This document shows positions 1 to 64,000 of a DNA stretch of 64,000 nt, one piece after another. A model generated the notes under the pieces. It was not told where the DNA came from. It ran no database searches and saw only the letters and a list, made by a program, of their open reading frames with translations. The DNA is from Blastococcus sp. CT_GayMR16 (GTDB lineage Bacteria > Actinomycetota > Actinomycetes > Mycobacteriales > Geodermatophilaceae), in NCBI RefSeq assembly GCF_004570875.1, contig NZ_SPQK01000013.1:62001-126000 (forward strand), in the 5' to 3' direction. Within the stretch, counting starts at the first letter, position 1; each line of letters starts with the position of its first letter. The translations under genes were made by a program, and so were the position numbers.

Positions 1-1
1 G

Positions 2-895
2 ACCGCCGTCGAGATCGTCACCGCCGACGGTCGGATGCACCGCATCTGCGCCGACTCCGAGCCCGAGCTGTTCTGGGCCGTCCGCGGCGGCAAGGGCAAC
101 TTCGGCATCGTCACGGCGCTGGAGTTCGAGCTGATCCCGGTGACCTCGCTGTTCGGCGGCGGCATCTTCTTCGACGGCGACGACGCCCCCGCGCTGCTGC
201 ACCGGTTCCGTCAGTGGGCGCCCATGCTGCCGGAGGAGGTCAGCACGTCGATCGCGATCCTGCGGATCCCCGACATGGAGGAGCTGCCTCCGCCGCTGCG
301 CGGGCAGACCGCCGTCCACCTGCGGTTCGCCTACGCGGGCGACGACCACGCCGAGGCCGAGCGCCTGCTCTCGCCGATGAAGGCCGCCGGCACGATCCTG
401 CTCGGCTTCGTCGGCCCGATGCGGACCGACGAGATGGACGGCATCCACATGGACCCGAAGGAGCCCATGCCCGGCTGGGAGAAGGGGATGCTGCTCAGCG
501 AACTGACCGAGGACGCCGTTGACGTGCTCCTGGCGACCGCGGGCCCGCAGCTGGACATTCCGCTGATCATGGCCGAGGTCCGCCTCATGGGTGGCGCGCT
601 GAGTCGTCCGGCGAAGGTGCCCAACGCCGTCCCCGGTCGCAGCGGCGCCTTCTCCGTCCTGGTCCTCGGCCCGGGGATCCCCGAGCTGGCCCAGGTCGTG
701 CCGGCCATCGGCAGGGGCGTGCTGGCTGCGCTCGCCCCGTGGAAGGCGCCGGAGTCGATGATCAACTTCCTTGGTGACGTGTCCGGGCCGGACGAGGTCG
801 CCGCGGCCTACCCGCCGGCCACCCGGCAGCGGCTGAGGGAGCTCAAGCACGGGGTCGACCCGGGCGGCGTCTTCACCTTCGGCTACGCGCTCTGA
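2..895 (+). CDS. FAD-linked oxidase, berberine-bridge type, C-terminal part (5' truncated by the window)
   Basis: The frame is open from base 2, so the real start lies outside the window. The first 45 residues contain WAVRGGKGNFGIVTALEF, the end of the FAD-binding PCMH domain seen in BBE-like oxidases. The rest is the substrate domain, ending in a degenerate BBE tail (DPGGVFTFGYAL instead of the usual YDPxNLF). Family members oxidise small alcohols, sugars or alkaloid-like compounds with covalent or tightly held FAD; the substrate cannot be read here. The His/Cys flavin attachment sites would be upstream and are not visible. The gene is convergent with the oxidase at 992-2653 and shares a strong hairpin terminator with it. 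Confidence 0.85.
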   Translation, partial: TAVEIVTADGRMHRICADSEPELFWAVRGGKGNFGIVTALEFELIPVTSLFGGGIFFDGDDAPALLHRFRQWAPMLPEEVSTSIAILRIPDMEELPPPLRGQTAVHLRFAYAGDDHAEAERLLSPMKAAGTILLGFVGPMRTDEMDGIHMDPKEPMPGWEKGMLLSELTEDAVDVLLATAGPQLDIPLIMAEVRLMGGALSRPAKVPNAVPGRSGAFSVLVLGPGIPELAQVVPAIGRGVLAALAPWKAPESMINFLGDVSGPDEVAAAYPPATRQRLRELKHGVDPGGVFTFGYAL

Positions 896-900
896 GATGT

Positions 901-919
901 TGATCAGGAGACCTGATCA
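901..919. repeat. Dyad TGATCAGG-AGA-CCTGATCA
   Basis: A perfect 8-bp inverted repeat with a 3-base loop sits 5 bases after the stop of the BBE-like oxidase. A near copy (GATCAGG-TGA-CCTGATC) lies at 965-981 on the other side of the terminator hairpin. It may be part of a composite terminator or a protein-binding dyad. Confidence 0.75.
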
Positions 920-923
920 ACGG

Positions 924-959
924 GGGTCCTGGCTCACCGCTGATCGTGAGCCAGGACCC
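924..959. terminator. Bidirectional hairpin terminator
   Basis: The arms GGGTCCTGGCTCAC (924-937) and GTGAGCCAGGACCC (946-959) pair perfectly over 14 bp around an 8-base loop. The hairpin lies between two convergent genes with stops at 895 and 992. There is no long U tract, as is common in actinobacteria. Confidence 0.85.
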
Positions 960-964
960 TTAAC

Positions 965-981
965 GATCAGGTGACCTGATC
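965..981. repeat. Dyad GATCAGG-TGA-CCTGATC
   Basis: Perfect 7-bp inverted repeat, near-identical to the dyad at 901-919 and placed symmetrically on the far side of the terminator hairpin, just after the stop of the minus-strand oxidase. Confidence 0.75.
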
Positions 982-991
982 ATTGGGAGAA

Positions 992-2653
992 CTACTCGGG
1001 GAGCAGGACGCCGGGGTTGCAGATGCCCTTCGGGTCCAGCCGCTCCTTGACCGCGCGCAGCACCTCGACGCCGAGCGGCCCGACCTCCCGGTCCATCCAG
1101 GGCCGGTGGTCGGCGCCGACGGCGTGGTGGTGGGTGAGCGTGCCGCCGGCGCCCAGCAGCGCGTCGGTGGCCGCCCGCTTGGCGCTCAGCCACTGCTGGA
1201 TGGGCAGGTCGTCGTCGCGGTCGGCCAGCACCGTCACGTAGAGCGAGGCGCCGGTGGGGTAGCCGTGCGACACGTGGCTCATGATCAGCGGCCGCCGTCC
1301 GTCGCGGGTCAGCGTCTCCCGCAGGGCCCGGCGGACGGCGTCGTAGACCGTGGGCAGCTTCGACCAGGTCGCCGCCGTCTCCAGCGTCTCCACGAGCAGG
1401 CCGGCGTCCAGCAGCTTGTCCCGCAGGTACGGGGCGGCGAACCGGTGGCTCTTCCACGACTCGCCCACGCGGCGGCCCAGCCGGATTGCCCCGCCGTCCC
1501 GCAGGAGCGATGCGGCAGCCTTCCGCCGGGCCCGGACCAGGGACGGCAGCCCCTCCCAGCCCAGCACGAGCAGGCACCCGTCCCCGTGACCCCGGGTCCG
1601 CAGGGTGCCCCGGAGCGCACGGGCACCCGTGCCGGAGGCCATGAGCAGGTTGGCGCGGGTCTCGTCGGTGTCGGAGAGCCGCACGATGTCGGGCAGCAGG
1701 TCGTGTCGCGCCAGGTGCTGGAGCGCGGCGAGCCCGGCCGGCCACGAGCGGAACGACCAGCCCTCGTAGGAGCAGCTCGTCGGCTTCGGCCGGACCCGGA
1801 GCGTCAGTTCGGTGATCACCCCGAGCGTGCCCTCGGAGCCCAGGGCGAGGCCGAGCAGGTCGGGGCCGGCGGCGGTCGCCGGTGGGTGGCCCAGCTCCAG
1901 CACTCCGGACGGCGTGGCGAGGGTCAGCCCGGTGACGAGCTCGTCGAAGCGGCCGACACCGGTCGAGTTCTGGCCGGCCGAGCGGGTCGCGGCGTACCCG
2001 CCGAGGGTCGCGAACTCCCAGCTCTGCGGCAGGTGGCCGAAGGTGAGGCCGTCGCGGGCGAGCTCCTCCTCCAGCGCCGGGCCGCGCATCCCGGGGCCGA
2101 CGGTGACCATGGACGACGGGATGTCGAGCGACTGCACCGACGACATGCGGCCGAGGTCCAGTGCGACCGACGGGCGGTCGTCGGGGTCCACGCCCGCGAG
2201 GCCGCCGACGACGCTCGTCCCGCCGCCGAACGGGACGACGACCACTGCGAGCTCGCTGCAGGCGGCCAGCAGGGCGGCGGTCTCCTCGGTGGTGCCCGGC
2301 AGCACGACGGCGTCCGGCGCGTCGGAGGCATTGCCCTCGCGCCGGCGGAGCAGGTCCAGGTAACTCTTGCCGCCGGCCCGGCGCAGCCGCGACTCCCGGT
2401 CGGTGCGGACGTTCTCCTCGCCGAGCAGCTCCACGAACCGGGTGCGGGCCTCCTCCGGCAACCGGGACGGCGCCAGCGAGATGTCCGCGACGGCGACCGG
2501 CGGCGTCGCCCGCGGCGACCACCCCAGCTCCTTCGACAGGTAGCGGCGGGCGACCTTGGGCAGCGCGCTGCTCAGGTCGTCGTCGGGCGCTGCGGTGGTG
2601 CTGGGGCCGGCCGGGCCCCACCCCTGAATCGTCAGTTCCGGCTGCTCGGGCAC
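992..2653 (-). CDS. FAD-binding oxidase, alkyldihydroxyacetonephosphate synthase / GlcD-like
   Basis: A 553-residue flavoprotein of the FAD_binding_4 plus FAD-oxidase_C architecture. The PCMH nucleotide-binding loop is seen at residues 141-150 (PFGGGTSVVG). The C-terminal cap ends with the family pattern RLDPKGICNPGVL. Size and layout match actinobacterial proteins annotated as alkyl-DHAP synthase or D-2-hydroxyacid/glycolate oxidase subunits. The divergent neighbour is glpD with only 38 bp between the starts, so a glycerol-phosphate or ether-lipid link is plausible but inferred. The start is a GTG at 2653. A near-consensus -10 (CAGACT on the minus strand, 2660-2665) lies exactly 6 bases upstream, suggesting a leaderless message. 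Confidence 0.88.
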   Translation of the reverse strand: MPEQPELTIQGWGPAGPSTTAAPDDDLSSALPKVARRYLSKELGWSPRATPPVAVADISLAPSRLPEEARTRFVELLGEENVRTDRESRLRRAGGKSYLDLLRRREGNASDAPDAVVLPGTTEETAALLAACSELAVVVVPFGGGTSVVGGLAGVDPDDRPSVALDLGRMSSVQSLDIPSSMVTVGPGMRGPALEEELARDGLTFGHLPQSWEFATLGGYAATRSAGQNSTGVGRFDELVTGLTLATPSGVLELGHPPATAAGPDLLGLALGSEGTLGVITELTLRVRPKPTSCSYEGWSFRSWPAGLAALQHLARHDLLPDIVRLSDTDETRANLLMASGTGARALRGTLRTRGHGDGCLLVLGWEGLPSLVRARRKAAASLLRDGGAIRLGRRVGESWKSHRFAAPYLRDKLLDAGLLVETLETAATWSKLPTVYDAVRRALRETLTRDGRRPLIMSHVSHGYPTGASLYVTVLADRDDDLPIQQWLSAKRAATDALLGAGGTLTHHHAVGADHRPWMDREVGPLGVEVLRAVKERLDPKGICNPGVLLPE

Positions 2654-2691
2654 GGCTACAGTCTGCCGGTGCTCCGCTCGGAACGATCACG

Positions 2692-4212
2692 GTGACCACC
2701 TCCCTACCGGGGACGCTCTCCCCGGGACGGCGTGCCGAGGACCTCGCCGCTGTCGCCGGGGCCGAGGTCGACGTGGTCGTCGTGGGGGGCGGTGTGACCG
2801 GCGCCGGTGTCGCGCTCGACGCGGCCAGCCGGGGCCTGTCGGTGGTCCTGCTCGAGCGCACGGACCTCGCCGCCGGCACCAGCCGGTGGTCGTCGAAGCT
2901 CGTGCACGGCGGTCTGCGGTACCTCGCGCACGGAGAGATCGGACTGGCGCGGGAGAGCGCCCGCGAACGCGCGGTCCTCATGGGGTCGACCGCGCCGCAC
3001 CTCGTCCGGAAGCTGCCCTTCCTCGTGCCCGACGAGGCCGGGCGGGACGTGACGGCCCTCGCCGCGGCCGGCGGGCACCTCGGGGACGCCGTCCGGCTGT
3101 CCGTGCCCGGGGGGCGGGGGTCGCTGCCCTCGACCCGGCGGGTGGGCCCGGACGACGTCGCGCGGCTGACGCCCGGGGTCCGGCCGGGCCGCGGTGGCGT
3201 CGTGTTCTGGGACGGGCAGCTGGTGGACGACGCCCGGCTCGTGGTCGCGATCGCCCGCACGGCCGCGGCGTACGGCGCACGCATCCTGACCGGGGCCGCG
3301 GTGACCGCCGTCGACGGGTCCGACGTGCACGCCATTGTCGACAATTCCGAGGCGGTGACCATCCGGGCCCGGGTGGTGGTCAACGCCGCCGGGGTCTGGG
3401 CGCAGCGACTGGCGCCTGGCATCCGGCTGCAGCCGTCGCGGGGCTCGCACCTGGTCGTGCGCGGTGACCGGCTCGGGTCGCCGTCCGCGGCGCTGACCGT
3501 GCCGCTGCCGGGCTCGCGGTCCCGCTACGTGTTCGCGCTGCCGCAGGCCGACGGGCTGGTCTACCTCGGGCTGACCGACGAGCCGGTCGACGGGCCGGTG
3601 CCCGACGCCGATCCGGTGCCCAGCGACGCCGAGGTGCAGCAGCTCCTGGACACGGTCAACCAGGTGCTGACCGAGCCGCTGACGCGGGCCGATCTGGTCG
3701 GCGCCTACGCCGGGCTGCGACCGCTGGTGCTGCCCGCGTCCGCCGGAGCCGGCCCCGGCGACGCCACCGCGGACCTCTCCCGCAAGCACCTGCTCCAGTG
3801 GGACGGACCGGTCCTCACGGTGGTCGGCGGCAAGCTGACGACCTACCGGGCGATGGCCGAGGAGACGGTGGACGCCGTGGTGGCCCGCCTCGGCCGCGGC
3901 GCTCTCCGCTCGCTGACCGGGCGGCTGCCGCTGATGGGGGCGGCGCCGCGCGCGGCACTGGACCGCGTGCGTGCCGCGACCCGGCTGGTGGGCCGGTACG
4001 GCACGGAGGCGCCGGTGGTCGAGGCGCTGGGGCCGGCCGCGGTGGTGGCCGGCCGGCTGGAGACGGTGGGGGAGCTGCGGTTCGCCGCCCGGCACGAGGG
4101 CGCCCGCACTGTCGCCGACCTGCTGGACCGCCGCACCCGGATCGGCCTGGTGCCGGCCGACCGTGCCCGAGCGGTCGCCGTCGCCGAGCAGGTGCTGGCC
4201 GAGGAGCTCTAG
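2692..4212 (+). CDS. glpD: Glycerol-3-phosphate dehydrogenase/oxidase
   Basis: FAD-dependent oxidation of glycerol 3-phosphate to dihydroxyacetone phosphate, feeding electrons to quinone at the membrane. The 506-residue protein has the dinucleotide loop GGGVTGAG at residues 32-39, the GlpD signature SSKLVHGGLRYL shortly after, and GKLTTYRAM near residue 380, followed by the C-terminal DAO_C domain. I chose the GTG at 2692 because the FAD loop then falls at the usual distance from the N-terminus; the frame is open far upstream but that part is antisense to the neighbouring oxidase. It is divergent from that oxidase. Its TAG stop shares the four bases CTAG with the stop of the minus-strand gene at 4209. 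Confidence 0.95.
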   Translation: MTTSLPGTLSPGRRAEDLAAVAGAEVDVVVVGGGVTGAGVALDAASRGLSVVLLERTDLAAGTSRWSSKLVHGGLRYLAHGEIGLARESARERAVLMGSTAPHLVRKLPFLVPDEAGRDVTALAAAGGHLGDAVRLSVPGGRGSLPSTRRVGPDDVARLTPGVRPGRGGVVFWDGQLVDDARLVVAIARTAAAYGARILTGAAVTAVDGSDVHAIVDNSEAVTIRARVVVNAAGVWAQRLAPGIRLQPSRGSHLVVRGDRLGSPSAALTVPLPGSRSRYVFALPQADGLVYLGLTDEPVDGPVPDADPVPSDAEVQQLLDTVNQVLTEPLTRADLVGAYAGLRPLVLPASAGAGPGDATADLSRKHLLQWDGPVLTVVGGKLTTYRAMAEETVDAVVARLGRGALRSLTGRLPLMGAAPRAALDRVRAATRLVGRYGTEAPVVEALGPAAVVAGRLETVGELRFAARHEGARTVADLLDRRTRIGLVPADRARAVAVAEQVLAEEL

Positions 4213-5063
4213 CGGCTCAGGTCGACGTCGCAGGCGCCCGGGTTGAGGTGCAGCGCGACCGGGTCGAGGCATGCGGCGCTGAGGGTCCGGAGGACGGACT
4301 CCCGTCGTGCCGCCGGGCCCGCGCCGTGGCCGGCGGCGACGATACCGGCGGCCACCAGCCGGCAGCGGTGCCGCCCGAACGGGGTGCCCGTTCCGGGCTC
4401 GTCGGCGAGGGCGATGCCGGGAGCGAGCTGCCGGGTGAACCCGGGCACGGCCGCGGCGAGGACGAACGGCGACCGCTGGTGCACCCGGAGGGCGACGCGG
4501 GCGAGGGCCGACGCGTCGCTCCGGGCCACGGTGACGACGGCGGTGTCGGAGGGGGCGCAGGCGGCCGGATCGCCCGCGAGCTCGGCGCGGAAGCCCACGC
4601 CGTAGCCGTCGAGCGCGGTCACGAGCCGGGCGAACACCTCCGGCGCGGTGCTCGGTTGCAGGTGCAGGAAGCAGCTGGCGCGGTCCGGGGCCGCCGCGCC
4701 GACCGTGATCACGAAGGAGGGCACTCCGGCGGCGGTCCGGTAGCTGAACCGCCAGCCGTCGCGACGGAGGAAGTCGGGCCGCAGGGCGTCGGCGAGTCGC
4801 CGGCAGAACGCATCCCCCCGTCGTCCTCCCGGGCTCTCGGCGCCGGACGCCCGGGCGATGCCGCGGAAGTAGCGCGCGTGCAGGGCGTCGGCGAGCGCCG
4901 TGGTCATCAGCCGACCGGGGCCGCGCGGGACCGCGACAAGGTCGCCCGCGACGCGGACGCCGTCGTCCAGGTCGGTCTCCTCGGTGATCCGGGCCAGGAG
5001 GTCGAGCGCGGGAACTGCCGTCATCGGACCGGCCGGGGCGGGGAAGTCGAGTGCGAGGGGCAT
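4209..5063 (-). CDS. HopA1-family protein (T3SS effector HopA1-like; RiPP-associated family)
   Basis: A 284-residue protein that I assign to the HopA1 family from its C-terminal half: residues 209-226 read FTRQLAPGIALADEPGTG, followed by PFGRHRCRLVAAGIV, the family's conserved block. Weaker signatures upstream are DALHARYF (59-66) and CFLHLQPSTAPEVFARL (131-147). The family is named from a Pseudomonas effector; in actinobacteria, relatives act in class V lanthipeptide and thioamitide clusters, usually beside an APH-like kinase, in dehydration or elimination chemistry. No kinase, precursor peptide or cyclase is near, so the role here is unknown. The ATG at 5063 follows a GGACGGAG ribosome site. 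The neighbour across 51 bp is a divergent methyltransferase. Confidence 0.65.
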   Translation of the reverse strand: MPLALDFPAPAGPMTAVPALDLLARITEETDLDDGVRVAGDLVAVPRGPGRLMTTALADALHARYFRGIARASGAESPGGRRGDAFCRRLADALRPDFLRRDGWRFSYRTAAGVPSFVITVGAAAPDRASCFLHLQPSTAPEVFARLVTALDGYGVGFRAELAGDPAACAPSDTAVVTVARSDASALARVALRVHQRSPFVLAAAVPGFTRQLAPGIALADEPGTGTPFGRHRCRLVAAGIVAAGHGAGPAARRESVLRTLSAACLDPVALHLNPGACDVDLSR

Positions 5064-5114
5064 GGGGCTCCGTCCCTGGGCTCCGGCTCCGGGCGCCGGG
5101 TCTGACCAGGAGAG

Positions 5115-5924
5115 GTGCAGGATCGCCGCGTGGATACCTACACCCACGGCCATGCCGATTCGGTGCTCCAGTCGCACCGCTGGCGGACCGCCGAGAACTC
5201 CGCCGCATATCTGCTGCCGTCGTTGCGGCCCGGTCTGGACCTGCTCGACGTCGGCTGCGGTCCCGGGACGATCACCGTCGACCTCGCTGCCCGCGTCGCG
5301 CCCGGCCGAGTGGTCGGGCTGGACGTCTCGCCGGACCCGTTGCCCGAGGCGCGTGCCGCAGCCGAACGAGCCGGTGTCGAGGTCGCCTTCGAGGTCGGCG
5401 ACGTCTACGCGCTCGCGGCCGAGGACGACTCGTTCGACGTCGTCCACGCCCACCAGGTGCTGCAGCACCTGACCGATCCGGGAGCGGCGCTGCGGGAGAT
5501 GGCTCGTGTGTGCCGGCCGGGCGGGGTGATCGCCGTCCGCGACGTGGACTACGGGGCGTTCGTCACGTACCCGGCCGACGACGGCCTGGACAGGTGGCGG
5601 GAGCTGTACTTCGCCGTCCACCGGCGCAACGGTGCCGAGCCGGAGGCCGGGCGTCGGCTGGTGGCGTGGGCGCACGCGGCGGGGTTCCGCGACGTGGTGG
5701 CCACGGCGTCGTCCTGGTGCTACGCCTCGTCTGCCGAGCGGGAGTGGTGGGGCAACTCGTGGGCCGGCCGGGCGACGTCCTCGGCGTTCGCGGAGCAGGC
5801 GGTCGCCTACGGGCTGGCCACGTCGGCGGACCTGGAGGAGATCGCCGCCGCGTGGTTGCGCTGGCGCGACGCCGACGACGGCTGGCTCGGGATGTTGCAT
5901 GGCGAGGTGCTCATCCGGATCTGA
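5115..5924 (+). CDS. Class I SAM-dependent methyltransferase
   Basis: A 269-residue protein with a Methyltransf_11/UbiE-like fold. Motif I is LLDVGCGPGTI (residues 43-53), the acidic loop after beta 2 is VVGLDVS, and the post-motif QVLQHLTDPGAALREMARV with RPGG is typical of this group. The acceptor cannot be inferred. GTG at 5115 is used because AGGAGAG lies directly upstream, although the spacing is short; a second GTG at 5130 is possible. It is divergent from the HopA1-family gene and could be co-regulated with it. Confidence 0.85.
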   Translation: MQDRRVDTYTHGHADSVLQSHRWRTAENSAAYLLPSLRPGLDLLDVGCGPGTITVDLAARVAPGRVVGLDVSPDPLPEARAAAERAGVEVAFEVGDVYALAAEDDSFDVVHAHQVLQHLTDPGAALREMARVCRPGGVIAVRDVDYGAFVTYPADDGLDRWRELYFAVHRRNGAEPEAGRRLVAWAHAAGFRDVVATASSWCYASSAEREWWGNSWAGRATSSAFAEQAVAYGLATSADLEEIAAAWLRWRDADDGWLGMLHGEVLIRI

Positions 5925-6031
5925 CCGACGATCCGAACGCAGAACGCTGGCGCCGGTTTCCCTGCCCCTGAAGCCGGACGTCAGCTCACTACGTGCGGAC
6001 GCCGGTCGGGTCGGTGCGAGAGGGTCGGGCT

Positions 6032-6679
6032 GTGGACGAGGCCAAGCGGTTGCTGCTGGTCCGGAGCAGCGCGAAGGTTGCCAGCCGGGTCCTGGCCGAC
6101 CTCTGGCCTGATGGCCCCGATGGTGCGGTGCGCGGAACGGTCGACGCGTGGTTCTTCGAGGTGGAGGCCGAGCGTGACGGGGTGCGGGTCCGACGGACCG
6201 GAGACCTGCGGCGCGAGGGTGTCGTGTGGGACGTCCTCGACCTCGGTTCGAAGCTTCCTGGACCGCTGCCCGCTGGAGCGCGGCAGGTGTCGCCCGGTGT
6301 GGTCTCCGTCGAAGTGCAGCGGAGCTGGGTGCAGCGCGTGCTGCGGCCGTTGCGACGGAGCGAGTCCGAGCTGGAAGCGCTGTGTCGCCGCCTGAACGCC
6401 GTGGACCTGTGGGTTCTCGGCGACGTGGAGAGCGCGTGCCGGGTCTGCGGCTACGACGACGGCGACGAGCGGTTCATCGGTGGCGTGCCCCAGTACGTGA
6501 TCTGCCGGTGCTGCGACACCGAGTCGGGTGTGGACGACGTCAGCGCACAGCAGGTCGCTCGCGGCCGCCGCGAGTGGATCGAGCGCGGGCGCGCGTGGCG
6601 GCATCCCGAGGATCGTCCCGCAGGGTGGGATCCGGACCTCGCGATCGCCGCGCTGCCGAGCACGTGGCGCGACCTCTAG
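6032..6679 (+). CDS. Hypothetical protein with C-terminal zinc ribbon
   Basis: I do not recognise a named family. The 215-residue protein has a charged N-terminal region and two CxxC pairs, CRVC and CRCC, separated by about 18 residues, which look like a zinc ribbon. They are followed by GRREWIERGRAWRHP, a W-rich tail seen after zinc ribbons in small actinobacterial proteins. An upstream GTG at 5993 is in frame, but the GTG at 6032 has a GAGAGGG ribosome site at a good distance (6018-6024), so I prefer it. It stands alone, convergent with the TipAL-type regulator (19 bases between stops). No signal peptide or membrane segment is seen. Confidence 0.7.
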   Translation: MDEAKRLLLVRSSAKVASRVLADLWPDGPDGAVRGTVDAWFFEVEAERDGVRVRRTGDLRREGVVWDVLDLGSKLPGPLPAGARQVSPGVVSVEVQRSWVQRVLRPLRRSESELEALCRRLNAVDLWVLGDVESACRVCGYDDGDERFIGGVPQYVICRCCDTESGVDDVSAQQVARGRREWIERGRAWRHPEDRPAGWDPDLAIAALPSTWRDL

Positions 6680-6698
6680 CACCCGCAGGGACGCCGGA

Positions 6699-7451
6699 TC
6701 AGCCCTGGCGGGCTGCGTTGGCCTGGACGGCGGTGCTCACGTACTGCGCCAGACCGGGCGCTATCTCTTCGTAGTGCGCGGTGAACCGCTCGTCCTCGAC
6801 GTACATCCGGCCGAGCCCGGCGTGCATCTCGGCCGGGCAGTCGTAGAAGTTCCGGCAGATCTGCTGCCGGTGCTCCTCCGCGACGTCCATCGCGCGGTCG
6901 GAATCCGCCGGGACGCCGTCCGTCATCGCGGCGGCGAACCGGGCTTCGATGTCGGCGCCCTCGGCCTTGATTCGCACCCAGTCGTCCTTCGTGTACGCGG
7001 CGGTCTTCCGCTTCGACTGGGCGTAGGCGTCGGTCTCGCCCCAGCGCTCCTCGACCTCGGCCTCGTACTGCGCCGGGTCGTGCTCGCCGAACACCTCGAA
7101 CCGCTCCTCCGGGGTCAGTGAGATCCCCATGCTGCGTGCCTCCATCTCCTTCTCGACGGCCGCGACCATGGCCTGGGTGCGCTCGAGCCGGGCCCGCAGC
7201 AGTCGGTGCTGGCGGCGCAGATGCGCCTCGGGGTCGGCATCAGGCGCGTCCAGCAGGGTCGCGACCTCCTCGAGGGGGAACCCGAGCTCGCGGTACAGCA
7301 AGACCTGGTGCAGCCGGTCCAGATCGGCCGGCGCGTACTGCCGGTAGCCGGCCGCCGTCCGTCCGGACGGCGACAGCAGCCCGATCCGGTCGTAGTGGTG
7401 CAGCGTGCGCACCGTGACGCCGGCCAGCGCCGCGACCTCACCCACGTTCAC
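6699..7451 (-). CDS. MerR-family regulator with TipAS-like drug-sensing domain
   Basis: A 250-residue TipAL-type activator. Residues 1-70 form the MerR winged helix (VTVRTLHHYDRIGLLSP), a long coiled helix follows to about residue 110, and the C-terminal part matches the TipAS globin-like domain that binds thiopeptide antibiotics in Streptomyces TipAL. MerR activators act on promoters with over-long 19-bp spacers, and such a promoter is directly upstream (7481-7511). The GTG at 7451 is supported by GGGAGGAA 5-6 bases upstream. The ligand is unknown. Confidence 0.92.
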   Translation of the reverse strand: MNVGEVAALAGVTVRTLHHYDRIGLLSPSGRTAAGYRQYAPADLDRLHQVLLYRELGFPLEEVATLLDAPDADPEAHLRRQHRLLRARLERTQAMVAAVEKEMEARSMGISLTPEERFEVFGEHDPAQYEAEVEERWGETDAYAQSKRKTAAYTKDDWVRIKAEGADIEARFAAAMTDGVPADSDRAMDVAEEHRQQICRNFYDCPAEMHAGLGRMYVEDERFTAHYEEIAPGLAQYVSTAVQANAARQG

Positions 7452-7480
7452 GGGGTTCCTCCCTTCCGTTGACGGAGAGG

Positions 7481-7511
7481 AGATTGCAGCCTGACGCTAC
7501 GTCAGGGTCAA
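7481..7511 (-). promoter_or_regulatory. MerR-type promoter and operator, 19-bp spacer
   Basis: On the minus strand, -35 TTGACC (7506-7511) and -10 CAATCT (7481-7486) are separated by 19 bp. The spacer carries a perfect dyad CCTGACG-TAG-CGTCAGG (7490-7506). The over-long spacer with a centred dyad is the hallmark of MerR-family target promoters, implying autoregulation of the TipAL-type gene 30 bp downstream. Confidence 0.82.
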
Positions 7512-7522
7512 GGGCGATTTTC

Positions 7523-8122
7523 TCAGGCCGTGAGCAGCCGGATCGTCTCGAGGACTGCGATGACGGCGAACACCGAGAAGAGGATCGCGGCGACCAGCCG
7601 GATCAACCGGATGGGCAGCTTGTCCGCCAGCTTCCGGCCCAGGAAGACAGCGAGCCCGGAGACGACCAGCAGAGCGGCCCAGGAACCGATGAACACCGAC
7701 AGCGGGTCGTCGTAGCGGGCGGCGAGGCCGGCCGTGGCCAGCTGGGAGAGGTCACCCCACTCCGCGGCGAAGAGCACCCCGAAGGAGATGGCCGCCGCCT
7801 TGAGGAACGACGGGTCAGCGGGCGTCTCGTCGAGGTCGTCCTCCTCCTCGGCGCCGCTGCGGACGCTGCGCCACAGGATGACCGCGCCGACGACGAACAG
7901 CACCGCGACGATGCTGCTCACCACGGCGTCCGGCAGCAGTGTGAGCAGCGAGCCTGCGGTGACCGCGATCGCCACCTGCAGCCCGAATGCCGTCGCGACG
8001 CCGACGAACACGGGCAGCGGCCTGAACCGGGTGGCGAGCACGAGCGTGGCGAACAGCGTCTTGTCCGGCAGTTCCACAGGGAGCACCAGGATGAACGCGG
8101 CCGCGATGACCGACAGGACCAC
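7523..8122 (-). CDS. TMEM165/GDT1-family cation exporter (probable manganese exporter)
   Basis: A 199-residue, six-helix membrane protein with the duplicated GDT1 motif: VELPDKT in the first half (residues 16-22) and AEWGDLS in the second. The acidic residues of these E-x-G-D-(K/R/L)-(T/S) motifs bind the cation. Bacterial members export Mn2+. The call is strengthened by the yybP-ykoY riboswitch in its leader. I place the start at the GTG at 8122, with AGAGGA 6-9 bases upstream; the longer open frame runs into the riboswitch. The central acidic loop (EEEDDLDE) is normal for the family. Confidence 0.9.
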   Translation of the reverse strand: MVLSVIAAAFILVLPVELPDKTLFATLVLATRFRPLPVFVGVATAFGLQVAIAVTAGSLLTLLPDAVVSSIVAVLFVVGAVILWRSVRSGAEEEDDLDETPADPSFLKAAAISFGVLFAAEWGDLSQLATAGLAARYDDPLSVFIGSWAALLVVSGLAVFLGRKLADKLPIRLIRLVAAILFSVFAVIAVLETIRLLTA

Positions 8123-8190
8123 AGGATTCCTCTTCCACTCGGCAGTGCCGGGCGGGTGCGGGCAGCCTCCGACCGGCAGCGCAGGCTGCA

Positions 8191-8296
8191 TCAGTCGAAG
8201 GTCTCGCCCATCCACGCCGAGGCGTGGACCCGCTGACCGGGCGGCCGGTGAAGGCGCGCCAGCATGTCGACCAGCGGACGGGGGGCTACTCCCCTT
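8191..8296 (-). ncRNA. yybP-ykoY manganese riboswitch
   Basis: Read on the minus strand, the element begins AAGGGGAGTAGC (8285-8296), contains GTCGACATGCTGGCG and CGCCCGGTCAGCGGG, and closes with GGGCGAGACCTTCGAC (to about 8193). These are the conserved blocks of the yybP-ykoY class, which binds Mn2+ between two docked loops. It precedes the GDT1 exporter by about 70 bases. That interval has a GCAGCCT/AGGCTGC hairpin that could be the expression platform. Confidence 0.93.
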
Positions 8297-8356
8297 CGTC
8301 GGCGAGAGTAGCCGACGGCGCTGTGCAAACGCGGTGCGGGCGGCGGTGATCCCGGC

Positions 8357-8372
8357 TACGGTCCGGGCCATG
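8357..8372 (+). promoter_or_regulatory. Leaderless-type -10 (TACGGT) before an ATG with an early in-frame stop
   Basis: TACGGT at 8357-8362 lies 7 bases before the ATG at 8370, the spacing seen at leaderless genes elsewhere in this window. That ATG reads only MPFR before TGA (8382), in frame with the MFS gene that starts, by annotation, at 8439. Confidence 0.55.
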
Positions 8373-8438
8373 CCGTTCCGTTGACGCCCTTCCCCGAACG
8401 CGCTTCCGCCCGCTGCCCGGCCGCTCGCCCGCCTGGCG

Positions 8439-9545
8439 GTGGGCTGGGCCGCGCTGTCCGAGCTGGTTCCCTACTACCCGCTCTACGCGCTGCTCTTCCT
8501 CGACACCGGTCTCTCGGACGCGCAGATCTCGGCGCTCTTCGCGATCTGGTCGGTGACCGGCTTCATCACCGAGGTTCCCTCCGGCGCACTCGCCGACCGG
8601 TGGTCGCGGCGTGGTGTCGTCGTGCTGGCCGGGGTCCTGCAGGCGGTCGCCTTCGTGATCTGGACGGCGGCTCCGCAGGCGTGGGCCTTCGCGCTCGGAT
8701 TCGTGGTGTGGGGCGTCTCGGGCGCGCTGGTCTCGGGTGCCAGCGAGGCCCTCGTCTACGACGGGATGGCCGCGGTCGGCGCAGCGGACAGCTACGTCAA
8801 GGTGAACGGCTGGATGACCGCCGCCGAGCTGCTGGTCCAGGTGCCGACGGCGTTCGCCGCCGGCGCGCTGTACGCCATCGGCGGCTACGCGCTCGTCGGG
8901 TGGGCCAGCGTCGCGGCCTGCCTGGCCGCGGCCGCGCTGGCGCTGCGGTTCCCCGAGGCGCCACGGACAGCGGACGACGACGAGTCGCTGGGCAGCACCT
9001 TGCGGGAGGGCGTCTCCGAGGCGCTGCACAGCCCCGCGCTGCGCGTCCTGGTGCTCGCCGTGGCACTGATCGGCGGCCTGGACGCGATCGAGGAGTACTT
9101 CCCCGTCCTCGCCGGCGACTGGGGTGTGGCGACCGAGGCCGTCCCGCTCGCGGTCCTCGTCATTGCCCTCGCGGGGGCCGCGGGCGCCGCACTCGGGGGC
9201 CGGGCCGACCACCTGCGTGGAGGGGCACTGCTCGCACTGCTGGTCGTCGCGGCCGGCTGCCTCACCGCGGCCACGCTGTGGGCCCAGCCGGCCGCGCTCG
9301 CGGTCGTCGCGGTGTTCTACGCGCTCTACCTAGCGGTTCTCGTCGTCGCCGAGGCCCGGCTCCAGGACCGGATCGCCAGCGTGCACCGGGCCACGATCAC
9401 CTCGGTGGCGGGCCTCGGCATCGAGCTGGCCTCGCTCCTGGTGTTCGCCGCCTGGGCGTTCGGCGGTCCGGTCGCGGTCGCCGTCCTCGTCGTGGCGGTC
9501 GTCCCCGTCGTCCGCGCCGGCCTGCGGACACGGGAGACCGTCTAG
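8439..9545 (+). CDS. MFS transporter (12-helix type)
   Basis: A 368-residue integral membrane protein with the MFS motif A region between helices 2 and 3 (SGALADRWSRRGV). Hydrophobic helices repeat through the length, with a polar break near residue 170. The substrate is unknown. The only in-frame start left after the TGA at 8382 is GTG 8439, which has no ribosome site and opens right at helix 1. The better-looking ATG at 8370 is in the same frame but is cut off by that TGA after four codons (see findings). It ends in a CTAG shared with the AraC gene stop. Confidence 0.82.
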   Translation: MGWAALSELVPYYPLYALLFLDTGLSDAQISALFAIWSVTGFITEVPSGALADRWSRRGVVVLAGVLQAVAFVIWTAAPQAWAFALGFVVWGVSGALVSGASEALVYDGMAAVGAADSYVKVNGWMTAAELLVQVPTAFAAGALYAIGGYALVGWASVAACLAAAALALRFPEAPRTADDDESLGSTLREGVSEALHSPALRVLVLAVALIGGLDAIEEYFPVLAGDWGVATEAVPLAVLVIALAGAAGAALGGRADHLRGGALLALLVVAAGCLTAATLWAQPAALAVVAVFYALYLAVLVVAEARLQDRIASVHRATITSVAGLGIELASLLVFAAWAFGGPVAVAVLVVAVVPVVRAGLRTRETV

Positions 9546-10399
9546 CCCCGGGACCGCTGCAGGTAGGCCGACGGTGTCACGCCGACGACGGAACGGAAGT
9601 CGCGGCTGAAGTGCGCCTGGTCGAACCAGCCCAGTGAGGCGGCCAGCCCGGCCAGGTCGTCGACCTCGCCGGCGTCGATTGCCGCGGCGGCGTCCTGCAG
9701 CCGGTACCGCGCCAGGACCGCCTTCGGATTCACCCCGACGTACGTCGCGAACAGCCGCTGCAGCGACCGGACGCTCATCGCCCCGAGCGCGGCCACCTGG
9801 TCGACCCGCACGAGCGCCCGGTCGTCCATCATCTCCGCGACCAGCCCGAGCAGATCCAGGTAGGGCCCCGGCGGCTCGGGGGCCAGCGGTTCCAGTGCCG
9901 CGTCGAGAACGGCCGAGCGGTCGTCGTCCTCGTCCTCGGCCAGGACGGCGGAGAGCAGCCGGTCGGCCGACAGCCCGAGCTGCGGGCCCAGCCGGGTCAC
10001 GCTGTCGTTCCCCGGGAGGACGCCGGTGAGCGCGGCGAAGCCGCCCGGCCGGAACTTCGCCGCGGTCACCCGGCCCGCGCCGACCAAGTCGACGGTGAAC
10101 CGCCGGGTGACGATCCCGTGCAGCAGGACGGCGGGCAGGTCGTGGCCGAAGCGCGGGTGGGTGCCCTGCTCCACCGACAGGTTCACGCTCGGATGGCTGA
10201 GCACCTCGGAGCGGAACGGCGGCTGTCCGGTGAGGTCCCATCGCACGGACCAGTAGCGCTCGATGAACGGCCGCAGCGGCTCGGCCACGCGGGCGTCGCG
10301 GCGCAGGTTCGCCTGCTCGGCCACCTCGGTCGGGCGCAGGATGCCGCGCAGCGTCGCGGCGCGATCGAGCGCACCTGTCGCGTTCTTCCAAGACGCCAC
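9542..10399 (-). CDS. AraC-family transcriptional regulator
   Basis: A 285-residue protein with an N-terminal DUF6597-like sensor region and a C-terminal AraC double helix-turn-helix: the first helix pair at SVRSLQRLFATYVGVNPKA, the second ending GWFDQAHFSRDFRSVVG, followed by TPSAYL. The ligand is unknown. The GTG at 10399 follows a leaderless-type -10 (TAGGCT) by exactly 6 bases. It is divergent from the VOC protein at 10427 and probably regulates it or itself through the 27-bp gap. Confidence 0.92.
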   Translation of the reverse strand: MASWKNATGALDRAATLRGILRPTEVAEQANLRRDARVAEPLRPFIERYWSVRWDLTGQPPFRSEVLSHPSVNLSVEQGTHPRFGHDLPAVLLHGIVTRRFTVDLVGAGRVTAAKFRPGGFAALTGVLPGNDSVTRLGPQLGLSADRLLSAVLAEDEDDDRSAVLDAALEPLAPEPPGPYLDLLGLVAEMMDDRALVRVDQVAALGAMSVRSLQRLFATYVGVNPKAVLARYRLQDAAAAIDAGEVDDLAGLAASLGWFDQAHFSRDFRSVVGVTPSAYLQRSRG

Positions 10400-10405
10400 G
10401 GTCGC

Positions 10406-10411
10406 AGCCTA
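10406..10411 (-). promoter_or_regulatory. Leaderless -10 of the AraC gene (TAGGCT)
   Basis: TAGGCT on the minus strand is followed by 6 bases and then the GTG at 10399, leaving no room for a ribosome site. Confidence 0.65.
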
Positions 10412-10426
10412 GGCAGGATCACGGAC

Positions 10427-10900
10427 ATGGCGATCACGAATGGAAAGCCCGAGGGCTACACCACCCTGACCCCGTTCCTCGTCTGCTCGCCCGCGCGCGA
10501 CGCGATCACCTTCTACGAGGAGGTGTTCGGCGCGACCGTCGTCGGCCGGATGGACGGCCCCGACGGCACCGTCATGCACGCCGAGCTCGACCTGGGGAAC
10601 GGCCGCCTGCAGCTCAGCGACCCGAACGAGCAGTACGGCCTGGTCGTCCCGGACCGCTCGAGCGATGCGGTCAGCGGCTCGACGTGCATCTACGTCGCCG
10701 ATGTGGACGCCGTCTTCGCCACGGCGGTCGAGCGCGGCGCGACGGTCCGCGAGAAGCCCGACACCTTCGTCACCGGCGACCGGTTCGCCTCGATCTACGA
10801 CCCGTTCGGCCACCGCTGGGCGGTCATGACCAAGGTCGAGGAGGTCAGCCCGGAGGAGTCGGAGCGCCGGCTGTCGGAGTGGGCGTCGACGCAAGGGTGA
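10427..10900 (+). CDS. VOC-family protein, PhnB/glyoxalase-like
   Basis: A 157-residue VOC (vicinal oxygen chelate) protein of the PhnB-like subgroup: paired beta-alpha-beta-beta-beta modules, with TPFLVCSPARDAITFYEEVFG in the first and CIYVADVDAVFATAVERGA and DPFGHRWAVMTK in the second. The function of such proteins ranges from glyoxalase to antibiotic binding, so none is assigned. The ATG at 10427 fits the conserved N-terminus. Its last 56 bases overlap antisense with the end of the YczE-like gene. Confidence 0.9.
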   Translation: MAITNGKPEGYTTLTPFLVCSPARDAITFYEEVFGATVVGRMDGPDGTVMHAELDLGNGRLQLSDPNEQYGLVVPDRSSDAVSGSTCIYVADVDAVFATAVERGATVREKPDTFVTGDRFASIYDPFGHRWAVMTKVEEVSPEESERRLSEWASTQG

Positions 10901-11498
10901 CCGACATCCGGGGCAGCAGGAGCTGCACCAGCGGGCCGATCGCCAGCGCGTAGAGGACGGTGCCGAGGCCCAGCGTGCCGCCGAGCAACCAGCCGGTGGC
11001 CACGACGGCGACCTCGATCGACGTGCGCACCAGCCGCACCGACCCGCCGGTGCGGCGCACCAGGCCGGTCATCAGCCCGTCCCGCGGTCCCGGGCCGAGG
11101 TGCACGCCGATGTAGGCCGCGGTGGCGACGGCGTTGAGCAGGACCCCGGCCACGAGCAGCCCGGTGCGCAGCAGGAGGGACGACGGGGTCGTCACGACGG
11201 CAAGCGTGGCGTCGACGGCGAGTCCGATGACCACGACGTTGCTCACCGTGCCGAGCCCCGGCCGCTGGCGCAGCGGGATCCAGGCGAGCAGCACGAGGGC
11301 GCCGACGAGGATCGACACGGCGCCGATGGACCAGCCGATCCGGTGGGCCAGCCCCTGGTGCAGGACGTCCCACGGCATGTTGCCGAGCGTCGAGCGGATG
11401 ATCAGCGCCATCGAGGCGCCGTAGAGCGCGAGCCCGGCATAGAGCTGGATCAGCCGGTGGGGCAGCCGGCGGCCGGGGCGTCGGAGATCCTGGAACAC
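10845..11498 (-). CDS. YczE/YyaS/YitT-family membrane protein
   Basis: A 217-residue protein with five to six membrane helices. The N-terminal block LYGASMALIIRSTLGNMPWDVLHQGL is characteristic of the YczE family (function unknown). A polar tail (STPTPTAGAPTPPG) is encoded antisense to the end of the VOC gene. The start is GTG at 11498. It follows larC with a 60-bp gap on the same strand and may be the last gene of that operon. Confidence 0.85.
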   Translation of the reverse strand: MFQDLRRPGRRLPHRLIQLYAGLALYGASMALIIRSTLGNMPWDVLHQGLAHRIGWSIGAVSILVGALVLLAWIPLRQRPGLGTVSNVVVIGLAVDATLAVVTTPSSLLLRTGLLVAGVLLNAVATAAYIGVHLGPGPRDGLMTGLVRRTGGSVRLVRTSIEVAVVATGWLLGGTLGLGTVLYALAIGPLVQLLLPRMSVTLASTPTPTAGAPTPPG

Positions 11499-11558
11499 GC
11501 ATCGAGCATGACTGACGGCCGGCCCGCCGCCGGCAGGCCAATCGAGTCAGTGGCCTGG

Positions 11559-12767
11559 TCAGCCCGCGCGGTGGGCGTGCTCCGCTGCGGCCGTGGCGGC
11601 CCGCAGCACCTCCTTGACCGGCAGGCCCAGCTCGCGCGCGAGCTGGGCGACGTCCTCGTACTCCACGCTGACGTTGACCACCCGGCCGTCGTGGACGGCG
11701 ACCTTCACGCCCACCCGCCCGCCGAGCACGGCGACCGAGGCCGACGTCCGCTCCAGGGCGGTCTTGCCCACCGGCACGATGCGCATCCCGATGGTCGACG
11801 TCGTCGCGAACATCGCCGCCTGGACGGCGGGCACCGCCTCCGGCCGGCACAGCGCGGACAGCGTGTGCGCCGGACGGCCCTTCTTCATCAGGATCGGGGT
11901 CAGCCAGGCGTCGGAGGCGCCGGCGGCGAACAGCGCGTCGAGGACGCCGGGCCACAGCCGCGGGTCCAGGTCGTCGACATTGGTCTCCAGAACGACAGGG
12001 CTCTCCAGGACGACAGGGCTCTGGAGGACGACGGGGCCGGGCGTGCTCGGCTCGTCGGCCGAACCCAGCACCAACCGGACGACGTTCGGCAGCTCGGCCG
12101 GGTCACGCCCACCGGCGCCCACGCCCACGCGGTCGACCCGCATCGGCGGCAGCGTCGTCCACTCGTCCACGAGGTGCGCCACGAGCGCGGCGCCGGTGGG
12201 GGTGCACATCTCGGCGGGCACGGCCCCCGCGACGACGGGGATGCCGCGCAGCAGCTCGAGGACGGCCGGCCCGGGGATCGGGACGACGCCGTGGGCGCTG
12301 CGGGCCGAGCCGCTGCCGAGCGCGACCGGCGAGGCGAACAGCCGGGTAAGGCCCAGGTGCTCGATGCCGGCGACCACCCCGACGACGTCCGCCAGTGCGT
12401 CCAGCGCGCCCACCTCGTGGAAGTGCACCTCGTCGGGGGAGATGCGGTGCACGCGGCCCTCGGCGACGGCCAGCCGCTCGAACACCGCCTGGGCACCCTC
12501 GCGCACGGAGGAGGGCAGGTCGGCGTCCACGAGCAGCGCGCGGACGTCGGGCCAGGTGCGGTGGTGCGGGGAGTCAGCTGTGTGCACGTGCACTCGGGTC
12601 GCGCCGAGGCCGTGCCGGGTGACCTGCTCGGTCTCCAGCCGGATGGCCTCGACGGGCAGCGCGGCGACGGCGGCGGCGAGGACGTCGAGGGGCACCCCGG
12701 CATCGACGAGCGCGCCCAGCAGCATGTCGCCGGAAGCCCCCGCCGAGAGGTCGAGCCAGCCGATCAT
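11559..12767 (-). CDS. larC: LarC, nickel insertion protein for the nickel-pincer nucleotide cofactor
   Basis: LarC inserts Ni into the thiocarboxylated pyridinium mononucleotide in a CTP-dependent step, completing the NPN cofactor of lactate racemase and related enzymes. The 402-residue protein begins WLDLSAGASGDMLLGALVDAG, has the HFHEVGALDALADVVG block near residue 120, and TPTGAALVAHL near residue 190, all family signatures, and is full length without a frameshift. The start is ATG 12767. Upstream on the same strand is the GGDEF-LarB fusion, separated by a structured repeat (12797-12878). LarE and LarA are not in the window. Confidence 0.95.
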   Translation of the reverse strand: MIGWLDLSAGASGDMLLGALVDAGVPLDVLAAAVAALPVEAIRLETEQVTRHGLGATRVHVHTADSPHHRTWPDVRALLVDADLPSSVREGAQAVFERLAVAEGRVHRISPDEVHFHEVGALDALADVVGVVAGIEHLGLTRLFASPVALGSGSARSAHGVVPIPGPAVLELLRGIPVVAGAVPAEMCTPTGAALVAHLVDEWTTLPPMRVDRVGVGAGGRDPAELPNVVRLVLGSADEPSTPGPVVLQSPVVLESPVVLETNVDDLDPRLWPGVLDALFAAGASDAWLTPILMKKGRPAHTLSALCRPEAVPAVQAAMFATTSTIGMRIVPVGKTALERTSASVAVLGGRVGVKVAVHDGRVVNVSVEYEDVAQLARELGLPVKEVLRAATAAAEHAHRAG

Positions 12768-12796
12768 CGGGACATCATCGCTCAGGGCTCAGCAGA

Positions 12797-12878
12797 GTTG
12801 ATCATCGTCTCCGTGCACGCTCCTGCGGAGCGTCCCGCCGCGACACGCCCCGCGGCGGGCACGCAGACGATGATCGAC
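12797..12878. repeat. Structured intergenic repeat, family 1, copy A
   Basis: The outer arms GTTGATCATCGTCTCCGTG (12797-12815) and CACGCAGACGATGATCGAC (12860-12878) pair over 17 of 19 positions. Inside are two further perfect hairpins: ACGCTCC/GGAGCGT (12817-12833) and CCCGCCGCG/CGCGGCGGG (12834-12859). The whole could fold as a three-way junction. A second copy is at 46615-46700. It sits in the gap between the fusion gene and larC. Confidence 0.85.
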
Positions 12879-12889
12879 CGCGGACGGGC

Positions 12890-15688
12890 TCAGCCGCGGG
12901 CGCTTCGCCTTGCCACGCGGGCGGCGAAGACCCCGGCGCTGTAACCGTTGTCGATGTTGCTGACGACGACGCCGGGCGCCGCCGAGTTGAGCATCGTCAT
13001 CAGTGCGCCGAGGCCGCCGAACGCGCTGGGCTGGCCGGTCGAGGTCGGCACCGCGACCACCGGGACGTCGGTCATCGCGCCGATCATCGTGGCGAGCGAG
13101 GCGTCCAGGCCGGCGACGACCACCAGGCAGTCGACGTCGCCCAGCAGGGTGCCGTCGGCGAGCAGGCCGCGGATCCGGCTGCCGCCGATGTCGTCCACCC
13201 GGGCCACCTCGGTGCCGGTCACCCGGGCGACGAACGCGGCCTCGGCGGCGACCGGGGTGTCGCCGCCACCGGCGCAGAGCACGCGGACGCGCCCCACCGG
13301 GTCGGGCACCGGGCCGACGGCGGCGGCCATCGCGGCGGCGTCCATGGTCGTGTACGCGTCGTGCTCGCTGGCCAGCGCGACGAGGGTCTCGGCCGACGCA
13401 CGCAGCACCAGGGCCGGACGGTCGGGGTGCTCGCGCCGGGCCTCGCGGACGAGGGCGAGGATCTGCTCGGTGCTGCGGCCGGTGCCCCAGATGACCTCGG
13501 GCTCGACTGAGCCGACCGGTGCGATCGCGATGGGCATCGGCTCGGTCGCGTCGAGGACCGGGCCCAGCAGCGGCTCGGCGGCGCTCCCGAGACCGAGGGG
13601 AGGATCGGGCTCGACCAGGAGCGGGGCGAAACCACCGGCCTCGTCGGACGAGGCGGTGTCGTCGTCCGGCGGGGAAGGCTGCACGGTCGCGACGGTAGCC
13701 GCGGCCTCGTCGTCCTCCGGGGAGTCCGACGTGGTCGCGTCGGGGGCGTCGGCGTCCGACGGCGGTGGGCCGAACAGGGCGTCCAGGGGACTCGTGCCGG
13801 GTGCCCTCGTCTGTGTCACACCCGACAGTCGCACGACGCGGTCGCGGCCACTGCGCTTGGCGTCGTACAACACGCCGTCGGCCGCTGCGAACAGCGTCCG
13901 CCGGTCGTCGCCGCGAGCCGCCGAGGCGATGCCCACGCTGATCGTCACGGGGACGGTGAGCCCGAACTCCGACCAGTCGTAGGTCGCGACCTTGCGGCGG
14001 GTGCGCTCCAGGGCCCGCTCGGCCTGCTCGGCCGTGGTGTCGGGCAGCAGGATCACGTACTCGTCGCCGGCCCAGCGGCAGACCTCGTCGGTGTCGCGGA
14101 CGCCGGCGATGAGCAGTTCGGCGACCGTGCGCAGCACCGAGTCACCGCCCGGGTGGCCGATCGCGTCGTTGATCGACTTGAACCGGTCCACGTCGACGAC
14201 GGCCAGCGCCGGTGCCGCGCCGGCCGACAGCAGGCCGTCCAGGCGGGCCTCGGCGTAGCGCCGGTTGGGCAGGTGGGTGAGCGGGTCCTCGTAGGCCTGG
14301 CGGCGCAGCTGACCGGCGGCCCGCTCGGTCTCCAGCAGGCTCTTGCGGCGGCCGAACAGCTCGACCCAGCGGGTGCGCCGCTCGTCGACCCGGTCCAACT
14401 CGTCGGAGAGGTAGGCCTGCAGGTAGGGGAGCGCGCTCCCGGCGTCGTCGAGCTCGGCGTGCAGGGTGCACAGCTCCCGCAGCGCGGCGCGGCGCAGCCG
14501 CGGCAGGCCGTGCTCGGTGGCCAGGGTGAGCGCGGAGACCAGGTGCTCGTCGGCGGCCGTGCCGTCGCCCTGCCGGCGCAGCGCGCGACCCAGCGCCAGC
14601 TGCGCCGAGGCCAGCTGCGCGCGATCGGCGGTGGCGGAGGTGATCCGGACGGCAGCCCGCAGGGGGCCGATCGCGGCCGCGTGCTCGCCGAGGCCGACCA
14701 GCGCCCACCCGTGGACGACCTGCGCGGTCACGACGCCCGAGGACTCCGGCGGCAGCAGCGCCAGGGCCTCCTCGGCGAACCGGCGGGCGTCGGCGAAGTA
14801 GGGGGCGGCGGACTCCGGGACGCCGTCGTCGAGCAGTCCCTCCCCGAGTTCGGCGCAGAGCTCCCCGAGGCAGGTGGCGGTCGACGCGACCAGCACGTCG
14901 GGATCGCCGTCGTCGGGGCCGAGCGAGCCGGGATCAGCGGCGGCGGCCGTCGCCGACTCGTGGGCGCGGCGCTGGTAGTCCAGCGCCAGCGGCATGAGCT
15001 CGAGGTCGGCGAGGACGCCGGAGAGCGTGCCGAGGGTGTCGATGAGCAGCGCGCTGGGGGCGAGCAACGGGTCGAGCAGGCTGGCGGCCTCGACCGCCTC
15101 GTCCATCGCCGCGTCGATCCGGCGGGAGAGCAGCTCGATACGGGCGTGCCGGGCCAGCCCGGCGGCGCGCTGCAGGTCGTCGTCGCTCGCGTCGAAGGCG
15201 GCCTTGGCCGAGCGGACCAGCGCGATGGCGAGGGCCGCCCGCGACGCGGACTCCGAGCGCGGGTCGGTCTCGTCACCGGATCCGTCGATCAGCTCGGCCA
15301 CCCCGGCGTGCAGGTCGAGGGCAGGCTCGGTCGAGGCGTCCGCGGTCACCGGATCGCCGACGAGGGTGAAGCCGGCGACGCGCAATCGCCGCACCAGGAG
15401 CTCGGCACGCAGGGTGTCGGCCCAGGCCTTGCCGAGGGAGACGGGGGCGCCGTCGGGCGCGTCGGCGGCCGGATCGGCGGCGACGTAAGGAGAGGGATCC
15501 CGATCGACGCCGGCGAGCAGTTCCTCGGCATCGTCGAGCTGCCAGTTCGCCAGGGCCGCGGTCACCCGATGGTGCAGGGCTCCGGGTGGCACGAGCGCAC
15601 TGTGCACGTCGTCCCCTGCACTGTCGAGCACGTCATCGGGAACGCGCCGTCCCCCGTCCCATACGTCCCACGCGTCCGAGGAACTCAC
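12890..15688 (-). CDS. TPR-like + GGDEF diguanylate cyclase fused to a LarB-like domain
   Basis: One uninterrupted 932-residue frame. Residues about 40-460 are helical and TPR-like. About 465-625 form a GGDEF domain with active-site variant AGDEY (540-544) and an RxxD I-site (RDTD) five residues before it. About 626-728 is a Pro/Asp/Ser-rich linker. About 729-932 match LarB, the NaAD carboxylase of nickel-pincer cofactor synthesis: EVIWGTGRSTEQI, a VPTSTGQPSAFGGLGAL block and MLNSAAPGVVVSNIDNG. In usual LarB the last motif is LNSC..NIDNG; the Cys is Ala here, and the AGTSD loop is changed to AGGGD. No good internal start precedes the LarB part. GTG 15688 overlaps the upstream cyclase stop as GTGA. 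Confidence 0.88.
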   Translation of the reverse strand: MSSSDAWDVWDGGRRVPDDVLDSAGDDVHSALVPPGALHHRVTAALANWQLDDAEELLAGVDRDPSPYVAADPAADAPDGAPVSLGKAWADTLRAELLVRRLRVAGFTLVGDPVTADASTEPALDLHAGVAELIDGSGDETDPRSESASRAALAIALVRSAKAAFDASDDDLQRAAGLARHARIELLSRRIDAAMDEAVEAASLLDPLLAPSALLIDTLGTLSGVLADLELMPLALDYQRRAHESATAAAADPGSLGPDDGDPDVLVASTATCLGELCAELGEGLLDDGVPESAAPYFADARRFAEEALALLPPESSGVVTAQVVHGWALVGLGEHAAAIGPLRAAVRITSATADRAQLASAQLALGRALRRQGDGTAADEHLVSALTLATEHGLPRLRRAALRELCTLHAELDDAGSALPYLQAYLSDELDRVDERRTRWVELFGRRKSLLETERAAGQLRRQAYEDPLTHLPNRRYAEARLDGLLSAGAAPALAVVDVDRFKSINDAIGHPGGDSVLRTVAELLIAGVRDTDEVCRWAGDEYVILLPDTTAEQAERALERTRRKVATYDWSEFGLTVPVTISVGIASAARGDDRRTLFAAADGVLYDAKRSGRDRVVRLSGVTQTRAPGTSPLDALFGPPPSDADAPDATTSDSPEDDEAAATVATVQPSPPDDDTASSDEAGGFAPLLVEPDPPLGLGSAAEPLLGPVLDATEPMPIAIAPVGSVEPEVIWGTGRSTEQILALVREARREHPDRPALVLRASAETLVALASEHDAYTTMDAAAMAAAVGPVPDPVGRVRVLCAGGGDTPVAAEAAFVARVTGTEVARVDDIGGSRIRGLLADGTLLGDVDCLVVVAGLDASLATMIGAMTDVPVVAVPTSTGQPSAFGGLGALMTMLNSAAPGVVVSNIDNGYSAGVFAARVARRSARG

Positions 15689-17388
15689 GCGTCGGCCTTG
15701 CCGGGTGTGCCGTCGTCCCCGGTTTCGTCACCCTCGGGTTCCGCACCGGATGCGGTGCCCGGGGCGCGGACCCGGTTGCGGCCGCCGCGCTTGGCGGAGA
15801 ACAGGTGGAGGTCGGCGGTGTCGAACAGCGTCCGCCAGCCCACGCTGACGGAGTCGCCGTCGACGGCGGGCGCGGTGGCCACGCCGACGCTGACGGTCAC
15901 CGGCTCGCGGACCTCGAGGTCGGTCCAGTCGGCCGCGGCCACGGCGGAGCGCAGGCGCTCCATCACCACGACGGCCTGGGCCTGCGTGGCCGTCGGAAGG
16001 ACGACGAGGAACTCGTCCCCGGCCCAGCGGTAGACCTCGTCGCCGTTGCGGCTGTGCTCGCGCAGCAGGTCGGCGACCCGGCGGAGGACGGCGTCCCCGT
16101 GCGTGTGCGACGCGCCGTCGTTGACCTCCTTGAAGCGGTCGACGTCGACGACGGCCAGCGACAGCGGCTCCTCGCCCAGGCGCATCGCACCGAGCCTGCG
16201 CTCGGCACTGCGGCGGTTGCCGAGCCCGGTCAGGGGGTCCTCCAGCGCGTGCCGGCGCAACAGCACCGCCTGACGCTCGGCCTCGCGCAGGCGGCTGCGC
16301 TGCACGAACATGTCCGCCCACATCTCCCGGCTGCGGGTGTGCGCGCGGCCGGTGTCGGAGCGGTAGGCCTCCAGCCAGTGCAGCGCCTCCGCGGGGCGGC
16401 CCAGGTCCGCCGCGTGCTGGCCCAGCTCGAGCAGGCACTGCCGGTAGCGGCGGCGGTCGCCCGCGGCGGCGAAGGCACCCGCGGCGTCCACGAGCAGCTC
16501 GATCGCCTCGTCGCCGCTCTCGACGTCGTCGTCTCGTTCGTGCACCCGGACGAGCAGGCGGGCGAGCGCCAGGCCGGTGTAGCCGCGCAGCCAGAGACCG
16601 CCCTCGGCCTCCACCCGGCGCCGGACGCGGCGCAGCGGGCCGAGCGCGCCGTCCAGGTCGTCGGCGCAGGTCAGGGCCCACGCCTGGACGACGTCGAGCA
16701 GGTCGCTCTCGTCCGGTTCGGGCTCCCAGTCCAGGTCGCGGGCGGCGACGGCGCCGGCGATGGCCTCGACGGCGAGCTCCCGGGAGCGGTCGAGGTCGCC
16801 GCGGCGGCGCAGCGTCTGGGCCAGTTCGGTGTGCTGCTGGGCCGACAGCAGCCGCAGCCGCCACTGGTCGGCCGGCTCGCGCAGGGCGGCGGCGACGTGC
16901 TGGCCGCGCATCGCGTGCGAGACCGCGGGCTCTTCCAGGTCCAGGCCGGAGAGGGTCAGCGACAGCCAGCGGTGCGCCTGCAGCAGCGCACGGGACGGCT
17001 CGCCGGCCGCCTTCCCGTCGGTGAGCAGGCTGGCGTCGACGGCGAGCAGCATGGCGGCGTCGAAGTGGTCGGCGAGCACCTCGACGTGGGCCAGGAAGGC
17101 CATGACCAGGGCGGTGTCGGCCGAGGGCAGGCACTTGTCGAGGGCCTCCCGGGCGGCCGCGACGTCGACCACGGCGGCGTCCGGGTCGTTCTCGATGAGA
17201 GCGCGGCGGGCGGTCAGCGCGTGTCGCCAGGCGATCCACTGGGGCTCGCTGCTCTCGGTGAGCGTGTCGCCGGCCTCGTCCAGCAGGGCGATGAATGCGG
17301 TGGCGTCCTCGCGGGCGCTCGCCGTCAGGAGACGCCACAGGACGGCGAAGAGGTCGCCGGGAGCGACGCGTGCCGGGCGGGGGCTCAC
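15685..17388 (-). CDS. TPR-like + GGDEF diguanylate cyclase
   Basis: A 567-residue soluble protein. Residues 1-370 are helical and TPR-like (for example RRRGDLDRSRELAVEAIAGA). About 380-550 is a GGDEF domain: DPLTGLGNRR opening, VVDVDRFKEVND metal/substrate segment, active-site variant AGDEF at 456-460, and an RNGD I-site five residues upstream, implying product inhibition. It should make c-di-GMP from GTP if the A-G-D-E-F form is active, as in some known cyclases. GTG 17388 is chosen over the upstream in-frame GTG because GGGAGG lies 3-8 bases before it. It is co-translated with the GGDEF-LarB gene. Confidence 0.9.
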   Translation of the reverse strand: MSPRPARVAPGDLFAVLWRLLTASAREDATAFIALLDEAGDTLTESSEPQWIAWRHALTARRALIENDPDAAVVDVAAAREALDKCLPSADTALVMAFLAHVEVLADHFDAAMLLAVDASLLTDGKAAGEPSRALLQAHRWLSLTLSGLDLEEPAVSHAMRGQHVAAALREPADQWRLRLLSAQQHTELAQTLRRRGDLDRSRELAVEAIAGAVAARDLDWEPEPDESDLLDVVQAWALTCADDLDGALGPLRRVRRRVEAEGGLWLRGYTGLALARLLVRVHERDDDVESGDEAIELLVDAAGAFAAAGDRRRYRQCLLELGQHAADLGRPAEALHWLEAYRSDTGRAHTRSREMWADMFVQRSRLREAERQAVLLRRHALEDPLTGLGNRRSAERRLGAMRLGEEPLSLAVVDVDRFKEVNDGASHTHGDAVLRRVADLLREHSRNGDEVYRWAGDEFLVVLPTATQAQAVVVMERLRSAVAAADWTDLEVREPVTVSVGVATAPAVDGDSVSVGWRTLFDTADLHLFSAKRGGRNRVRAPGTASGAEPEGDETGDDGTPGKADA

Positions 17389-17491
17389 GTGCCTCCCTTC
17401 ACTTCCGGATGGACCGGCCCGTGCGGGCCGGAGCTGCCAGTAGTCGAGGCAGCTTCCCCCGGGTGAGGCACCTGGCCCCACCCGCCCGCAC

Positions 17492-17497
17492 TACCCT
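17492..17497 (+). promoter_or_regulatory. Leaderless -10 of pheA (TACCCT)
   Basis: TACCCT, then 6 bases, then the ATG at 17504. There is no ribosome site between them. Confidence 0.7.
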
Positions 17498-17503
17498 CGT
17501 CGG

Positions 17504-18457
17504 ATGCCCGGGATGCCCCCCAGTACGTCTCCGACGCGGTTCGCCTATCTCGGGCCCGAGGGTACCTTCGCCGAGGCGGCGCTCCTCAGTGCAGTTGCCT
17601 CCTCGGAGGGAGCCCGGTACCCCCAGCCGAGTGTTCCTGCGGCACTGGCCGCCGTTCGATCGGGTGACGCCGACGCCGCGCTGGTCCCGCTGGAGAACTC
17701 CGTCGAGGGTTCGGTGCCCGCCACGATGGACGGTCTGGCCGACGGCGACCCCCTCGTGATCACCCGCGAGGTCTTCCTGCACGTGGAGTTCGCCCTCGCC
17801 GTCCGGCCCGGTACCGAGCTCGCCGACATCCGCTCGGTGGCCAGTCATCCGCACGCCCTCGCCCAGACCGCCGGCCGGCTCGCCGAGCTCCTTCCCGGCG
17901 TGAGCCCGCTGCCGCTCACGTCGACCGCGGTGGCCGCCGAGGCCGTGGCGGCGGGGACGTACGACGCGGCCGTCTGCGCCCCGATCGCCGCCGAACGCTA
18001 CGGCCTGGTGTCACTGGTCGGCGACCTGGCCGACCGTCCCGGGGCGGTCACCCGGTTTGTCCTGGTCAGCCCGCCGGGGCAGCCCACCGCACCGACCGGC
18101 AACGACAAGACCTCCCTGGTGGCCGTCGTCGGCGATCGCACCGGCGCGCTGCTCGAGCTGCTCCGGGAGTTCGCCGTCCGGGAGATCTCCCTGACCCGCA
18201 TCGAGTCACGCCCCACCCGCGAGCGGCTCGGCGTCTACTCCTTCTCCCTCGACTGCGAGGGCCACATCGCCGACCGGCGGGTGGGGGAGGCGCTGGCGGC
18301 CCTGCACCGGGTCTGCGACGACGTCCGCTTCCTCGGTTCGTACCCGCGGGCCGACGGTCGGGACAACAGGCCGGTCCCGGAGATGGCCGGCGACGAGGCG
18401 TTCGCCGAGGCCGCGTCCTGGCTGGAGAACATCCGCACGGGCCGCACGACGAGCTGA
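17504..18457 (+). CDS. pheA: Prephenate dehydratase
   Basis: Converts prephenate to phenylpyruvate in phenylalanine synthesis. The 317-residue protein has the catalytic PDT domain (FAYLGPEGTFAEAAL at 13-27, VPLENSVEGSV, and the conserved Thr-Arg-Phe in AVTRFVLVS near residue 185). It is followed by a regulatory ACT domain (LLELLREFAVREISLTRIESRPT) where phenylalanine binds. This is the monofunctional actinobacterial form without chorismate mutase. The start at 17504 is supported by the leaderless -10; a second ATG lies 9 bases on. It ends at a long hairpin shared with the MMPL gene. Confidence 0.97.
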   Translation: MPGMPPSTSPTRFAYLGPEGTFAEAALLSAVASSEGARYPQPSVPAALAAVRSGDADAALVPLENSVEGSVPATMDGLADGDPLVITREVFLHVEFALAVRPGTELADIRSVASHPHALAQTAGRLAELLPGVSPLPLTSTAVAAEAVAAGTYDAAVCAPIAAERYGLVSLVGDLADRPGAVTRFVLVSPPGQPTAPTGNDKTSLVAVVGDRTGALLELLREFAVREISLTRIESRPTRERLGVYSFSLDCEGHIADRRVGEALAALHRVCDDVRFLGSYPRADGRDNRPVPEMAGDEAFAEAASWLENIRTGRTTS

Positions 18458-18468
18458 TCCATGACCGT

Positions 18469-18517
18469 TGTGCACCTATCCACCTCATTCGTCCCCCGAG
18501 GCGTGGATAGCTGCACA
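18469..18517. terminator. Hairpin between convergent pheA and MMPL genes
   Basis: TGTGCACCTATCCAC (18469-18483) and GTGGATAGCTGCACA (18503-18517) pair over 14 of 15 positions with a 19-base loop. It lies between two convergent stops (18457 and 18550). Confidence 0.75.
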
Positions 18518-18549
18518 GTCACGATGGGCCTGAGGGTCCGTGCTGGGAG

Positions 18550-20655
18550 CTAGACGCGTTCCAGCTCGCGCTCGGGTTCCGACGCGCGCTTCGCGAGCCG
18601 GCTGGGCCACCAGACCCGGTCGCCGAGCAGGTGGACGGCGGCCGGCACCACCAGCGACCGGACGACGAACGTGTCGAGCAGGACGCCGAAGCCGACCAGG
18701 AACGCGAGTTCGCTGAGCAGCACCAGCGGGAGCACCGCGAGGGCGCCGAAGGTCGCGGCCAGCACCAGCCCGGCGCTGGTGATCACCCCGCCGGTCACCG
18801 CCAGCGCACGCAGGATGCCGTCCTTCGTGCCGTTCTCGACGGACTCCTCGCGGGCGCGGGTCATCAGGAAGATGTTGTAGTCGATCCCCAGCGCGACCAG
18901 GAACACGAACCCGACCAACAGGATGCCGGGGTCGCTGCCGGGGAAACCGAAGACGTGCTCGAACAGCAGGCCCGCCACGCCGACCGTGGCGCCGACGCTC
19001 AGGACGACGGTCGCGACCAGCAGCAGCGGGGCCACGACCGAGCGCAGCAGCAGGGCCAGGACGATCGTGATGACCAGCAGCACGCTGGGCACGATCACGC
19101 GCAGATCGCGGGCGCCGGTCTCGCGGGTGTCGAGGTCGCTCGCCGTCGTCCCACCCACGAGCGCGTCGGTGTCGACGCTGCTGACCGCCGTCCGAAGGGC
19201 CTGGACGGTGTCGAGCGCCTGCTCGGAGTCGGGCGCCTCGGCGAGGGTGGCGTCGAGCCGGACCAGTCCGTCCACGACCACCGGATCGCCCGGTTGTCCG
19301 GGGCGGCCCGACCCCGTGAAGGGGGTGACCGAAGCGACGCCGTCGACTGCGGACGCGGCCTCGGCGACCGCCGGCCAGTCGCCCTCCGGCGTGATGATCA
19401 CCGCGGGGCCGGCTGTGCCGGCGTCGAAGTGGCGCTCCAGCGCCTCCTGCCCGGCCGCCGACTCGGTGCCCCCGCGCACCGCCTGGCTCAGCGGGATGCC
19501 GTCGGCGGAGAAGGCGGGCGCGAACGCAGCGGCGACGAACAGCGCGACCAGGCTCCAGATCAGCACCCGCCCCGGCCGGCGGCCGACGATCTGCGCGACC
19601 CGCTCCCAGCCTCGGCCGTGCCGGTGCTCGGAGCCGTACTGCGGGCGGAACGGCCAGAACGCGGCGCGGCCCAGCAGCACGAGCACCGCGGGCAGGAAGG
19701 TGAGGGCGGCGAGCATGGCCAGCGCGACGCTGACCGCGGAGATCGGGCCGAGGCCACGGTTGGAGCCGAGATCGGAGAACAGCAGGCAGAGGACGCCGAG
19801 GATCACCGTCGCGCCGCTCGCGACGATCGGCGCCCACGATTGCCGGAGCGCGATCCCCATGGCCGTGTACTTCGACTGCTCCTCGCGCAGTTCCTCGCGG
19901 AACCGGGCGACGAGCAGCAGGCCGTAGTCGGTGGCGGCGCCCACGACCAGGATCGAGGAGATCCCCTGGCTCTGGCCGTTGACCGCGATCCACCCGGCCT
20001 TCGCCAGCAGGTAGGAGACCGCCATCGACGCCGTGAGCGCCAGGCCGGCGGTGCCGATGACGAGGAACGGCAGGATCGGGCTCCGGTAGACGACCAGCAG
20101 GATCAGCAGGACGACGCCGAACGCCGCGAGCAGCAGCAGGCCGTCGATGCCGGAGAAGCCGTCGGCGAAATCGGCGAACGAGGCGCCCGGGCCGGTGACG
20201 TAGGCCGACGTCCCGTCGACGCCGTCGATGCCCCGGAGGTCGGCGACGAGCGCCGGGAGCGCGTCGCCGAGATCCGGCTCGATCGGGAGGACGACCTGGA
20301 CCGCCGCGCCGTCCTGGGAGGGGATCGGCGGTGACGCCTCCCCGACAAGGGCGCTGCCGGCGAGCGTCGTGGCCTGCTCGATCCGGTCGCCGATCTCGGT
20401 CAGCTGCCGCTGGTCGAGCGTGCCGTCGCCCTCCCACAGCAGGATCACCGGCAGCGCACGGCTGGTCTGGAAGCCGCGCTGCAGCTCGGTGACCCGCGTG
20501 GACTCGGCGCTGTCGGGCAGGAAGGCGGCCGAGTCGTTCTCCTGCACGTCGCTGAGGCCCCCGCCGAGGGAGCCGAGGGGTCCAGCGGCGCCCAGCCAGA
20601 GCAGGACGAGGATCGCCGGCAGGAGCCAGCGGACGGACGGACGGCGGCGAGGCAT
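18550..20655 (-). CDS. MMPL-family RND-type transporter
   Basis: A 701-residue inner-membrane transporter with the MMPL two-fold layout: helix 1 near residues 10-30, a large extracytoplasmic loop to about 160, a block of five helices containing GAATDYGLLLVARFREEL, a second loop, and a second block with ALGIDYNIFLMTRAREE. The paired Asp-Tyr in the fourth helix of each half is the proton relay of MmpL proteins. Family members export lipids or drugs; the cargo is not inferable. The ATG at 20655 has an AAGGAAG site. It is divergent from a MarR regulator with a dyad between them, the usual arrangement of a repressed efflux gene. Confidence 0.92.
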   Translation of the reverse strand: MPRRRPSVRWLLPAILVLLWLGAAGPLGSLGGGLSDVQENDSAAFLPDSAESTRVTELQRGFQTSRALPVILLWEGDGTLDQRQLTEIGDRIEQATTLAGSALVGEASPPIPSQDGAAVQVVLPIEPDLGDALPALVADLRGIDGVDGTSAYVTGPGASFADFADGFSGIDGLLLLAAFGVVLLILLVVYRSPILPFLVIGTAGLALTASMAVSYLLAKAGWIAVNGQSQGISSILVVGAATDYGLLLVARFREELREEQSKYTAMGIALRQSWAPIVASGATVILGVLCLLFSDLGSNRGLGPISAVSVALAMLAALTFLPAVLVLLGRAAFWPFRPQYGSEHRHGRGWERVAQIVGRRPGRVLIWSLVALFVAAAFAPAFSADGIPLSQAVRGGTESAAGQEALERHFDAGTAGPAVIITPEGDWPAVAEAASAVDGVASVTPFTGSGRPGQPGDPVVVDGLVRLDATLAEAPDSEQALDTVQALRTAVSSVDTDALVGGTTASDLDTRETGARDLRVIVPSVLLVITIVLALLLRSVVAPLLLVATVVLSVGATVGVAGLLFEHVFGFPGSDPGILLVGFVFLVALGIDYNIFLMTRAREESVENGTKDGILRALAVTGGVITSAGLVLAATFGALAVLPLVLLSELAFLVGFGVLLDTFVVRSLVVPAAVHLLGDRVWWPSRLAKRASEPERELERV

Positions 20656-20674
20656 GATCTTCCTTGCTGGTCGA

Positions 20675-20695
20675 TTATCTCGATCGTCGAGAGAA
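20675..20695. promoter_or_regulatory. Probable MarR operator
   Basis: TTATCTCGA-TCG-TCGAGAGAA is a dyad matching at 8 of 9 positions per arm. It sits centrally in the 58-bp gap between the divergent MMPL and marR starts. Confidence 0.65.
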
Positions 20696-20713
20696 TAGCG
20701 CGAGGAGGCGAAG

Positions 20714-21187
20714 GTGACCGATCACCGGGAGCTGGCGCTGCTCCTTCGCCGGCTGACCGTTGAGTTGGATGCGGTGGGCCAGCGATTCGCCGAGGTGCAC
20801 GGCCTCAACCGCACCGACGTGCGGGCCCTCGTGGCGATCATGGACGCGGCGCGCGGCGGAGAGTCGCTGACCGCGGGGCGTCTGGGCGCGGCCGTCGACC
20901 TGAGCTCCGCCTCGGTGACCGCGCTGCTGGACCGGCTGGAGAAGGCCGGGCACATCCGCCGCACCCGGGACGCCGAGGACCGTCGCCGGGTCGTTCTGGA
21001 GATGTCCGACACCGCGATGGCAGCGGGGGCGGAGCACTTCGGTGGGCTGCAGCGCGACCTCACCGCAGCGATGGCGGACTACTCGGACGACGAACTGGCC
21101 GTCGTCCGCCGGTTCCTGGTCGACATGACGGGGGCGATCGAGCGCCACTCCCGCCCCGAACCGCCTGCCACAGTCGTGGGGTGCTAG
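20714..21187 (+). CDS. MarR-family transcriptional regulator
   Basis: A 157-residue protein with a MarR winged helix: recognition helix DLSSASVTALLDRLEKAGHI and wing RRTRDAEDRRRVVLEMSDTA. GTG 20714 has GAGGAGG about 6 bases upstream. It is divergent from the MMPL transporter and probably represses it. The gene ends GTGCTAG; the four bases CTAG also encode the stop of the convergent GroES-like gene. Confidence 0.92.
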   Translation: MTDHRELALLLRRLTVELDAVGQRFAEVHGLNRTDVRALVAIMDAARGGESLTAGRLGAAVDLSSASVTALLDRLEKAGHIRRTRDAEDRRRVVLEMSDTAMAAGAEHFGGLQRDLTAAMADYSDDELAVVRRFLVDMTGAIERHSRPEPPATVVGC

Positions 21188-21528
21188 AGGTAGAGGCCGG
21201 TCGATTCCTCGATGCGCTCGGCCGCGACGGCGTGCACATCGCGCTCGCGCAGGATGATCAGGTCCTCGCCGTGCACCTCGACCTCGTGCTGGTCCTCAGG
21301 GGAGAAGAGCACCTGGTCGCCGACCTTCACCTGGCGCACGTTGCCGCCGACGGCGCGCGCCTCGCCCCACACCAGCCGCTTCGCGACCTGGGCCGTGGCG
21401 GGGATGAGGATGCCGCCGGTGGAGCGCCGGTCGCCGTCCTCCTTGCGCAGCGACACCAGCAGGCGGTCGTGCAGCATCTTGATCGGGAGGCCGGCCTTCC
21501 CCGCCGCGGAAGCGATGTTCTCGGGCAC
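21184..21528 (-). CDS. GroES-family co-chaperonin-like protein
   Basis: A 114-residue protein of the GroES/Cpn10 beta-barrel family. It has MLHDRLLVSLRKEDGDRRSTGGILIPATA (mobile loop region), VKVGDQVLFSPED, and an acidic beta strand DLIILRERDVHAV. It is about 15 residues longer than standard GroES at the N-terminus and has no groEL beside it, so it is a paralogue rather than the main co-chaperonin. GTG 21528 is the only reasonable start, but it has no ribosome site. It lies 15 bases after the stop of the metallopeptidase and in the same frame, with TGA CTA as the junction. Confidence 0.85.
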   Translation of the reverse strand: MPENIASAAGKAGLPIKMLHDRLLVSLRKEDGDRRSTGGILIPATAQVAKRLVWGEARAVGGNVRQVKVGDQVLFSPEDQHEVEVHGEDLIILRERDVHAVAAERIEESTGLYL

Positions 21529-21543
21529 GTCGATGAACGCTAG

Positions 21544-24669
<3,126 letters not shown>

Positions 24670-24673
<4 letters not shown>

Positions 24674-25596
24674 CCCGTCAGTCGCCGAAGGTACTCAAGG
24701 CCTACGGGGCCCTCCCCGGCGCCGACTCGGTCGTCGAGCTGGGCGACCTCGGCACCTGGCGACCGAAGCTGGTCGCCACGGACCTCGACGGCACGCTGCT
24801 CAACTCTGCCGGCGAGGTCACCCCGCGCACGCGCACGGCGCTCGAGGCCTGCTGGGACGCCGGGATCCCGGTCGTCGGCGTGACCGGTCGCGGACCCCGG
24901 CTGCTCGACAGCGTGCGGGCCGCCCTCGACGGCCGCGGCATCGCCGTCCTCGCGCAGGGCGGCTTCGTCGTCGACCTGGAGCGCGACGAGGTGCTGCGCA
25001 CCGTGGGCCTGCCCCGTGACCAGGCGGCCGCGGTGATCGCCCGGATCGAGGAGGTCGCCGGCGATCTCATCGTCGCCGTCGAGGACGCCGCGGAGCAGAC
25101 CGAGATCTCCGGCCCGCTCCGTGTGCAGCACGGCTTCAACTGGCCCTACCCGGAGCCTGCCCACCTGCTCCCGCGGCACGAGGTGCTGCCCGAGGGGTCC
25201 GTGCTCAAGGCCTTCCTGCGCTCGTCGACGCTCGGGCAGGACGAACTGCTCGCCCTGGCCCGGCAGGTCACCGACCCCGCGCAGGCGGAGGTCACGCACG
25301 CGGGCCTGGGGTTCATCGAGGTGCTGCCGCCGGGGATCACCAAGGCCAGCGGCCTGGCGATCGCGCTGGAGCGGTACGGCGTCGGGTTCGGGGACGTGCT
25401 GGTCTTCGGCGACATGCCCAACGACCTCCCGATGATCACCGCCGTCGCCGAGGCGGGTGGCCGGGCGGTCGCGGTGGCCAACGCGCACCCCGCGGTGCGG
25501 GCGGCGACGTCCGGGGTGACCGGCGGCCACGACGCCGACGGCGTCGCGAGCTACCTGGAGGCCCTCTTCTTGGACGAGGGCCGCACGAATGTCTGA
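24670..25596 (+). CDS. HAD-superfamily hydrolase, Cof type (1 of 2)
   Basis: A 308-residue Cof-type HAD phosphatase. After a 30-residue leader comes motif [13 protein letters not shown] (both catalytic Asp present), motif II VVGVTGR, the C2B cap domain, and motif [16 protein letters not shown]. Such enzymes dephosphorylate sugar phosphates, nucleotides or cofactors such as FMN and PLP. The ATG at 24670 overlaps the serS stop (ATGA) and the end overlaps the next HAD gene by 8 bp, so the three are translationally coupled. Confidence 0.93.
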
Positions 25597-26392
25597 CTGG
25601 CGCCCGAGACTGATCGCCAGCGACATGGACGGCACGTTGCTGCGCTGGGACGACACCGTCAGCGAGGCCACGCTCGCCGAGCTCGGACGGTGGCGGGCCG
25701 ACGGCGTCCCGCTGGTGCTGGCCACCGGCCGGCCGCCGCGCTGGATGGTCCGGATCCGGGAGGTGCTGGGGCACGGCACCGCCGTCTGCTGCAACGGTGC
25801 GGTGCTGCTCGACCTCGAACGGTTCGAGGTGATCGACGAGGACCCGCTGCACCCCGAGATCCTGGAGTCGGTCACCAGCGAGCTGCGACGACGTCAGCCC
25901 GGCACCTGGTTCGCGGTCGAGTACGGGCTGGAGTTCCGGCACGAGCCGATCTACAAGCCGCGATGGGACGTCGACGCCCCCGGGGTCGCCGAGGCGACGC
26001 TCGAGGAGATGGTGGCCGCGCCTGTCGCCAAGCTGCTCGCCCGGCACGAGGACCTGTCCTCGGAGGAGTTCGTCGCGCTGGTCGAGGAGGTCATCGGCGA
26101 CCGCGCAACCGTCACCCACTCCTCGAGCGACGCGCTGGCCGAGATCTCTGCCGCCGGGGTGACCAAGGCGTCGGGCCTGGCGAAGGTGGCGGCACAGCAC
26201 GGCGTCGGGCCGGAGGACGTCGTCGTCTTCGGCGACATGCCCAACGACATCGCGGCTTTCGAGTGGGTCCGCGGGGCCGGCGGGCGGGCGGTGGCGATGG
26301 CCGACGCCCATCCGGATCTGATGGCCGTGGCCACCGACGTCACCGGCACCAACGACGACGACGGGGTCGCGGCCTTCCTACGGTCGCTCTGA
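25589..26392 (+). CDS. HAD-superfamily hydrolase, Cof type (2 of 2)
   Basis: A 267-residue paralogue of the upstream gene: motif I IASDMDGTLLRWD, motif II VLATGRPPRWM, lysine region GVTKASGLAKVA and motif [16 protein letters not shown]. It lacks the N-terminal leader of its neighbour. The tandem pair after serS looks like a local duplication. A GGCCGCAT/ATGCGGCC hairpin (26412-26440) follows and may end the operon. Confidence 0.93.
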   Translation: MSDWRPRLIASDMDGTLLRWDDTVSEATLAELGRWRADGVPLVLATGRPPRWMVRIREVLGHGTAVCCNGAVLLDLERFEVIDEDPLHPEILESVTSELRRRQPGTWFAVEYGLEFRHEPIYKPRWDVDAPGVAEATLEEMVAAPVAKLLARHEDLSSEEFVALVEEVIGDRATVTHSSSDALAEISAAGVTKASGLAKVAAQHGVGPEDVVVFGDMPNDIAAFEWVRGAGGRAVAMADAHPDLMAVATDVTGTNDDDGVAAFLRSL

Positions 26393-26411
26393 GGGATCCG
26401 GCTCAACTGCG

Positions 26412-26440
26412 GGCCGCATCTGCCGAAAGGCCATGCGGCC
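26412..26440. terminator. Small hairpin after the serS-HAD operon
   Basis: GGCCGCAT (26412-26419) and ATGCGGCC (26433-26440) pair perfectly with a 13-base loop, between the second HAD gene and the chemoreceptor. It could be a terminator or part of the chemoreceptor leader. Confidence 0.5.
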
Positions 26441-26476
26441 GGCACGCCGGGTGCCGATACGAGGAGGAAGCCGCAC

Positions 26477-28114
26477 ATGGACCCGACGCAGGAACCCGAC
26501 CACGAGACGACCGGGGAGACCCCGGCATCCCGGGAACGACGGTCGTGGGGTCTGCGCAGCCGGCTGCTCGGCGCGATCCTGGTGGTCGCCCTGACCACTG
26601 TCGCCGTCGGGGCCTTCGGGATCCAGCGGATGTCGGTGCTCAGTGACCAGTCGCAGCAGGTCTACGACAACGGCACGGTCCCGGTCGAGGCGCTCAAGCA
26701 GCTCCAGGTCGACTGGTGGGAGCTGTCGGCCTACACCGCCCGGGCGAACATCCCCACGCTTCCGGCGGACAGTCGGCTGTCGTCCCAGCAGAAGGCCGGC
26801 GCGACCACCCAGCTCCTGGCCGAGCACATCGCCACGACTGCTGAACTGCCGCTGTCGGACGACACGCGAGCCGCGTTCGAGCAGTTCGCCGGCGCCACCG
26901 AGCAGTACCTGACCCTGCTGGGTCAGCTGATCTCGGCCCAGGGCACGCTCACGCCCGCTCAGATGGGCCCGATCATCACCCAGATGAACGCGCACGAGAC
27001 CACCATCGGTGAGTCCCTCGTCGCGGCCGCTGCGGCTGCGTCGGTGACGGCCCGAGCCACCGCCGCCGAGGCGGAGGACGCCTACGCCACCGGCCGGACG
27101 CTGACCCTCGTCATCATCGCCGTGGGGCTGGCGATCTCCGTCGTCCTGGCGCTGCTCGTCGCTCGCGGCGTGACCCGTCCCGTGCAGCGGATCCGCGAGA
27201 TCCTCGGCCAGGTGGCCGCAGGTGACCTGACCGTCCGTGCGGGGCGCACCGGCGGCGGCGAGCTGGGCGAGATGGCGAAGTCGCTGGACGACACGCTCGA
27301 CGCCATCGGCGACGTGCTGCTCCTGGTGAGCGACTCCTCGACCCGCCTCGCCGCGGCCTCGCAGCAGCTCAACGGCGCTGCGGAGGGCATGCGGGTGAAC
27401 GCCCAGACCGCCGCGGTGCAGGCCGACGAGGTCGTGACCTCCGCCAGCGCGGTGGCGGCCAGCGTCGACACCGTCGCCACCGGCTCCTCCCAGATGGAGT
27501 CCGCGATCCGGGAGATCGCGCACAACGCCACCGAGGCCGCCCGGGTCGCCGGTCAGGCCGTGACCGTCGCCGAGACGACGACGAAGACCGTCGGCAAGCT
27601 CGGCGACTCCTCGCAGGAGATCGCCACGGTCATCAAGCTGATCAACGGCATCGCGGAGCAGACGAACCTGCTGGCCCTGAACGCCACGATCGAGGCGGCG
27701 CGGGCCGGGGAGGCCGGCAAGGGCTTCGCCGTCGTGGCCAGCGAGGTCAAGGAGCTGGCGCAGGAGACCGCCCGGGCGACCGAGGACATCTCCAAGCGGG
27801 TCGAGGCGATCCAGGCCGACACCGCGGGTGCCGTCGACGCGATCAGTCAGATCAGCACGGTCATCGGCGAGATCAACGACTTCCAGGCGACCATCGCCGC
27901 GGCGGTCGAGGAGCAGACCGCGACGACGAACGAGATGAACCGCAATGTCGCCGAGGCGGCCAGCGGCTCGCAGGACATCGCCGCGGCGATCTCCGGTCTG
28001 GCCGCCGGCACGCAGGAGACGAACGAGCGGGTCGCGGACGCCCAGCGGGCAGCCGGCGAGCTGGCCCGGATGAGCGGGGAGCTGCAGGACGCCGTCAGCC
28101 GCTTCACCGTCTAG
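26477..28114 (+). CDS. Methyl-accepting chemotaxis protein
   Basis: A 545-residue transmembrane receptor. TM1 lies at about 30-50, a four-helix-bundle-like periplasmic sensor at about 50-205, TM2 ([20 protein letters not shown]) at about 210-230, a HAMP domain ([20 protein letters not shown]), then the cytoplasmic signalling coil with hairpin tip [20 protein letters not shown] and [15 protein letters not shown], which contacts CheA/CheW. No CheR-binding pentapeptide at the C-terminus. ATG 26477 follows GAGGAGGAA. No other chemotaxis gene is nearby. A very strong terminator follows. Confidence 0.95.
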
Positions 28115-28121
28115 CCCGACG

Positions 28122-28165
28122 ACGCAGACGGCGCCGTCCCCGAGCGGGGGCGGCGCCGTCTGCGT
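28122..28165. terminator. Strong hairpin terminator after the chemoreceptor
   Basis: ACGCAGACGGCGCCG (28122-28136) pairs perfectly with CGGCGCCGTCTGCGT (28151-28165). The stem continues inward through CCCC/GGGG to a GAGC tetraloop, about 20 bp in all. It serves the plus-strand chemoreceptor and the convergent DUF4190-like gene. Confidence 0.92.
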
Positions 28166-28171
28166 TCTGGC

Positions 28172-28363
28172 TCAGGTGAGGACGTTGTAGGCGATCACCA
28201 TGTTCGCGATCGCCACGATGATCGCCACGACGCCGAGGACCAGGCCGACGGTCGCCTGCCCGCTCCGGGTGCCGTTGCGGCGGGCGACGGCGCCCAGGGC
28301 GACACTCACCACGCCGAGCGCGAGCCCGATGATCGCGAACAGCACGGCGAAGACGACGCCCAC
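28172..28363 (-). CDS. DUF4190-like small membrane protein, N-terminus uncertain (possible frameshift)
   Basis: A 63-residue product from GTG 28363 with two hydrophobic helices separated by RRNGTRSGQATVG, the DUF4190 pattern. The frame is open further upstream and encodes QSGQNGLAIASLVTG, the conserved start of DUF4190, but no ATG/GTG/TTG precedes it before a TGA. A GTG in another frame at 28437 follows TAACCC plus 6 bases, resembling the leaderless starts of this window. This suggests an indel between 28437 and about 28400, or an unusual start codon. Function unknown. Confidence 0.6.
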   Translation of the reverse strand: MGVVFAVLFAIIGLALGVVSVALGAVARRNGTRSGQATVGLVLGVVAIIVAIANMVIAYNVLT

Positions 28364-28580
28364 GATGCCGGTGACGAGCGAGGCGATCGCCAGGCCGTTC
28401 TGCCCGCTCTGCGTGGCCCGCGCGGGGTCGGTTTCACCTGACCGGGTTACCGCAGGTCAGGCGCGTGGACCCGGTGTGGGCCCGAAGGGTCCCCGCCGTG
28501 GACACGGGATCCGGCTCAGCGTCGGGGGGACGGCACCTGGCCGCGGTGTCGGCCGGAGGCCGACAGGGTCATGCGGATCG

Positions 28581-29120
28581 TCAGAGGTACTGGCCGCCGC
28601 CGGGGCGCATGTCGGGCTGCTGCGTGCCCTGTCCGCCGGGCAACGCCTTGCGCCGGACCTCCTCCAGCTGAGCCCGGGCGGCCATCTGCTGGGCGAACAG
28701 TGCGGTCTGGATGCCGTGGAAGACACCCTCGAGCCAGCCCACGAGCTGGGCCTGGACGATCCGCAGCTCCGCGTCCGACGGGGTCTCGCCCTCGGTGAAC
28801 GGCAGGGTGATCCGCTCCAGCTCGTCGCGCAGCTCGGGCGACAGGCCCTCCTCGAGCTCGCGGATCGATGCCGCGTGGATGTCGCGCAGCCGATTGCGGC
28901 TGGCGTCGTCCAGGGGCGCGGCGCGCACCTCCTCGAGCAGCTGCTTGATCATCGTGCCGATCCGCATCACCTTGGCGGGCTGCTCGACCATGTCCGCGAG
29001 CGGGCCCCCCTGACCGTCGTCGTCCCCCTGCGGCATCGCCAGGGCACCGACCGGCTGGCCGTCGGGGCCGACGACGACGACCTGCTGGGAGCGCTCGCTG
29101 CCGTGTCCGGGTGCAGTCAT
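28581..29120 (-). CDS. bpa: Bacterial proteasome activator Bpa/PafE
   Basis: An ATP-independent ring activator of the actinobacterial 20S proteasome. The 179-residue protein has the DUF2587 helical bundle (VMRIGTMIKQLLEEVRAAPLDD near residue 51, then REL and QLVGWLEGVFHGIQTALFAQQM) and ends in GGGQYL. The C-terminal GQYL is the HbYX-like peptide that docks into the proteasome and opens the gate, identical to that of Mycobacterium PafE. ATG 29120 follows GGAGG very closely. The presence of Bpa implies prcBA elsewhere in the genome. Confidence 0.95.
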   Translation of the reverse strand: MTAPGHGSERSQQVVVVGPDGQPVGALAMPQGDDDGQGGPLADMVEQPAKVMRIGTMIKQLLEEVRAAPLDDASRNRLRDIHAASIRELEEGLSPELRDELERITLPFTEGETPSDAELRIVQAQLVGWLEGVFHGIQTALFAQQMAARAQLEEVRRKALPGGQGTQQPDMRPGGGQYL

Positions 29121-29247
29121 GCCTCCATCCTGCCCCGAGGCACCGACCGGCCGAACGCCCGGTGGCTGAACCGATCCATGACCCGATCCGTGCTGGAGGT
29201 GTGGGGACCGGGTGGAGCCGGTCCCGCCCGCCGAAGGAGGTTCCGCC

Positions 29248-29760
29248 GTGAGGACGACGAAGATCCGGGCTGCTGCGGCCGCCCTGGGACTGCTCGCGCT
29301 GGCCGGCTGCGGATCCTCCTCGGACGGGAGCGGCACGGCATCGGGGGAGGGTTCCGGCGGTGAGGTGGCGAACGCGGTGCTCGCCACCGCGGACAGCGAC
29401 CTCGGGGAGATCGTCGTCGACGCCGACGGTCGCACCGTCTACGTCTTCGACAAGGACACGGCGGACTCGGGGCAGAGCGCCTGCAGTGGCGAGTGCCTGG
29501 CGAAGTGGCCGCCCGTTCCGGCGGAGTCCGACGATCCTGTCGTCGACGGGGTGACCGGTGAGATCGGCACGATCACCCGGGACGACGGATCCCGGCAGGT
29601 CACGCTGAGCGGCATGCCTCTGTACTTGTACGCCGGCGACTCGCAGGCTGGGGACGTGACCGGACAGGCAGTCGGCGGCATCTGGTGGGTCGTGGCCGCC
29701 GACGGGACGAAGGTCAGCGCCGCACCGACCTCGGAACCGGCAGCGGTGCCGGGGTACTGA
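29248..29760 (+). CDS. Lipoprotein with secreted repeats (COG4315 type)
   Basis: A 170-residue lipoprotein. The signal peptide ends at a lipobox LALAGC near residue 20, then a Ser/Gly linker. Two copies of the repeat of unknown function with Y-x4-D type spacing follow: GRTVYVFDKDTADSGQSACSGECLAKWPP and GMPLYLYAGDSQAGDVTGQAVGGIWWVV. The CSGEC pair may bind a metal or form a disulfide. GTG 29248 has AAGGAGG 7 bases upstream. It is 4 bp ahead of the ECF sigma gene, so probably the sensor or first target of that system. Confidence 0.9.
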   Translation: MRTTKIRAAAAALGLLALAGCGSSSDGSGTASGEGSGGEVANAVLATADSDLGEIVVDADGRTVYVFDKDTADSGQSACSGECLAKWPPVPAESDDPVVDGVTGEIGTITRDDGSRQVTLSGMPLYLYAGDSQAGDVTGQAVGGIWWVVAADGTKVSAAPTSEPAAVPGY

Positions 29761-29764
29761 TGCC

Positions 29765-30289
29765 ATGAGGACCCGGAGCGCAACTGTGCGCGAGGAGCGC
29801 CTGCGGGCCCTGTACGACGAGCACGCGCCCGTGCTGCTGGCCTACGCGCTGCGGCTGACCGACGGCGACCGGAACCGGGCCGAGGACATCGTGCAGGAGA
29901 CGCTGCTCCGGGCCTGGCGGAATCTCGACCGCCTCGACCAGGACGCCGGACCGGTCCGTCCCTGGCTGTTCACGGTCGCCCAGCACCTGGCCATCGACGC
30001 CCACCGGGCGCGGCGGGCCCGCCCGACGGAGGTGGGGGACGCCGCGCTGGCCCACGTGCCGGAGCTGGACCAGGTCGAGGGCACCCTGGACCGCATCGTC
30101 ATCGCCGACGCGCTCGACTCGCTCTCCCACGAGCATCGCGCGGTGATCATCGAGACCTACTACCGCGGCCGCACCGTGGCCGAGGCGGCCGGCGTGCTGG
30201 GCATCCCGCCCGGAACCGTGAAGTCCCGCTGCTACTACGCGCTCCGGGCGCTCAAGCTGGCACTGGCCGAACGAGGGGTGACGACGTGA
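29765..30289 (+). CDS. ECF sigma factor (SigL/SigK-like)
   Basis: A 174-residue extracytoplasmic function sigma factor. Region 2 contains YALRLTDGDRNRAEDIVQETLLRAWRNL and RPWLFTVAQHLAIDAHRAR; region 4 has the helix-turn-helix HRAVIIETYYRGRTVAEAAGVLGIPPGTVKSR. It resembles mycobacterial SigL, which partners with a zinc-binding membrane anti-sigma. The ATG at 29765 lies 4 bp after the lipoprotein stop, and its own stop overlaps the anti-sigma start as GTGA. Confidence 0.93.
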   Translation: MRTRSATVREERLRALYDEHAPVLLAYALRLTDGDRNRAEDIVQETLLRAWRNLDRLDQDAGPVRPWLFTVAQHLAIDAHRARRARPTEVGDAALAHVPELDQVEGTLDRIVIADALDSLSHEHRAVIIETYYRGRTVAEAAGVLGIPPGTVKSRCYYALRALKLALAERGVTT

Positions 30290-30912
30290 CCTGCCCCGTC
30301 GCCACGACCGATCTGGGCGCCTACGTGCTCGGAGCCCTGGAACCCGACGAGCGGCGGCGCGTGGACGAGCACCTGCGGCTCTGCCCGTCCTGTGCGAGGG
30401 AGCTCACCGAGTTCGCGGCGCTGCCGGGTGTGCTGGACCGGGTGCGGCCGGGCGATCTCCGCCCGGTCGCGGTGACGCCGTCGCCTGACCTGTTCGCCCG
30501 CGTGACGGCGGCCGCCGCGCCACCACCGCAACACCGGGCGCGCGTCATGGCGCTGGTCGCGGCGGCCGTGCTCGCCGTGCTCGGCATCGGGGCCGGTGTC
30601 ACCGTGTGGGCCACCGAATCGGGGGAGGAGAGCGTCACGGCGTCGGCCGGGGCGGTCCGGGCCACGGTGACCGCTAGCACCGTCGACGACGGCAGTGCGC
30701 TGGTCGTCACCGTCGCCGGGATGCACCCGGGCGAGACCTGCCGCCTGGTCGCGGTCGACTCGACCGGCGCTCTGCACCCGGCGGGAACGTGGCCCGCATC
30801 GCCGGCCGGGGACGGAACGTGGCGGGGCTGGGCCGACGTCGAGCGTGCGGATCTGACCGAGGTCGTCCTGCTGGGCGACGGCGGCCGCGAGCTGGTGCGC
30901 GTGCCGTTCTGA
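30286..30912 (+). CDS. Membrane anti-sigma factor with zinc-finger domain
   Basis: A 208-residue protein: an N-terminal ZAS domain (residues 1-45) with VDEHLRLCPSCAREL (HxxxCxxC), a cytoplasmic linker, one transmembrane helix near 85-105 (VMALVAAAVLAVLGIGAGVTVW) and an extracytoplasmic domain of about 100 residues that looks like the RskA C-terminal fold. It should hold the upstream ECF sigma factor at the membrane until proteolysis or redox change. Overlap with sigma (GTGA) fixes the stoichiometric coupling. Confidence 0.92.
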   Translation: MTCPVATTDLGAYVLGALEPDERRRVDEHLRLCPSCARELTEFAALPGVLDRVRPGDLRPVAVTPSPDLFARVTAAAAPPPQHRARVMALVAAAVLAVLGIGAGVTVWATESGEESVTASAGAVRATVTASTVDDGSALVVTVAGMHPGETCRLVAVDSTGALHPAGTWPASPAGDGTWRGWADVERADLTEVVLLGDGGRELVRVPF

Positions 30913-30918
30913 GCCGCG

Positions 30919-31911
30919 TCAGTCCTCGGGAAGCAGCAGCACCTTGCCTATGTGCTCGCTCGCCTCGATCAGCGCGTGCGCCTCGCCGGCCCGGGACATC
31001 GGGAGCCGGCGGTCGACGATCGGGCGGATGACCCCGCGTTCGACGTCCGGCCAGACGTCGTGCAGGACCGCGGCGACGATCTCGGCCTTGCCGCCGTGTC
31101 CGGTGGCCGGCCGGGCCCGCAGCGTCGTGGCGTGCACCGAGGCCCGCTTGGCCATCAGCTTCCCGAGGTCGAGCTCGGCCTTCGTGCCGCCCTGCATGCC
31201 GATCGACACCAGCCGGCCGCCGACGGCCAGGGCGTCGACGTTGCGGGCCAGGTACTTGGCGCCCATGTTGTCGAGGACGACGTCGACGCCGGCGCCGTCG
31301 GTCTCCTCCTTCACCCGCTCGACGAAGTCCTCGTCGCGGTAGTTGATCCCGACCTCGGCGCCGAGCTCGCGGCACACGTCGAGCTTGGCCGCCGTCCCCG
31401 CGGTGGTGAACACCCGCGCACCGGAGCGGGCCGCGAGCTGGATGGCCATCGTGCCGATACCGCTGGAGCCGCCGTGGACGAGGAAGCAGTCGCCGCGCCG
31501 CAGCCCGGCCAGCATGAACACGTTGGACCACACGGTGCTGGTGACCTCGGGGAGCGCGGCGGACGTGGCCAGCTCCACGCCGGCGGGCCGGGGCAGCAAC
31601 TGCCCCGCCGGGACGGCGACCCTTTCGGCGTAGCCGCCGCCGGAGAGCAGCGCGCACACCTCGTCGCCCACCGACCAGCCGACGACGCCGTCGCCCACCT
31701 CGCTGATCACGCCGCTGCACTCGAGCCCGAGGATCTCGCTGGCGCCCTTCGGAGGCGGGTAGAAGCCCTGGCGCTGGAGCAGATCGGCGCGGTTCACGGC
31801 GGTCGCTGCGACGTCCACGATCATCTCGCCCGGCCCGCAGACCGGGTCGGGCACCTCACCCCAGCCGAGAACCTCGGGACCGCCGGGCTCCGTCACCGTG
31901 ACCGCACGCAT
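30919..31911 (-). CDS. NAD(P)H:quinone oxidoreductase, PIG3/zinc-independent MDR type
   Basis: A 330-residue medium-chain reductase: N-terminal GroES-like catalytic domain (NRADLLQRQGFYPPP at 40-54, the PIG3/QOR block), and a Rossmann domain with VHGGSSGIGTMAIQLA. No zinc-ligand cysteines, as expected for quinone reductases. It reduces quinones or enals with NADPH. It is convergent with the anti-sigma gene, 6 bases apart. The start ATG 31911 has a leaderless -10 embedded in the edge of a repeat. Confidence 0.93.
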   Translation of the reverse strand: MRAVTVTEPGGPEVLGWGEVPDPVCGPGEMIVDVAATAVNRADLLQRQGFYPPPKGASEILGLECSGVISEVGDGVVGWSVGDEVCALLSGGGYAERVAVPAGQLLPRPAGVELATSAALPEVTSTVWSNVFMLAGLRRGDCFLVHGGSSGIGTMAIQLAARSGARVFTTAGTAAKLDVCRELGAEVGINYRDEDFVERVKEETDGAGVDVVLDNMGAKYLARNVDALAVGGRLVSIGMQGGTKAELDLGKLMAKRASVHATTLRARPATGHGGKAEIVAAVLHDVWPDVERGVIRPIVDRRLPMSRAGEAHALIEASEHIGKVLLLPED

Positions 31912-31917
31912 CCCCCG

Positions 31918-31923
31918 ACCCTA
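31918..31923 (-). promoter_or_regulatory. Leaderless -10 of the quinone oxidoreductase (TAGGGT)
   Basis: On the minus strand TAGGGT is followed by CGGGGG and the ATG at 31911. The -10 abuts repeat family 2, copy 1. Confidence 0.7.
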
Positions 31924-31983
31924 AGGCCCCCTCCAGGGCACCGCCCCGAGCGTGCGAGGCGTGTGGAGGAGGGGTCCTTGTAC
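31924..31983. repeat. Intergenic palindromic repeat, family 2, copy 1
   Basis: GGCCCCCTCCAGGGCACCG, then CCGAGCGTGCGAG, then GGAGGAGGGGTCCTT: the same order of blocks as at 38494, 39935 and (inverted) 35480. The ends are complementary, so the element can fold as a long hairpin. It fills the gap between the quinone oxidoreductase start and the next gene. Most diverged copy. Confidence 0.7.
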
Positions 31984-32142
31984 AGGAACGGCGACGCTCT
32001 GGCCCGACGCGCCGGGCCGGGCGGCGCGCCGGTGCCCGCGGTGAGCGAGCCACCGGTGCGGGCGGCCGACGGTGCCACGCTCGAGGGGTCCGCCGGCACG
32101 CGCCGCGGGATCCGCGGCCCGGCGTTCGCCAGGAGATGAGCC

Positions 32143-33003
32143 ATGGCCCCCTCGCCGCAACCCACCTGGAACCCGCCACCGCCCGCTCCCCGCATGGGCC
32201 CGGGACGGGTCATCGCCCTCGTGATCGGGGTCCTCCTCCTGCTGCCCGCGCTCGGGCTGTTGCTGGGAGGCGGGGTACTGCTCTGGGCCGACAAGGTCGA
32301 GCGGAACGACGACGGCTTCCTGTTCACCGCGGAGGACGCCTTCTCCACCGACGGCTACGCCCTGGCCAGCGAGCAGGTCGACCTCAGCACCGGGGCGGAC
32401 TGGGTGCCGCTGTCGGCCGCACTGGGGACCGCCCGCATCGAGGTGACCGCGGCCGACCCGGACCAGGCGATCTTCATCGGGATCGCGCCCTTGGCCGACG
32501 GCACCCGCTACCTCGACGGCGTCGAGCACTCCGTTGTCGACGACCTCGGGCTCGACAACCCCGCCCAGGCGGTCGTGCCCGGCGGCGCACCATCCGGTCC
32601 GCCGACCGACGAGACGTTCTGGGTCGCCGAGAGCAGCGGCACCGGGACGCAGCAGGTGAGCTGGGTGCCCGAGGACGGCGCATGGATGTTCGTCGTCATG
32701 AATGACGATGCATCGTCCGGTGTCGCCATCGATGCCCGGATCGGCGCGACCGCCCCCGCCCTCGACGGCCTCGCGTGGGGACTGATCGCCGGTGGCGCGG
32801 TCCTGCTGGTGGTCGGCTGCGTGCTGATCCTGGTCGCCGCCCGGCCCCGGCCGGCTGCTTCCGGCCCGTACCCCGGTGCCCAGATGCCGGCCGGTAAGCC
32901 GTACTGGACGCCTCCGCCGCCGGTCGACCGGACCACGGCCGCCGACGCCCAGCCCGGTGCCCAGACGCGGACGGGCGCGCCCCCGCAGGCGCCGCCCGGC
33001 TGA
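32143..33003 (+). CDS. Hypothetical two-helix membrane protein with Pro-rich tails
   Basis: A 286-residue protein. A short Pro-rich N-terminus precedes TM1 (VIALVIGVLLLLPALGLLLGGGVLLW, about 23-48). An extracytoplasmic domain of about 160 residues follows, then TM2 (LAWGLIAGGAVLLVVGCVLILV) and a Pro/Ala-rich cytoplasmic tail. This architecture is widespread in actinobacteria without known function. ATG 32143 has AGGAGA at a proper distance. Monocistronic as far as seen. Confidence 0.85.
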   Translation: MAPSPQPTWNPPPPAPRMGPGRVIALVIGVLLLLPALGLLLGGGVLLWADKVERNDDGFLFTAEDAFSTDGYALASEQVDLSTGADWVPLSAALGTARIEVTAADPDQAIFIGIAPLADGTRYLDGVEHSVVDDLGLDNPAQAVVPGGAPSGPPTDETFWVAESSGTGTQQVSWVPEDGAWMFVVMNDDASSGVAIDARIGATAPALDGLAWGLIAGGAVLLVVGCVLILVAARPRPAASGPYPGAQMPAGKPYWTPPPPVDRTTAADAQPGAQTRTGAPPQAPPG

Positions 33004-33062
33004 CCGGGCTCTCCAAGTCGGCCGCGAGCGGGCTACCAGTGCGCCCGGGCACGGTTCCTGTC

Positions 33063-33776
33063 ATGACGACGACCTCTCCCGCTCCCCGGCCGGCCTTCGC
33101 CGTGACCCCGCGTCGCGCCGGCGAACCCGAAGCCGATCTCCTCAGCTTCACGCTCATCCACCGTGCCCTCCGTTCGGGCACGCGGCAGTTGGCCGACGCC
33201 GCCGGCGGCATCGCCGCGGGGCAGCCGTGCAGCCGGGAGCGGCAGCGGGCGCTCGTGCAGATGGCCCTCGCCGTCCTGCACGAGATCACCACGCACCACG
33301 AGCGTGAGGACGACGTCCTGTGGCCGGTCATCGTGGCCTCGGTGGAGGGCGCCGAGGCGACCACGGTCGAGCTCGCGGACCTCTCCGAAGACCACGTCGA
33401 GCTGCACGCCGTCATCGGGCGGGCCCAGCGCGCGCTGCCGGCGTTCGCCCGTGAGCCGCGGACGGGCGCGGCGGAGCTCGGCGCGGTCTTGACCGAGATG
33501 GCCGACCTGCTCGACGAGCACATCGGGGAGGAGGAGCGGGAGGTGTTCCCGGTCATTCGCGAGCACGTCTCGGCGGCGGACTTCGCCCGCTGCGAGGAGC
33601 TGTTCCGCAAGGGGACCTCGATCGGCCAGCTGACGTTCCTGCTGCCCTGGGTTGCCGACCAGTGCACCCCGGAGGAGCGGGCCGAGCTACTGGCGTCGGC
33701 GGGCCGGCCGCTGGTCCTCCTGCTGCGCCTCACCGAGGGCCGCTACGTCCGCCGTCGCGACCTGGTGCGCGGCTGA
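33063..33776 (+). CDS. Hemerythrin (HHE) domain protein
   Basis: A 237-residue helical protein with a hemerythrin-like di-iron pattern: a His in FTLIHRALRSG, HEITTHHEREDDVLWPVI, LSEDHVELHAVIG and LLDEHIGEEEREVFPVI, i.e. the H...HxxxE...H...HxxxE ligand set across four helices. Such proteins bind O2 or NO or protect iron-sulphur centres. ATG 33063 is preferred over the GTG at 33039. It is convergent with the acyl-CoA ligase. Confidence 0.88.
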   Translation: MTTTSPAPRPAFAVTPRRAGEPEADLLSFTLIHRALRSGTRQLADAAGGIAAGQPCSRERQRALVQMALAVLHEITTHHEREDDVLWPVIVASVEGAEATTVELADLSEDHVELHAVIGRAQRALPAFAREPRTGAAELGAVLTEMADLLDEHIGEEEREVFPVIREHVSAADFARCEELFRKGTSIGQLTFLLPWVADQCTPEERAELLASAGRPLVLLLRLTEGRYVRRRDLVRG

Positions 33777-33795
33777 GAACCCCGCCGACAGACTC

Positions 33796-35397
33796 CTACG
33801 CGCGGGCCTTGAGGTCCTTGCGCAGGATCTTCCCGGCCGCGGACTTCGGCACCGTGTCGATGAACTCGACCAACCGGATCTTCTTGTGCGGGGCCACCTT
33901 CTCGGCCATGTAGGCCTTGACGGCGTCCTCGGTGAGCTCCGAGCCGGGCGCGCGGACGACGAAGGCCTTGGGTAGCTCCTCGCCGCTCTCCTTCTCCGGA
34001 ACGCCGATGACCGCGGCGTCGGCGATCTCGGGATGACCGAGCAGCACGGCCTCGAGCTCGGCCGGGGCCACCTGGTAGCCCTTGTACTTGATCAGTTCCT
34101 TGACCCGGTCGACGACGGTGTAGACGCCGTGGTCGTCGACGATGGCGACGTCGCCGGTGTGCAGCCAGCCGTCGGAGTCGACGGTCTCGTTGGTGGCCTG
34201 CTCGTTGTTCAGGTAGCCCTTCATCACCTGCGGGCCGCGGATCCACAGCTCGCCCCGCTCGCCCTCGGCGGCGTCCTCACCGGTGGCGGGGTCGATGAGC
34301 CGGCACTCGGTGTTGGGGATCGCGTAGCCGACCGACCCCTTCGGCACCTCGTAGCCCTCGGCGCCGGGCGGCTCGTGGCCCGGGTCGGGCGTGGTGTGCG
34401 AGACGGGCGAGAGCTCGGTCATGCCGTAGCCCTGAGCGACCGTCACGCCGTCGTCGGCACCCTTGCGCAGCCGCTGCTCCACGGCGAGGGCGAGCTGCTC
34501 GTCCAGCGGCGCGGCGCCGGACAGGATCGAGCGCAGCGACGACAGGTCGTAGGAGCCGACCAGCGGGTGCTTGGCGAAGGCGACCAGGATCGGCGGCGCG
34601 ACGAACGCGCGGGTGATCTTGTAGTCCTGGATCGTCCGGAGGAAGTCCTCCAGGTCGAAGCGCGGCAACGTGACGACGGTCGCGCCCCACTGGAGGCCCT
34701 GGTTCATGAGGACCGTCAGGCCGTAGATGTGGAAGAACGGCAGGACGGCGATGATCTTCTCGTCCTCCTGCAGGTCGATCAGCGCCCGCGTCTGCGCCAC
34801 GTTGGCCACCAGGTTGCGGTGGGTGAGCATGACGCCCTTGGGGAGACCGGTGGTACCGCTGGAGTACGGCAGGGTGACGAGGTCCTCGGCCGGATCGATG
34901 TCGACCTGCACCGACGGGGCGTCGGCGCCCAGGAGATCGAAGAGGTTGGCGTGGCCCTCCATGCCGTCGAGCACGACGATCTCGTCCAGGGGCGACTTCT
35001 CGGCGGCCGCCGAGGCGCGATCCATGAACAGGGAGATCGTGATCAGGATCTTCGCGCCGGAGTCCTTCAGCTGGAAGGCGATCTCGTCGGGCGTATAGAG
35101 CGAGTTGATCGGGCTCATCACGCAGCCGGCCGCGGCGATGCCGTGGAAGACCACCGGGTACCAGGGGGTGTTCGGGCAGAAGACGGCGACGGTGTCGCCC
35201 TTGCGGAGGCCTCGGGCGTGGAGGTTCGCAGCGACGCGTTCGACGTAGGCCGCGAGCTGACCGTGGGTGATCGTGTCGCCCTTGAGGCCGTCGATCAGGG
35301 CCGGGGTGTCGGGCTTCTCCTTGCCCGCGGCGAGGACGAACTCGGGCACCGACAGGTTCGGGATCTCGACGTCGGGATACGGGCTGGCCAGTGCCAC
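33796..35397 (-). CDS. AMP-binding acyl-CoA synthetase, 4-coumarate-CoA ligase type
   Basis: A 533-residue ANL-superfamily ligase that activates a carboxylic acid through an acyl-adenylate to the CoA thioester. Motifs: ATP loop LPYSSGTTGLPKGVMLTH, GYGMTELSPV, GWLHTGDVAIVD, hinge KELIKYKGYQVAPAELE and C-terminal catalytic Lys in KSAAGKILRKDL. The substrate is probably aromatic or medium/long-chain. GTG 35397 has GAGGAGGAG 5 bases upstream; the frame is open further but without homology. Confidence 0.93.
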   Translation of the reverse strand: MALASPYPDVEIPNLSVPEFVLAAGKEKPDTPALIDGLKGDTITHGQLAAYVERVAANLHARGLRKGDTVAVFCPNTPWYPVVFHGIAAAGCVMSPINSLYTPDEIAFQLKDSGAKILITISLFMDRASAAAEKSPLDEIVVLDGMEGHANLFDLLGADAPSVQVDIDPAEDLVTLPYSSGTTGLPKGVMLTHRNLVANVAQTRALIDLQEDEKIIAVLPFFHIYGLTVLMNQGLQWGATVVTLPRFDLEDFLRTIQDYKITRAFVAPPILVAFAKHPLVGSYDLSSLRSILSGAAPLDEQLALAVEQRLRKGADDGVTVAQGYGMTELSPVSHTTPDPGHEPPGAEGYEVPKGSVGYAIPNTECRLIDPATGEDAAEGERGELWIRGPQVMKGYLNNEQATNETVDSDGWLHTGDVAIVDDHGVYTVVDRVKELIKYKGYQVAPAELEAVLLGHPEIADAAVIGVPEKESGEELPKAFVVRAPGSELTEDAVKAYMAEKVAPHKKIRLVEFIDTVPKSAAGKILRKDLKARA

Positions 35398-35479
35398 GGG
35401 TGCTCCTCCTCGGTTCTGATGTGGCGCCAGTCTCACATTCCGCGTGTCGCCTGCCACAAGGGGGTTACTCGCGAGTTCT

Positions 35480-35531
35480 GTAAGGACCCCGCGGCCCCCC
35501 ACCGCTCGCGCGCTCACGGCGGGCCCCTGCA
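35480..35531. repeat. Intergenic palindromic repeat, family 2, copy 4 (inverted)
   Basis: TAAGGACCCCGCGGCCCCCC, then ACCGCTCGCGCGCTCACGG, then CGGGCCCCTGCA, which matches the reverse complement of the copies at 38494 and 39935. It lies just past the stop of the thioesterase at 35549. Confidence 0.78.
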
Positions 35532-35548
35532 CCGGCCGGGCCTTCGGG

Positions 35549-35974
35549 CTACCGCGGCCAGAGCACCGACTGCGTGCACCGGAACAGCGCGATCGTCCGG
35601 CCGGAACCGGTGTCGGTCACCACGCCGTCCCAGACCTGCGTCGTCCGTCCGGCGTGGGCATTGGTCGCGACCACCGCGATCCGCCCCTCCCGGACCGTGC
35701 CGAGGAAGTTGGACTTCAGCTCGATCGTGGTGAAGCCGGTCGAGCCCTCGGGCAGCAGCGCGCGCGTCGCCAGGCCGCACGCGGTGTCGGCCAGCCCCAC
35801 CACCGTCGCGGCGTGCAGGTAGCCGTTCGGGGCAAGCAGGTCCGGGCGGACGTCGAGGGCGGCGTCCAGGCGGCCGGGCTCGTGCGCGGTGATCGTGATC
35901 CCGAGCAGGCCCGGGAGCGTGCCCGGGAGCAGCGCGTTGAGCTCGTCGGCGGTGTGGAACCCGGTGCCGGCCAT
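35549..35974 (-). CDS. PaaI-family hotdog-fold thioesterase
   Basis: A 141-residue hotdog thioesterase. The conserved helix LAPNGYLHAATVVGLADTACG carries the catalytic region (N-G-x-x-H-A and the acidic residue), and FTTIELKSNFLGTVREG is the typical central sheet. It hydrolyses acyl-CoA thioesters. It follows the acyl-CoA ligase in reverse order on the same strand and could act on the same pool. The start is fixed by the leaderless -10 at 35981. Confidence 0.9.
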   Translation of the reverse strand: MAGTGFHTADELNALLPGTLPGLLGITITAHEPGRLDAALDVRPDLLAPNGYLHAATVVGLADTACGLATRALLPEGSTGFTTIELKSNFLGTVREGRIAVVATNAHAGRTTQVWDGVVTDTGSGRTIALFRCTQSVLWPR

Positions 35975-35980
35975 GTCGGG

Positions 35981-35986
35981 ACGGTA
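35981..35986 (-). promoter_or_regulatory. Leaderless -10 of the thioesterase (TACCGT)
   Basis: On the minus strand TACCGT, 6 bases, ATG 35974. Confidence 0.7.
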
Positions 35987-36062
35987 GTGGGCGCACGAAC
36001 CCGGTCGGACGGGCGCCGACCGGCGGTAGCCTGCTCGCCCACCTGCGCCGTCGGGAGCCGAC

Positions 36063-36569
36063 ATGGATGACGAAGAGACCGCTGCGGCGGCCGTACGGAT
36101 CCTCCGGGCGAGCGACGGGGACGCGATGGGGGATCCCGCCGGGGTGCGCGACCGCTTCATGATCGACGGCGAGGACGCCGGCGGCCGGTTCGCACTCGTG
36201 CAACACCTGTTCCCGCCGAGGGCGCTGCTGGCGCCGGTGCACCTGCATCACCTGGAGGACGAGTACACCTACGTCCTCTCCGGGCGCATCGGCGGAATCC
36301 TCGGCGAGGAGGAGGTGTTCGCCGAGCCCGGCGACCTGGTGTTCAAGCCACGAAACCAGTGGCACACCCTGTGGAACGCCGGTGACGAGCCCGCCGCGGT
36401 GCTCGAGCTGATCTCGCCGGCCGGCCTCGAGACGTTCTTCCGCTGGGTCGACTCGCAGACGGAGTTCCCGACGCCTGAGGTGCTGGCCGAGATGGCCGCC
36501 CCCTACCGGTGCGACGTCGACCCCGAACGGACCGGGCGCATCGTCGAGCAGCACGGCCTGACGTTCTGA
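36063..36569 (+). CDS. Cupin-domain protein
   Basis: A 168-residue single-domain cupin. Motif 1 is PVHLHHLEDEYTYVLSGRIG (metal ligands His-His-Glu) and motif 2 is PGDLVFKPRNQWHTLWN (final His). Metal-binding cupins of this size are isomerases, dioxygenases or sensors; none assigned. A -10 (TAGCCT, 36027-36032) lies 30 bases upstream and GGGAG precedes the ATG. Divergent from the thioesterase. Confidence 0.87.
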   Translation: MDDEETAAAAVRILRASDGDAMGDPAGVRDRFMIDGEDAGGRFALVQHLFPPRALLAPVHLHHLEDEYTYVLSGRIGGILGEEEVFAEPGDLVFKPRNQWHTLWNAGDEPAAVLELISPAGLETFFRWVDSQTEFPTPEVLAEMAAPYRCDVDPERTGRIVEQHGLTF

Positions 36570-36585
36570 GTCGGGCAGCCGTGGC

Positions 36586-36972
36586 TCAGGTCGACGCGGC
36601 GGTCTCCCAGAGGCCGACGACGTTGCCCTCGGGGTCCTTCACGTAGGCGGTGAACCCCATCGCGCCGACCGGCTGCTTCGGGACGAGCACGGACCCGCCC
36701 GCCTCCTCGACCTTGATCAGCTTCGCGTCGATGCTGTCGACGTCGATGACCACGACCGGTCCGGGTGCCGCGCTCTCCTCCCGTGCCAGCATGCCGCCGT
36801 TGATGAACCCGGCCTCGCTCGGGCCGGTGTCGCTGCTCGGCCCGGACATGACCAGCGTGTACTCCATCCCCGGCATCTCCTGGAGCTGCCAGCCGAAGGT
36901 CTCTCCGTAGAAGCGACGGGCGCGGTCGCCGTCGTCGTAAGGGATCTCGAAGTGCACGACCCGACCGCTCAT
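36586..36972 (-). CDS. VOC-family protein, glyoxalase-like
   Basis: A 128-residue VOC protein with two modules: HFEIPYDDGDRARRFYGETFGW and VVVIDVDSIDAKLIKVEEAGG, closing VKDPEGNVVGLWE. This is the CFP-30B-like subgroup common in actinobacteria. Function unknown. Confidence 0.88.
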   Translation of the reverse strand: MSGRVVHFEIPYDDGDRARRFYGETFGWQLQEMPGMEYTLVMSGPSSDTGPSEAGFINGGMLAREESAAPGPVVVIDVDSIDAKLIKVEEAGGSVLVPKQPVGAMGFTAYVKDPEGNVVGLWETAAST

Positions 36973-37082
36973 GGCGCCCGCCTCTCCGGCTCACCCGTGC
37001 TGACGCCGGGAGGCTAGGCCCCGGCGCGAGGGCGCGGCCAGGGTCTTCGTCACGGCGCGGGCGGTGGACTTTCGGCGCGACA

Positions 37083-37110
37083 GGTCCGCGGCTAGGCGAG
37101 GCCGCGGACC
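37083..37110. terminator. Hairpin over the folP2 stop codon
   Basis: GGTCCGCGGC (37083-37092) pairs perfectly with GCCGCGGACC (37101-37110) around an 8-base loop that contains the TAG stop. Confidence 0.7.
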
Positions 37111-37952
37111 GTGCGCACCGGCGGGCGGTCGCCGCGGATCGACGCCACCATGTCCAGCGTCTGCCGGGTCGCCGCGACGTCGTGGGCGCGGAACACGCGG
37201 GCGCCGAGCCACGCGCTGACCGCGGTCGCGGCGAGCGTGCCGGTCAGGCGTTCCTCCAGCGGGACGTCGAGGGTCTCGCCGACGAAGTCCTTGTTCGACA
37301 GCGCCACGAGCACCGGCCACCCGGTCTCGACCAGCTCGGTGAGCCGCCGGGTGGCCTCCAGCGAGTGCCGGGTGTTCTTGCCGAAGTCGTGCCCGGGGTC
37401 GATCAGCACCCGGTCGCGGTCGACGCCCGCAGCCACGGCGGTGTCGGCGAGGGCCGTCGTCCGGGCGACGATGTCGGCGACGACGTCGTCGTAGGTGACC
37501 CGGTGCGGGCGGGTGCGGGGCGGGAGCCCGCCGGCGTGCGTGCAGACGATCCCGGCCCCCGCCTCGGCCGCGACCGACGCGAGCTCCGGGTCCACCCCGC
37601 CCCAGGCGTCGTTGACGACGTCGGCACCGGCGGCCAGCGCCTCGCGGGCCACCGACGCCCGCCAGGTGTCGATCGAGATGGGCAGGGTGGGATGCGCCGC
37701 ACGGATCGCGGCGATCAGGTCGACGGTCCGGCGGATCTCCTCGGCGGCGTCGACGTCGTCCCCGGGGGCGGCCTTGACCCCGCCGACGTCGACCATGTCC
37801 GCACCGTCGGCGACCACCTGATCCACCCGCTCGACGGCGGCGGCCATGGCGTAGGTGGCGCCGCGGTCGTAGAACGAGTCGGGTGTCCGGTTCACGATCG
37901 CCATCAGGACGAACTCGCCGGGTTGCACGTCCCGTGCACCGATCCGGAGCAA
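37092..37952 (-). CDS. folP2: Dihydropteroate synthase paralogue, FolP2 type
   Basis: A 286-residue TIM barrel of the DHPS family. It opens FVLMAIVNRTPDSFYDRGATY, where true FolP has MGIxNVTPDSFSDGG; the Arg-Thr-Pro-Asp-Ser-Phe-Tyr-Asp form marks the mycobacterial FolP2 group (Rv1207), reported not to replace FolP1. The pterin-site residues SIDTWR and DPGHDFGKNT are present. In mycobacteria it neighbours gpgS, which is not here. The start is TTG 37952, supported by GGAGGGA 5 bases upstream. Confidence 0.87.
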   Translation of the reverse strand: MLRIGARDVQPGEFVLMAIVNRTPDSFYDRGATYAMAAAVERVDQVVADGADMVDVGGVKAAPGDDVDAAEEIRRTVDLIAAIRAAHPTLPISIDTWRASVAREALAAGADVVNDAWGGVDPELASVAAEAGAGIVCTHAGGLPPRTRPHRVTYDDVVADIVARTTALADTAVAAGVDRDRVLIDPGHDFGKNTRHSLEATRRLTELVETGWPVLVALSNKDFVGETLDVPLEERLTGTLAATAVSAWLGARVFRAHDVAATRQTLDMVASIRGDRPPVRTVRGLA

Positions 37953-38023
37953 CCCGTTCCCTCCTCGACGACGCAGGTGTGGTGGAGTCAGCCAACCAGA
38001 CCGAGTCGAAGGGGACAGGGCAG

Positions 38024-38485
38024 ATGGCGCAGACCACCGTCGCGGGCATCGAGGGCGTGCAGGGCCTGGTCGGGCAACACCTCGGCTACAGCGACTGGGT
38101 GCAGGTGACCCAGGAGCAGGTGAACCAGTTCGCCGACGCGACCGGCGACCACCAGTGGATCCACGTCGACCCCGAGCGCGCGAAAAAGGAGAGCCCGTTC
38201 GGCGGCCCCATCGCCCACGGCTACCTGACGCTGTCGCTGATCCCCTCGCTGCTGCCGCAGATCGTCGAGATCGAGGGCTTTCGCATGGGGGTCAACTACG
38301 GCACCGAGAAGGTGCGCTTCCCTTCACCCGTGCCGGTCGGGGGCCGGGTGCGGGCCGGGGCGACGCTGGAGGCCGCGACCCCGTTCGAGGGCGGGATCGC
38401 GATGAACATGGGCGTCACGATGGAGATCGAGGGCGGCACCAAGCCGGCGATGGTCGCCACCGTCGTCTACCGCCGCTACCTGTAA
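38024..38485 (+). CDS. MaoC-family (R)-specific enoyl-CoA hydratase
   Basis: A 153-residue single hotdog hydratase. The hydratase 2 motif is complete: FADATGDHQWIHVDPERAKK followed by SPFGGPIAHGYLTLSL, with the catalytic Asp-His pair. It resembles mycobacterial Rv0130 (HtdZ). It hydrates trans-2-enoyl-CoA to the R-3-hydroxyacyl-CoA. It is divergent from folP2 with 71 bp between. The stop is followed directly by repeat family 2, copy 2. Confidence 0.92.
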   Translation: MAQTTVAGIEGVQGLVGQHLGYSDWVQVTQEQVNQFADATGDHQWIHVDPERAKKESPFGGPIAHGYLTLSLIPSLLPQIVEIEGFRMGVNYGTEKVRFPSPVPVGGRVRAGATLEAATPFEGGIAMNMGVTMEIEGGTKPAMVATVVYRRYL

Positions 38486-38493
38486 CCCGCGTC

Positions 38494-38550
38494 GGCCCCC
38501 TGCAGGGACCCGCCGCGAGCGTGCGAGCGGTGGGGGGCAGGGGGTCCTTA
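38494..38550. repeat. Intergenic palindromic repeat, family 2, copy 2
   Basis: GGCCCCCTGCAGGGACCCG, then CCGCGAGCGTGCGAGCGG, then TGGGGGGCAGGGGGTCCTTA. The ends are complementary (GGCCCCCTGC with GCAGGGGGTCC). It lies between convergent stops; the TTA at its right end is the TAA stop of the serine hydrolase at 38548. Confidence 0.85.
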
Positions 38551-39804
38551 CTCGACGAGGGCCTGGTTGACCAGGGCGCGCAGGTAGTTGCGGATCGGCA
38601 GCGTGCTCGACGGCAGCAGCTGCGTGTAGAAGGTGACGGTCACGTCCTCGACGGGGTCGACGTAGAACGCCGTGGACGCCGCCCCGCCCCAGCTGTAGTC
38701 GCCCGTGCTGGCGACGACGCCGTAGCGCGCGGGGTCGATGATCATCGAGAACCCGAGCCCGAAACCCACGCCGCGCAGCGGCGTCTCGGCGAACAACGGC
38801 CGGCCGAAGCTCTCCAGGTCCTGGTTCCCCGGCAGGTGGTTGCGGACCATGTGCGCGATCGTCCGCGGCCCGAGCAGCCGGCCGCCGTCGTAGGCGCCTC
38901 CACGGCGCAGCAGCTCGACGAAGCGCAGGTAGTCACCGGCGGTCGACACCAGGCCGCCGCCGCCGGACAGGAACGCGGGCTTGGCGTGCGCGGCGGAGTC
39001 GAACGCCTCGCTGAACATCATCCCGGTCGCGGGACCCCCCGGCTGCCCCGGCGCGGCCAGGTAGAGCCGGGCCAGCGAATCGACGTCGTCGGACTCGCGG
39101 AGGCCGAACGAGGTGTCCCGCATGCCCAGGGGGGCGAAGATCCGCTGCTCGAAGAACTCGTCCAGCGACTGCCCGGACAGCACCTCGACGAGCCGGCCGA
39201 GGACGTCGGTGGAGACGCCGTAGTTCCACGAGCTGCCGGGCTGGAAGACCAGCGGCACCGAGGCCCACTGGCGGACCACCTCGGCGGAGTCCGCGCCGGG
39301 CGGGGTGCCCCACTCGTGGCCCATCGCCCGGTACATCGCGTCGCACGGGTGGGCGTGGTGGAACCCGTAGGTGAGCCCGGACATGTGGGTGAGCAGGTGC
39401 CACACCCGGATCGGCTCGACCTGCGGGGCAGTGACCGGCTTCATCGCCGACCCGGCCACGTAGACGCGGGTCTCGGCGAACTCGGGCAGCCACTTCGAGA
39501 TCGGGTCGTTCAGCTCGAACGCCCCCTCCTCGTACAGCATCATCGCCGCGACCGAGGTGACCGGCTTGGTCATCGAGTAGATCCGCCAGCGGGTGTCGTC
39601 CTCCACCGGCAGGCCGGCCTCGACGTTGCGGGAGCCGGACTTCCCGACGTGCACCAGCCGGCCGTGCCGGGCGACCGTGACGAGGAAGCCGGGCAGCTGC
39701 CCGTCGTCCACCCACCGGGCCAGGCGGCGGTCGAGCCGCTCCAGACGGGCGGCGTCGACGCCGACCTCCGCGGGGTCGGTGCTGATCGTCAGGTCACTGC
39801 CCAC
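38548..39804 (-). CDS. Serine hydrolase, beta-lactamase/EstB type
   Basis: A 418-residue class C-type serine hydrolase. The SxxK nucleophile motif is YSMTKPVTS, the second motif WNYGVSTDVLG supplies the Tyr, and GLGFSMI/YSWGGAAST gives the third. This layout fits EstB-like esterases rather than secreted beta-lactamases; no signal peptide is visible. GTG 39804 has AAGGGAG upstream. Confidence 0.9.
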   Translation of the reverse strand: MGSDLTISTDPAEVGVDAARLERLDRRLARWVDDGQLPGFLVTVARHGRLVHVGKSGSRNVEAGLPVEDDTRWRIYSMTKPVTSVAAMMLYEEGAFELNDPISKWLPEFAETRVYVAGSAMKPVTAPQVEPIRVWHLLTHMSGLTYGFHHAHPCDAMYRAMGHEWGTPPGADSAEVVRQWASVPLVFQPGSSWNYGVSTDVLGRLVEVLSGQSLDEFFEQRIFAPLGMRDTSFGLRESDDVDSLARLYLAAPGQPGGPATGMMFSEAFDSAAHAKPAFLSGGGGLVSTAGDYLRFVELLRRGGAYDGGRLLGPRTIAHMVRNHLPGNQDLESFGRPLFAETPLRGVGFGLGFSMIIDPARYGVVASTGDYSWGGAASTAFYVDPVEDVTVTFYTQLLPSSTLPIRNYLRALVNQALVE

Positions 39805-39934
39805 GGGGGCTCCCTTGTCCGTCGCTCGAGGTGCCGAAACGCCGTCCGCCGCCGGACGGCCCCTGCACCCGCATCCTGACCCACGACGCTGTGGGCCGGA
39901 CCGCACGGGTCAGGCAGCCGCCCGACGGCGGAAC

Positions 39935-39993
39935 GGCCCCCTTGCAGGGTCCCGCCGCGAGCGTGCGAGCGGTGGGGGGCAAGGGGGTCCTTA
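39935..39993. repeat. Intergenic palindromic repeat, family 2, copy 3
   Basis: GGCCCCCTTGCAGGGTCCCG, then CCGCGAGCGTGCGAGCGG, then GGGGGGCAAGGGGGTCCTTA, nearly identical to copy 2, with compensating changes in both arms (CTTGC opposite GCAAG). That covariation supports the folded form being functional or at least maintained. Abuts the HU stop codon. Confidence 0.87.
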
Positions 39994-39994
39994 C

Positions 39995-40279
39995 TCAGAC
40001 GGGGACGGAGCTCGCAGCCTTCTTGAGGTTCGAGCCGGCGGTCACCTTGACGGTGTTGGCGGCGGGGATGTCGATCGACTCACCGGTCTGCGGGTTGCGG
40101 CCGGTGCGCGCGGAACGCTGGGTGCGCTCCACCGTCAGCAGGCCGGAGACGGCGACCTTCTCGCCGCGGGTGATCGCGTCGACGAGCTCCTCCTGGAGGC
40201 CGGCGAGCACCGAGTCGACGGTGGAGGCCGCGACGTCGGCGCGCTTGGCGATGGCGGAGACCAGTTCGGCCTTGTTCAT
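39995..40279 (-). CDS. HU-family DNA-binding protein
   Basis: A 94-residue nucleoid protein: MNKAELVSAIAKRADVAAST opening, beta-arm region GRNPQTGESIDIPAANTVKVTAGSNLKKA. No Lys/Ala-rich tail of the long mycobacterial HupB, so the short form. ATG 40279 has GAGAGGAA upstream. The region 40280-40553 before it holds a CCGTCCC/GGGACGG hairpin (40517-40536) and otherwise no recognisable element. Confidence 0.96.
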   Translation of the reverse strand: MNKAELVSAIAKRADVAASTVDSVLAGLQEELVDAITRGEKVAVSGLLTVERTQRSARTGRNPQTGESIDIPAANTVKVTAGSNLKKAASSVPV

Positions 40280-40553
40280 GAGGTTCCTCTCGTGTGTGGT
40301 GGCTGGTGCCAGGGAGCGGCACGGCGGCCGGCTCCATCCCCGGACGCGGCAGGAGCCGGTGGGGACCTCCCGGCATCCACGCACAGGGCGCGGACGGCGC
40401 GGGCACATCCGGCCGATTTTCGGCGGCCGGACTCCGGGCACCGTGCCATGCCCGCCTGGGATCTGGCCAGCGGGGGGTATCCGGAGGGCCCAAAGACGAC
40501 ACGTCGGCCCCACCCGTCCCACTGCAGGGACGGCGGCGAGCGCGGTCCGCGCC

Positions 40554-40559
40554 TAGCGT
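40554..40559 (+). promoter_or_regulatory. Leaderless -10 of the aldo/keto reductase (TAGCGT)
   Basis: TAGCGT, 6 bases, ATG 40566. Confidence 0.72.
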
Positions 40560-40565
40560 GAGGGC

Positions 40566-41492
40566 ATGCCGCAGCTCACTGGTACGGACCTGCACGTCAG
40601 CGATCTGTGCTTCGGCGGGAACGTCTTCGGCTGGACGGCGGACGAGCCGACGTCCTTCGCGCTCCTGGACCGGTTCCTCGACGCGACGCCGAGCACGGTG
40701 GGCGCCTTCGTCGACACCGCCGAGAGCTACGGCGACGGGGCCTCCGAGAAGATCCTGGGCTCCTGGATGGCCGAGCGCGGGATGCGTGACCGCGTCGTCG
40801 TCGCCACCAAGGCGTCCCCGGCCAAGAAGGAACACCCGCTGTCGGCGGCCGAGATCCGGACCGCGGCCGAGGGCTCGCTGCGGAACCTGCGGGTCGACAC
40901 GATCGACCTCTACTACGCGCACTACGACGACGAGACGACGCCGCTGGAGGAGACCCTCACGGCGTTCGACGAGCTCGTGCGGGCGGGCAAGGTGCGCCAC
41001 ATCGCGGCCTCGAACTACTCCGCGGAACGCCTGGTGGAGGCCGTGGAGACCTCCGACCGGTTGGGGATCGCCCGGTACGTCGCACTGCAGCCGCACTACA
41101 ACCTGATGGAGCGCTCGCGGTACGAGGGGGAACTGCGCGACGTCGTGGCCGCTCGTGGCCTGGGCACGCTGCCCTACTTCGGGCTGGCACTCGGCTTCCT
41201 CACGGGGAAGTACCGGGCCGGGGAGCGGATCGACTCCCCGCGTGCGGCTCGCGCGTCGCGGTACGTGGGGGAGAAGGGGGATCGGGTGCTCGCCGCGCTG
41301 GCCGAGGTGGGCTCGGCGCACGGGGTCACCGGGGCCGCGGTGGCGCTGCGCTGGCTGGCGGATCAGCCGACCGTGGTCGCGCCGATCGCCAGCGGGCGGT
41401 CGGTCGACCAGCTTGCCGATCTGCTGCCGATGCAGGACCTGGTCCTGACCGACGAGGAGACGAAGCTGCTGACCGACGCCAGCGACGACTAG
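40566..41492 (+). CDS. Aldo/keto reductase
   Basis: A 308-residue AKR TIM barrel. Catalytic tetrad region: FVDTAESYGDG (Asp, Tyr), VVVATKASPAK (Lys) and DLYYAHYDD (His). The NADPH pocket is APIASGRSVDQL. Monomeric, broad carbonyl specificity; physiological substrate unknown. The start is fixed by the leaderless -10. Confidence 0.94.
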   Translation: MPQLTGTDLHVSDLCFGGNVFGWTADEPTSFALLDRFLDATPSTVGAFVDTAESYGDGASEKILGSWMAERGMRDRVVVATKASPAKKEHPLSAAEIRTAAEGSLRNLRVDTIDLYYAHYDDETTPLEETLTAFDELVRAGKVRHIAASNYSAERLVEAVETSDRLGIARYVALQPHYNLMERSRYEGELRDVVAARGLGTLPYFGLALGFLTGKYRAGERIDSPRAARASRYVGEKGDRVLAALAEVGSAHGVTGAAVALRWLADQPTVVAPIASGRSVDQLADLLPMQDLVLTDEETKLLTDASDD

Positions 41493-41531
41493 TGCACCAA
41501 CCGCCGCCGGAGGGGCGACGGCTGGTGCACT
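41491..41531. terminator. Hairpin between convergent aldo/keto reductase and DUF1059 gene
   Basis: AGTGCACCA (41491-41499) and TGGTGCACT (41523-41531) pair perfectly, with imperfect G/C pairing continuing inward. It starts inside the TAG stop of the reductase gene. Confidence 0.72.
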
Positions 41532-41546
41532 GGACGCCGAGTCGCG

Positions 41547-41720
41547 TCAGATGGACTGGATGCGGTCGCGGACGGCCTGGACCAGCTCCGGGGTGATGTC
41601 GGTGACGCCGTGGTCGGCGGCCGCGTGGCCGGCGACCTGGGCGAAGATCCCGCCCTCGTCGGCAGCCGAGAAGCGGGCGCCGCAGCCGGGGATCACGTCT
41701 CCGCAGGCGAAGGTCTTCAT
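41547..41720 (-). CDS. DUF1059 protein
   Basis: A 57-residue protein starting MKTFACGDVIPGCGARFSA, with HAAADHGVTDITPELVQAV near the end, the DUF1059 pattern. The Cys pair (C6, C13) and two His could hold a metal. Function unknown. ATG 41720 has AAGGAG 7 bases upstream. Upstream of the ribosome site lie three exact and one partial 14-bp tandem repeats (41734-41788). Confidence 0.88.
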   Translation of the reverse strand: MKTFACGDVIPGCGARFSAADEGGIFAQVAGHAAADHGVTDITPELVQAVRDRIQSI

Positions 41721-41733
41721 GGGTGGACTCCTT

Positions 41734-41788
41734 GTCGTCGGGCGGGGTCGTCGGGTGGCGGTCGTCGGGTGGCGGTCGTCGGGTGGCG
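41734..41788. repeat. 14-bp tandem repeats upstream of the DUF1059 gene
   Basis: Three exact head-to-tail copies of GTCGTCGGGTGGCG (41747-41760, 41761-41774, 41775-41788), preceded by an imperfect fourth (41734-41746, GTCGTCGGGCGGG). They lie between the DUF1059 ribosome site and the end of the EAL gene, i.e. in the DUF1059 promoter or leader. Confidence 0.9.
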
Positions 41789-41825
41789 CGGAGCAACCGG
41801 CCGCCGGTGCGGCCGGGGTCTGGGG

Positions 41826-42974
41826 CTAGCGAACCTTCGGCGCTGCGGCCGCGAGGTCCTCGACGCGCAGGAGACCGACCACGTCACCGTTCTGGTCGGT
41901 GCAGACGACGGGGTCGAAGCGCTGCGCCGGTGCGCGGGTGAGGGCGCGCTGGAGCGTCTCGGAGATGCCGGTCGTGGGGTGCACCCGCAGCGAGACCGGC
42001 GCGGTGTAGACCTCCGCCGTCCGGGGATCGGCGAGCAGTAGCGCCGCCGGCTCTCCCTGAGGGCCGAGGAGGACCGCGGGCGGGATGCCGGCATCCTCGC
42101 CGAGGGGGGACTGGCGTACCGGACGCAGCAGGCTGGCCACGGTGTCGGTCAGCTGGGCGCGGGCCACCTGGGCGCGGACGAGACGGACGGTCTCGGGAGC
42201 CAGCGGTGCGAAGTCGGGGGTCGGGCGGCCGAGCAGCCAGCCCTGCGCCAGCGGGACGCCGAGCTTGGCGAACGCGGCCAGCTCGGCCTGGGTCTCGATC
42301 CCCTCCGCGAGCAGCCACGCGTCGATGCGGCCGGCGAACTCGCCCAGCATCTCGGCCAGGGCCACCCGCACGGGGTCGGTGTCGGCGTCGCTGACCAGCG
42401 CGCGATCGAGCTTGACCACCTGCGGGCGCAGCGCGGCGAGCTGCTGCAGGCCGGAGTAGCCGCTGCCGGCGTCGTCCAGGGCGATCAGCGCCCCGCGGGC
42501 CCGCAGCTCGTCGCACTGCCGGCGGAGCGTGGCGAGATCGTGGACGGGAGTGTGTTCGGTCAGCTCGACGACGACGCGCTGCAGGCCGGGGCGGGTCGCC
42601 AGGGCCTCCTGGACACGGGCCGAGCCCAGGATGTGCGGGCTGACGTTGACCGTGAGGAACGTGTTCGGGGGCAGCGAGGGCACGGCGGCGAGCGCCTTGT
42701 GGATGGCGAGGGCCTCGAGTTCGGCGGCCCGACCCGCCTCGGCAGCGGCGGCGAACCAGACATCGGGACCGGCCGAACCCGGGAACCGGGCCAGCGCTTC
42801 GTACCCGGCCACCGTGGCGGCGGCCAGGTCGACGATCGGCTGGAAGACCAGCGTCAGGTCGTCGGGGTCGGCGAGCAGCGGACGGCAGTCCGGCAAGCTC
42901 GCCGTGCGCGTGCCGAGCATGGTGATCCATCGGTCCGCGAGGCCCGGTCCTTGAACCGGCCAGTCCTGCCTCAC
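41826..42974 (-). CDS. EAL-domain c-di-GMP phosphodiesterase with C-terminal CBS pair
   Basis: A 382-residue soluble protein. EAL domain residues 35-260: Glu in YEALAR (58-63), NVSP (110-113), ELTE (137-140), DDAGSG (167-172), KLD (188-190), EGIET (224-228) and QGWLLGRP (244-251). All metal and catalytic residues are kept, so it should hydrolyse c-di-GMP. Residues 285-382 form a CBS-like pair that could sense a nucleotide. GTG 42974 is the longest start; ATG 42920 is an alternative with a weak ribosome site. Divergent from the PP2C phosphatase gene. Confidence 0.92.
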   Translation of the reverse strand: MRQDWPVQGPGLADRWITMLGTRTASLPDCRPLLADPDDLTLVFQPIVDLAAATVAGYEALARFPGSAGPDVWFAAAAEAGRAAELEALAIHKALAAVPSLPPNTFLTVNVSPHILGSARVQEALATRPGLQRVVVELTEHTPVHDLATLRRQCDELRARGALIALDDAGSGYSGLQQLAALRPQVVKLDRALVSDADTDPVRVALAEMLGEFAGRIDAWLLAEGIETQAELAAFAKLGVPLAQGWLLGRPTPDFAPLAPETVRLVRAQVARAQLTDTVASLLRPVRQSPLGEDAGIPPAVLLGPQGEPAALLLADPRTAEVYTAPVSLRVHPTTGISETLQRALTRAPAQRFDPVVCTDQNGDVVGLLRVEDLAAAAPKVR

Positions 42975-43001
42975 CCGGTCGGGTGGGTCTCGACGGACGT
43001 G

Positions 43002-43016
43002 TCAGCATTGTGCTGA
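43002..43016. promoter_or_regulatory. Dyad TCAGCA-TTG-TGCTGA between EAL and PP2C genes
   Basis: A perfect 6-3-6 dyad in the divergent control region, 27 bp upstream of the EAL start and 44 bp upstream of the phosphatase start. Likely a regulator site; its protein is unknown. Confidence 0.5.
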
Positions 43017-43060
43017 GGCGCGGCCTGCCGGTCGTGCCGTGGGGCGAGGAAGGGGGACGT

Positions 43061-45895
43061 GTGTCCACCTCGCCCGCGCTCGTCCCCGATGAGCCCGATC
43101 CGCTGCGCGACCCGCACCGGATCGCGGCCGCCCGCCGCCTGATCGTCGAGGTCCACGGGCCCGCCGCGTTCGACCGGCTGTCCGGACTCGCCGCCAGGTT
43201 GCTCGACATCGGGCACGCCAAGGTCACCATCTTCACCGACCAGGACACCGTGGTGGGCGGATTCGGCCTGCCCCCCGGCGTGATCGGCGGCCCGGCGCTG
43301 CTGACCGGAGCGCTCTCGGCCATCGTCGTCCGCCAGGGCGCCCCGCTGGGCATGCCCGATGCCCGGGACGACCCCCGGGTGGCCGACCTGCCGGCAGTGA
43401 CGTCGGGCCAGGTCCGCGCCTACCTCGGCTCCCCCCTCGTCGCGGCGTCCGGTCATGTCGTCGGCGCGCTCACCGTCTACGACCCCGAGCCGCGCCAGTG
43501 GACCCATGACGAGACGGAGCTGCTCCGGCAACTGGCGGCATCGGTCGTGGCGGAGCTCGAGCTGTCCGCCGCCCGATCCGCGGTGGGCACCTCCCTCGCC
43601 CGGCTGAACGTGGCGCTGGAGGCCAGCTCGATCGGCACGTGGGAGAGCGACGTGCAGACCGGGGTCATCGACTGGGACGAGCGCTGCGCCGCGCTGTTCG
43701 GGCTCGACGGCAGCACCCAGTTCGAGTCGGCCACCGCCATGGAGTCGCGCTTCGTCCACCCGGACGACGTCGCCCCCATGCAGGAGGCCATGCAGCAGGC
43801 GATGGCAGAGAACGGCCAGTTCACCGCCGAGTTCCGGGCGCTGCCGGTCGGCGGGGGTGTGCGCTGGATGGTCGCCCGGGGGCGTCTCGTGACGGACTCC
43901 CGGGGCGAGCCGGTGCGCCTGTTGGGCACGATCCTCGACGTCACCGATGCCCGGCGGCAGTCCGCCCAGCGGCTGTCGGCCATGCAGCGCGCGACGGCGA
44001 TCGCCGAGGTCGCGGCCGAGCTGGCCAACGCCGCGAAGATGGAGGACCTGCCCGAGATCGTCCAGCGCGGCGCCCAGGTGCTGGGTGCGCAGTCGAGCGC
44101 GCTCGCCATCTTCGACCCGGACGACGGACCGCTGCGGCTGCACATGACCAACCAGCTCACCGATGAGGTCCAGGCCCACGTCGAGGACCCCGTGGCCGGC
44201 ATCGAGATCGAGCTGGACGAGGCGCAACCGACCCAGTACGCCGCGATCCATGGCAGGCGCGTGCTGCTCGCCGACCGCGAGGAGGCTCTCGCCCGGTTCC
44301 CGGCCACGCGCGAGGGCCTGGACGTCCTCGGCATCAACGCGATCGCCGCCCTGCCGCTTCGCGTGGAGGGTCGCATCCTCGGCGCGTTCGTCCCGCTCTG
44401 GGCGATCGAGCACCCGTTCCCTGCTGACGACGTCGAGGTCCTGGAGGCGCTCGCCGCACAGATCGCGCTGAGCGTCTCGCGACTTCAGGCCGACGCGGAG
44501 CGCGCCACAGCGGTCGCCGCGATGCGGGAGGCCAATCAGCGGCTGCAGGTGCTCGCCGAGGCCGGCCGGATCCTGTCCGGAAGCCTGGAGATCGACCAGC
44601 AGGTTCGCGAGCTGGCCGAGCTCGTCGTCCCGGACCTTGCCGACTGGTGCTGGCTGATCGTCACCGACGAGCAGGGCCGGCTGTACGACATGGCCAGCGC
44701 CCACCGGGACCCGTCCCGGCGCGACGAGGTCGCGGCCTTCGTGCGGGGCATGGTCAGCGTGATGACCGACGAGGCCGCCGCGCGGGTCGTGACCACCACC
44801 GGCAGGCCGATGACCGTGACGACGGTCGACTGGGCGCGCGTGGAACGCGTGCTCCCGGACGCGAGTGTGCGAGAGGCGCTGGCCCGGCTCGGCGTCGGAT
44901 CGGGGTCCGTCGTCCCCCTGGTCGCGCGGGGCCAGACCCTCGGCGCCCTCGGCCTGTTCAACCGGGAGGAGCGGGGCCCGCTCAGCCCGGCCGAGGTCGA
45001 CACCGCCGTCGAGATCGGCCTCCGGGCCGGTCTGGCGCTGCACCACGCGCGACTGTTCGGTCAACAGCGCGACCTCGCCGATGCGTTGCAGCGCAGCATG
45101 CTCACCGAGCCGCCGGAGCCGAACCACTCGCAGATCGTGGTCCGGTACGTGCCGGCCGCCGCGGGGGCGGAGGTCGGCGGCGACTGGTATGACGCCTTCC
45201 TGCAGCCCAGCGGCGCCACGGTCATCGCGATCGGCGACGTCGTCGGACACGACACCCGCGCCGCCGCGGCGATGGGCCAGGTGCGGGGGCTGCTGCGCGG
45301 CATCGGGTACTCCAGCGGCGGCTCGCCGGCCGAGGTGCTGACCGAGCTCGACCGGGCGATCGAGGGCCTGGCGCTCGACACCATGGCGACCGCCCTGGTT
45401 GCGCGCCTCGAGCAGGACGAGGAGGACCTGCGAGCCGGCCAGGTCCGGCTCCGCTGGTCGAGCGCCGGTCATCCCCCGCCCGCGGTGCTCACGCCCGACG
45501 GCAAGGCCATGCTGCTGGACGACGAGCAGTCCGAGCTGCTCCTGGGGGTCGCGCCGAACACGGAGCGGCGTGAGCACGTGACGGTGCTCGACGTGGGCTC
45601 GACGGTGCTGCTCTACACCGACGGTCTGGTCGAGCGCCGCGACCGCGACCTCGACGCCGGCACGGCCGAGCTGCTCGAGGTGCTCCGTGGGTGCGCCGAC
45701 CTGTCGCTCGACGACCTGTGCGACGAGGTGCTCGAGCGGCTGTTCCTGCCCGACGCGCAGGACGACGTGGCCATGCTCGGCCTCCGGCTGCACCCGCAGG
45801 ACCGGCCGCGGCCGCCGGAGGCCGGGCCCCAGGTGGTTCCGCCGAACATCGAGCCCACGCCCGCGGTCATCGCCGAGGCGGGCTCGGAGGCCTGA
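43061..45895 (+). CDS. Multi-sensor PP2C (SpoIIE/RsbU-type) serine phosphatase
   Basis: A 944-residue protein: GAF (about 30-165), PAS (about 185-310; SIGTWESDVQTGVIDWDERCAALFGLDG), GAF (about 330-480), GAF (about 510-660) and a C-terminal PP2C-like phosphatase (about 680-920) with EVGGDWYDAF, IGDVVGHDTRAAAAMGQV and LYTDGLVERRDRDLDAG, carrying the metal Asp residues. Such phosphatases dephosphorylate anti-sigma-factor antagonists in partner-switching stress pathways. No STAS or HATPase partner is in the window. GTG 43061 follows AGGAAGGGGG. Its stop and that of the next gene share TGACGTCA. Confidence 0.93.
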   Translation: MSTSPALVPDEPDPLRDPHRIAAARRLIVEVHGPAAFDRLSGLAARLLDIGHAKVTIFTDQDTVVGGFGLPPGVIGGPALLTGALSAIVVRQGAPLGMPDARDDPRVADLPAVTSGQVRAYLGSPLVAASGHVVGALTVYDPEPRQWTHDETELLRQLAASVVAELELSAARSAVGTSLARLNVALEASSIGTWESDVQTGVIDWDERCAALFGLDGSTQFESATAMESRFVHPDDVAPMQEAMQQAMAENGQFTAEFRALPVGGGVRWMVARGRLVTDSRGEPVRLLGTILDVTDARRQSAQRLSAMQRATAIAEVAAELANAAKMEDLPEIVQRGAQVLGAQSSALAIFDPDDGPLRLHMTNQLTDEVQAHVEDPVAGIEIELDEAQPTQYAAIHGRRVLLADREEALARFPATREGLDVLGINAIAALPLRVEGRILGAFVPLWAIEHPFPADDVEVLEALAAQIALSVSRLQADAERATAVAAMREANQRLQVLAEAGRILSGSLEIDQQVRELAELVVPDLADWCWLIVTDEQGRLYDMASAHRDPSRRDEVAAFVRGMVSVMTDEAAARVVTTTGRPMTVTTVDWARVERVLPDASVREALARLGVGSGSVVPLVARGQTLGALGLFNREERGPLSPAEVDTAVEIGLRAGLALHHARLFGQQRDLADALQRSMLTEPPEPNHSQIVVRYVPAAAGAEVGGDWYDAFLQPSGATVIAIGDVVGHDTRAAAAMGQVRGLLRGIGYSSGGSPAEVLTELDRAIEGLALDTMATALVARLEQDEEDLRAGQVRLRWSSAGHPPPAVLTPDGKAMLLDDEQSELLLGVAPNTERREHVTVLDVGSTVLLYTDGLVERRDRDLDAGTAELLEVLRGCADLSLDDLCDEVLERLFLPDAQDDVAMLGLRLHPQDRPRPPEAGPQVVPPNIEPTPAVIAEAGSEA

Positions 45896-45897
45896 CG

Positions 45898-46590
45898 TCA
45901 GGGCCGCTTGCGGGTCCGGCGGCTGACGAGTCGGTTGCGTGCGCGCAGCGGCAGGTCGACAGCGACGGGCGCCTCCCAGCCGCGCCAGACCGACAGCACC
46001 CGTAATCCGGCCACGAGCACGATCACGATGGCGGCGACCGGGAGCGGGTCCAGCCCCAGCGGGCCGGCGAGGAGGGTGAGTGCCGCGGCGCCGATCAGCG
46101 CCGCCACGGCGTTGTAGGGGCCGGGCTGCACGATGTCGGCGCGCTGGGCGAGCAGGACGTCGCGGATCACCGCCCCGCCGACGGCGGTGAGCGTGCCGAT
46201 GAAGACCACCGAGGCACTCGGCAGGCCGGCCAACTGGGCCTTCTGGGCGCCGATGACCGTGAACAGGCCGAGCGTGGCGGCGTCCAGGACGACGAGCAGC
46301 CCGGTGAGCCGGGACAGCCAGCCGGAGAAGAAGAACGTGACCGCCGCGGTGATGGCCACCGTCGGCAGATACGCCTGATTGGTGAGGGCCACCGGTGGGC
46401 CGTCGGCCAGCAGCACGTCGCGGATGAGCCCGCCCCCGAGCCCGCCGCTCACCGCCAGCAGCAGGACGCCTGAGACGGCGAACCCCTCACGGGCGGCGAG
46501 CAGGCCGCCGGTGAGGGCGCCGATGACGATGGCGGCGAGGTCGACGGCCGCCGGGATCGGCAGCGCCTCCGCCGCGGCGAGGATCTCCAC
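45898..46590 (-). CDS. TRIC/UPF0126-family cation channel-like membrane protein
   Basis: A 230-residue membrane protein with an internal duplication of three helices: GGLGGGLIRDVLLADGPPVAL in the first half and TAVGGAVIRDVLLAQRADIV in the second, the G-G-x-x-R-D motif of UPF0126/TRIC proteins. Prokaryotic relatives conduct K+; glycine transport has also been proposed. GTG 46590. Convergent with the phosphatase gene. Confidence 0.9.
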   Translation of the reverse strand: MEILAAAEALPIPAAVDLAAIVIGALTGGLLAAREGFAVSGVLLLAVSGGLGGGLIRDVLLADGPPVALTNQAYLPTVAITAAVTFFFSGWLSRLTGLLVVLDAATLGLFTVIGAQKAQLAGLPSASVVFIGTLTAVGGAVIRDVLLAQRADIVQPGPYNAVAALIGAAALTLLAGPLGLDPLPVAAIVIVLVAGLRVLSVWRGWEAPVAVDLPLRARNRLVSRRTRKRP

Positions 46591-46614
46591 GGGCGCCCAT
46601 TCTCCGGTGCCGCG

Positions 46615-46700
46615 AAGTTGATCATCGCCTGCGTGGCCGCCGCGGCGGCGTGTCCAGTCGTGACCGCCCGTGTTCAGTGCAGGCAGACGATGATCAACTT
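46615..46700. repeat. Structured intergenic repeat, family 1, copy B
   Basis: Outer arms AAGTTGATCATCGCCTGC (46615-46632) and GCAGACGATGATCAACTT (46683-46700) pair over 18 positions with one G-U. The interior contains the 14-bp palindrome GCCGCCGCGGCGGC (46636-46649). It shares its ends with copy A at 12797-12878 but has a different interior. Confidence 0.87.
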
Positions 46701-46725
46701 CTGAGGGGCACGCCGAGCACCTGTC

Positions 46726-48765
46726 TCACTGTGCGGGCGCGACCTCCAGGTCGGTGGCGCTCTCGCCGGACGTCTGGTCGCCCTCGGCCTCGCCGCGCAC
46801 CTCGGCGTCGCGGGCGGCCATGGCCTCCTGGCGGTCGGGCTCCTCCTCGAGGATCTGGGCCGCCTTCCATCCTGCGGGGATGGCGAACGCGTCGACGAGC
46901 GTGATGACGTGCGGCCGCAGCTCACGGTGCAGCTGGTTCACCGTGCTGGTCAGCAGCTTGGCGCGCGCGGGCGTCAGCTGTCCGTGCTCGAGAAACCACG
47001 CCTTGTCGGCCTCGATGGCCGAGAGCGCGTACAGGTCGCAGAGCCTGTCCAGCAGCTCCTTGGCGGCGCTGTCGGTCGTGCGGTCGACGCCGGCCACGAA
47101 AGCCTCCAGCACCACCCGCTCGATGTGCGTCTGCGCCGTCTTCAGGACGTGGTCCTGGACGTCGTTGAACATGTCGAACGGCGCCATGCCCTCGGTCGTC
47201 GAGTTCTTGCGCAGCCGCCGGATGGCGCCCTCGAGGCTGTGCTTCTCGCGAAACTCGAACATCTTCAGCTGCCAGCCGCGGTCGAGCATCGGCACCTCGT
47301 CGTCCCGGCCGGGAACGGCGTCGATCAGCCGGGCGATGAGCGCGCGTGCCGCCGTCCGCTCCAGGACCGTCTCGCGGACCATGTCGGCGATGAAACCGAC
47401 CTTGCCCCAGCCCTCGAGGGAGCCGAACGTGTCGCGGTAGCCGGTCAGCAGGCCCTTCGCGACCAGCTGCAGCAGGACGGTGTTGTCGCCCTCGAAGGTG
47501 GTGAAGACGTCGGTGTCGGCCTTCAGGTGCGGCAGCCGGTTCTCCTGCAGGTAGCCGGCGCCGCCGCAGGCCTCGCGGCACATCTGGATCGTGCTGGTGG
47601 CGTGCCAGGTCTGGGCGACCTTGAGCCCGGCGGCGCGGGACTCCAGCTCGCGCTGGGCCTCCTCGTCGAGTTCCGCGGCGCTCTGGACGTCGTGCATCGT
47701 GCCGACCAGCTCGCCCTGCGCGAAGTGCAGTCCATAGGTCGTGGCCAGCGCCGGCAGCAGTTTGCGCTGGTGGACCAGGTAGTCGTTGATGACGATCTCG
47801 CGCTCCTCGCCGGGGGCGGCGAACTGCCGGCGGACGTTGCCGTACCGGACGGCGATGTCGAGGGCGAGCTTGGTCGCCGAAGCCGCCGAGCCGCCGACGC
47901 TGACCCGCCCGCGCACCAGCGTGCCGAGCATCGTGAAGAAGCGGCGGGTCTCGTTCTCGATCGAGCTGGTGTAGGTGCCGTCGGCCGCGACCTGGCCGTA
48001 GCGGTCGAGCAGCATGTCGCGGGGGACGGTCACGTGGTCGAAGGTCAGCCGGCCGTTGTCCACGCCGTTGAGCCCGGCCTTCGGGCCGTCGTCCCCGATG
48101 GTGACGCCCGTGCATGGCGTGCCGTCGGCGTTCCTGATGGGCACCAGCCAGGCGTGCACCCCGTGGTTCTTGTCCTGGGTGATCAGCTGGGCGAAGACGA
48201 CCGCCATCCGGCCGTCCTTGGCCGCGTTGCCGATGTAGTCCTTGCGGGCGGCCTGGTGCGGGGTGTGCATGTCGAAGGTCTCGGTGGCGGGGTCGTAGGT
48301 GCACGTCGTCCGCAGCTGCTGGACGTCGGAGCCGTGCCCGGTCTCGGTCATCGCGAAGCAGCCGGGCAGGTCGAAGCTCATGACGTCGCGCAGGTACTTG
48401 TCGTGCTGCCGCTTGGTACCGAGCAGCTGCAGGGCGCCGCCGAACAGCCCCCACTGGACGCCGGCCTTGACCATGAGCGACAGGTCGCCGAACGCGAGCA
48501 TCTCGATCGAGGTCACCGAGCCGCCGGAGTCGTCCTCGCCGCCGTACTCCTTGGGAAAGCCGAAGCCGACCCGGCCGGAGTCGGCCAGCTTCTTGGCCGC
48601 GCGGGTCACCCGCTCGCGGGCCTCCTGCACGTTCTCCCCGTAGACCGGCAGGAAGTCGGGGTCGTTCAGGTTCTCGCGGGCGTCGCGACGGACGTGGGCC
48701 CATCGCCCGTCCAGGACCTCCTGGATCGCCTTCGGGTCGACGGAGGCGGGCAGGCTCGTTGTCAC
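46726..48765 (-). CDS. fadE5: Acyl-CoA dehydrogenase, FadE5-like
   Basis: A 679-residue ACOX-like acyl-CoA dehydrogenase. FAD/substrate segment CFAMTETGHGSDVQQLRTTC, middle domain VTIGDDGPKAGLNGVDNGRLTFDHV, and the C-terminal helical core with QMCREACGGAGYLQENRL and FTTFEGDNTVLLQLVAKGL (catalytic Glu). It removes two hydrogens from acyl-CoA in beta-oxidation. Its neighbours fadA2, fabG4 and htdX match the Mycobacterium FadE5 locus. GTG 48765 overlaps the TetR stop as GTGA; GGAGGAACT precedes it. Confidence 0.93.
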   Translation of the reverse strand: MTTSLPASVDPKAIQEVLDGRWAHVRRDARENLNDPDFLPVYGENVQEARERVTRAAKKLADSGRVGFGFPKEYGGEDDSGGSVTSIEMLAFGDLSLMVKAGVQWGLFGGALQLLGTKRQHDKYLRDVMSFDLPGCFAMTETGHGSDVQQLRTTCTYDPATETFDMHTPHQAARKDYIGNAAKDGRMAVVFAQLITQDKNHGVHAWLVPIRNADGTPCTGVTIGDDGPKAGLNGVDNGRLTFDHVTVPRDMLLDRYGQVAADGTYTSSIENETRRFFTMLGTLVRGRVSVGGSAASATKLALDIAVRYGNVRRQFAAPGEEREIVINDYLVHQRKLLPALATTYGLHFAQGELVGTMHDVQSAAELDEEAQRELESRAAGLKVAQTWHATSTIQMCREACGGAGYLQENRLPHLKADTDVFTTFEGDNTVLLQLVAKGLLTGYRDTFGSLEGWGKVGFIADMVRETVLERTAARALIARLIDAVPGRDDEVPMLDRGWQLKMFEFREKHSLEGAIRRLRKNSTTEGMAPFDMFNDVQDHVLKTAQTHIERVVLEAFVAGVDRTTDSAAKELLDRLCDLYALSAIEADKAWFLEHGQLTPARAKLLTSTVNQLHRELRPHVITLVDAFAIPAGWKAAQILEEEPDRQEAMAARDAEVRGEAEGDQTSGESATDLEVAPAQ

Positions 48766-49448
48766 AGTTCCTCCATGCTCTTGGGGGGTGCGGTTGTCAC
48801 GACGCCGGACAGTCCGGCCCAGGCGAGATCGGTCAGGTGAGCTGCGAGTTCCGTGCGGAGCATGGGGCGATCGGCGCGCAGCCACCAGTCGGCGGCCGAA
48901 CGGACCATCCCCACGATGCCGTGCCCCCAGGGGGCCGCGGCCTGCTGATCGTGACCGGCGCGCTCGAGCGCCAGACCTACGATCGCCGCCGCCTGGTCGC
49001 CGACGAGGTCGGAGAGGTTGCTGATCGGGTCGCGGTCGGCGGGGCGGTCGAGAACCTGCTGGTGGACGACGAACCGGTAGAGCTCGGGATCGGCCTCGAG
49101 GAAGGCCAGGTAGGTCTCGATGGCTGCGGCCACCATCTGCCGGGGCTGGTCGCTGCTCTCGATCGCGTCCCGGAGCTTCGGCAGCAGCTGCGCGGCCACC
49201 CGGGTGCAGACCGCGACGTAGAGCTCGGTGCGGTCGCTGAAGTGCCGGTAGACGACGGTCTTGCTGGTGCCGGCCTCGGCGGCGATCTCGTCCATGCCGA
49301 CGCCGGCGCCGTGCTTGCCGACCGCGAGGAGGGTCGCCTCGACGAGTTGTTCCCGGCGCACGCGCCGGTGTTCGTCCCATCTCGAGTCGCGGCGATCGCG
49401 CGTTTCAGCGATCTTGTGCGACGGAGGTCTCACCACCTCGGCTTTCAT
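48762..49448 (-). CDS. TetR-family regulator of the FadE5 locus
   Basis: A 228-residue TetR regulator: helix-turn-helix VGMDEIAAEAGTSKTVVYRHFSDRTELY (about 49-76), then a ligand-binding helical domain with WWLRADRPMLRTELAAHL. A fatty acyl-CoA ligand is the natural guess from its co-transcription with fadE5. It is divergent from fadA2 with a short palindrome (49466-49478) in the gap. Confidence 0.93.
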   Translation of the reverse strand: MKAEVVRPPSHKIAETRDRRDSRWDEHRRVRREQLVEATLLAVGKHGAGVGMDEIAAEAGTSKTVVYRHFSDRTELYVAVCTRVAAQLLPKLRDAIESSDQPRQMVAAAIETYLAFLEADPELYRFVVHQQVLDRPADRDPISNLSDLVGDQAAAIVGLALERAGHDQQAAAPWGHGIVGMVRSAADWWLRADRPMLRTELAAHLTDLAWAGLSGVVTTAPPKSMEEL

Positions 49449-49465
49449 GTGAACGACAGTACCGC

Positions 49466-49478
49466 GTACTCTGAGTAC
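49466..49478. promoter_or_regulatory. Probable TetR operator GTACTC-T-GAGTAC
   Basis: A perfect 6-1-6 palindrome, extendable with CCG/CGG flanks, in the 67-bp gap between the divergent tetR and fadA2 starts. It probably controls both directions. Confidence 0.65.
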
Positions 49479-49515
49479 CGGCCAACCCGGCTACTCATCG
49501 ACCCCGGAGGTTCCG

Positions 49516-50811
49516 ATGGCGAACAGCCCGAAGCCCGAGACCCGCAAGGCTGCGATCGTCGGCGGGAACCGGATCCCGTTCGCGCGCTCCAACTCCACGT
49601 ACGCCCAGGCGTCCAACCAGGACATGCTGACGGCGACGCTCGACGGGCTCGTCGCCCGCTTCGGCCTGCAGGGCGCGCAGTTGGGGGAGGTCGTCGCCGG
49701 CGCCGTCCTCAAGCACTCGCGTGACTTCAACCTGACCCGCGAGAGCGTCCTGGGCTCCAAGCTCTCGGCGACCACGCCGGCCTACGACGTCCAGCAGGCC
49801 TGCGGCACCGGCCTCGAGGCCGCGATCCTCGTCGCCAACAAGATCGCGCTGGGGCAGATCGAGTCCGGCATCGCCGGCGGCGTCGACACCACGTCGGACG
49901 CCCCGCTCGCCGTGGGCGACGACCTGCGCCGCGTGCTGATCAGCCTGAACAACGCCAAGACGCTGCAGGACCGGCTCAAGGCGCTGGCCAGGATCCGACC
50001 CGGACAGCTGGTGCCGGAGATCCCGCGCAACGCAGAGCCTCGCACCGGCCTGGCGATGGGCGACCACGCGGCGATCACCGCCAAGGAGTGGGAGATCAGC
50101 CGCGAGGACCAGGACGAGCTCACGGTTCGCTCGCACCAGAACATGGCCGCCGCCTACGACCGCGGCTTCTTCGACGACCTGGTGACGCCGTACCTCGGGC
50201 TCACCCGCGACCAGAACCTGCGGCCGGACTCGACGGTGGAGAAGCTCGCCACCCTCAAGCCCGTCTTCGGCAAGGGTGAGGGCGCCACGATGACGGCGGC
50301 CAACTCCACGCCGCTGACCGACGGCGCCTCCGCCGTGCTGCTGGCCTCCGACGAGTGGGCCGCCGAGCAGGGCCTGCCCGTCCTCGCCCACCTGATCGAC
50401 GCCCAGACCGCGGCCGTCGACTACGTGCACGGCGGCGAGGGCCTGCTGATGGCGCCGGTCTACGCGATGCCGGTGATGCTGGCCCGCAACGGCCTGAGCC
50501 TGCAGGACTTCGACTTCTACGAGATCCACGAGGCGTTCGCGTCGACCGTGCTGTCCACCCTGAAGGCGTGGGAGGACCCCGCGTTCTGCAAGGGCAAGCT
50601 CGGCCTGGACGCCCCGCTGGGCTCCATCGACCGCTCGAAGCTCAACGTCAACGGCTCCTCGCTCGCGGCCGGGCACCCGTTCGCCGCGACCGGTGGCCGG
50701 ATCGTCGCCCAGCTGGCGAAGACGCTGCACGAGGCCGGCCCCGGCAAGCGCGGCCTGATCTCCATCTGTGCGGCCGGCGGCCAGGGCGTCGTCGCCATCC
50801 TCGAGTCCTGA
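49516..50811 (+). CDS. fadA2: Acetyl-CoA C-acyltransferase (thiolase), FadA2/FadI-like
   Basis: A 431-residue thiolase that cleaves 3-ketoacyl-CoA. The nucleophile is in QQACGTGLEAA (Cys near residue 96), the first His in YEIHEAFASTV, the second in AAGHPFAATGGR, and the proton-donating Cys in CAAGGQG. ATG 49516 has GGAGG 5 bases upstream. With fadE5, fabG4 and htdX it forms a nearly complete beta-oxidation or chain-modification set. Confidence 0.95.
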   Translation: MANSPKPETRKAAIVGGNRIPFARSNSTYAQASNQDMLTATLDGLVARFGLQGAQLGEVVAGAVLKHSRDFNLTRESVLGSKLSATTPAYDVQQACGTGLEAAILVANKIALGQIESGIAGGVDTTSDAPLAVGDDLRRVLISLNNAKTLQDRLKALARIRPGQLVPEIPRNAEPRTGLAMGDHAAITAKEWEISREDQDELTVRSHQNMAAAYDRGFFDDLVTPYLGLTRDQNLRPDSTVEKLATLKPVFGKGEGATMTAANSTPLTDGASAVLLASDEWAAEQGLPVLAHLIDAQTAAVDYVHGGEGLLMAPVYAMPVMLARNGLSLQDFDFYEIHEAFASTVLSTLKAWEDPAFCKGKLGLDAPLGSIDRSKLNVNGSSLAAGHPFAATGGRIVAQLAKTLHEAGPGKRGLISICAAGGQGVVAILES

Positions 50812-50817
50812 CCCCCC

Positions 50818-50839
50818 GGCCTTCATGGCCATGAAGGCC
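50818..50839. repeat. 22-bp perfect palindrome (half-site GGCCTTCATGG)
   Basis: The 11 bases GGCCTTCATGG at 50818-50828 are followed directly by their reverse complement. It starts 7 bases after the fadA2 stop and ends 5 bases before the fabG4 ribosome site. It could form an intercistronic hairpin or bind a dimeric protein. Confidence 0.85.
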
Positions 50840-50860
50840 CCTCGGAAGGAACGACTTCAC

Positions 50861-52216
50861 GTGAGTGACTGGTACCGCAACTTCGCCAACTCCGGCTTCG
50901 GCACGACCGTCACCAAGCAGCTCGGCCTGCCCCGGCCGGCCGTGCTCCGCCGCTACGAGCCGGGTCAGCCGCTGCTGCCCGGCCCGGCGGTCATCGGCTC
51001 GGCGGGGGAGGGCCGGCTGCGTGAGTCCCTGACGGCGCTGCTGCACGCCGAGGGCGTGCACGGGCAGTCGCCGGTCACCGCCGACGGCGCCACGGACGGC
51101 GAGAAGCCGGCCGCGGTGATCCTCGACGCGACGGGTCTCAGGACGCCGGCCGACCTCGCCAGCGCGCACGACTTCCTCTCGCCCGCGGTGAAGCGGCTGC
51201 GCGCCACCGGCCGCGTGCTGATCCTCGCCGACCCGCCGTCGGAGGCCGACTCCCCGGCCCAGGCCGCCGCCCGCCAGGCGCTGGACGGACTGGTCCGGTC
51301 CATCGGCAAGGAGCTGCTGAACGGGTCGACGGCGAACCTGCTCTACGTCCCCGAGGGCGCCGAGGGGTCGATCGCCTCACCGGTGAAGTTCTTCCTCTCC
51401 GGCCGGTCGGCCTACGTCGACGGCCAGGTGGTCACGCTGTCGCCTGCGGACTTCCCCACCGACGAGGACGACGACAAGCCGCTGGCCGGCAAGGTCGCCG
51501 TCGTCACCGGTGCGGCCCGGGGCATCGGCGCGGCGATCGCCCGCGTCATGGCCCGGGACGGCGCCCACGTCGTCGCCGTCGACATCCCCGGCGCCGGCGA
51601 CAAGCTGGCCGAGGTCGCGAACGAGATCGGCGGGACGGCGTTCCAGCTCGACATCACCGCGTCCGCCGCGGCCGAGCGGCTGATCGAGCACCTGCGCGAG
51701 CGGCACGGGGGCGTCGACATCGTCGTCCACAATGCCGGGATCACGCGCGACAAGCTGCTGGTCAACATGGATGCCGCCCGCTGGAACTCGGTCATGGCGG
51801 TCAACCTGCAGGCCCAGCTGGACATCACCCAGGCCCTGCTGGACGCCGACGGCGTGCTCAAGCCGAACGCGCGGGTCGTCTGCGTCTCCTCGCAGTCGGG
51901 CATCGCGGGCAACCGCGGCCAGACCAACTACGCGGCGAGCAAGGCCGGCGTGATCGGGATGGTCCGCGCCTGGGGACCGGCCTTCGCCGAGCGGAAGGCC
52001 ACCATCAATGCGGTCGCGCCTGGCTTCATCGTCACCGAGATGACGGCGAAGATGCCGCTCGGTACCCGCGAGGTCGGCTCTCGCCTCAACTCGCTGCAGC
52101 AGGGTGGGCTGCCGGTCGACGTCGCCGAGACGATCGCGTGGCTGTCCCAGCCGGGCAGCGGCGGGGTCAACGGCCAGACCGTGCGCGTGTGCGGTCAGTC
52201 GCTGCTGGGCGCCTGA
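50861..52216 (+). CDS. fabG4: High-molecular-weight 3-oxoacyl reductase, FabG4-like
   Basis: A 451-residue two-domain SDR. Residues 1-200 are the flavodoxin-like, non-catalytic domain found only in HMW FabG (opening FANSGFGTTVTKQLGLPRPAVLRRYEPG, as in mycobacterial FabG4). Residues 205-450 form the catalytic SDR: TGAARGIGAA, the Asn in HNAGITRDK, Ser in VSSQSGIAGN and YAASK. FabG4 is NADH-dependent on CoA substrates. GTG 50861 gives the FabG4-like N-terminus; GGAAGGA is 10 bases upstream. It overlaps htdX by one base (TGATG). Confidence 0.94.
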   Translation: MSDWYRNFANSGFGTTVTKQLGLPRPAVLRRYEPGQPLLPGPAVIGSAGEGRLRESLTALLHAEGVHGQSPVTADGATDGEKPAAVILDATGLRTPADLASAHDFLSPAVKRLRATGRVLILADPPSEADSPAQAAARQALDGLVRSIGKELLNGSTANLLYVPEGAEGSIASPVKFFLSGRSAYVDGQVVTLSPADFPTDEDDDKPLAGKVAVVTGAARGIGAAIARVMARDGAHVVAVDIPGAGDKLAEVANEIGGTAFQLDITASAAAERLIEHLRERHGGVDIVVHNAGITRDKLLVNMDAARWNSVMAVNLQAQLDITQALLDADGVLKPNARVVCVSSQSGIAGNRGQTNYAASKAGVIGMVRAWGPAFAERKATINAVAPGFIVTEMTAKMPLGTREVGSRLNSLQQGGLPVDVAETIAWLSQPGSGGVNGQTVRVCGQSLLGA

Positions 52217-53070
52217 TGGTCACGAGGGTTCTCGACGAGGCACCGAGCCTGGGCACGCTCTACGCGAAGGCCGCCGTCACTGCCTTCGGCCGGGGCGGCG
52301 GCCTGCCCGAGGACCGTCTCGCCCGCAACGGCGTGACCGTCGATCCGGCGCACCTGGCCGCCTACGCGCGCGTCTGCCGGCTGCCGCTGAACGACGTCCT
52401 GCCGGCGACCTACCCGCACATGCTCACCTTCCCGCTGCAGATGGCGCTGATGAGCGACCGCTCGTTCCCGCTCGCGCTGCCCGGACTGGTGCACGTGCGG
52501 AACCGCATCGACGTCGTCCGCGCCATCGGTTCCGGCGAGCCGCTGGACCTCGAGGTGTGGGCCGAGAACTTCGCCCAGCACCGCAGCGGCGCCGCAGTCG
52601 ACCTGCGCGCGACCGCCTCGGTCGGGGGCGAGGAGGTGTGGCGCTCGACGTCGACCTACCTGGCCCGCGGCGCGAAGGCACCGGAGGGCGCCCCCGAGGC
52701 CCAGATCGAGGTGGCCGTCGGCGACCTGGAGCGGGTGGCCGCCACGTGGCGGATCCCGGACGACGCCGGCCGGCGCTACGCCAAGGTCTCCGGCGACGTG
52801 AACCCGATCCACCTGTCGGGGCTGACCGCGAAGGCGTTCGGGTTCAAGCGGGCCATCGCGCACGGCATGTGGGTGAAGGCCAGGGTGCTCGGGGCGCTGG
52901 CGGGACGGCTGCCGGACGAGCTCGCCCTCGACGTGAGCTTCCGCAAGCCGCTGCTCCTGCCGTCGACGGTCACGCTGTCCACGGCGCAGGCCGGTGGTGG
53001 GTGGGACGTCGCCGTCCGCAACGCCACAAGCGGAACCGAGCACGTCGTCGGGACGATCCGCCCGCTCTGA
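52216..53070 (+). CDS. htdX: MaoC-like (R)-enoyl-CoA hydratase, HtdX-like
   Basis: A 284-residue double-hotdog hydratase. The N-terminal hotdog is degenerate; the C-terminal one carries hydratase 2 motif YAKVSGDVNPIHLSG followed by FKRAIAHGMWVKARVLGAL. Mycobacterial HtdX (Rv0241c) sits beside FabG4 in the same way. ATG 52216 is translationally coupled to fabG4. Confidence 0.93.
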   Translation: MVTRVLDEAPSLGTLYAKAAVTAFGRGGGLPEDRLARNGVTVDPAHLAAYARVCRLPLNDVLPATYPHMLTFPLQMALMSDRSFPLALPGLVHVRNRIDVVRAIGSGEPLDLEVWAENFAQHRSGAAVDLRATASVGGEEVWRSTSTYLARGAKAPEGAPEAQIEVAVGDLERVAATWRIPDDAGRRYAKVSGDVNPIHLSGLTAKAFGFKRAIAHGMWVKARVLGALAGRLPDELALDVSFRKPLLLPSTVTLSTAQAGGGWDVAVRNATSGTEHVVGTIRPL

Positions 53071-53084
53071 TCAGGCCACTCTGA

Positions 53085-54284
53085 TCAGGCGGAGGCGCTG
53101 ACCAGGCGGTCTCGGCCGGCGGCGAGGCCGACGGCGACCTGCCCCAGGAGGACGACCAGCAGCAGCACCAGGCCGGCCGTCCAGCCGCCGGTGGCCTCGT
53201 GCAGCAGGCCGACGGCGAGCGGTCCGGTGGCCGCGATCAGGTAGCCCATGCTCTGCGCGCTGGCCGAGAGCCGCCCGGTCTGGGCGACGTCGCGGCTGCG
53301 CTGCAGGACCAGTGTCATCGACAGCGGGAAGGCCGCGCCGGTCCCGAGGCCGTACAGCAGCGCCCACAGCGCCGGCGCTGCCCCCGGCGCGACGAGCAGC
53401 CCGAGAATCGCGATCAGGGTGGGGACGGAGACCGCGATGGCCCAGCCGACCTGGTTCCCACGACGGGCGGCGAGCGGGGGCACGACCAGCGACGTGGGCG
53501 CCCCGAGGAACGCTGCCGCGGCGACCAGGCCACCGGCGGCGACGGGGGAGAAGCCGGCCTCCGACTCGAGGATGTCGGGCAGCCAGGTCAGCATCGCGTA
53601 GAAGGTCAGCGCCTGGAGGCCGAAGTAGAGGGTCACGGCCAGCGCCACCCGGTCGCGCAGGATCGCGGTTCGCGAGGCGGGGGCGGTGGCGGTCGGCACC
53701 GGCACCCCGCGGCGGGCCCGGGCGAGCACGGCGACGGCGGCCAGCGCGGCGAGCACCGGCACGATCCACAGGAGCAGTCCGGTGCGGGCACTGCCGCCCA
53801 GCGTCGCGAGCGGCTGGGCCAGTCCGGCGCCCGCGGCCGCGGACACCGCCATGGACGCCGTGGTCATGCCCACGACCACGGCGCTGCGCGTGCCGTACTC
53901 CGACCGGGCCGCTGCCGGGAGCAGGACGTTGACGATCGCGATGCCGCCGGTGAGCAGCACCGTGCCGGCGAAGAGCCCGACGGTGCCGCCCATGCGCAGC
54001 GCGATCCCGACGGCGAGCACCGCCGTGCCCGCGACGATCGCCCGGTGGACGCCGAGCCGCGCGGCCACAGCCGGTGCGAACGGCGAGATCAGGCCGAAGC
54101 AGACCAGCGGCAGCGCGGTGACGACGGCGAGCGCCCCGGTCGACATCGACAGCTCGTCGCCGAGCTCGTCGAGCACCGGCCCGACCGCCGAGAACGGCCC
54201 GCGCAGGCAGAGCGCGACGAGGACGAGGGCGGCGGCGGGAGCCAGAACCACCCAGCGGGGGCGGCGGCGGGTCGGCGCCGTCAC
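53085..54284 (-). CDS. MFS transporter, CynX/NimT-like
   Basis: A 399-residue, 12-helix MFS protein. LRGPFSAVGPVLDELGDELSMSTG in helix 1 and the following loop is typical of the CynX/NimT (cyanate/2-nitroimidazole) subfamily. Substrate unknown. GTG 54284 overlaps the IclR stop as GTGA, so the regulator and transporter are one transcript; the long frame upstream is the regulator read in another frame. Confidence 0.9.
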   Translation of the reverse strand: MTAPTRRRPRWVVLAPAAALVLVALCLRGPFSAVGPVLDELGDELSMSTGALAVVTALPLVCFGLISPFAPAVAARLGVHRAIVAGTAVLAVGIALRMGGTVGLFAGTVLLTGGIAIVNVLLPAAARSEYGTRSAVVVGMTTASMAVSAAAGAGLAQPLATLGGSARTGLLLWIVPVLAALAAVAVLARARRGVPVPTATAPASRTAILRDRVALAVTLYFGLQALTFYAMLTWLPDILESEAGFSPVAAGGLVAAAAFLGAPTSLVVPPLAARRGNQVGWAIAVSVPTLIAILGLLVAPGAAPALWALLYGLGTGAAFPLSMTLVLQRSRDVAQTGRLSASAQSMGYLIAATGPLAVGLLHEATGGWTAGLVLLLVVLLGQVAVGLAAGRDRLVSASA

Positions 54285-55096
54285 GTGCTGGGACGGCCGA
54301 GATCGCGGGAGATCTGCATCGCGGTCTCCAGCAGCGGCGGCACGAACTCCTCCTCGAGCTGACCGAGCGAGGTGCGGCTGGCGCTGACCGACAGGTTCAC
54401 CGCCGCCACCACCGAGCCCTCCCGGTTGCGGACCGGGGCGGCGGCCGAGCGCAGTCCCTCCTCCAGCTCCTGGTCCACCAGCGCGTACCCCTGTGCCCGG
54501 ACCCGGTCGAGGATCGCCGCCAGCTCGGACCGGTCTGTGACGGTGCTCGGTGTCAGCGGGAGCAGCTCCGCCCGGGCCAGGTAGTCGGCCAGTTCGGGCG
54601 CGGGCAGGTTGGCGAGCAGGACGCGGCCCATCGACGTCGCGTAGGCCGGGAACCGGGTGCCGACCGTGATCATCACGGTCATGATCCGCTTGGTGTGCAC
54701 GCGCGCCACGTAGACGACGTCGTCGCCGTCGAGCACCGAGATCGACGAGGACTCGTCGACCCGGCCGACCAACGCCTCCAGGTGCGGCTGGGCGACCTCC
54801 GGCAGCGTGATCCCCGACAGGTAGGAGTAGCCGAGCTCGAGCACGCGGGGCCGGAGCGAGAACTCCCGTCCCTCCACCCGGACGTAGCCGAGTTGCACGA
54901 GGGTGAGGAGGAACCGGCGGGCCGCCGCCCGGGTGAGCCCGGTGGCCCGCGCGACCTCGCTGAGCTGCAGGCGCGGGTGCTGGGCGTCGAAGGCCCGGAT
55001 GACGGCCAGCCCCCGGTCCAGGGACTGGACGAAGTTGGTGTCGCGCACGGGTGTTACGGACGGGGGGGCGTCCTCGCCCTCGGCTGCCAGATCCAT
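54281..55096 (-). CDS. IclR-family regulator (PcaR-like), first of two
   Basis: A 271-residue regulator: winged helix LQLSEVARATGLTRAAARRFLLTL, then an IclR effector domain with AYATSMGRVLLANLP and YALVDQELEEGLRSAAAPVRN. This resembles PcaR/PobR-type regulators of aromatic catabolism. ATG 55096 is preferred over the GTG nine bases upstream, because AGGAG is then 8 bases away. It faces the ABC importer operon across a region with a perfect dyad at 55200. Confidence 0.93.
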   Translation of the reverse strand: MDLAAEGEDAPPSVTPVRDTNFVQSLDRGLAVIRAFDAQHPRLQLSEVARATGLTRAAARRFLLTLVQLGYVRVEGREFSLRPRVLELGYSYLSGITLPEVAQPHLEALVGRVDESSSISVLDGDDVVYVARVHTKRIMTVMITVGTRFPAYATSMGRVLLANLPAPELADYLARAELLPLTPSTVTDRSELAAILDRVRAQGYALVDQELEEGLRSAAAPVRNREGSVVAAVNLSVSASRTSLGQLEEEFVPPLLETAMQISRDLGRPST

Positions 55097-55199
55097 GCGG
55101 CTCACTCCTCGTCCCGACGCGCCGGGGCGTCAGGCACAGTCTCGTCACGCGTGGTTGACGTGACGGCGCTCACCTGCGAGCGTTCACATCGCAAACACA

Positions 55200-55216
55200 C
55201 GTTCGCAAAGCGAACG
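55200..55216. promoter_or_regulatory. Dyad CGTTCGC-AAA-GCGAACG, probable IclR operator
   Basis: A perfect 7-3-7 dyad, 104 bp upstream of the first IclR gene and 40 bp upstream of the first plus-strand ribosome site. Related half-sites (GCGTTC, GCAAAC) occur from 55178 onward. The geometry equals that of the second IclR dyad (58739) but the sequence differs. Confidence 0.65.
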
Positions 55217-55227
55217 CGGGAACACAA

Positions 55228-55422
55228 GTGTCCGATAGCGATCAAAGGAGATCCGATGCGCCGGACGGTGCTGTGCTGACGGGCCCGAGCGCCCTGTCCG
55301 GCGCGTGGATGAGAGGGGACAATGCGGAGCTCGTCGTGCAGGTCGCGGCAGCATCCGAGCGCTTCTCCAACCACGAGGCGGTGATCGACGCGATGACGTC
55401 CTACCTGGCCGGTCAGCGATGA
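55228..55422 (+). CDS. Hypothetical small protein, coupled to the ABC permease gene (uncertain)
   Basis: A 64-residue frame from GTG 55228 to a TGA that overlaps the permease ATG (ATGA). It has no recognisable domain; the last 30 residues (AELVVQVAAASERFSNHEAV and DAMTSYLAGQ) look helical. It may instead start at ATG 55309, or be the remnant of a longer gene. A seven-codon ORF with a much better ribosome site is embedded in another frame (55256-55279). Confidence 0.4.
   Translation: MSDSDQRRSDAPDGAVLTGPSALSGAWMRGDNAELVVQVAAASERFSNHEAVIDAMTSYLAGQR
55256..55279 (+). CDS. Possible leader peptide MRRTVLC upstream of the ABC importer
   Basis: ATG CGC CGG ACG GTG CTG TGC TGA, a seven-residue ORF with an excellent AAAGGAG ribosome site (55244-55250) 5 bases upstream, better than that of any following gene in the operon. 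It ends in a Cys codon. Short Cys- or Arg-containing leader peptides are known to control sulfur-related genes in actinobacteria; whether this one regulates is inference. Confidence 0.4.
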   Translation: MRRTVLC

Positions 55423-56273
55423 CCGGCTCGCCCGCCGTGATGGCTCCCGCCGACGGCCCGGTCGCCGGCGCTGCCCCCGGGCCGCGCCCCCGGCGCCGTC
55501 GCGGAGTGCCGCAGTCGCTCCTGGGGCTGGCCGGCCTCGCCGCGCTCGTCGTCCTCGTGGAGATCCTGCCGCGGATCGGCGTCCTTCCGCGGGAGTACTT
55601 CCCGCCGTCCTCGGAGATCGGCAGGGCACTGGCCGACCTGGTGCAGACGTCGGAGTTCTGGACGTCGGTCGGCGACACCCTCCAGGGCTGGGCGCTCGGC
55701 CTGGCCATCGCCTCGGTTGCTGGTGTCGTGCTGGGCATCCTGATCGGCGGCTCGCGGTTCACGCGGGAGTTCACCGCCTCGACCATCGAGTTCCTCCGCC
55801 CCATCCCGTCGGTGGCGCTGATCCCGATCGCCGTCCTGCTCTTCGGCACCGACATCGAGAGCAAACTGCTGCTGGTCGTCTACGCCTCCTTCTGGCAGGT
55901 GCTCATCCAGGTGCTCTACGGCGTGCAGGACATCGATCCGGTCGCCCAGGACACCGCACGCGCCTATGGGCTCGGCCGCTGGGCGCGGGTCCGCTACCTC
56001 ACCTGGCCGACCGCGCTGCCCTACGTCATGACCGGCCTGCGACTGGCTGCTGCGGTGGCGCTGATCCTGGCGGTGACCGCGGAGCTGGTGATCGGCAATC
56101 CAGGCCTGGGCAAGCTCCTGGCCACCGCGCAGAGCAGCGGCGCCTACGCGACGACGTACGCGATCGTCGTGGTCACCGGCATCCTGGGGGTGCTGGTCAA
56201 CCTCGCCTTCCGTGCCGTCGAGCGCTGGTCGCTGTCCTGGCACCCGTCCCAGCGCGGGGAGCTGGTCGTATGA
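55419..56273 (+). CDS. ABC transporter permease (SsuC/TauC/NMT1-type), first
   Basis: A 284-residue permease with six helices and the EAA loop DTARAYGLGRWARVRYLTWPTALPYVMTGLRLA. It belongs to the nitrate/sulfonate/thiamine-precursor importer group. ATG 55419 overlaps the preceding small frame (ATGA) and its end overlaps the second permease (ATGA). Two different permeases imply a heterodimeric channel, as in ThiXY/RibXY-type systems. Confidence 0.92.
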   Translation: MTGSPAVMAPADGPVAGAAPGPRPRRRRGVPQSLLGLAGLAALVVLVEILPRIGVLPREYFPPSSEIGRALADLVQTSEFWTSVGDTLQGWALGLAIASVAGVVLGILIGGSRFTREFTASTIEFLRPIPSVALIPIAVLLFGTDIESKLLLVVYASFWQVLIQVLYGVQDIDPVAQDTARAYGLGRWARVRYLTWPTALPYVMTGLRLAAAVALILAVTAELVIGNPGLGKLLATAQSSGAYATTYAIVVVTGILGVLVNLAFRAVERWSLSWHPSQRGELVV

Positions 56274-57043
56274 GCATCGTGCGCCGTCTCGGCCTCACGT
56301 TCGGGCTGCCGATCATCCTGCTGGCCGCGTGGTGGTTCGCCAGCGCGAACAGCACCGACTTCTTCTTCCCGCCGCTGTCGGAGATCCTGACCGCGCTCAA
56401 GGACGAGTGGTTCGGGCCGCGCCTGCTCGCCGACGTCGTCCCGAGCGTGCTGCGTCTACTCGCCGGCTACGCCGTCGCCGTCGTGGTCGCGGTGACGCTC
56501 GGCGTGGTCATCGGCACGTCCCGCACCGTGCGCGCGACGCTGGAGCCGGTCCTGGAGTTCTTCCGGGCGATCCCGCCGCCGGTGCTCGTGCCGATCTTCC
56601 TGCTGCTGTTCGGCATCGGCGACGGCATGAAGATCATCGTCATCGCCTTCGGCTGCATGTGGCCGATCCTGCTCAACACCGTCGAGGGCGTGCGCGCCGT
56701 CGACAGCGTGCTCAGCGATACGGCCCGGACGTACCGCATCACCGGCACCGCCCGGCTGCGCACGCTCGTGCTCCCCGCCGCGAGCCCGCAGATCTACGCC
56801 GGCCTGCGCCAGGGTCTCTCCGTCGCGATCATCCTGATGGTCATCAGCGAGCTGTTCGCGGCCAGCAACGGGCTCGGCTTCGCCGTCGTCCAGGCTCAAC
56901 GCAGCTTCGCGATCGCCGAGACGTGGGCGGGCATGCTGATGCTCGGCCTGCTCGGGTTCCTGCTGGCGATGCTGTTCAAGCTCGTCGAGAACCGCCAGTT
57001 GGCCTGGTACCACGGCCTCCGTCGCGCCCAGCGCTCCTCCTGA
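56270..57043 (+). CDS. ABC transporter permease (SsuC/TauC/NMT1-type), second
   Basis: A 257-residue permease paralogous to its neighbour: PSVLRLLAGYAVAVVVAVTLG in the helix 2 region, and EAA loop DTARTYRITGTARLRTLVLPAASPQIYAGLRQGL. ATG 56270 overlaps the upstream stop by 4 bp. Confidence 0.92.
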   Translation: MSIVRRLGLTFGLPIILLAAWWFASANSTDFFFPPLSEILTALKDEWFGPRLLADVVPSVLRLLAGYAVAVVVAVTLGVVIGTSRTVRATLEPVLEFFRAIPPPVLVPIFLLLFGIGDGMKIIVIAFGCMWPILLNTVEGVRAVDSVLSDTARTYRITGTARLRTLVLPAASPQIYAGLRQGLSVAIILMVISELFAASNGLGFAVVQAQRSFAIAETWAGMLMLGLLGFLLAMLFKLVENRQLAWYHGLRRAQRSS

Positions 57044-57073
57044 CCTCCCGACCTCTGCGAAGGGTTCCACCTC

Positions 57074-57919
57074 ATGCTCGACGTCCGCGGCATCAAGAAG
57101 GTGTACGAGGGGAAGGGGCGCACGGTCGAGGCCGTCCGCGACCTGACCTTCACGGTCGACCAGGGCGAGATGGTCTGCATCGTGGGCCCGTCCGGGTCCG
57201 GCAAGACGACGCTGCTGAAGATCATGTCGGGGCTGCTGGATCCGACCGCCGGTGAGGTCCTCATCGAGGGCAAGAAGGTCGACGGCCCGCCGCCGGGCAT
57301 GGCCGTGGTCTTCCAGGAGTACGGCCGCAGCCTGTTCCCCTGGATGACCGTCCGGGAGAACGTCGAGCTGCCCCTGAAGCAGAAGAAGCTGCCGAACGCG
57401 CGGCGCAAGGAGCTCGTCGACGAGTCGTTGTCGGCCGTCGGCCTCGCCGAGGCGCACACCGCCTACCCGTGGCAGCTCTCCGGTGGCATGCAGCAGCGCG
57501 TGGCGATCGCCCGTGCGGTGGCCTACGAGCCGCAGGTGCTGCTGATGGACGAGCCGTTCGCCGCCGTCGACGCGCAGACCCGAGCCGACCTCGAGGACCT
57601 CATCCGCGACATCTGGCACCGCTTCCAGGTCACGACGCTGTTCGTCACGCACGACATCGACGAGGCCGTCTACCTCGGGCAGCGGGTGCTGATCCTCAGC
57701 TCGTCGCCGACCGTCGTCCGCCAGGACCTCGCGATCGACCTGCCCGACGAGCGCGACCAGCTCAACACGCGCTCCTCACCGCGGTTCGCCGAGCTCCGGG
57801 CGCAGGTCTACTCCCAGATCCACCGGCCCAAGGCCGACGCGGCCGAGCCGGTCGGGGCCGGTGCCACGGCAGTCGACGGCGGCGCGTCCGGCTACGGAGC
57901 CGCCCCCGACCTGCCCTGA
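57074..57919 (+). CDS. ABC transporter ATP-binding protein (SsuB/TauB-type)
   Basis: A 281-residue ATPase: Walker A GPSGSGKTTLLK (about 38-49), Q-loop FQEYGRSLFPW, signature LSGGMQQRVAIARA, Walker B VLLMDEPFAAVD and switch His THDIDEA. It powers the heterodimeric permease. The C-terminal 40 residues are Ala/Gly-rich. It ends 5 bases from the convergent second iclR gene. The matching binding lipoprotein is encoded separately at 60550. Confidence 0.95.
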   Translation: MLDVRGIKKVYEGKGRTVEAVRDLTFTVDQGEMVCIVGPSGSGKTTLLKIMSGLLDPTAGEVLIEGKKVDGPPPGMAVVFQEYGRSLFPWMTVRENVELPLKQKKLPNARRKELVDESLSAVGLAEAHTAYPWQLSGGMQQRVAIARAVAYEPQVLLMDEPFAAVDAQTRADLEDLIRDIWHRFQVTTLFVTHDIDEAVYLGQRVLILSSSPTVVRQDLAIDLPDERDQLNTRSSPRFAELRAQVYSQIHRPKADAAEPVGAGATAVDGGASGYGAAPDLP

Positions 57920-57924
57920 CTCGG

Positions 57925-58704
57925 TCAGGCCGTCGGGCCGGCCGTCGCGCCGAGCGCGCGGCCGATGCCGCGGGCGGTGGCCATCAGCGCCGGGACGACG
58001 GGAGCCACCCGCCCCTCCTCGTTCGGGATGATCACCGACAGCGCTGCGACGACCTGGTCGCCCGGCCCGTGGATGGGCACCGCGACCCCGCTGGCTTGCA
58101 CGTGCACCCAGCCGCGTACGGCCGCGAAGCCGCGGTAACGGGTCTCCGCCAGCTGCCGGCGCAGCTCGGCGGGGTCGGTGACCGTGTAGGGCGTCAGCTT
58201 CTCCAGCGGCGAGGCGAGGACCCGCTCCTGCACGTCGACCGGTGCGGCGGCCAGCAGGACCAGCCCCGAGGAGCAGGCGAAGGCCGGTAGCCGGCTGGCG
58301 GTGCGGGTGATGTTGACGACCTCGGCACCCCGGGCGGACTTCCGCTCCAGGTAGAGCACCTCGTCGCCCTCCAGGACGGCGAGCTGCGTGTGCTGCCTGA
58401 CCGCGGCGTGCAGGTCGTCCATGAACGGGATGGCCGCGTCGCGGAGGGAGACCGTCTCCGAGGAGCGGGACGCGAGCTCCCACATCCGGACGCCGACGCG
58501 CACCCGCCGGTCGCTGCCGCGCTCCAGCAGGCCGAGGTCGACCAGCTCCGCGACCAGCCGGTAGGTCGTGGGCACCGGGATGTCGGCCCGCCGCGCGACG
58601 GCGGCGACCGGCAGGCTGGGATGGTCCGCGTCGAACGCCTCGAGGATCCGCACGGCCCGCGCCAGCAGGTTCTCCCGCGCAGTTCCGTCGTCCACGCCGC
58701 CCAT
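57925..58704 (-). CDS. IclR-family regulator, second of two
   Basis: A 259-residue IclR regulator: winged helix LPVAAVARRADIPVPTTYRLVAELVDLGLLE, effector domain with LPAFACSSGLVLLAAAP and VHVQASGVAVPIHGPGDQVVAALSV. ATG 58704 has an AAGG site; an upstream GTG is less likely. A perfect dyad (58739-58755) lies 34 bp upstream and is repeated at 62493, so it probably regulates itself, the Baeyer-Villiger gene and the hydrolase/hydroxylase pair. Confidence 0.93.
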   Translation of the reverse strand: MGGVDDGTARENLLARAVRILEAFDADHPSLPVAAVARRADIPVPTTYRLVAELVDLGLLERGSDRRVRVGVRMWELASRSSETVSLRDAAIPFMDDLHAAVRQHTQLAVLEGDEVLYLERKSARGAEVVNITRTASRLPAFACSSGLVLLAAAPVDVQERVLASPLEKLTPYTVTDPAELRRQLAETRYRGFAAVRGWVHVQASGVAVPIHGPGDQVVAALSVIIPNEEGRVAPVVPALMATARGIGRALGATAGPTA

Positions 58705-58738
58705 CGTCGCGCCTTCCCTGACATGTGGCACGGGTCTT

Positions 58739-58755
58739 TTCTCACGAGGTGAGAA
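58739..58755. promoter_or_regulatory. IclR operator, copy 1: TTCTCAC-GAG-GTGAGAA
   Basis: A perfect 7-3-7 dyad in the divergent region between the second iclR gene and the Baeyer-Villiger monooxygenase gene. The 17-bp core recurs with one change at 62493-62509, and flanking bases (TCTT before, AAC after) are also shared. Confidence 0.8.
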
Positions 58756-58845
58756 CAGACGTGGTCCGCGTCACGTCGCGACCGCACAGTCGCACCCGAC
58801 CCAGCAGATCGTGCTGAGGACGCGCATGCGGTGGGAGGACGACGG

Positions 58846-60492
58846 ATGACCGATGGACAGCACGTGCAGACGCACCTGCTCGGGCGCGAGGACGGCGACG
58901 CACGAAGCATCGACGCGGTCGTCGTCGGGGCGGGCTTCGCGGGCGTCTACGCGCTGTACCGGCTCCGCAAGCTCGGCTTCACGGTGCAGGTGTTCGAGGC
59001 CGGCAGCGACATCGGGGGGACCTGGTTCCACAACCGCTACCCCGGCGCGCGCTGCGACATCGAGAGCCTGGACTACTCCTACTCGTTCGACGACGACCTC
59101 CAGCAGGAGTGGCACTGGACCGAGCGCTACGCCTCCCAGCCGGAGCTGTTGCGCTACATCAACCACGTCGCCGAGCGCCACGACCTGCGCCGGGACATCC
59201 GCACCGACAGCCGGGTGACCAGCGCGACGTGGGACGAGGACGCCGCACGATGGCTGGTCCGCACCGACGACGGCGACGCGGTGTCGGCCCGGTTCTGCGT
59301 ACTCGCGACCGGTGTCCTCTCGGTGGCTCAGGTGCCTCAGATCGACGGGCTGGACACCTTCCAGGGCGAGTGGTTCCACACCGGTGACTGGCCGAACGAG
59401 GGCGTCGACGTCAGCGGCAAGCGCGTGGCAGTCATCGGCACGGGTTCGTCGGGCACCCAGCTCATCCCGATCGTCGCCGAGCAGGCCGCGCACCTGACCG
59501 TCTTCCAGCGGACGCCGAACTTCTGCATGCCCGCCCAGAACCACGACATGATCGACGAGGTCGAGCGGGAGTGGAAGGCCGAGTACCCGCAGCGCCGTGC
59601 GTTCGCGCGGGAGTCCGGTTTCGGCCACAACCAGCTCTCCAACCCCAAGAAGGCCAAGGAGGTCTCCGCCGAGGAGCGCCGGGCGGAGTTCGAGCTGCGC
59701 TGGCAGCTGGGTGGGCTCTACATGATGCGGGCGTTCTCCGACATCCTCGTCGACCCGGTCGCCAACGAGGAGTGCGCCGAGTTCGTCCGCGGCAAGATCC
59801 GCGAGACCGTGCAGGACCCCGAGGTCGCCGAGAAGCTGAGTCCGCGGGGCTTCTACTTCGGCACCAAGCGGCTGTGCTCGGGCACCGGCTACTACGAGAC
59901 CTTCAACCGGGAGAACGTCACCCTGGTCGACGTCCGGACGGCGCCCATCGAGCGGATCACCCCCACCGGCCTGGCGACGACCGAGGCGGAGTACGACGTC
60001 GACGTCATCGTGTTCGCCACCGGCTTCGACGCGATGACCGGGTCGATGCTGAAGATCGACATCCAGGGCGCCGGTGGGGAGTTCCTCCGCGAGAAGTGGG
60101 CCCACGGGCCGCGCAGCTACCTGGGCGTCGCGCCGGCCGGCTTCCCGAACCTGTTCATCGTCGCCGGACCCGGCAGCCCGTCGGTGTTCAGCAACATGGT
60201 CAACAGCATCGAGCAGCACGTCGAGTGGATCGCGGCGCTGCTCGAGCAGGTGACCCTGCGCGGTCTCCAGCGGGTCGAGGCGACCCCCGAAGCCGAGCAG
60301 CAGTGGATCGAGCACGTCAACGAGGTCGCCGAACGGACGCTCTACCCCCGCTCGCCCAACTCCTGGTTCTTCGGCGCGAACACCCCCGGGAAGCCCCGGG
60401 TCTTCATGCCCTACGTCGGCGGTGTCGGTACCTACCGCCAGAAGGCCGACGACGTCGCGGCGAAGGACTACGAGGGCTTCGTCCTCCGCTGA
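58846..60492 (+). CDS. Baeyer-Villiger monooxygenase (cyclohexanone/aryl-ketone type)
   Basis: A 548-residue class B flavoprotein that inserts oxygen next to a ketone, giving an ester or lactone with FAD and NADPH. First Rossmann loop VVGAGFAGVYAL (about 30-41), NRYPGARCDIESLDYSYSF, BVMO fingerprint FQGEWFHTGDWP (the F-x-G-x3-H-x3-W pattern), second Rossmann loop VIGTGSSGTQLI and VFATGFDAMTG. The layout is that of type I CHMO/PAMO enzymes, full length. ATG 58846 has GGGAGGA 6 bases upstream. Confidence 0.95.
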   Translation: MTDGQHVQTHLLGREDGDARSIDAVVVGAGFAGVYALYRLRKLGFTVQVFEAGSDIGGTWFHNRYPGARCDIESLDYSYSFDDDLQQEWHWTERYASQPELLRYINHVAERHDLRRDIRTDSRVTSATWDEDAARWLVRTDDGDAVSARFCVLATGVLSVAQVPQIDGLDTFQGEWFHTGDWPNEGVDVSGKRVAVIGTGSSGTQLIPIVAEQAAHLTVFQRTPNFCMPAQNHDMIDEVEREWKAEYPQRRAFARESGFGHNQLSNPKKAKEVSAEERRAEFELRWQLGGLYMMRAFSDILVDPVANEECAEFVRGKIRETVQDPEVAEKLSPRGFYFGTKRLCSGTGYYETFNRENVTLVDVRTAPIERITPTGLATTEAEYDVDVIVFATGFDAMTGSMLKIDIQGAGGEFLREKWAHGPRSYLGVAPAGFPNLFIVAGPGSPSVFSNMVNSIEQHVEWIAALLEQVTLRGLQRVEATPEAEQQWIEHVNEVAERTLYPRSPNSWFFGANTPGKPRVFMPYVGGVGTYRQKADDVAAKDYEGFVLR

Positions 60493-60549
60493 CCCGCACC
60501 GCCCACCCCGCACGACCTGAGACCCACCCATGACAAGGAAGAGGAACCC

Positions 60550-61542
60550 GTGAAGCGAACTCTCCGGGCGAAGGCCGCAATGGCGATGGCCGCCGCTCTG
60601 TGCACCCTGTCCGTCGCGGCCTGCGGCGGCGGTTCCGACGACGAGGCGTCGGCCCCGTCCGGCGGCGGCGACGGCGCTCCCGAGACCGCCGAGCTCACCG
60701 TCGGGGTGCAGGCGTTCGCCGAGGTGGCCGCGCTCTACGTCGCGGTCGACCAGGGCCTCTTCGAGGAGGAGGGCCTGACGGTCACTCCCCAGGTGGGCAC
60801 CGGTGGCGGCGCCGGTCTGGTCGCCGGGCTCGTCTCCGGTGACCTCAACTTCGCCTACACGAACTACGTCTCGGTCGTGCAGGCCGCCTCGGAGGGCCTG
60901 CCGCTGAAGGTGGTGCGGGAGAACGACCGCCCCGGCCCGCAGGCTCTCTTCTCGCTTCCCGCCAGCGGGATCACCGAGCCGGCGGACCTCGAGGGCAAGA
61001 AGGTGGCCATCAACGGTCTCGGCAACATCATGGAGCTGACGACGCGGACCGCCCTGGAGGAGAACGACGTCGATCCGGACAGCGTCGACTTCGTGGAGCT
61101 GCCCCCGCCGGACATGCTGGCCGCACTCGACGCGGGCAACGTGGACGCGGCGTGGCTGGCCGAGCCGTTCGTGACCATCGCGGCCAGCAAGGGCCTCGTC
61201 GAGGTGCTGGACGTGTTCTCCGGTTCCACGGAGGACCTGCCGGTCGCGGGCTGGGCTACGAGCACCCCGTTCGCCCAGGAGAACCCGAACACCGTTGCCG
61301 CCTTCACGCGGGCGATGGACGCCGCCATGCAGATGGTGGACGAGGACCCCTCGCTGGTCGCCACGATCGTGCCCACCTACACGGCTCTCACCCCGGAGGT
61401 CGCGGCCCAGCTCAACCCGATCAACTTCGCGGTGGAGAGCAACCTCGCCGACATCAGCCAGGTCGAGGAGCTGATGCGCAAGTACGGCTTCATCGAGGAC
61501 GAGGTCGACGTCGACGAGTTGATCGCCGCGCAGAGCGACTGA
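60550..61542 (+). CDS. ABC transporter substrate-binding lipoprotein (NMT1/SsuA-like)
   Basis: A 330-residue lipoprotein: signal peptide with lipobox LSVAAC (about 21-26), Gly/Ser/Asp linker, then a periplasmic-binding fold of the NMT1/THI5/SsuA group (VGVQAFAEVAALYVAVDQGLF, LEGKKVAINGLGNIMELT, AALDAGNVDAAWLAEPFV). It should deliver a small organic ligand to the permease pair at 55419-57043. GTG 60550 has GAGGAA upstream. The location after the monooxygenase suggests the ligand is its substrate or a precursor. Confidence 0.93.
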   Translation: MKRTLRAKAAMAMAAALCTLSVAACGGGSDDEASAPSGGGDGAPETAELTVGVQAFAEVAALYVAVDQGLFEEEGLTVTPQVGTGGGAGLVAGLVSGDLNFAYTNYVSVVQAASEGLPLKVVRENDRPGPQALFSLPASGITEPADLEGKKVAINGLGNIMELTTRTALEENDVDPDSVDFVELPPPDMLAALDAGNVDAAWLAEPFVTIAASKGLVEVLDVFSGSTEDLPVAGWATSTPFAQENPNTVAAFTRAMDAAMQMVDEDPSLVATIVPTYTALTPEVAAQLNPINFAVESNLADISQVEELMRKYGFIEDEVDVDELIAAQSD

Positions 61543-61554
61543 CGCACGGCCCGA

Positions 61555-61604
61555 ACGCACCGGAGCCCCGGTCCCCTTGAGGGGGGGCCGGGGCTCCGGT
61601 GCGT
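61555..61604. terminator. Strong bidirectional hairpin terminator
   Basis: ACGCACCGGAGCCCCGG (61555-61571) pairs perfectly with CCGGGGCTCCGGTGCGT (61588-61604), 17 bp, with a further CCCC/GGGG inner stem. It separates the convergent binding-protein and hydrolase genes. Confidence 0.93.
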
Positions 61605-61610
61605 CGGGGC

Positions 61611-62450
61611 TCAGGCGGCGCGCTCGAAGATGGTGCGCAGCAGGTCGGCGGTCTCGGCCGGCGCCGTCAGGTTCGGGCAGTGCGGGCCGGTCATGTGCAC
61701 GACCTCGACCTGCGGCGCCGCGGCCTTCACGTGCGCGGTCCAGCCGGCCTCCATCAGGCGGTCGTCGCTCATCTCGACGACCGTGACCGGGCAGCGCGCC
61801 TGGGCCAGCGTGGCCGGGTATGGGTCCACGCGGGTCACCGGCGGAGCCTCGGGGTGCTGCAGCCGCAACGACACCATGGCGCCGTAGTGGCCGGGCAGCA
61901 GGCTGTTGGCCAGGCGGCGGTCGACGTTGTCCTCGAAGCCGGTGAGGTCGTTGGTCAGCAGCTCGGTAACCCGCTCGATGTAGGCGCGACCCGGCTCGAG
62001 CTCGGTGAGGATCTGCTTGCCGAGCTCCAGCCGCCACGGGCCACCGGTCCCGCCGATGCTGGTCACCGACGCCATGTCCCAGTCGGTGCCGTCGGCCGCC
62101 CGCAGCACCATGGAGCCGCCGAACGACGTCCCCACGAAGTGCGCGGGGCCGTCGACGCCGACCGCGCGGCAGAAGTCGCCCACGTGCCTGATCCGGAACG
62201 GGTAGGGCGGCCGGTCGAGGAACACGACCTTGTCGGTGCCGCCGAAGCCCAGCAGGTCGGGAGCCAGGACGTGGTGGTCGGCGGCGAGGTCGGCCATGAC
62301 GTCGGCCCAGGTGATGTACCCGTCGGCGCCCCAGGCTCCGTCGTGCAGGAGGACCACGGGCGGGGCGGCGGGATCGCCGGCCTCCCAGTAGCGGGTCGAG
62401 AAGCCACCCGCCTCGATCTGTCGGGGCTGGATGTCCTGGGTGCCGTCCAT
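61611..62450 (-). CDS. Alpha/beta-fold hydrolase (esterase or C-C hydrolase)
   Basis: A 279-residue alpha/beta hydrolase. Oxyanion region VVLLHDGAWGADGYITW, nucleophile elbow GTSFGG (Ser), acid in VVEMSDDRLMEAG and catalytic His in MTGPHCPN. The size and motifs fit esterases and meta-cleavage-product hydrolases. Next to a Baeyer-Villiger enzyme it most simply cleaves the ester product; that role is inferred. ATG 62450 has only a weak ribosome site. It shares an operator with the hydroxylase divergently placed at 62550. Confidence 0.9.
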   Translation of the reverse strand: MDGTQDIQPRQIEAGGFSTRYWEAGDPAAPPVVLLHDGAWGADGYITWADVMADLAADHHVLAPDLLGFGGTDKVVFLDRPPYPFRIRHVGDFCRAVGVDGPAHFVGTSFGGSMVLRAADGTDWDMASVTSIGGTGGPWRLELGKQILTELEPGRAYIERVTELLTNDLTGFEDNVDRRLANSLLPGHYGAMVSLRLQHPEAPPVTRVDPYPATLAQARCPVTVVEMSDDRLMEAGWTAHVKAAAPQVEVVHMTGPHCPNLTAPAETADLLRTIFERAA

Positions 62451-62492
62451 GCTCGGCAGTCTCGATCGCCGACTGCGCCGTTCGCGCCCGTC

Positions 62493-62509
62493 TTCTCGCG
62501 AGGTGAGAA
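62493..62509. promoter_or_regulatory. IclR operator, copy 2: TTCTCGC-GAG-GTGAGAA
   Basis: One base different from the dyad at 58739-58755. It is centred in the divergent gap, 42 bp from the hydrolase start and 40 bp from the hydroxylase start. Confidence 0.8.
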
Positions 62510-62549
62510 CTGGTCTCGACGCCGTCACCCGGTCCCGGACGATCGCTGC

Positions 62550-63773
62550 GTGGCGTCACACGGTTCCGGCTCCGTCCGTCGCGTGGCCATCGCCGGCGGA
62601 GGCATCGGCGGGCTGGCCGCCGCCGCGTTCCTGCGACGGGCCGGCCTCGAGGTGTCGGTGTACGAGCAGGCCCCGGAGCTGCGGGAGATCGGCGCCGGAT
62701 TGGTCGTCGCGCCCAACACCGTGCGCCTGCTCCGGCGGCTGGGCCTGCACGAAGGACTGGCCGACACCGCCGTGCGTCTCGAGGTGGGGTGGGAGTTCCG
62801 GCGCTGGGAGAACGGCGAGGTGCTGTTCGGGCAGCGCCTCGACGACTCGACCCGCCTGTACGGCGAGGACACGTGGGTGGTGCACCGCGCGGACCTGCTC
62901 GCCCTGCTGCGCTCTGCCGTGCCTGCGGACGACCTGCGCCTCGGCGTGCGGGCGACCGGCGTCGAGCAGGACGACGACGGCATCGCGCTGCGGCTGTCGG
63001 ACGGCACGTGCGTGACCGCCGATGTCGTGGTCGCTGCGGACGGGATCCACTCGGAGCTCCGGGGCCTGGTCACGCGACCCGAGCCGCCGCGGTACTCCGG
63101 CATCTGCGCCTGGCGGTCCCTCGTGCCTGCCGAGGCAGCCCCGGAGCTGGCCCGCCGTCCTGTGCAGACCCTGTGGCTGGGGCCGCAGCGACATCTCGTC
63201 CACTACCCGGTCTCGGGCGGCCGGCTGATCAACCTGGTCGCTTTCACGCCCGCCGGGGACTTCGACGTCGAATCGTGGGAGTCGCGCGGGCAGGTGGCGG
63301 ACCTCGCCGCCGAGTTCGCCGGCTGGGACCCGCGGCTCGAGGCGCTCGTGGCCGGTGCCACCGACGCCGGACGGTGGGCCCTTCTCGACCGGGATCCCAT
63401 CGACTCCTGGACGTCGGAGCGGCTGACCCTGCTCGGCGACGCCGCACACCCGATGTTCCCGTTCTTCGCCCAAGGCGCGGGGCAGGCCATCGAGGACGCC
63501 GCGGCGCTCGCCGTCTGCCTCTCCGACGCGGCCGTGCCGGTTCCGGAGGCGCTGGCCCGCTACGAGGCCGTGCGTGCTCCGCGGACCGCTCGCGTGCAGC
63601 TGGCGAGCCGTGGCCGCCGCGGGCACCACCACCTGCCCGACGGCCCCGAGCAGCGGGCACGCGACGCCGCCTTCGCCTCCGACGACCCACTCACGCACAA
63701 CGCGTGGCTGTACTCCTACGACGCCGAGCAGGCCGCCCGCGAGGACGTCCCCACCGGTACACACGTCCGGTGA
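62550..63773 (+). CDS. FAD-dependent aromatic hydroxylase (group A flavoprotein monooxygenase)
   Basis: A 407-residue enzyme of the salicylate/3-hydroxybenzoate hydroxylase-like group. FAD loop AIAGGGIGGLAAAAFLRRAG near the N-terminus, DG motif VVVAADGIHSELR near residue 160, GD motif LTLLGDAAHPMFPFFAQGAGQ near residue 295. It adds a hydroxyl to a phenolic ring using NAD(P)H. GTG 62550 is the start that places the FAD loop correctly; no ribosome site is evident. It overlaps the next gene as GTGA. Confidence 0.92.
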   Translation: MASHGSGSVRRVAIAGGGIGGLAAAAFLRRAGLEVSVYEQAPELREIGAGLVVAPNTVRLLRRLGLHEGLADTAVRLEVGWEFRRWENGEVLFGQRLDDSTRLYGEDTWVVHRADLLALLRSAVPADDLRLGVRATGVEQDDDGIALRLSDGTCVTADVVVAADGIHSELRGLVTRPEPPRYSGICAWRSLVPAEAAPELARRPVQTLWLGPQRHLVHYPVSGGRLINLVAFTPAGDFDVESWESRGQVADLAAEFAGWDPRLEALVAGATDAGRWALLDRDPIDSWTSERLTLLGDAAHPMFPFFAQGAGQAIEDAAALAVCLSDAAVPVPEALARYEAVRAPRTARVQLASRGRRGHHHLPDGPEQRARDAAFASDDPLTHNAWLYSYDAEQAAREDVPTGTHVR

Positions 63774-64000
63774 GCGACCGGAACGTCGTCTTCGACCCGG
63801 CAGCGGTCCGTGGCGTGTTCGGTGCCGGCGCCGCTCGCCGGCACCTGGCCGACGAACTGACTCGACTCCGGGCGCGCCGCGTCCTGCCCGGCCGGGACCC
63901 GGAGCGCGTGCTGGACGGCCCCTGGTCCCGCTTCTCCTTCGACATCCGGCTCGAGTGTGCGAGCGGGGACGGCGTCAGCCCCCAGCCGTGCGCGTTGACG
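63770..64000 (+). CDS. Probable maleylacetate reductase (iron-containing alcohol dehydrogenase family), 5' part
   Basis: The first 77 residues are visible and the gene runs off the window. The opening NVVFDPAAVRGVFGAGAARR, then HLADELTRLRARRVL, resembles the N-terminus of maleylacetate reductases (F..pxRVVFGAG...L.eE..RLGARR.LVL). The sequence after residue 40 (PGRDPERVLDGPW) is not a clear match in this frame. GTG 63770 overlaps the hydroxylase stop (GTGA), so they are co-translated. Maleylacetate reductase would fit the end of a hydroxyquinol or hydroquinone pathway. Confidence 0.5.
   Translation, partial: MSDRNVVFDPAAVRGVFGAGAARRHLADELTRLRARRVLPGRDPERVLDGPWSRFSFDIRLECASGDGVSPQPCALT

Follow-up and report, generated by a model that had tools for sequence, protein, structure and literature searches.

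A single reading frame joins TPR-like, GGDEF and LarB-like regions

In a window of 64,000 nt from Blastococcus sp. CT_GayMR16, one predicted protein combines the GGDEF domain of a diguanylate cyclase with a domain resembling LarB, a protein of nickel-pincer (NPN) cofactor synthesis. The locus raises the question of whether such a fusion is real and what a LarB domain would do on a cyclase. An earlier note on this DNA had offered two answers: c-di-GMP might control cofactor synthesis, or the LarB fold might have been recruited as a sensor domain.

The fusion gene lies on the minus strand, from a GTG start at 15688 to a stop at 12890, and is a single open frame of 932 codons. The encoded protein starts with a helical TPR-like region (residues ~161–441, positions 14366–15208), followed by a GGDEF domain (residues ~461–620, positions 13829–14308) with the motif AGDEY at residues 540–544 and the I-site R531xxD534. 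A variable linker rich in Pro, Asp and Ala (residues ~626–725, positions 13514–13813) leads to the LarB-like domain (residues ~728–930, positions 12899–13507), which has A903 in place of the catalytic Cys. The earlier note had read the same four parts, the AGDEY motif and an RDTD I-site from the sequence, and this reading was borne out by the frame, the Pfam and NCBIfam matches and the protein sequence itself.

Upstream on the same strand (positions 15685–17481) a paralogue was found which also has a TPR-like region and a GGDEF domain and is 40% identical over residues 154–670 of the fusion, but lacks a LarB domain. Its stop codon TGA and the GTG start of the fusion overlap by 4 bases (GTGA). 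Downstream, after a gap of 122 bases, larC follows on the minus strand (positions 12767–11559), as had been noted before; it matches the NCBIfam LarC1 and LarC2 models in one frame. Because of the 4-base overlap and the 122-base gap, the paralogue, the fusion gene and larC look like one operon. A scan for promoters and terminators returned nothing. The divergent, conserved neighbor of this group is a pheA-like gene on the plus strand (positions 17504–18457), named from a reading of the protein itself and not from a family search. By synteny it marks the ancestral pheA / larB-larC site.

The fusion is conserved in Geodermatophilaceae

The family set comprised 112 genomes, taken as Geodermatophilaceae from the names of their loci. 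The fusion gene was present in 103 of them and missing from nine (G020, G089, G090, G091 (genus g6), G092 (g28), G023, G093, G094, G095 (g9)), five of which were less than 90% complete. A single alignment spanned GGDEF and LarB in 60 of the 103 carriers, and two alignment pieces within the same open frame were found in another 32; among these two-piece carriers the N-terminal part was on another contig in G115 and G118 and shortened in G106. The LarB part was in a different frame in two carriers (G071 and G111), with the shift in the linker, and contig ends fell between or within the domains in nine. GGDEF and LarB thus share one frame in 92 of the 94 carriers uncut by contig ends, including the source genome. 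In-frame stops were flagged in eight genomes (seven single alignments and one piece). When traced, the flagged stop was the gene's own end in six of them, while G009 has a TAG between the TPR part and the GGDEF domain. The stop in G097 was judged only via a named locus (L098), in which both domains share one frame.

Among 76 named loci, 58 were fused in frame, five had a LarB of the fused type cut at the contig start, and 13 had a Cys-bearing LarB without an in-frame GGDEF. The names of the fused-type loci were mostly those of Geodermatophilaceae (Blastococcus, Geodermatophilus, Modestobacter, Klenkia, Goekera). Two fused-type loci carried other labels, 'Bacillus sp. AZ43' (L060) and 'Frankiales bacterium' (L075). 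The nearest carrier protein came from a Blastococcus MAG (L085), with 99% identity over residues 161–620.

A sequencing error, or orthologues consistently split into two proteins, had been named as a possible pitfall, and the source assembly (4.52 Mb) is in 47 contigs. Of the 94 evaluable carriers, however, 92 share the frame, including single-contig genomes such as G017, G047, G049 and G072, which refutes for the family an artefact joining two genes and leaves it a negligible chance.

A spread of the fusion beyond the family was rejected on a class-wide draw of genomes and, weakly, on a phylum-wide draw. In the class-wide draw, 88 of 394 genomes had a match, among them two fused ones from the Geodermatophilaceae (G000 and G063); 14 stretches from the remaining matches, including all 12 with frames above 500 aa, had no match to the family GGDEF at E 1e-5. 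The phylum-wide draw of 396 genomes gave 232 with a match, and no frame exceeded 681 aa among the matches listed, which is a weak result.

The cyclase and TPR-like parts

The GGDEF domain was matched by Pfam at residues 465–617 (E 1.5e-36) and scored over both cut-offs (TIGR00254, 124.7 vs. 37.4 bits; PF00990, 126 vs. 23.8 bits). We compared 67 distinct fused copies, i.e., the source gene and 66 fetched loci after removal of duplicates. Residues D499, D501, N507, D508, R531, D534, A540, G541, D542 and E543 were invariant in all 67, and position 544 was F in 62 and Y in five. The motif AGDE(F/Y), the metal-binding Asp, the N-D motif, the GTP residues and the I-site RxxD presumably have their usual roles in the fusion protein. 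The GGDEF domain would then make c-di-GMP and be inhibited by this product through the I-site, and from these residues we infer that the fusion protein has cyclase activity. It shares the AGDE(F/Y), metal, GTP and I-site residues with AGDEF cyclases such as VCA0965 of V. cholerae, which reportedly shows that such an AGDEF site can be active (PMC3974145); the fusion protein differs from these cyclases by its TPR-like N-terminus and its LarB-derived C-terminal domain. RsiG, an anti-sigma factor that binds c-di-GMP through a twin motif, is given for 16 of 16 Geodermatophilaceae species in PMC8325347, and the c-di-GMP signal is therefore in use in the family.

In the TPR-like region, TPR and TPR_MalT matches remained under the cut-off (TPR_MalT at residues 298–424, 25.8 bits, cut-off 45). 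The AlphaFold2 (AF2) model of this region was all-helical, with pLDDT values of 66–94 by block for residues 211–430 and low values before residue 211. The linker had a pLDDT below 50 and a mean identity of 0.454 to 66 relatives. The full-length model, built from 13 sequences (mean pLDDT 58.5, pTM 0.36), was too poor for the relative placement of the domains.

The LarB-like domain has lost the catalytic cysteine

The kinship to LarB, claimed in the earlier note, agreed with four kinds of match. Pfam AIRC was found at residues 852–926 (E 4.5e-9), and the solved LarB structure 7mj0 of the PDB matched with E 6.1e-35. The NCBIfam LarB model NF033503 matched residues 730–927 with 163.1 bits for the whole protein and 167.3 bits for the domain, below the curated cut-off of 175, which two fused relatives (G110 and G113) exceeded with 177–179 bits. 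In Foldseek, the best 27 matches were all LarB chains (TMq 0.77–0.84), with 38–40% identity in the structural alignments. The AF2 model of the domain had a pLDDT of 90.2 with a 48-row alignment that included real LarBs. By this model and the Foldseek matches, the LarB fold is kept over the whole domain. The motifs AVPTS and (N)IDNG are also largely present.

The fused domain differs from LarB in its active site. In the alignment to 7mj0, C221 pairs with residue 903 of the fusion protein and S127 with residue 809. We take C221 to be the catalytic residue of LarB; a cysteinyl-pyridine intermediate reportedly forms on the LarB Cys, as Rankin et al. are said to have described in 2021. C221 was the only invariant Cys in nine unfused LarBs, and its equivalent was Cys in all 22 unfused LarBs that were aligned (21 distinct). 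None of the 66 scorable distinct fused copies had Cys at this position (A50, S8, T4, P2, G2); the 67th copy, L085, ends before residue 903. The position equivalent to S127, which was mutated by crystallographers according to the title of PDB entry 8soq (S127A variant), was G in 35, A in 30, P in one and V in one of the 67 fused copies, so that G or A was found in 65. Since two natural, mutually identical Cys-LarBs (L024 and L104) carry Ala at this position, S127 is the weaker marker. H840 was still His in eight of the 67 copies and was replaced, or fell into a gap, in the other 59; Y886 was changed in all 67.

Other parts of the pocket region were retained, namely D810, T882, S883, D913 and G915. 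For a broader view we used 73 positions that are near-invariant in 22 unfused LarBs. In 26 fused copies, 37 of these positions were kept in ≥90%, 17 were kept in ≤10%, and 19 were in between. At several of the 17 lost positions the fused copies share a new residue (K738R and G863A in 26/26, G838R in 24/26, H840R in 20/26). This pattern resembles remodelling more than simple decay. It is unlikely that the fused LarB would make the nickel-pincer cofactor, although from sequence alone a LarB active without the Cys is conceivable.

The fused domain persists in genomes without NPN genes

The source genome has a second, Cys-bearing larB gene adjoining larE. NPN synthesis, where present, would use such a separate LarB. 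In the 112 family genomes, LarB scored over the cut-off in 75, two of which (G110 and G113) owed this to their fused copies, leaving 73 with an unfused LarB; LarE was over the cut-off in 72, and LarC was present in 82. An over-threshold unfused LarB was missing from 39 genomes, four of which (G101, G115, G116, G118) were less than 90% complete, and none of the 39 had LarE over the cut-off. In G120, LarB is accompanied by no more than a LarE fragment. LarC was missing from 30 genomes (20 named directly and 10 by exclusion), which are 29 of those 39 and G020. The 29 genomes in which neither an unfused larB nor larE nor larC was detectable were all at least 95% complete; 27 of them have the fusion in frame, while it is frameshifted in G071 and cut by a contig end in G100.

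On a tree of the carrier proteins, the NPN label changed eight times by parsimony, at least six of these on well-supported branches, and some changes are possibly regains. For this tree, NPN-less means that no over-threshold unfused LarB and LarE were found, and some of these genomes retain LarC. There were 20 NPN-less and 40 NPN-bearing rows, and seven of the 67 remained unlabelled; five of 57 loci were unmatched or ambiguous with regard to genomes and were dropped from the labelling. The computation supports that the fused domain is independent of the NPN genes.

Single origin of the fusion

In other actinobacteria, in G023 and at the MAG locus L119 of the family, we found the order pheA (divergent), Cys-LarB, larC, with no family GGDEF genes inside this arrangement. 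At the fused loci L040–L043, two TPR-GGDEF genes follow pheA and the second one is fused to LarB. The larC gene is next to the fusion in L040 and L041 and was not found nearby in L042 and L043.

In a 48-row LarB tree, all 26 fused LarBs formed one clade (100/100), with a stem length of 0.82 (changes per column). This clade fell among LarBs of the pheA-larB-larC type with moderate support only (ultrafast bootstrap 88–94 and SH-aLRT 54–89 for the branches that place it, none starred), and four larE-linked LarBs formed a separate group (99/98). Because the placement in the tree is only moderately supported, the argument on the origin is carried by synteny. Both the fusion and its single origin were supported by computation. 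A TPR-GGDEF gene that lay between pheA and the native larB and larC genes would have joined larB in one in-frame fusion event, at the base of the core Geodermatophilaceae. Afterwards, the LarB part would have lost its carboxylase active site and been retained in the cyclase as a domain without catalysis.

Selection on the fused domain

The dN/dS values of 2205 of 2211 pairs were probably affected by saturation of dS at high GC, and the analysis was restricted to close pairs. For the 14 closest pairs (synonymous difference 0.02–0.15 over TPR and GGDEF; pairs not independent), dN/dS was 0.31 for the N-terminus, 0.20 for TPR, 0.047 for GGDEF, 0.61 for the linker and 0.14 for LarB. The constraint on LarB is thus tighter than on the linker and looser than on GGDEF. 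The value for LarB was 0.068 in NPN-less closest pairs, which were too few (n = 2). With a wider cut-off of 0.02–0.22 it was 0.23 over 46 pairs, with 0.27 in 16 NPN-less pairs vs. 0.19 in 15 NPN-bearing pairs, so that the constraint is perhaps slightly looser where the pathway is missing. At wider distances it was about 0.4, and dS is probably saturated there.

In G017 (locus L015), 18 residues at ~832–849 are missing from the fused LarB. Because of this loss, the two frameshifted copies and the stop in G009, parts of the protein are possibly dispensable in some strains.

Possible function of the fusion protein

The fusion protein is probably a working diguanylate cyclase with a repurposed, non-catalytic LarB pseudoenzyme as regulatory module. 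The LarB-derived domain, on its long flexible linker, would modulate the cyclase, either via a small ligand in the remodelled nucleotide pocket or via the oligomeric state required for GGDEF dimerisation. In its general form, this favors the recruitment of the LarB fold as a sensor domain that had been proposed earlier; the regulation by the LarB part and the ligand itself are what we infer. Within this reading we judge ligand binding in the remodelled pocket to be a serious possibility, if somewhat short of probable. The more specific proposal of a nucleotide sensor, which would bind but not turn over a pyridine nucleotide such as NaAD or NAD+, seems unlikely in this exact form. To our knowledge, no pyridine-nucleotide or NAD-precursor input to diguanylate cyclases has been described.

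The second variant of the same reading, in which the LarB domain serves as an oligomerisation or scaffold module for GGDEF and binds no ligand, is possible and rather doubtful. GGDEF domains pair for catalysis and proteins of the LarB/PurE superfamily form multimers, which would suit such a role, as would a fold that is retained while the active site is dismantled. However, several residues of the pocket motifs are kept or newly fixed, and a pure scaffold might not need them.

It is improbable that the LarB part is an evolutionary leftover, a tolerated tail drifting without function. The lost active site, the shift of the domain out of the cyclase frame in G071 and G111, the copy lacking 18 residues and the slightly looser constraint in genomes without NPN genes would all fit a leftover. 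They stand against a dN/dS that is less than a quarter of that in the adjoining linker for the closest pairs (0.14 vs. 0.61), the frame kept in nearly all evaluable genomes (92/94) and the fixation of new residues.

Even less probable, and rejected here, is an active bifunctional enzyme in which LarB still acts as NaAD carboxylase/hydrolase and c-di-GMP or the state of GGDEF controls NPN synthesis. Such a role would agree with larC directly downstream and with the LarB fold and the part of the pocket (D810, T882, S883, D913, G915) that are kept, but the catalytic Cys is lost from all 66 scorable copies, H840 in most (59/67) and Y886 in all are altered, a separate Cys-LarB lies beside larE in the source genome, and the fusion outlasts the pathway in genomes without NPN genes. 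The replacement of S127 by G, A, P or V in 67/67 copies adds little, given the Ala in L024/L104. Control of cofactor synthesis by c-di-GMP through an active LarB, the other proposal of the earlier note, is thereby disfavored.

The repurposed pseudoenzyme on a cyclase apparently represents an undescribed enzyme-derived accessory domain of diguanylate cyclases. The earlier note knew of no described GGDEF-LarB protein, and no description of one was found in the open-licence literature; subscription journals were largely outside this search, and the domain combination may stand in domain databases without comment. Varied input domains are known for diguanylate cyclases, and no description was found of a retired cofactor-synthesis enzyme as one of them. 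For annotation, the 'LarB' of the fusion protein should not be counted as evidence of cofactor synthesis. If the nucleotide-sensor reading is true, the status of NAD precursors would be coupled to c-di-GMP synthesis. The case is a clean one: relatives still show the gene order from before the fusion, the fused LarBs group together in a single clade without the active site, and in several lineages the fused domain has outlasted the NPN genes. The family thus offers a testable system for the change of a metabolic enzyme into a part of signalling.

Neighborhood and Aberrant Copies of the Fusion Gene

The fusion gene overlaps by 4 bases with a second gene on the minus strand (window 15685-17481), which encodes a TPR-GGDEF paralogue. 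This tandem arrangement is not confined to the window, as the paralogue adjoins the fusion gene in relatives too.

Some copies of the fusion gene were aberrant. In genome G017 (locus L015, 1501-2046) the fused LarB lacked 18 residues, corresponding approximately to residues 832-849 of the window's protein, while the frame remained open. The missing stretch is the loop that bears H840/R841 in Cys-bearing LarB proteins. In two copies (L137 of G071 and L140 of G111), a shift in the linker placed the LarB part in a different frame, which reflects either an error or a natural split. The copy of G009 (L008) carried an in-frame TAG at alignment position 457, between the TPR part and GGDEF-LarB; GGDEF and LarB shared one frame 3' of this TAG.

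One record, L060 (SPQJ01000021.1), is marked unverified and bears the title 'Bacillus sp. AZ43', but it contained the end of a fused LarB of the Geodermatophilaceae type (84% identity) together with larC (81% identity). These two matches indicate that the Bacillus label is probably wrong.

Separate lar Genes and the User of the Cofactor

The genome of the window harbors a complete larB/C/E set: larC lies within the window, and an unfused, Cys-bearing larB (L031, 6344-7024, plus strand) forms a convergent pair with larE (7015-8322, minus strand) on contig C30. Despite this full set, a search of this genome for LarA (PF09861) gave no match.

Compact larE-larA-larB-larC clusters occurred apart from the fusion locus in G072 (C1:1613559-1617659) and at similar loci in genus g5 (G064, G075, G076, G085 and G086). 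They were possibly re-acquired via transfer.

Among the 112 genomes of the family, LarA (Lar_N) was found in only 35, whereas 73 had an unfused LarB. In the genus to which the window belongs, LarA occurred in just 2 of 16 genomes. These distributions point to a user of the cofactor other than LarA in this family.
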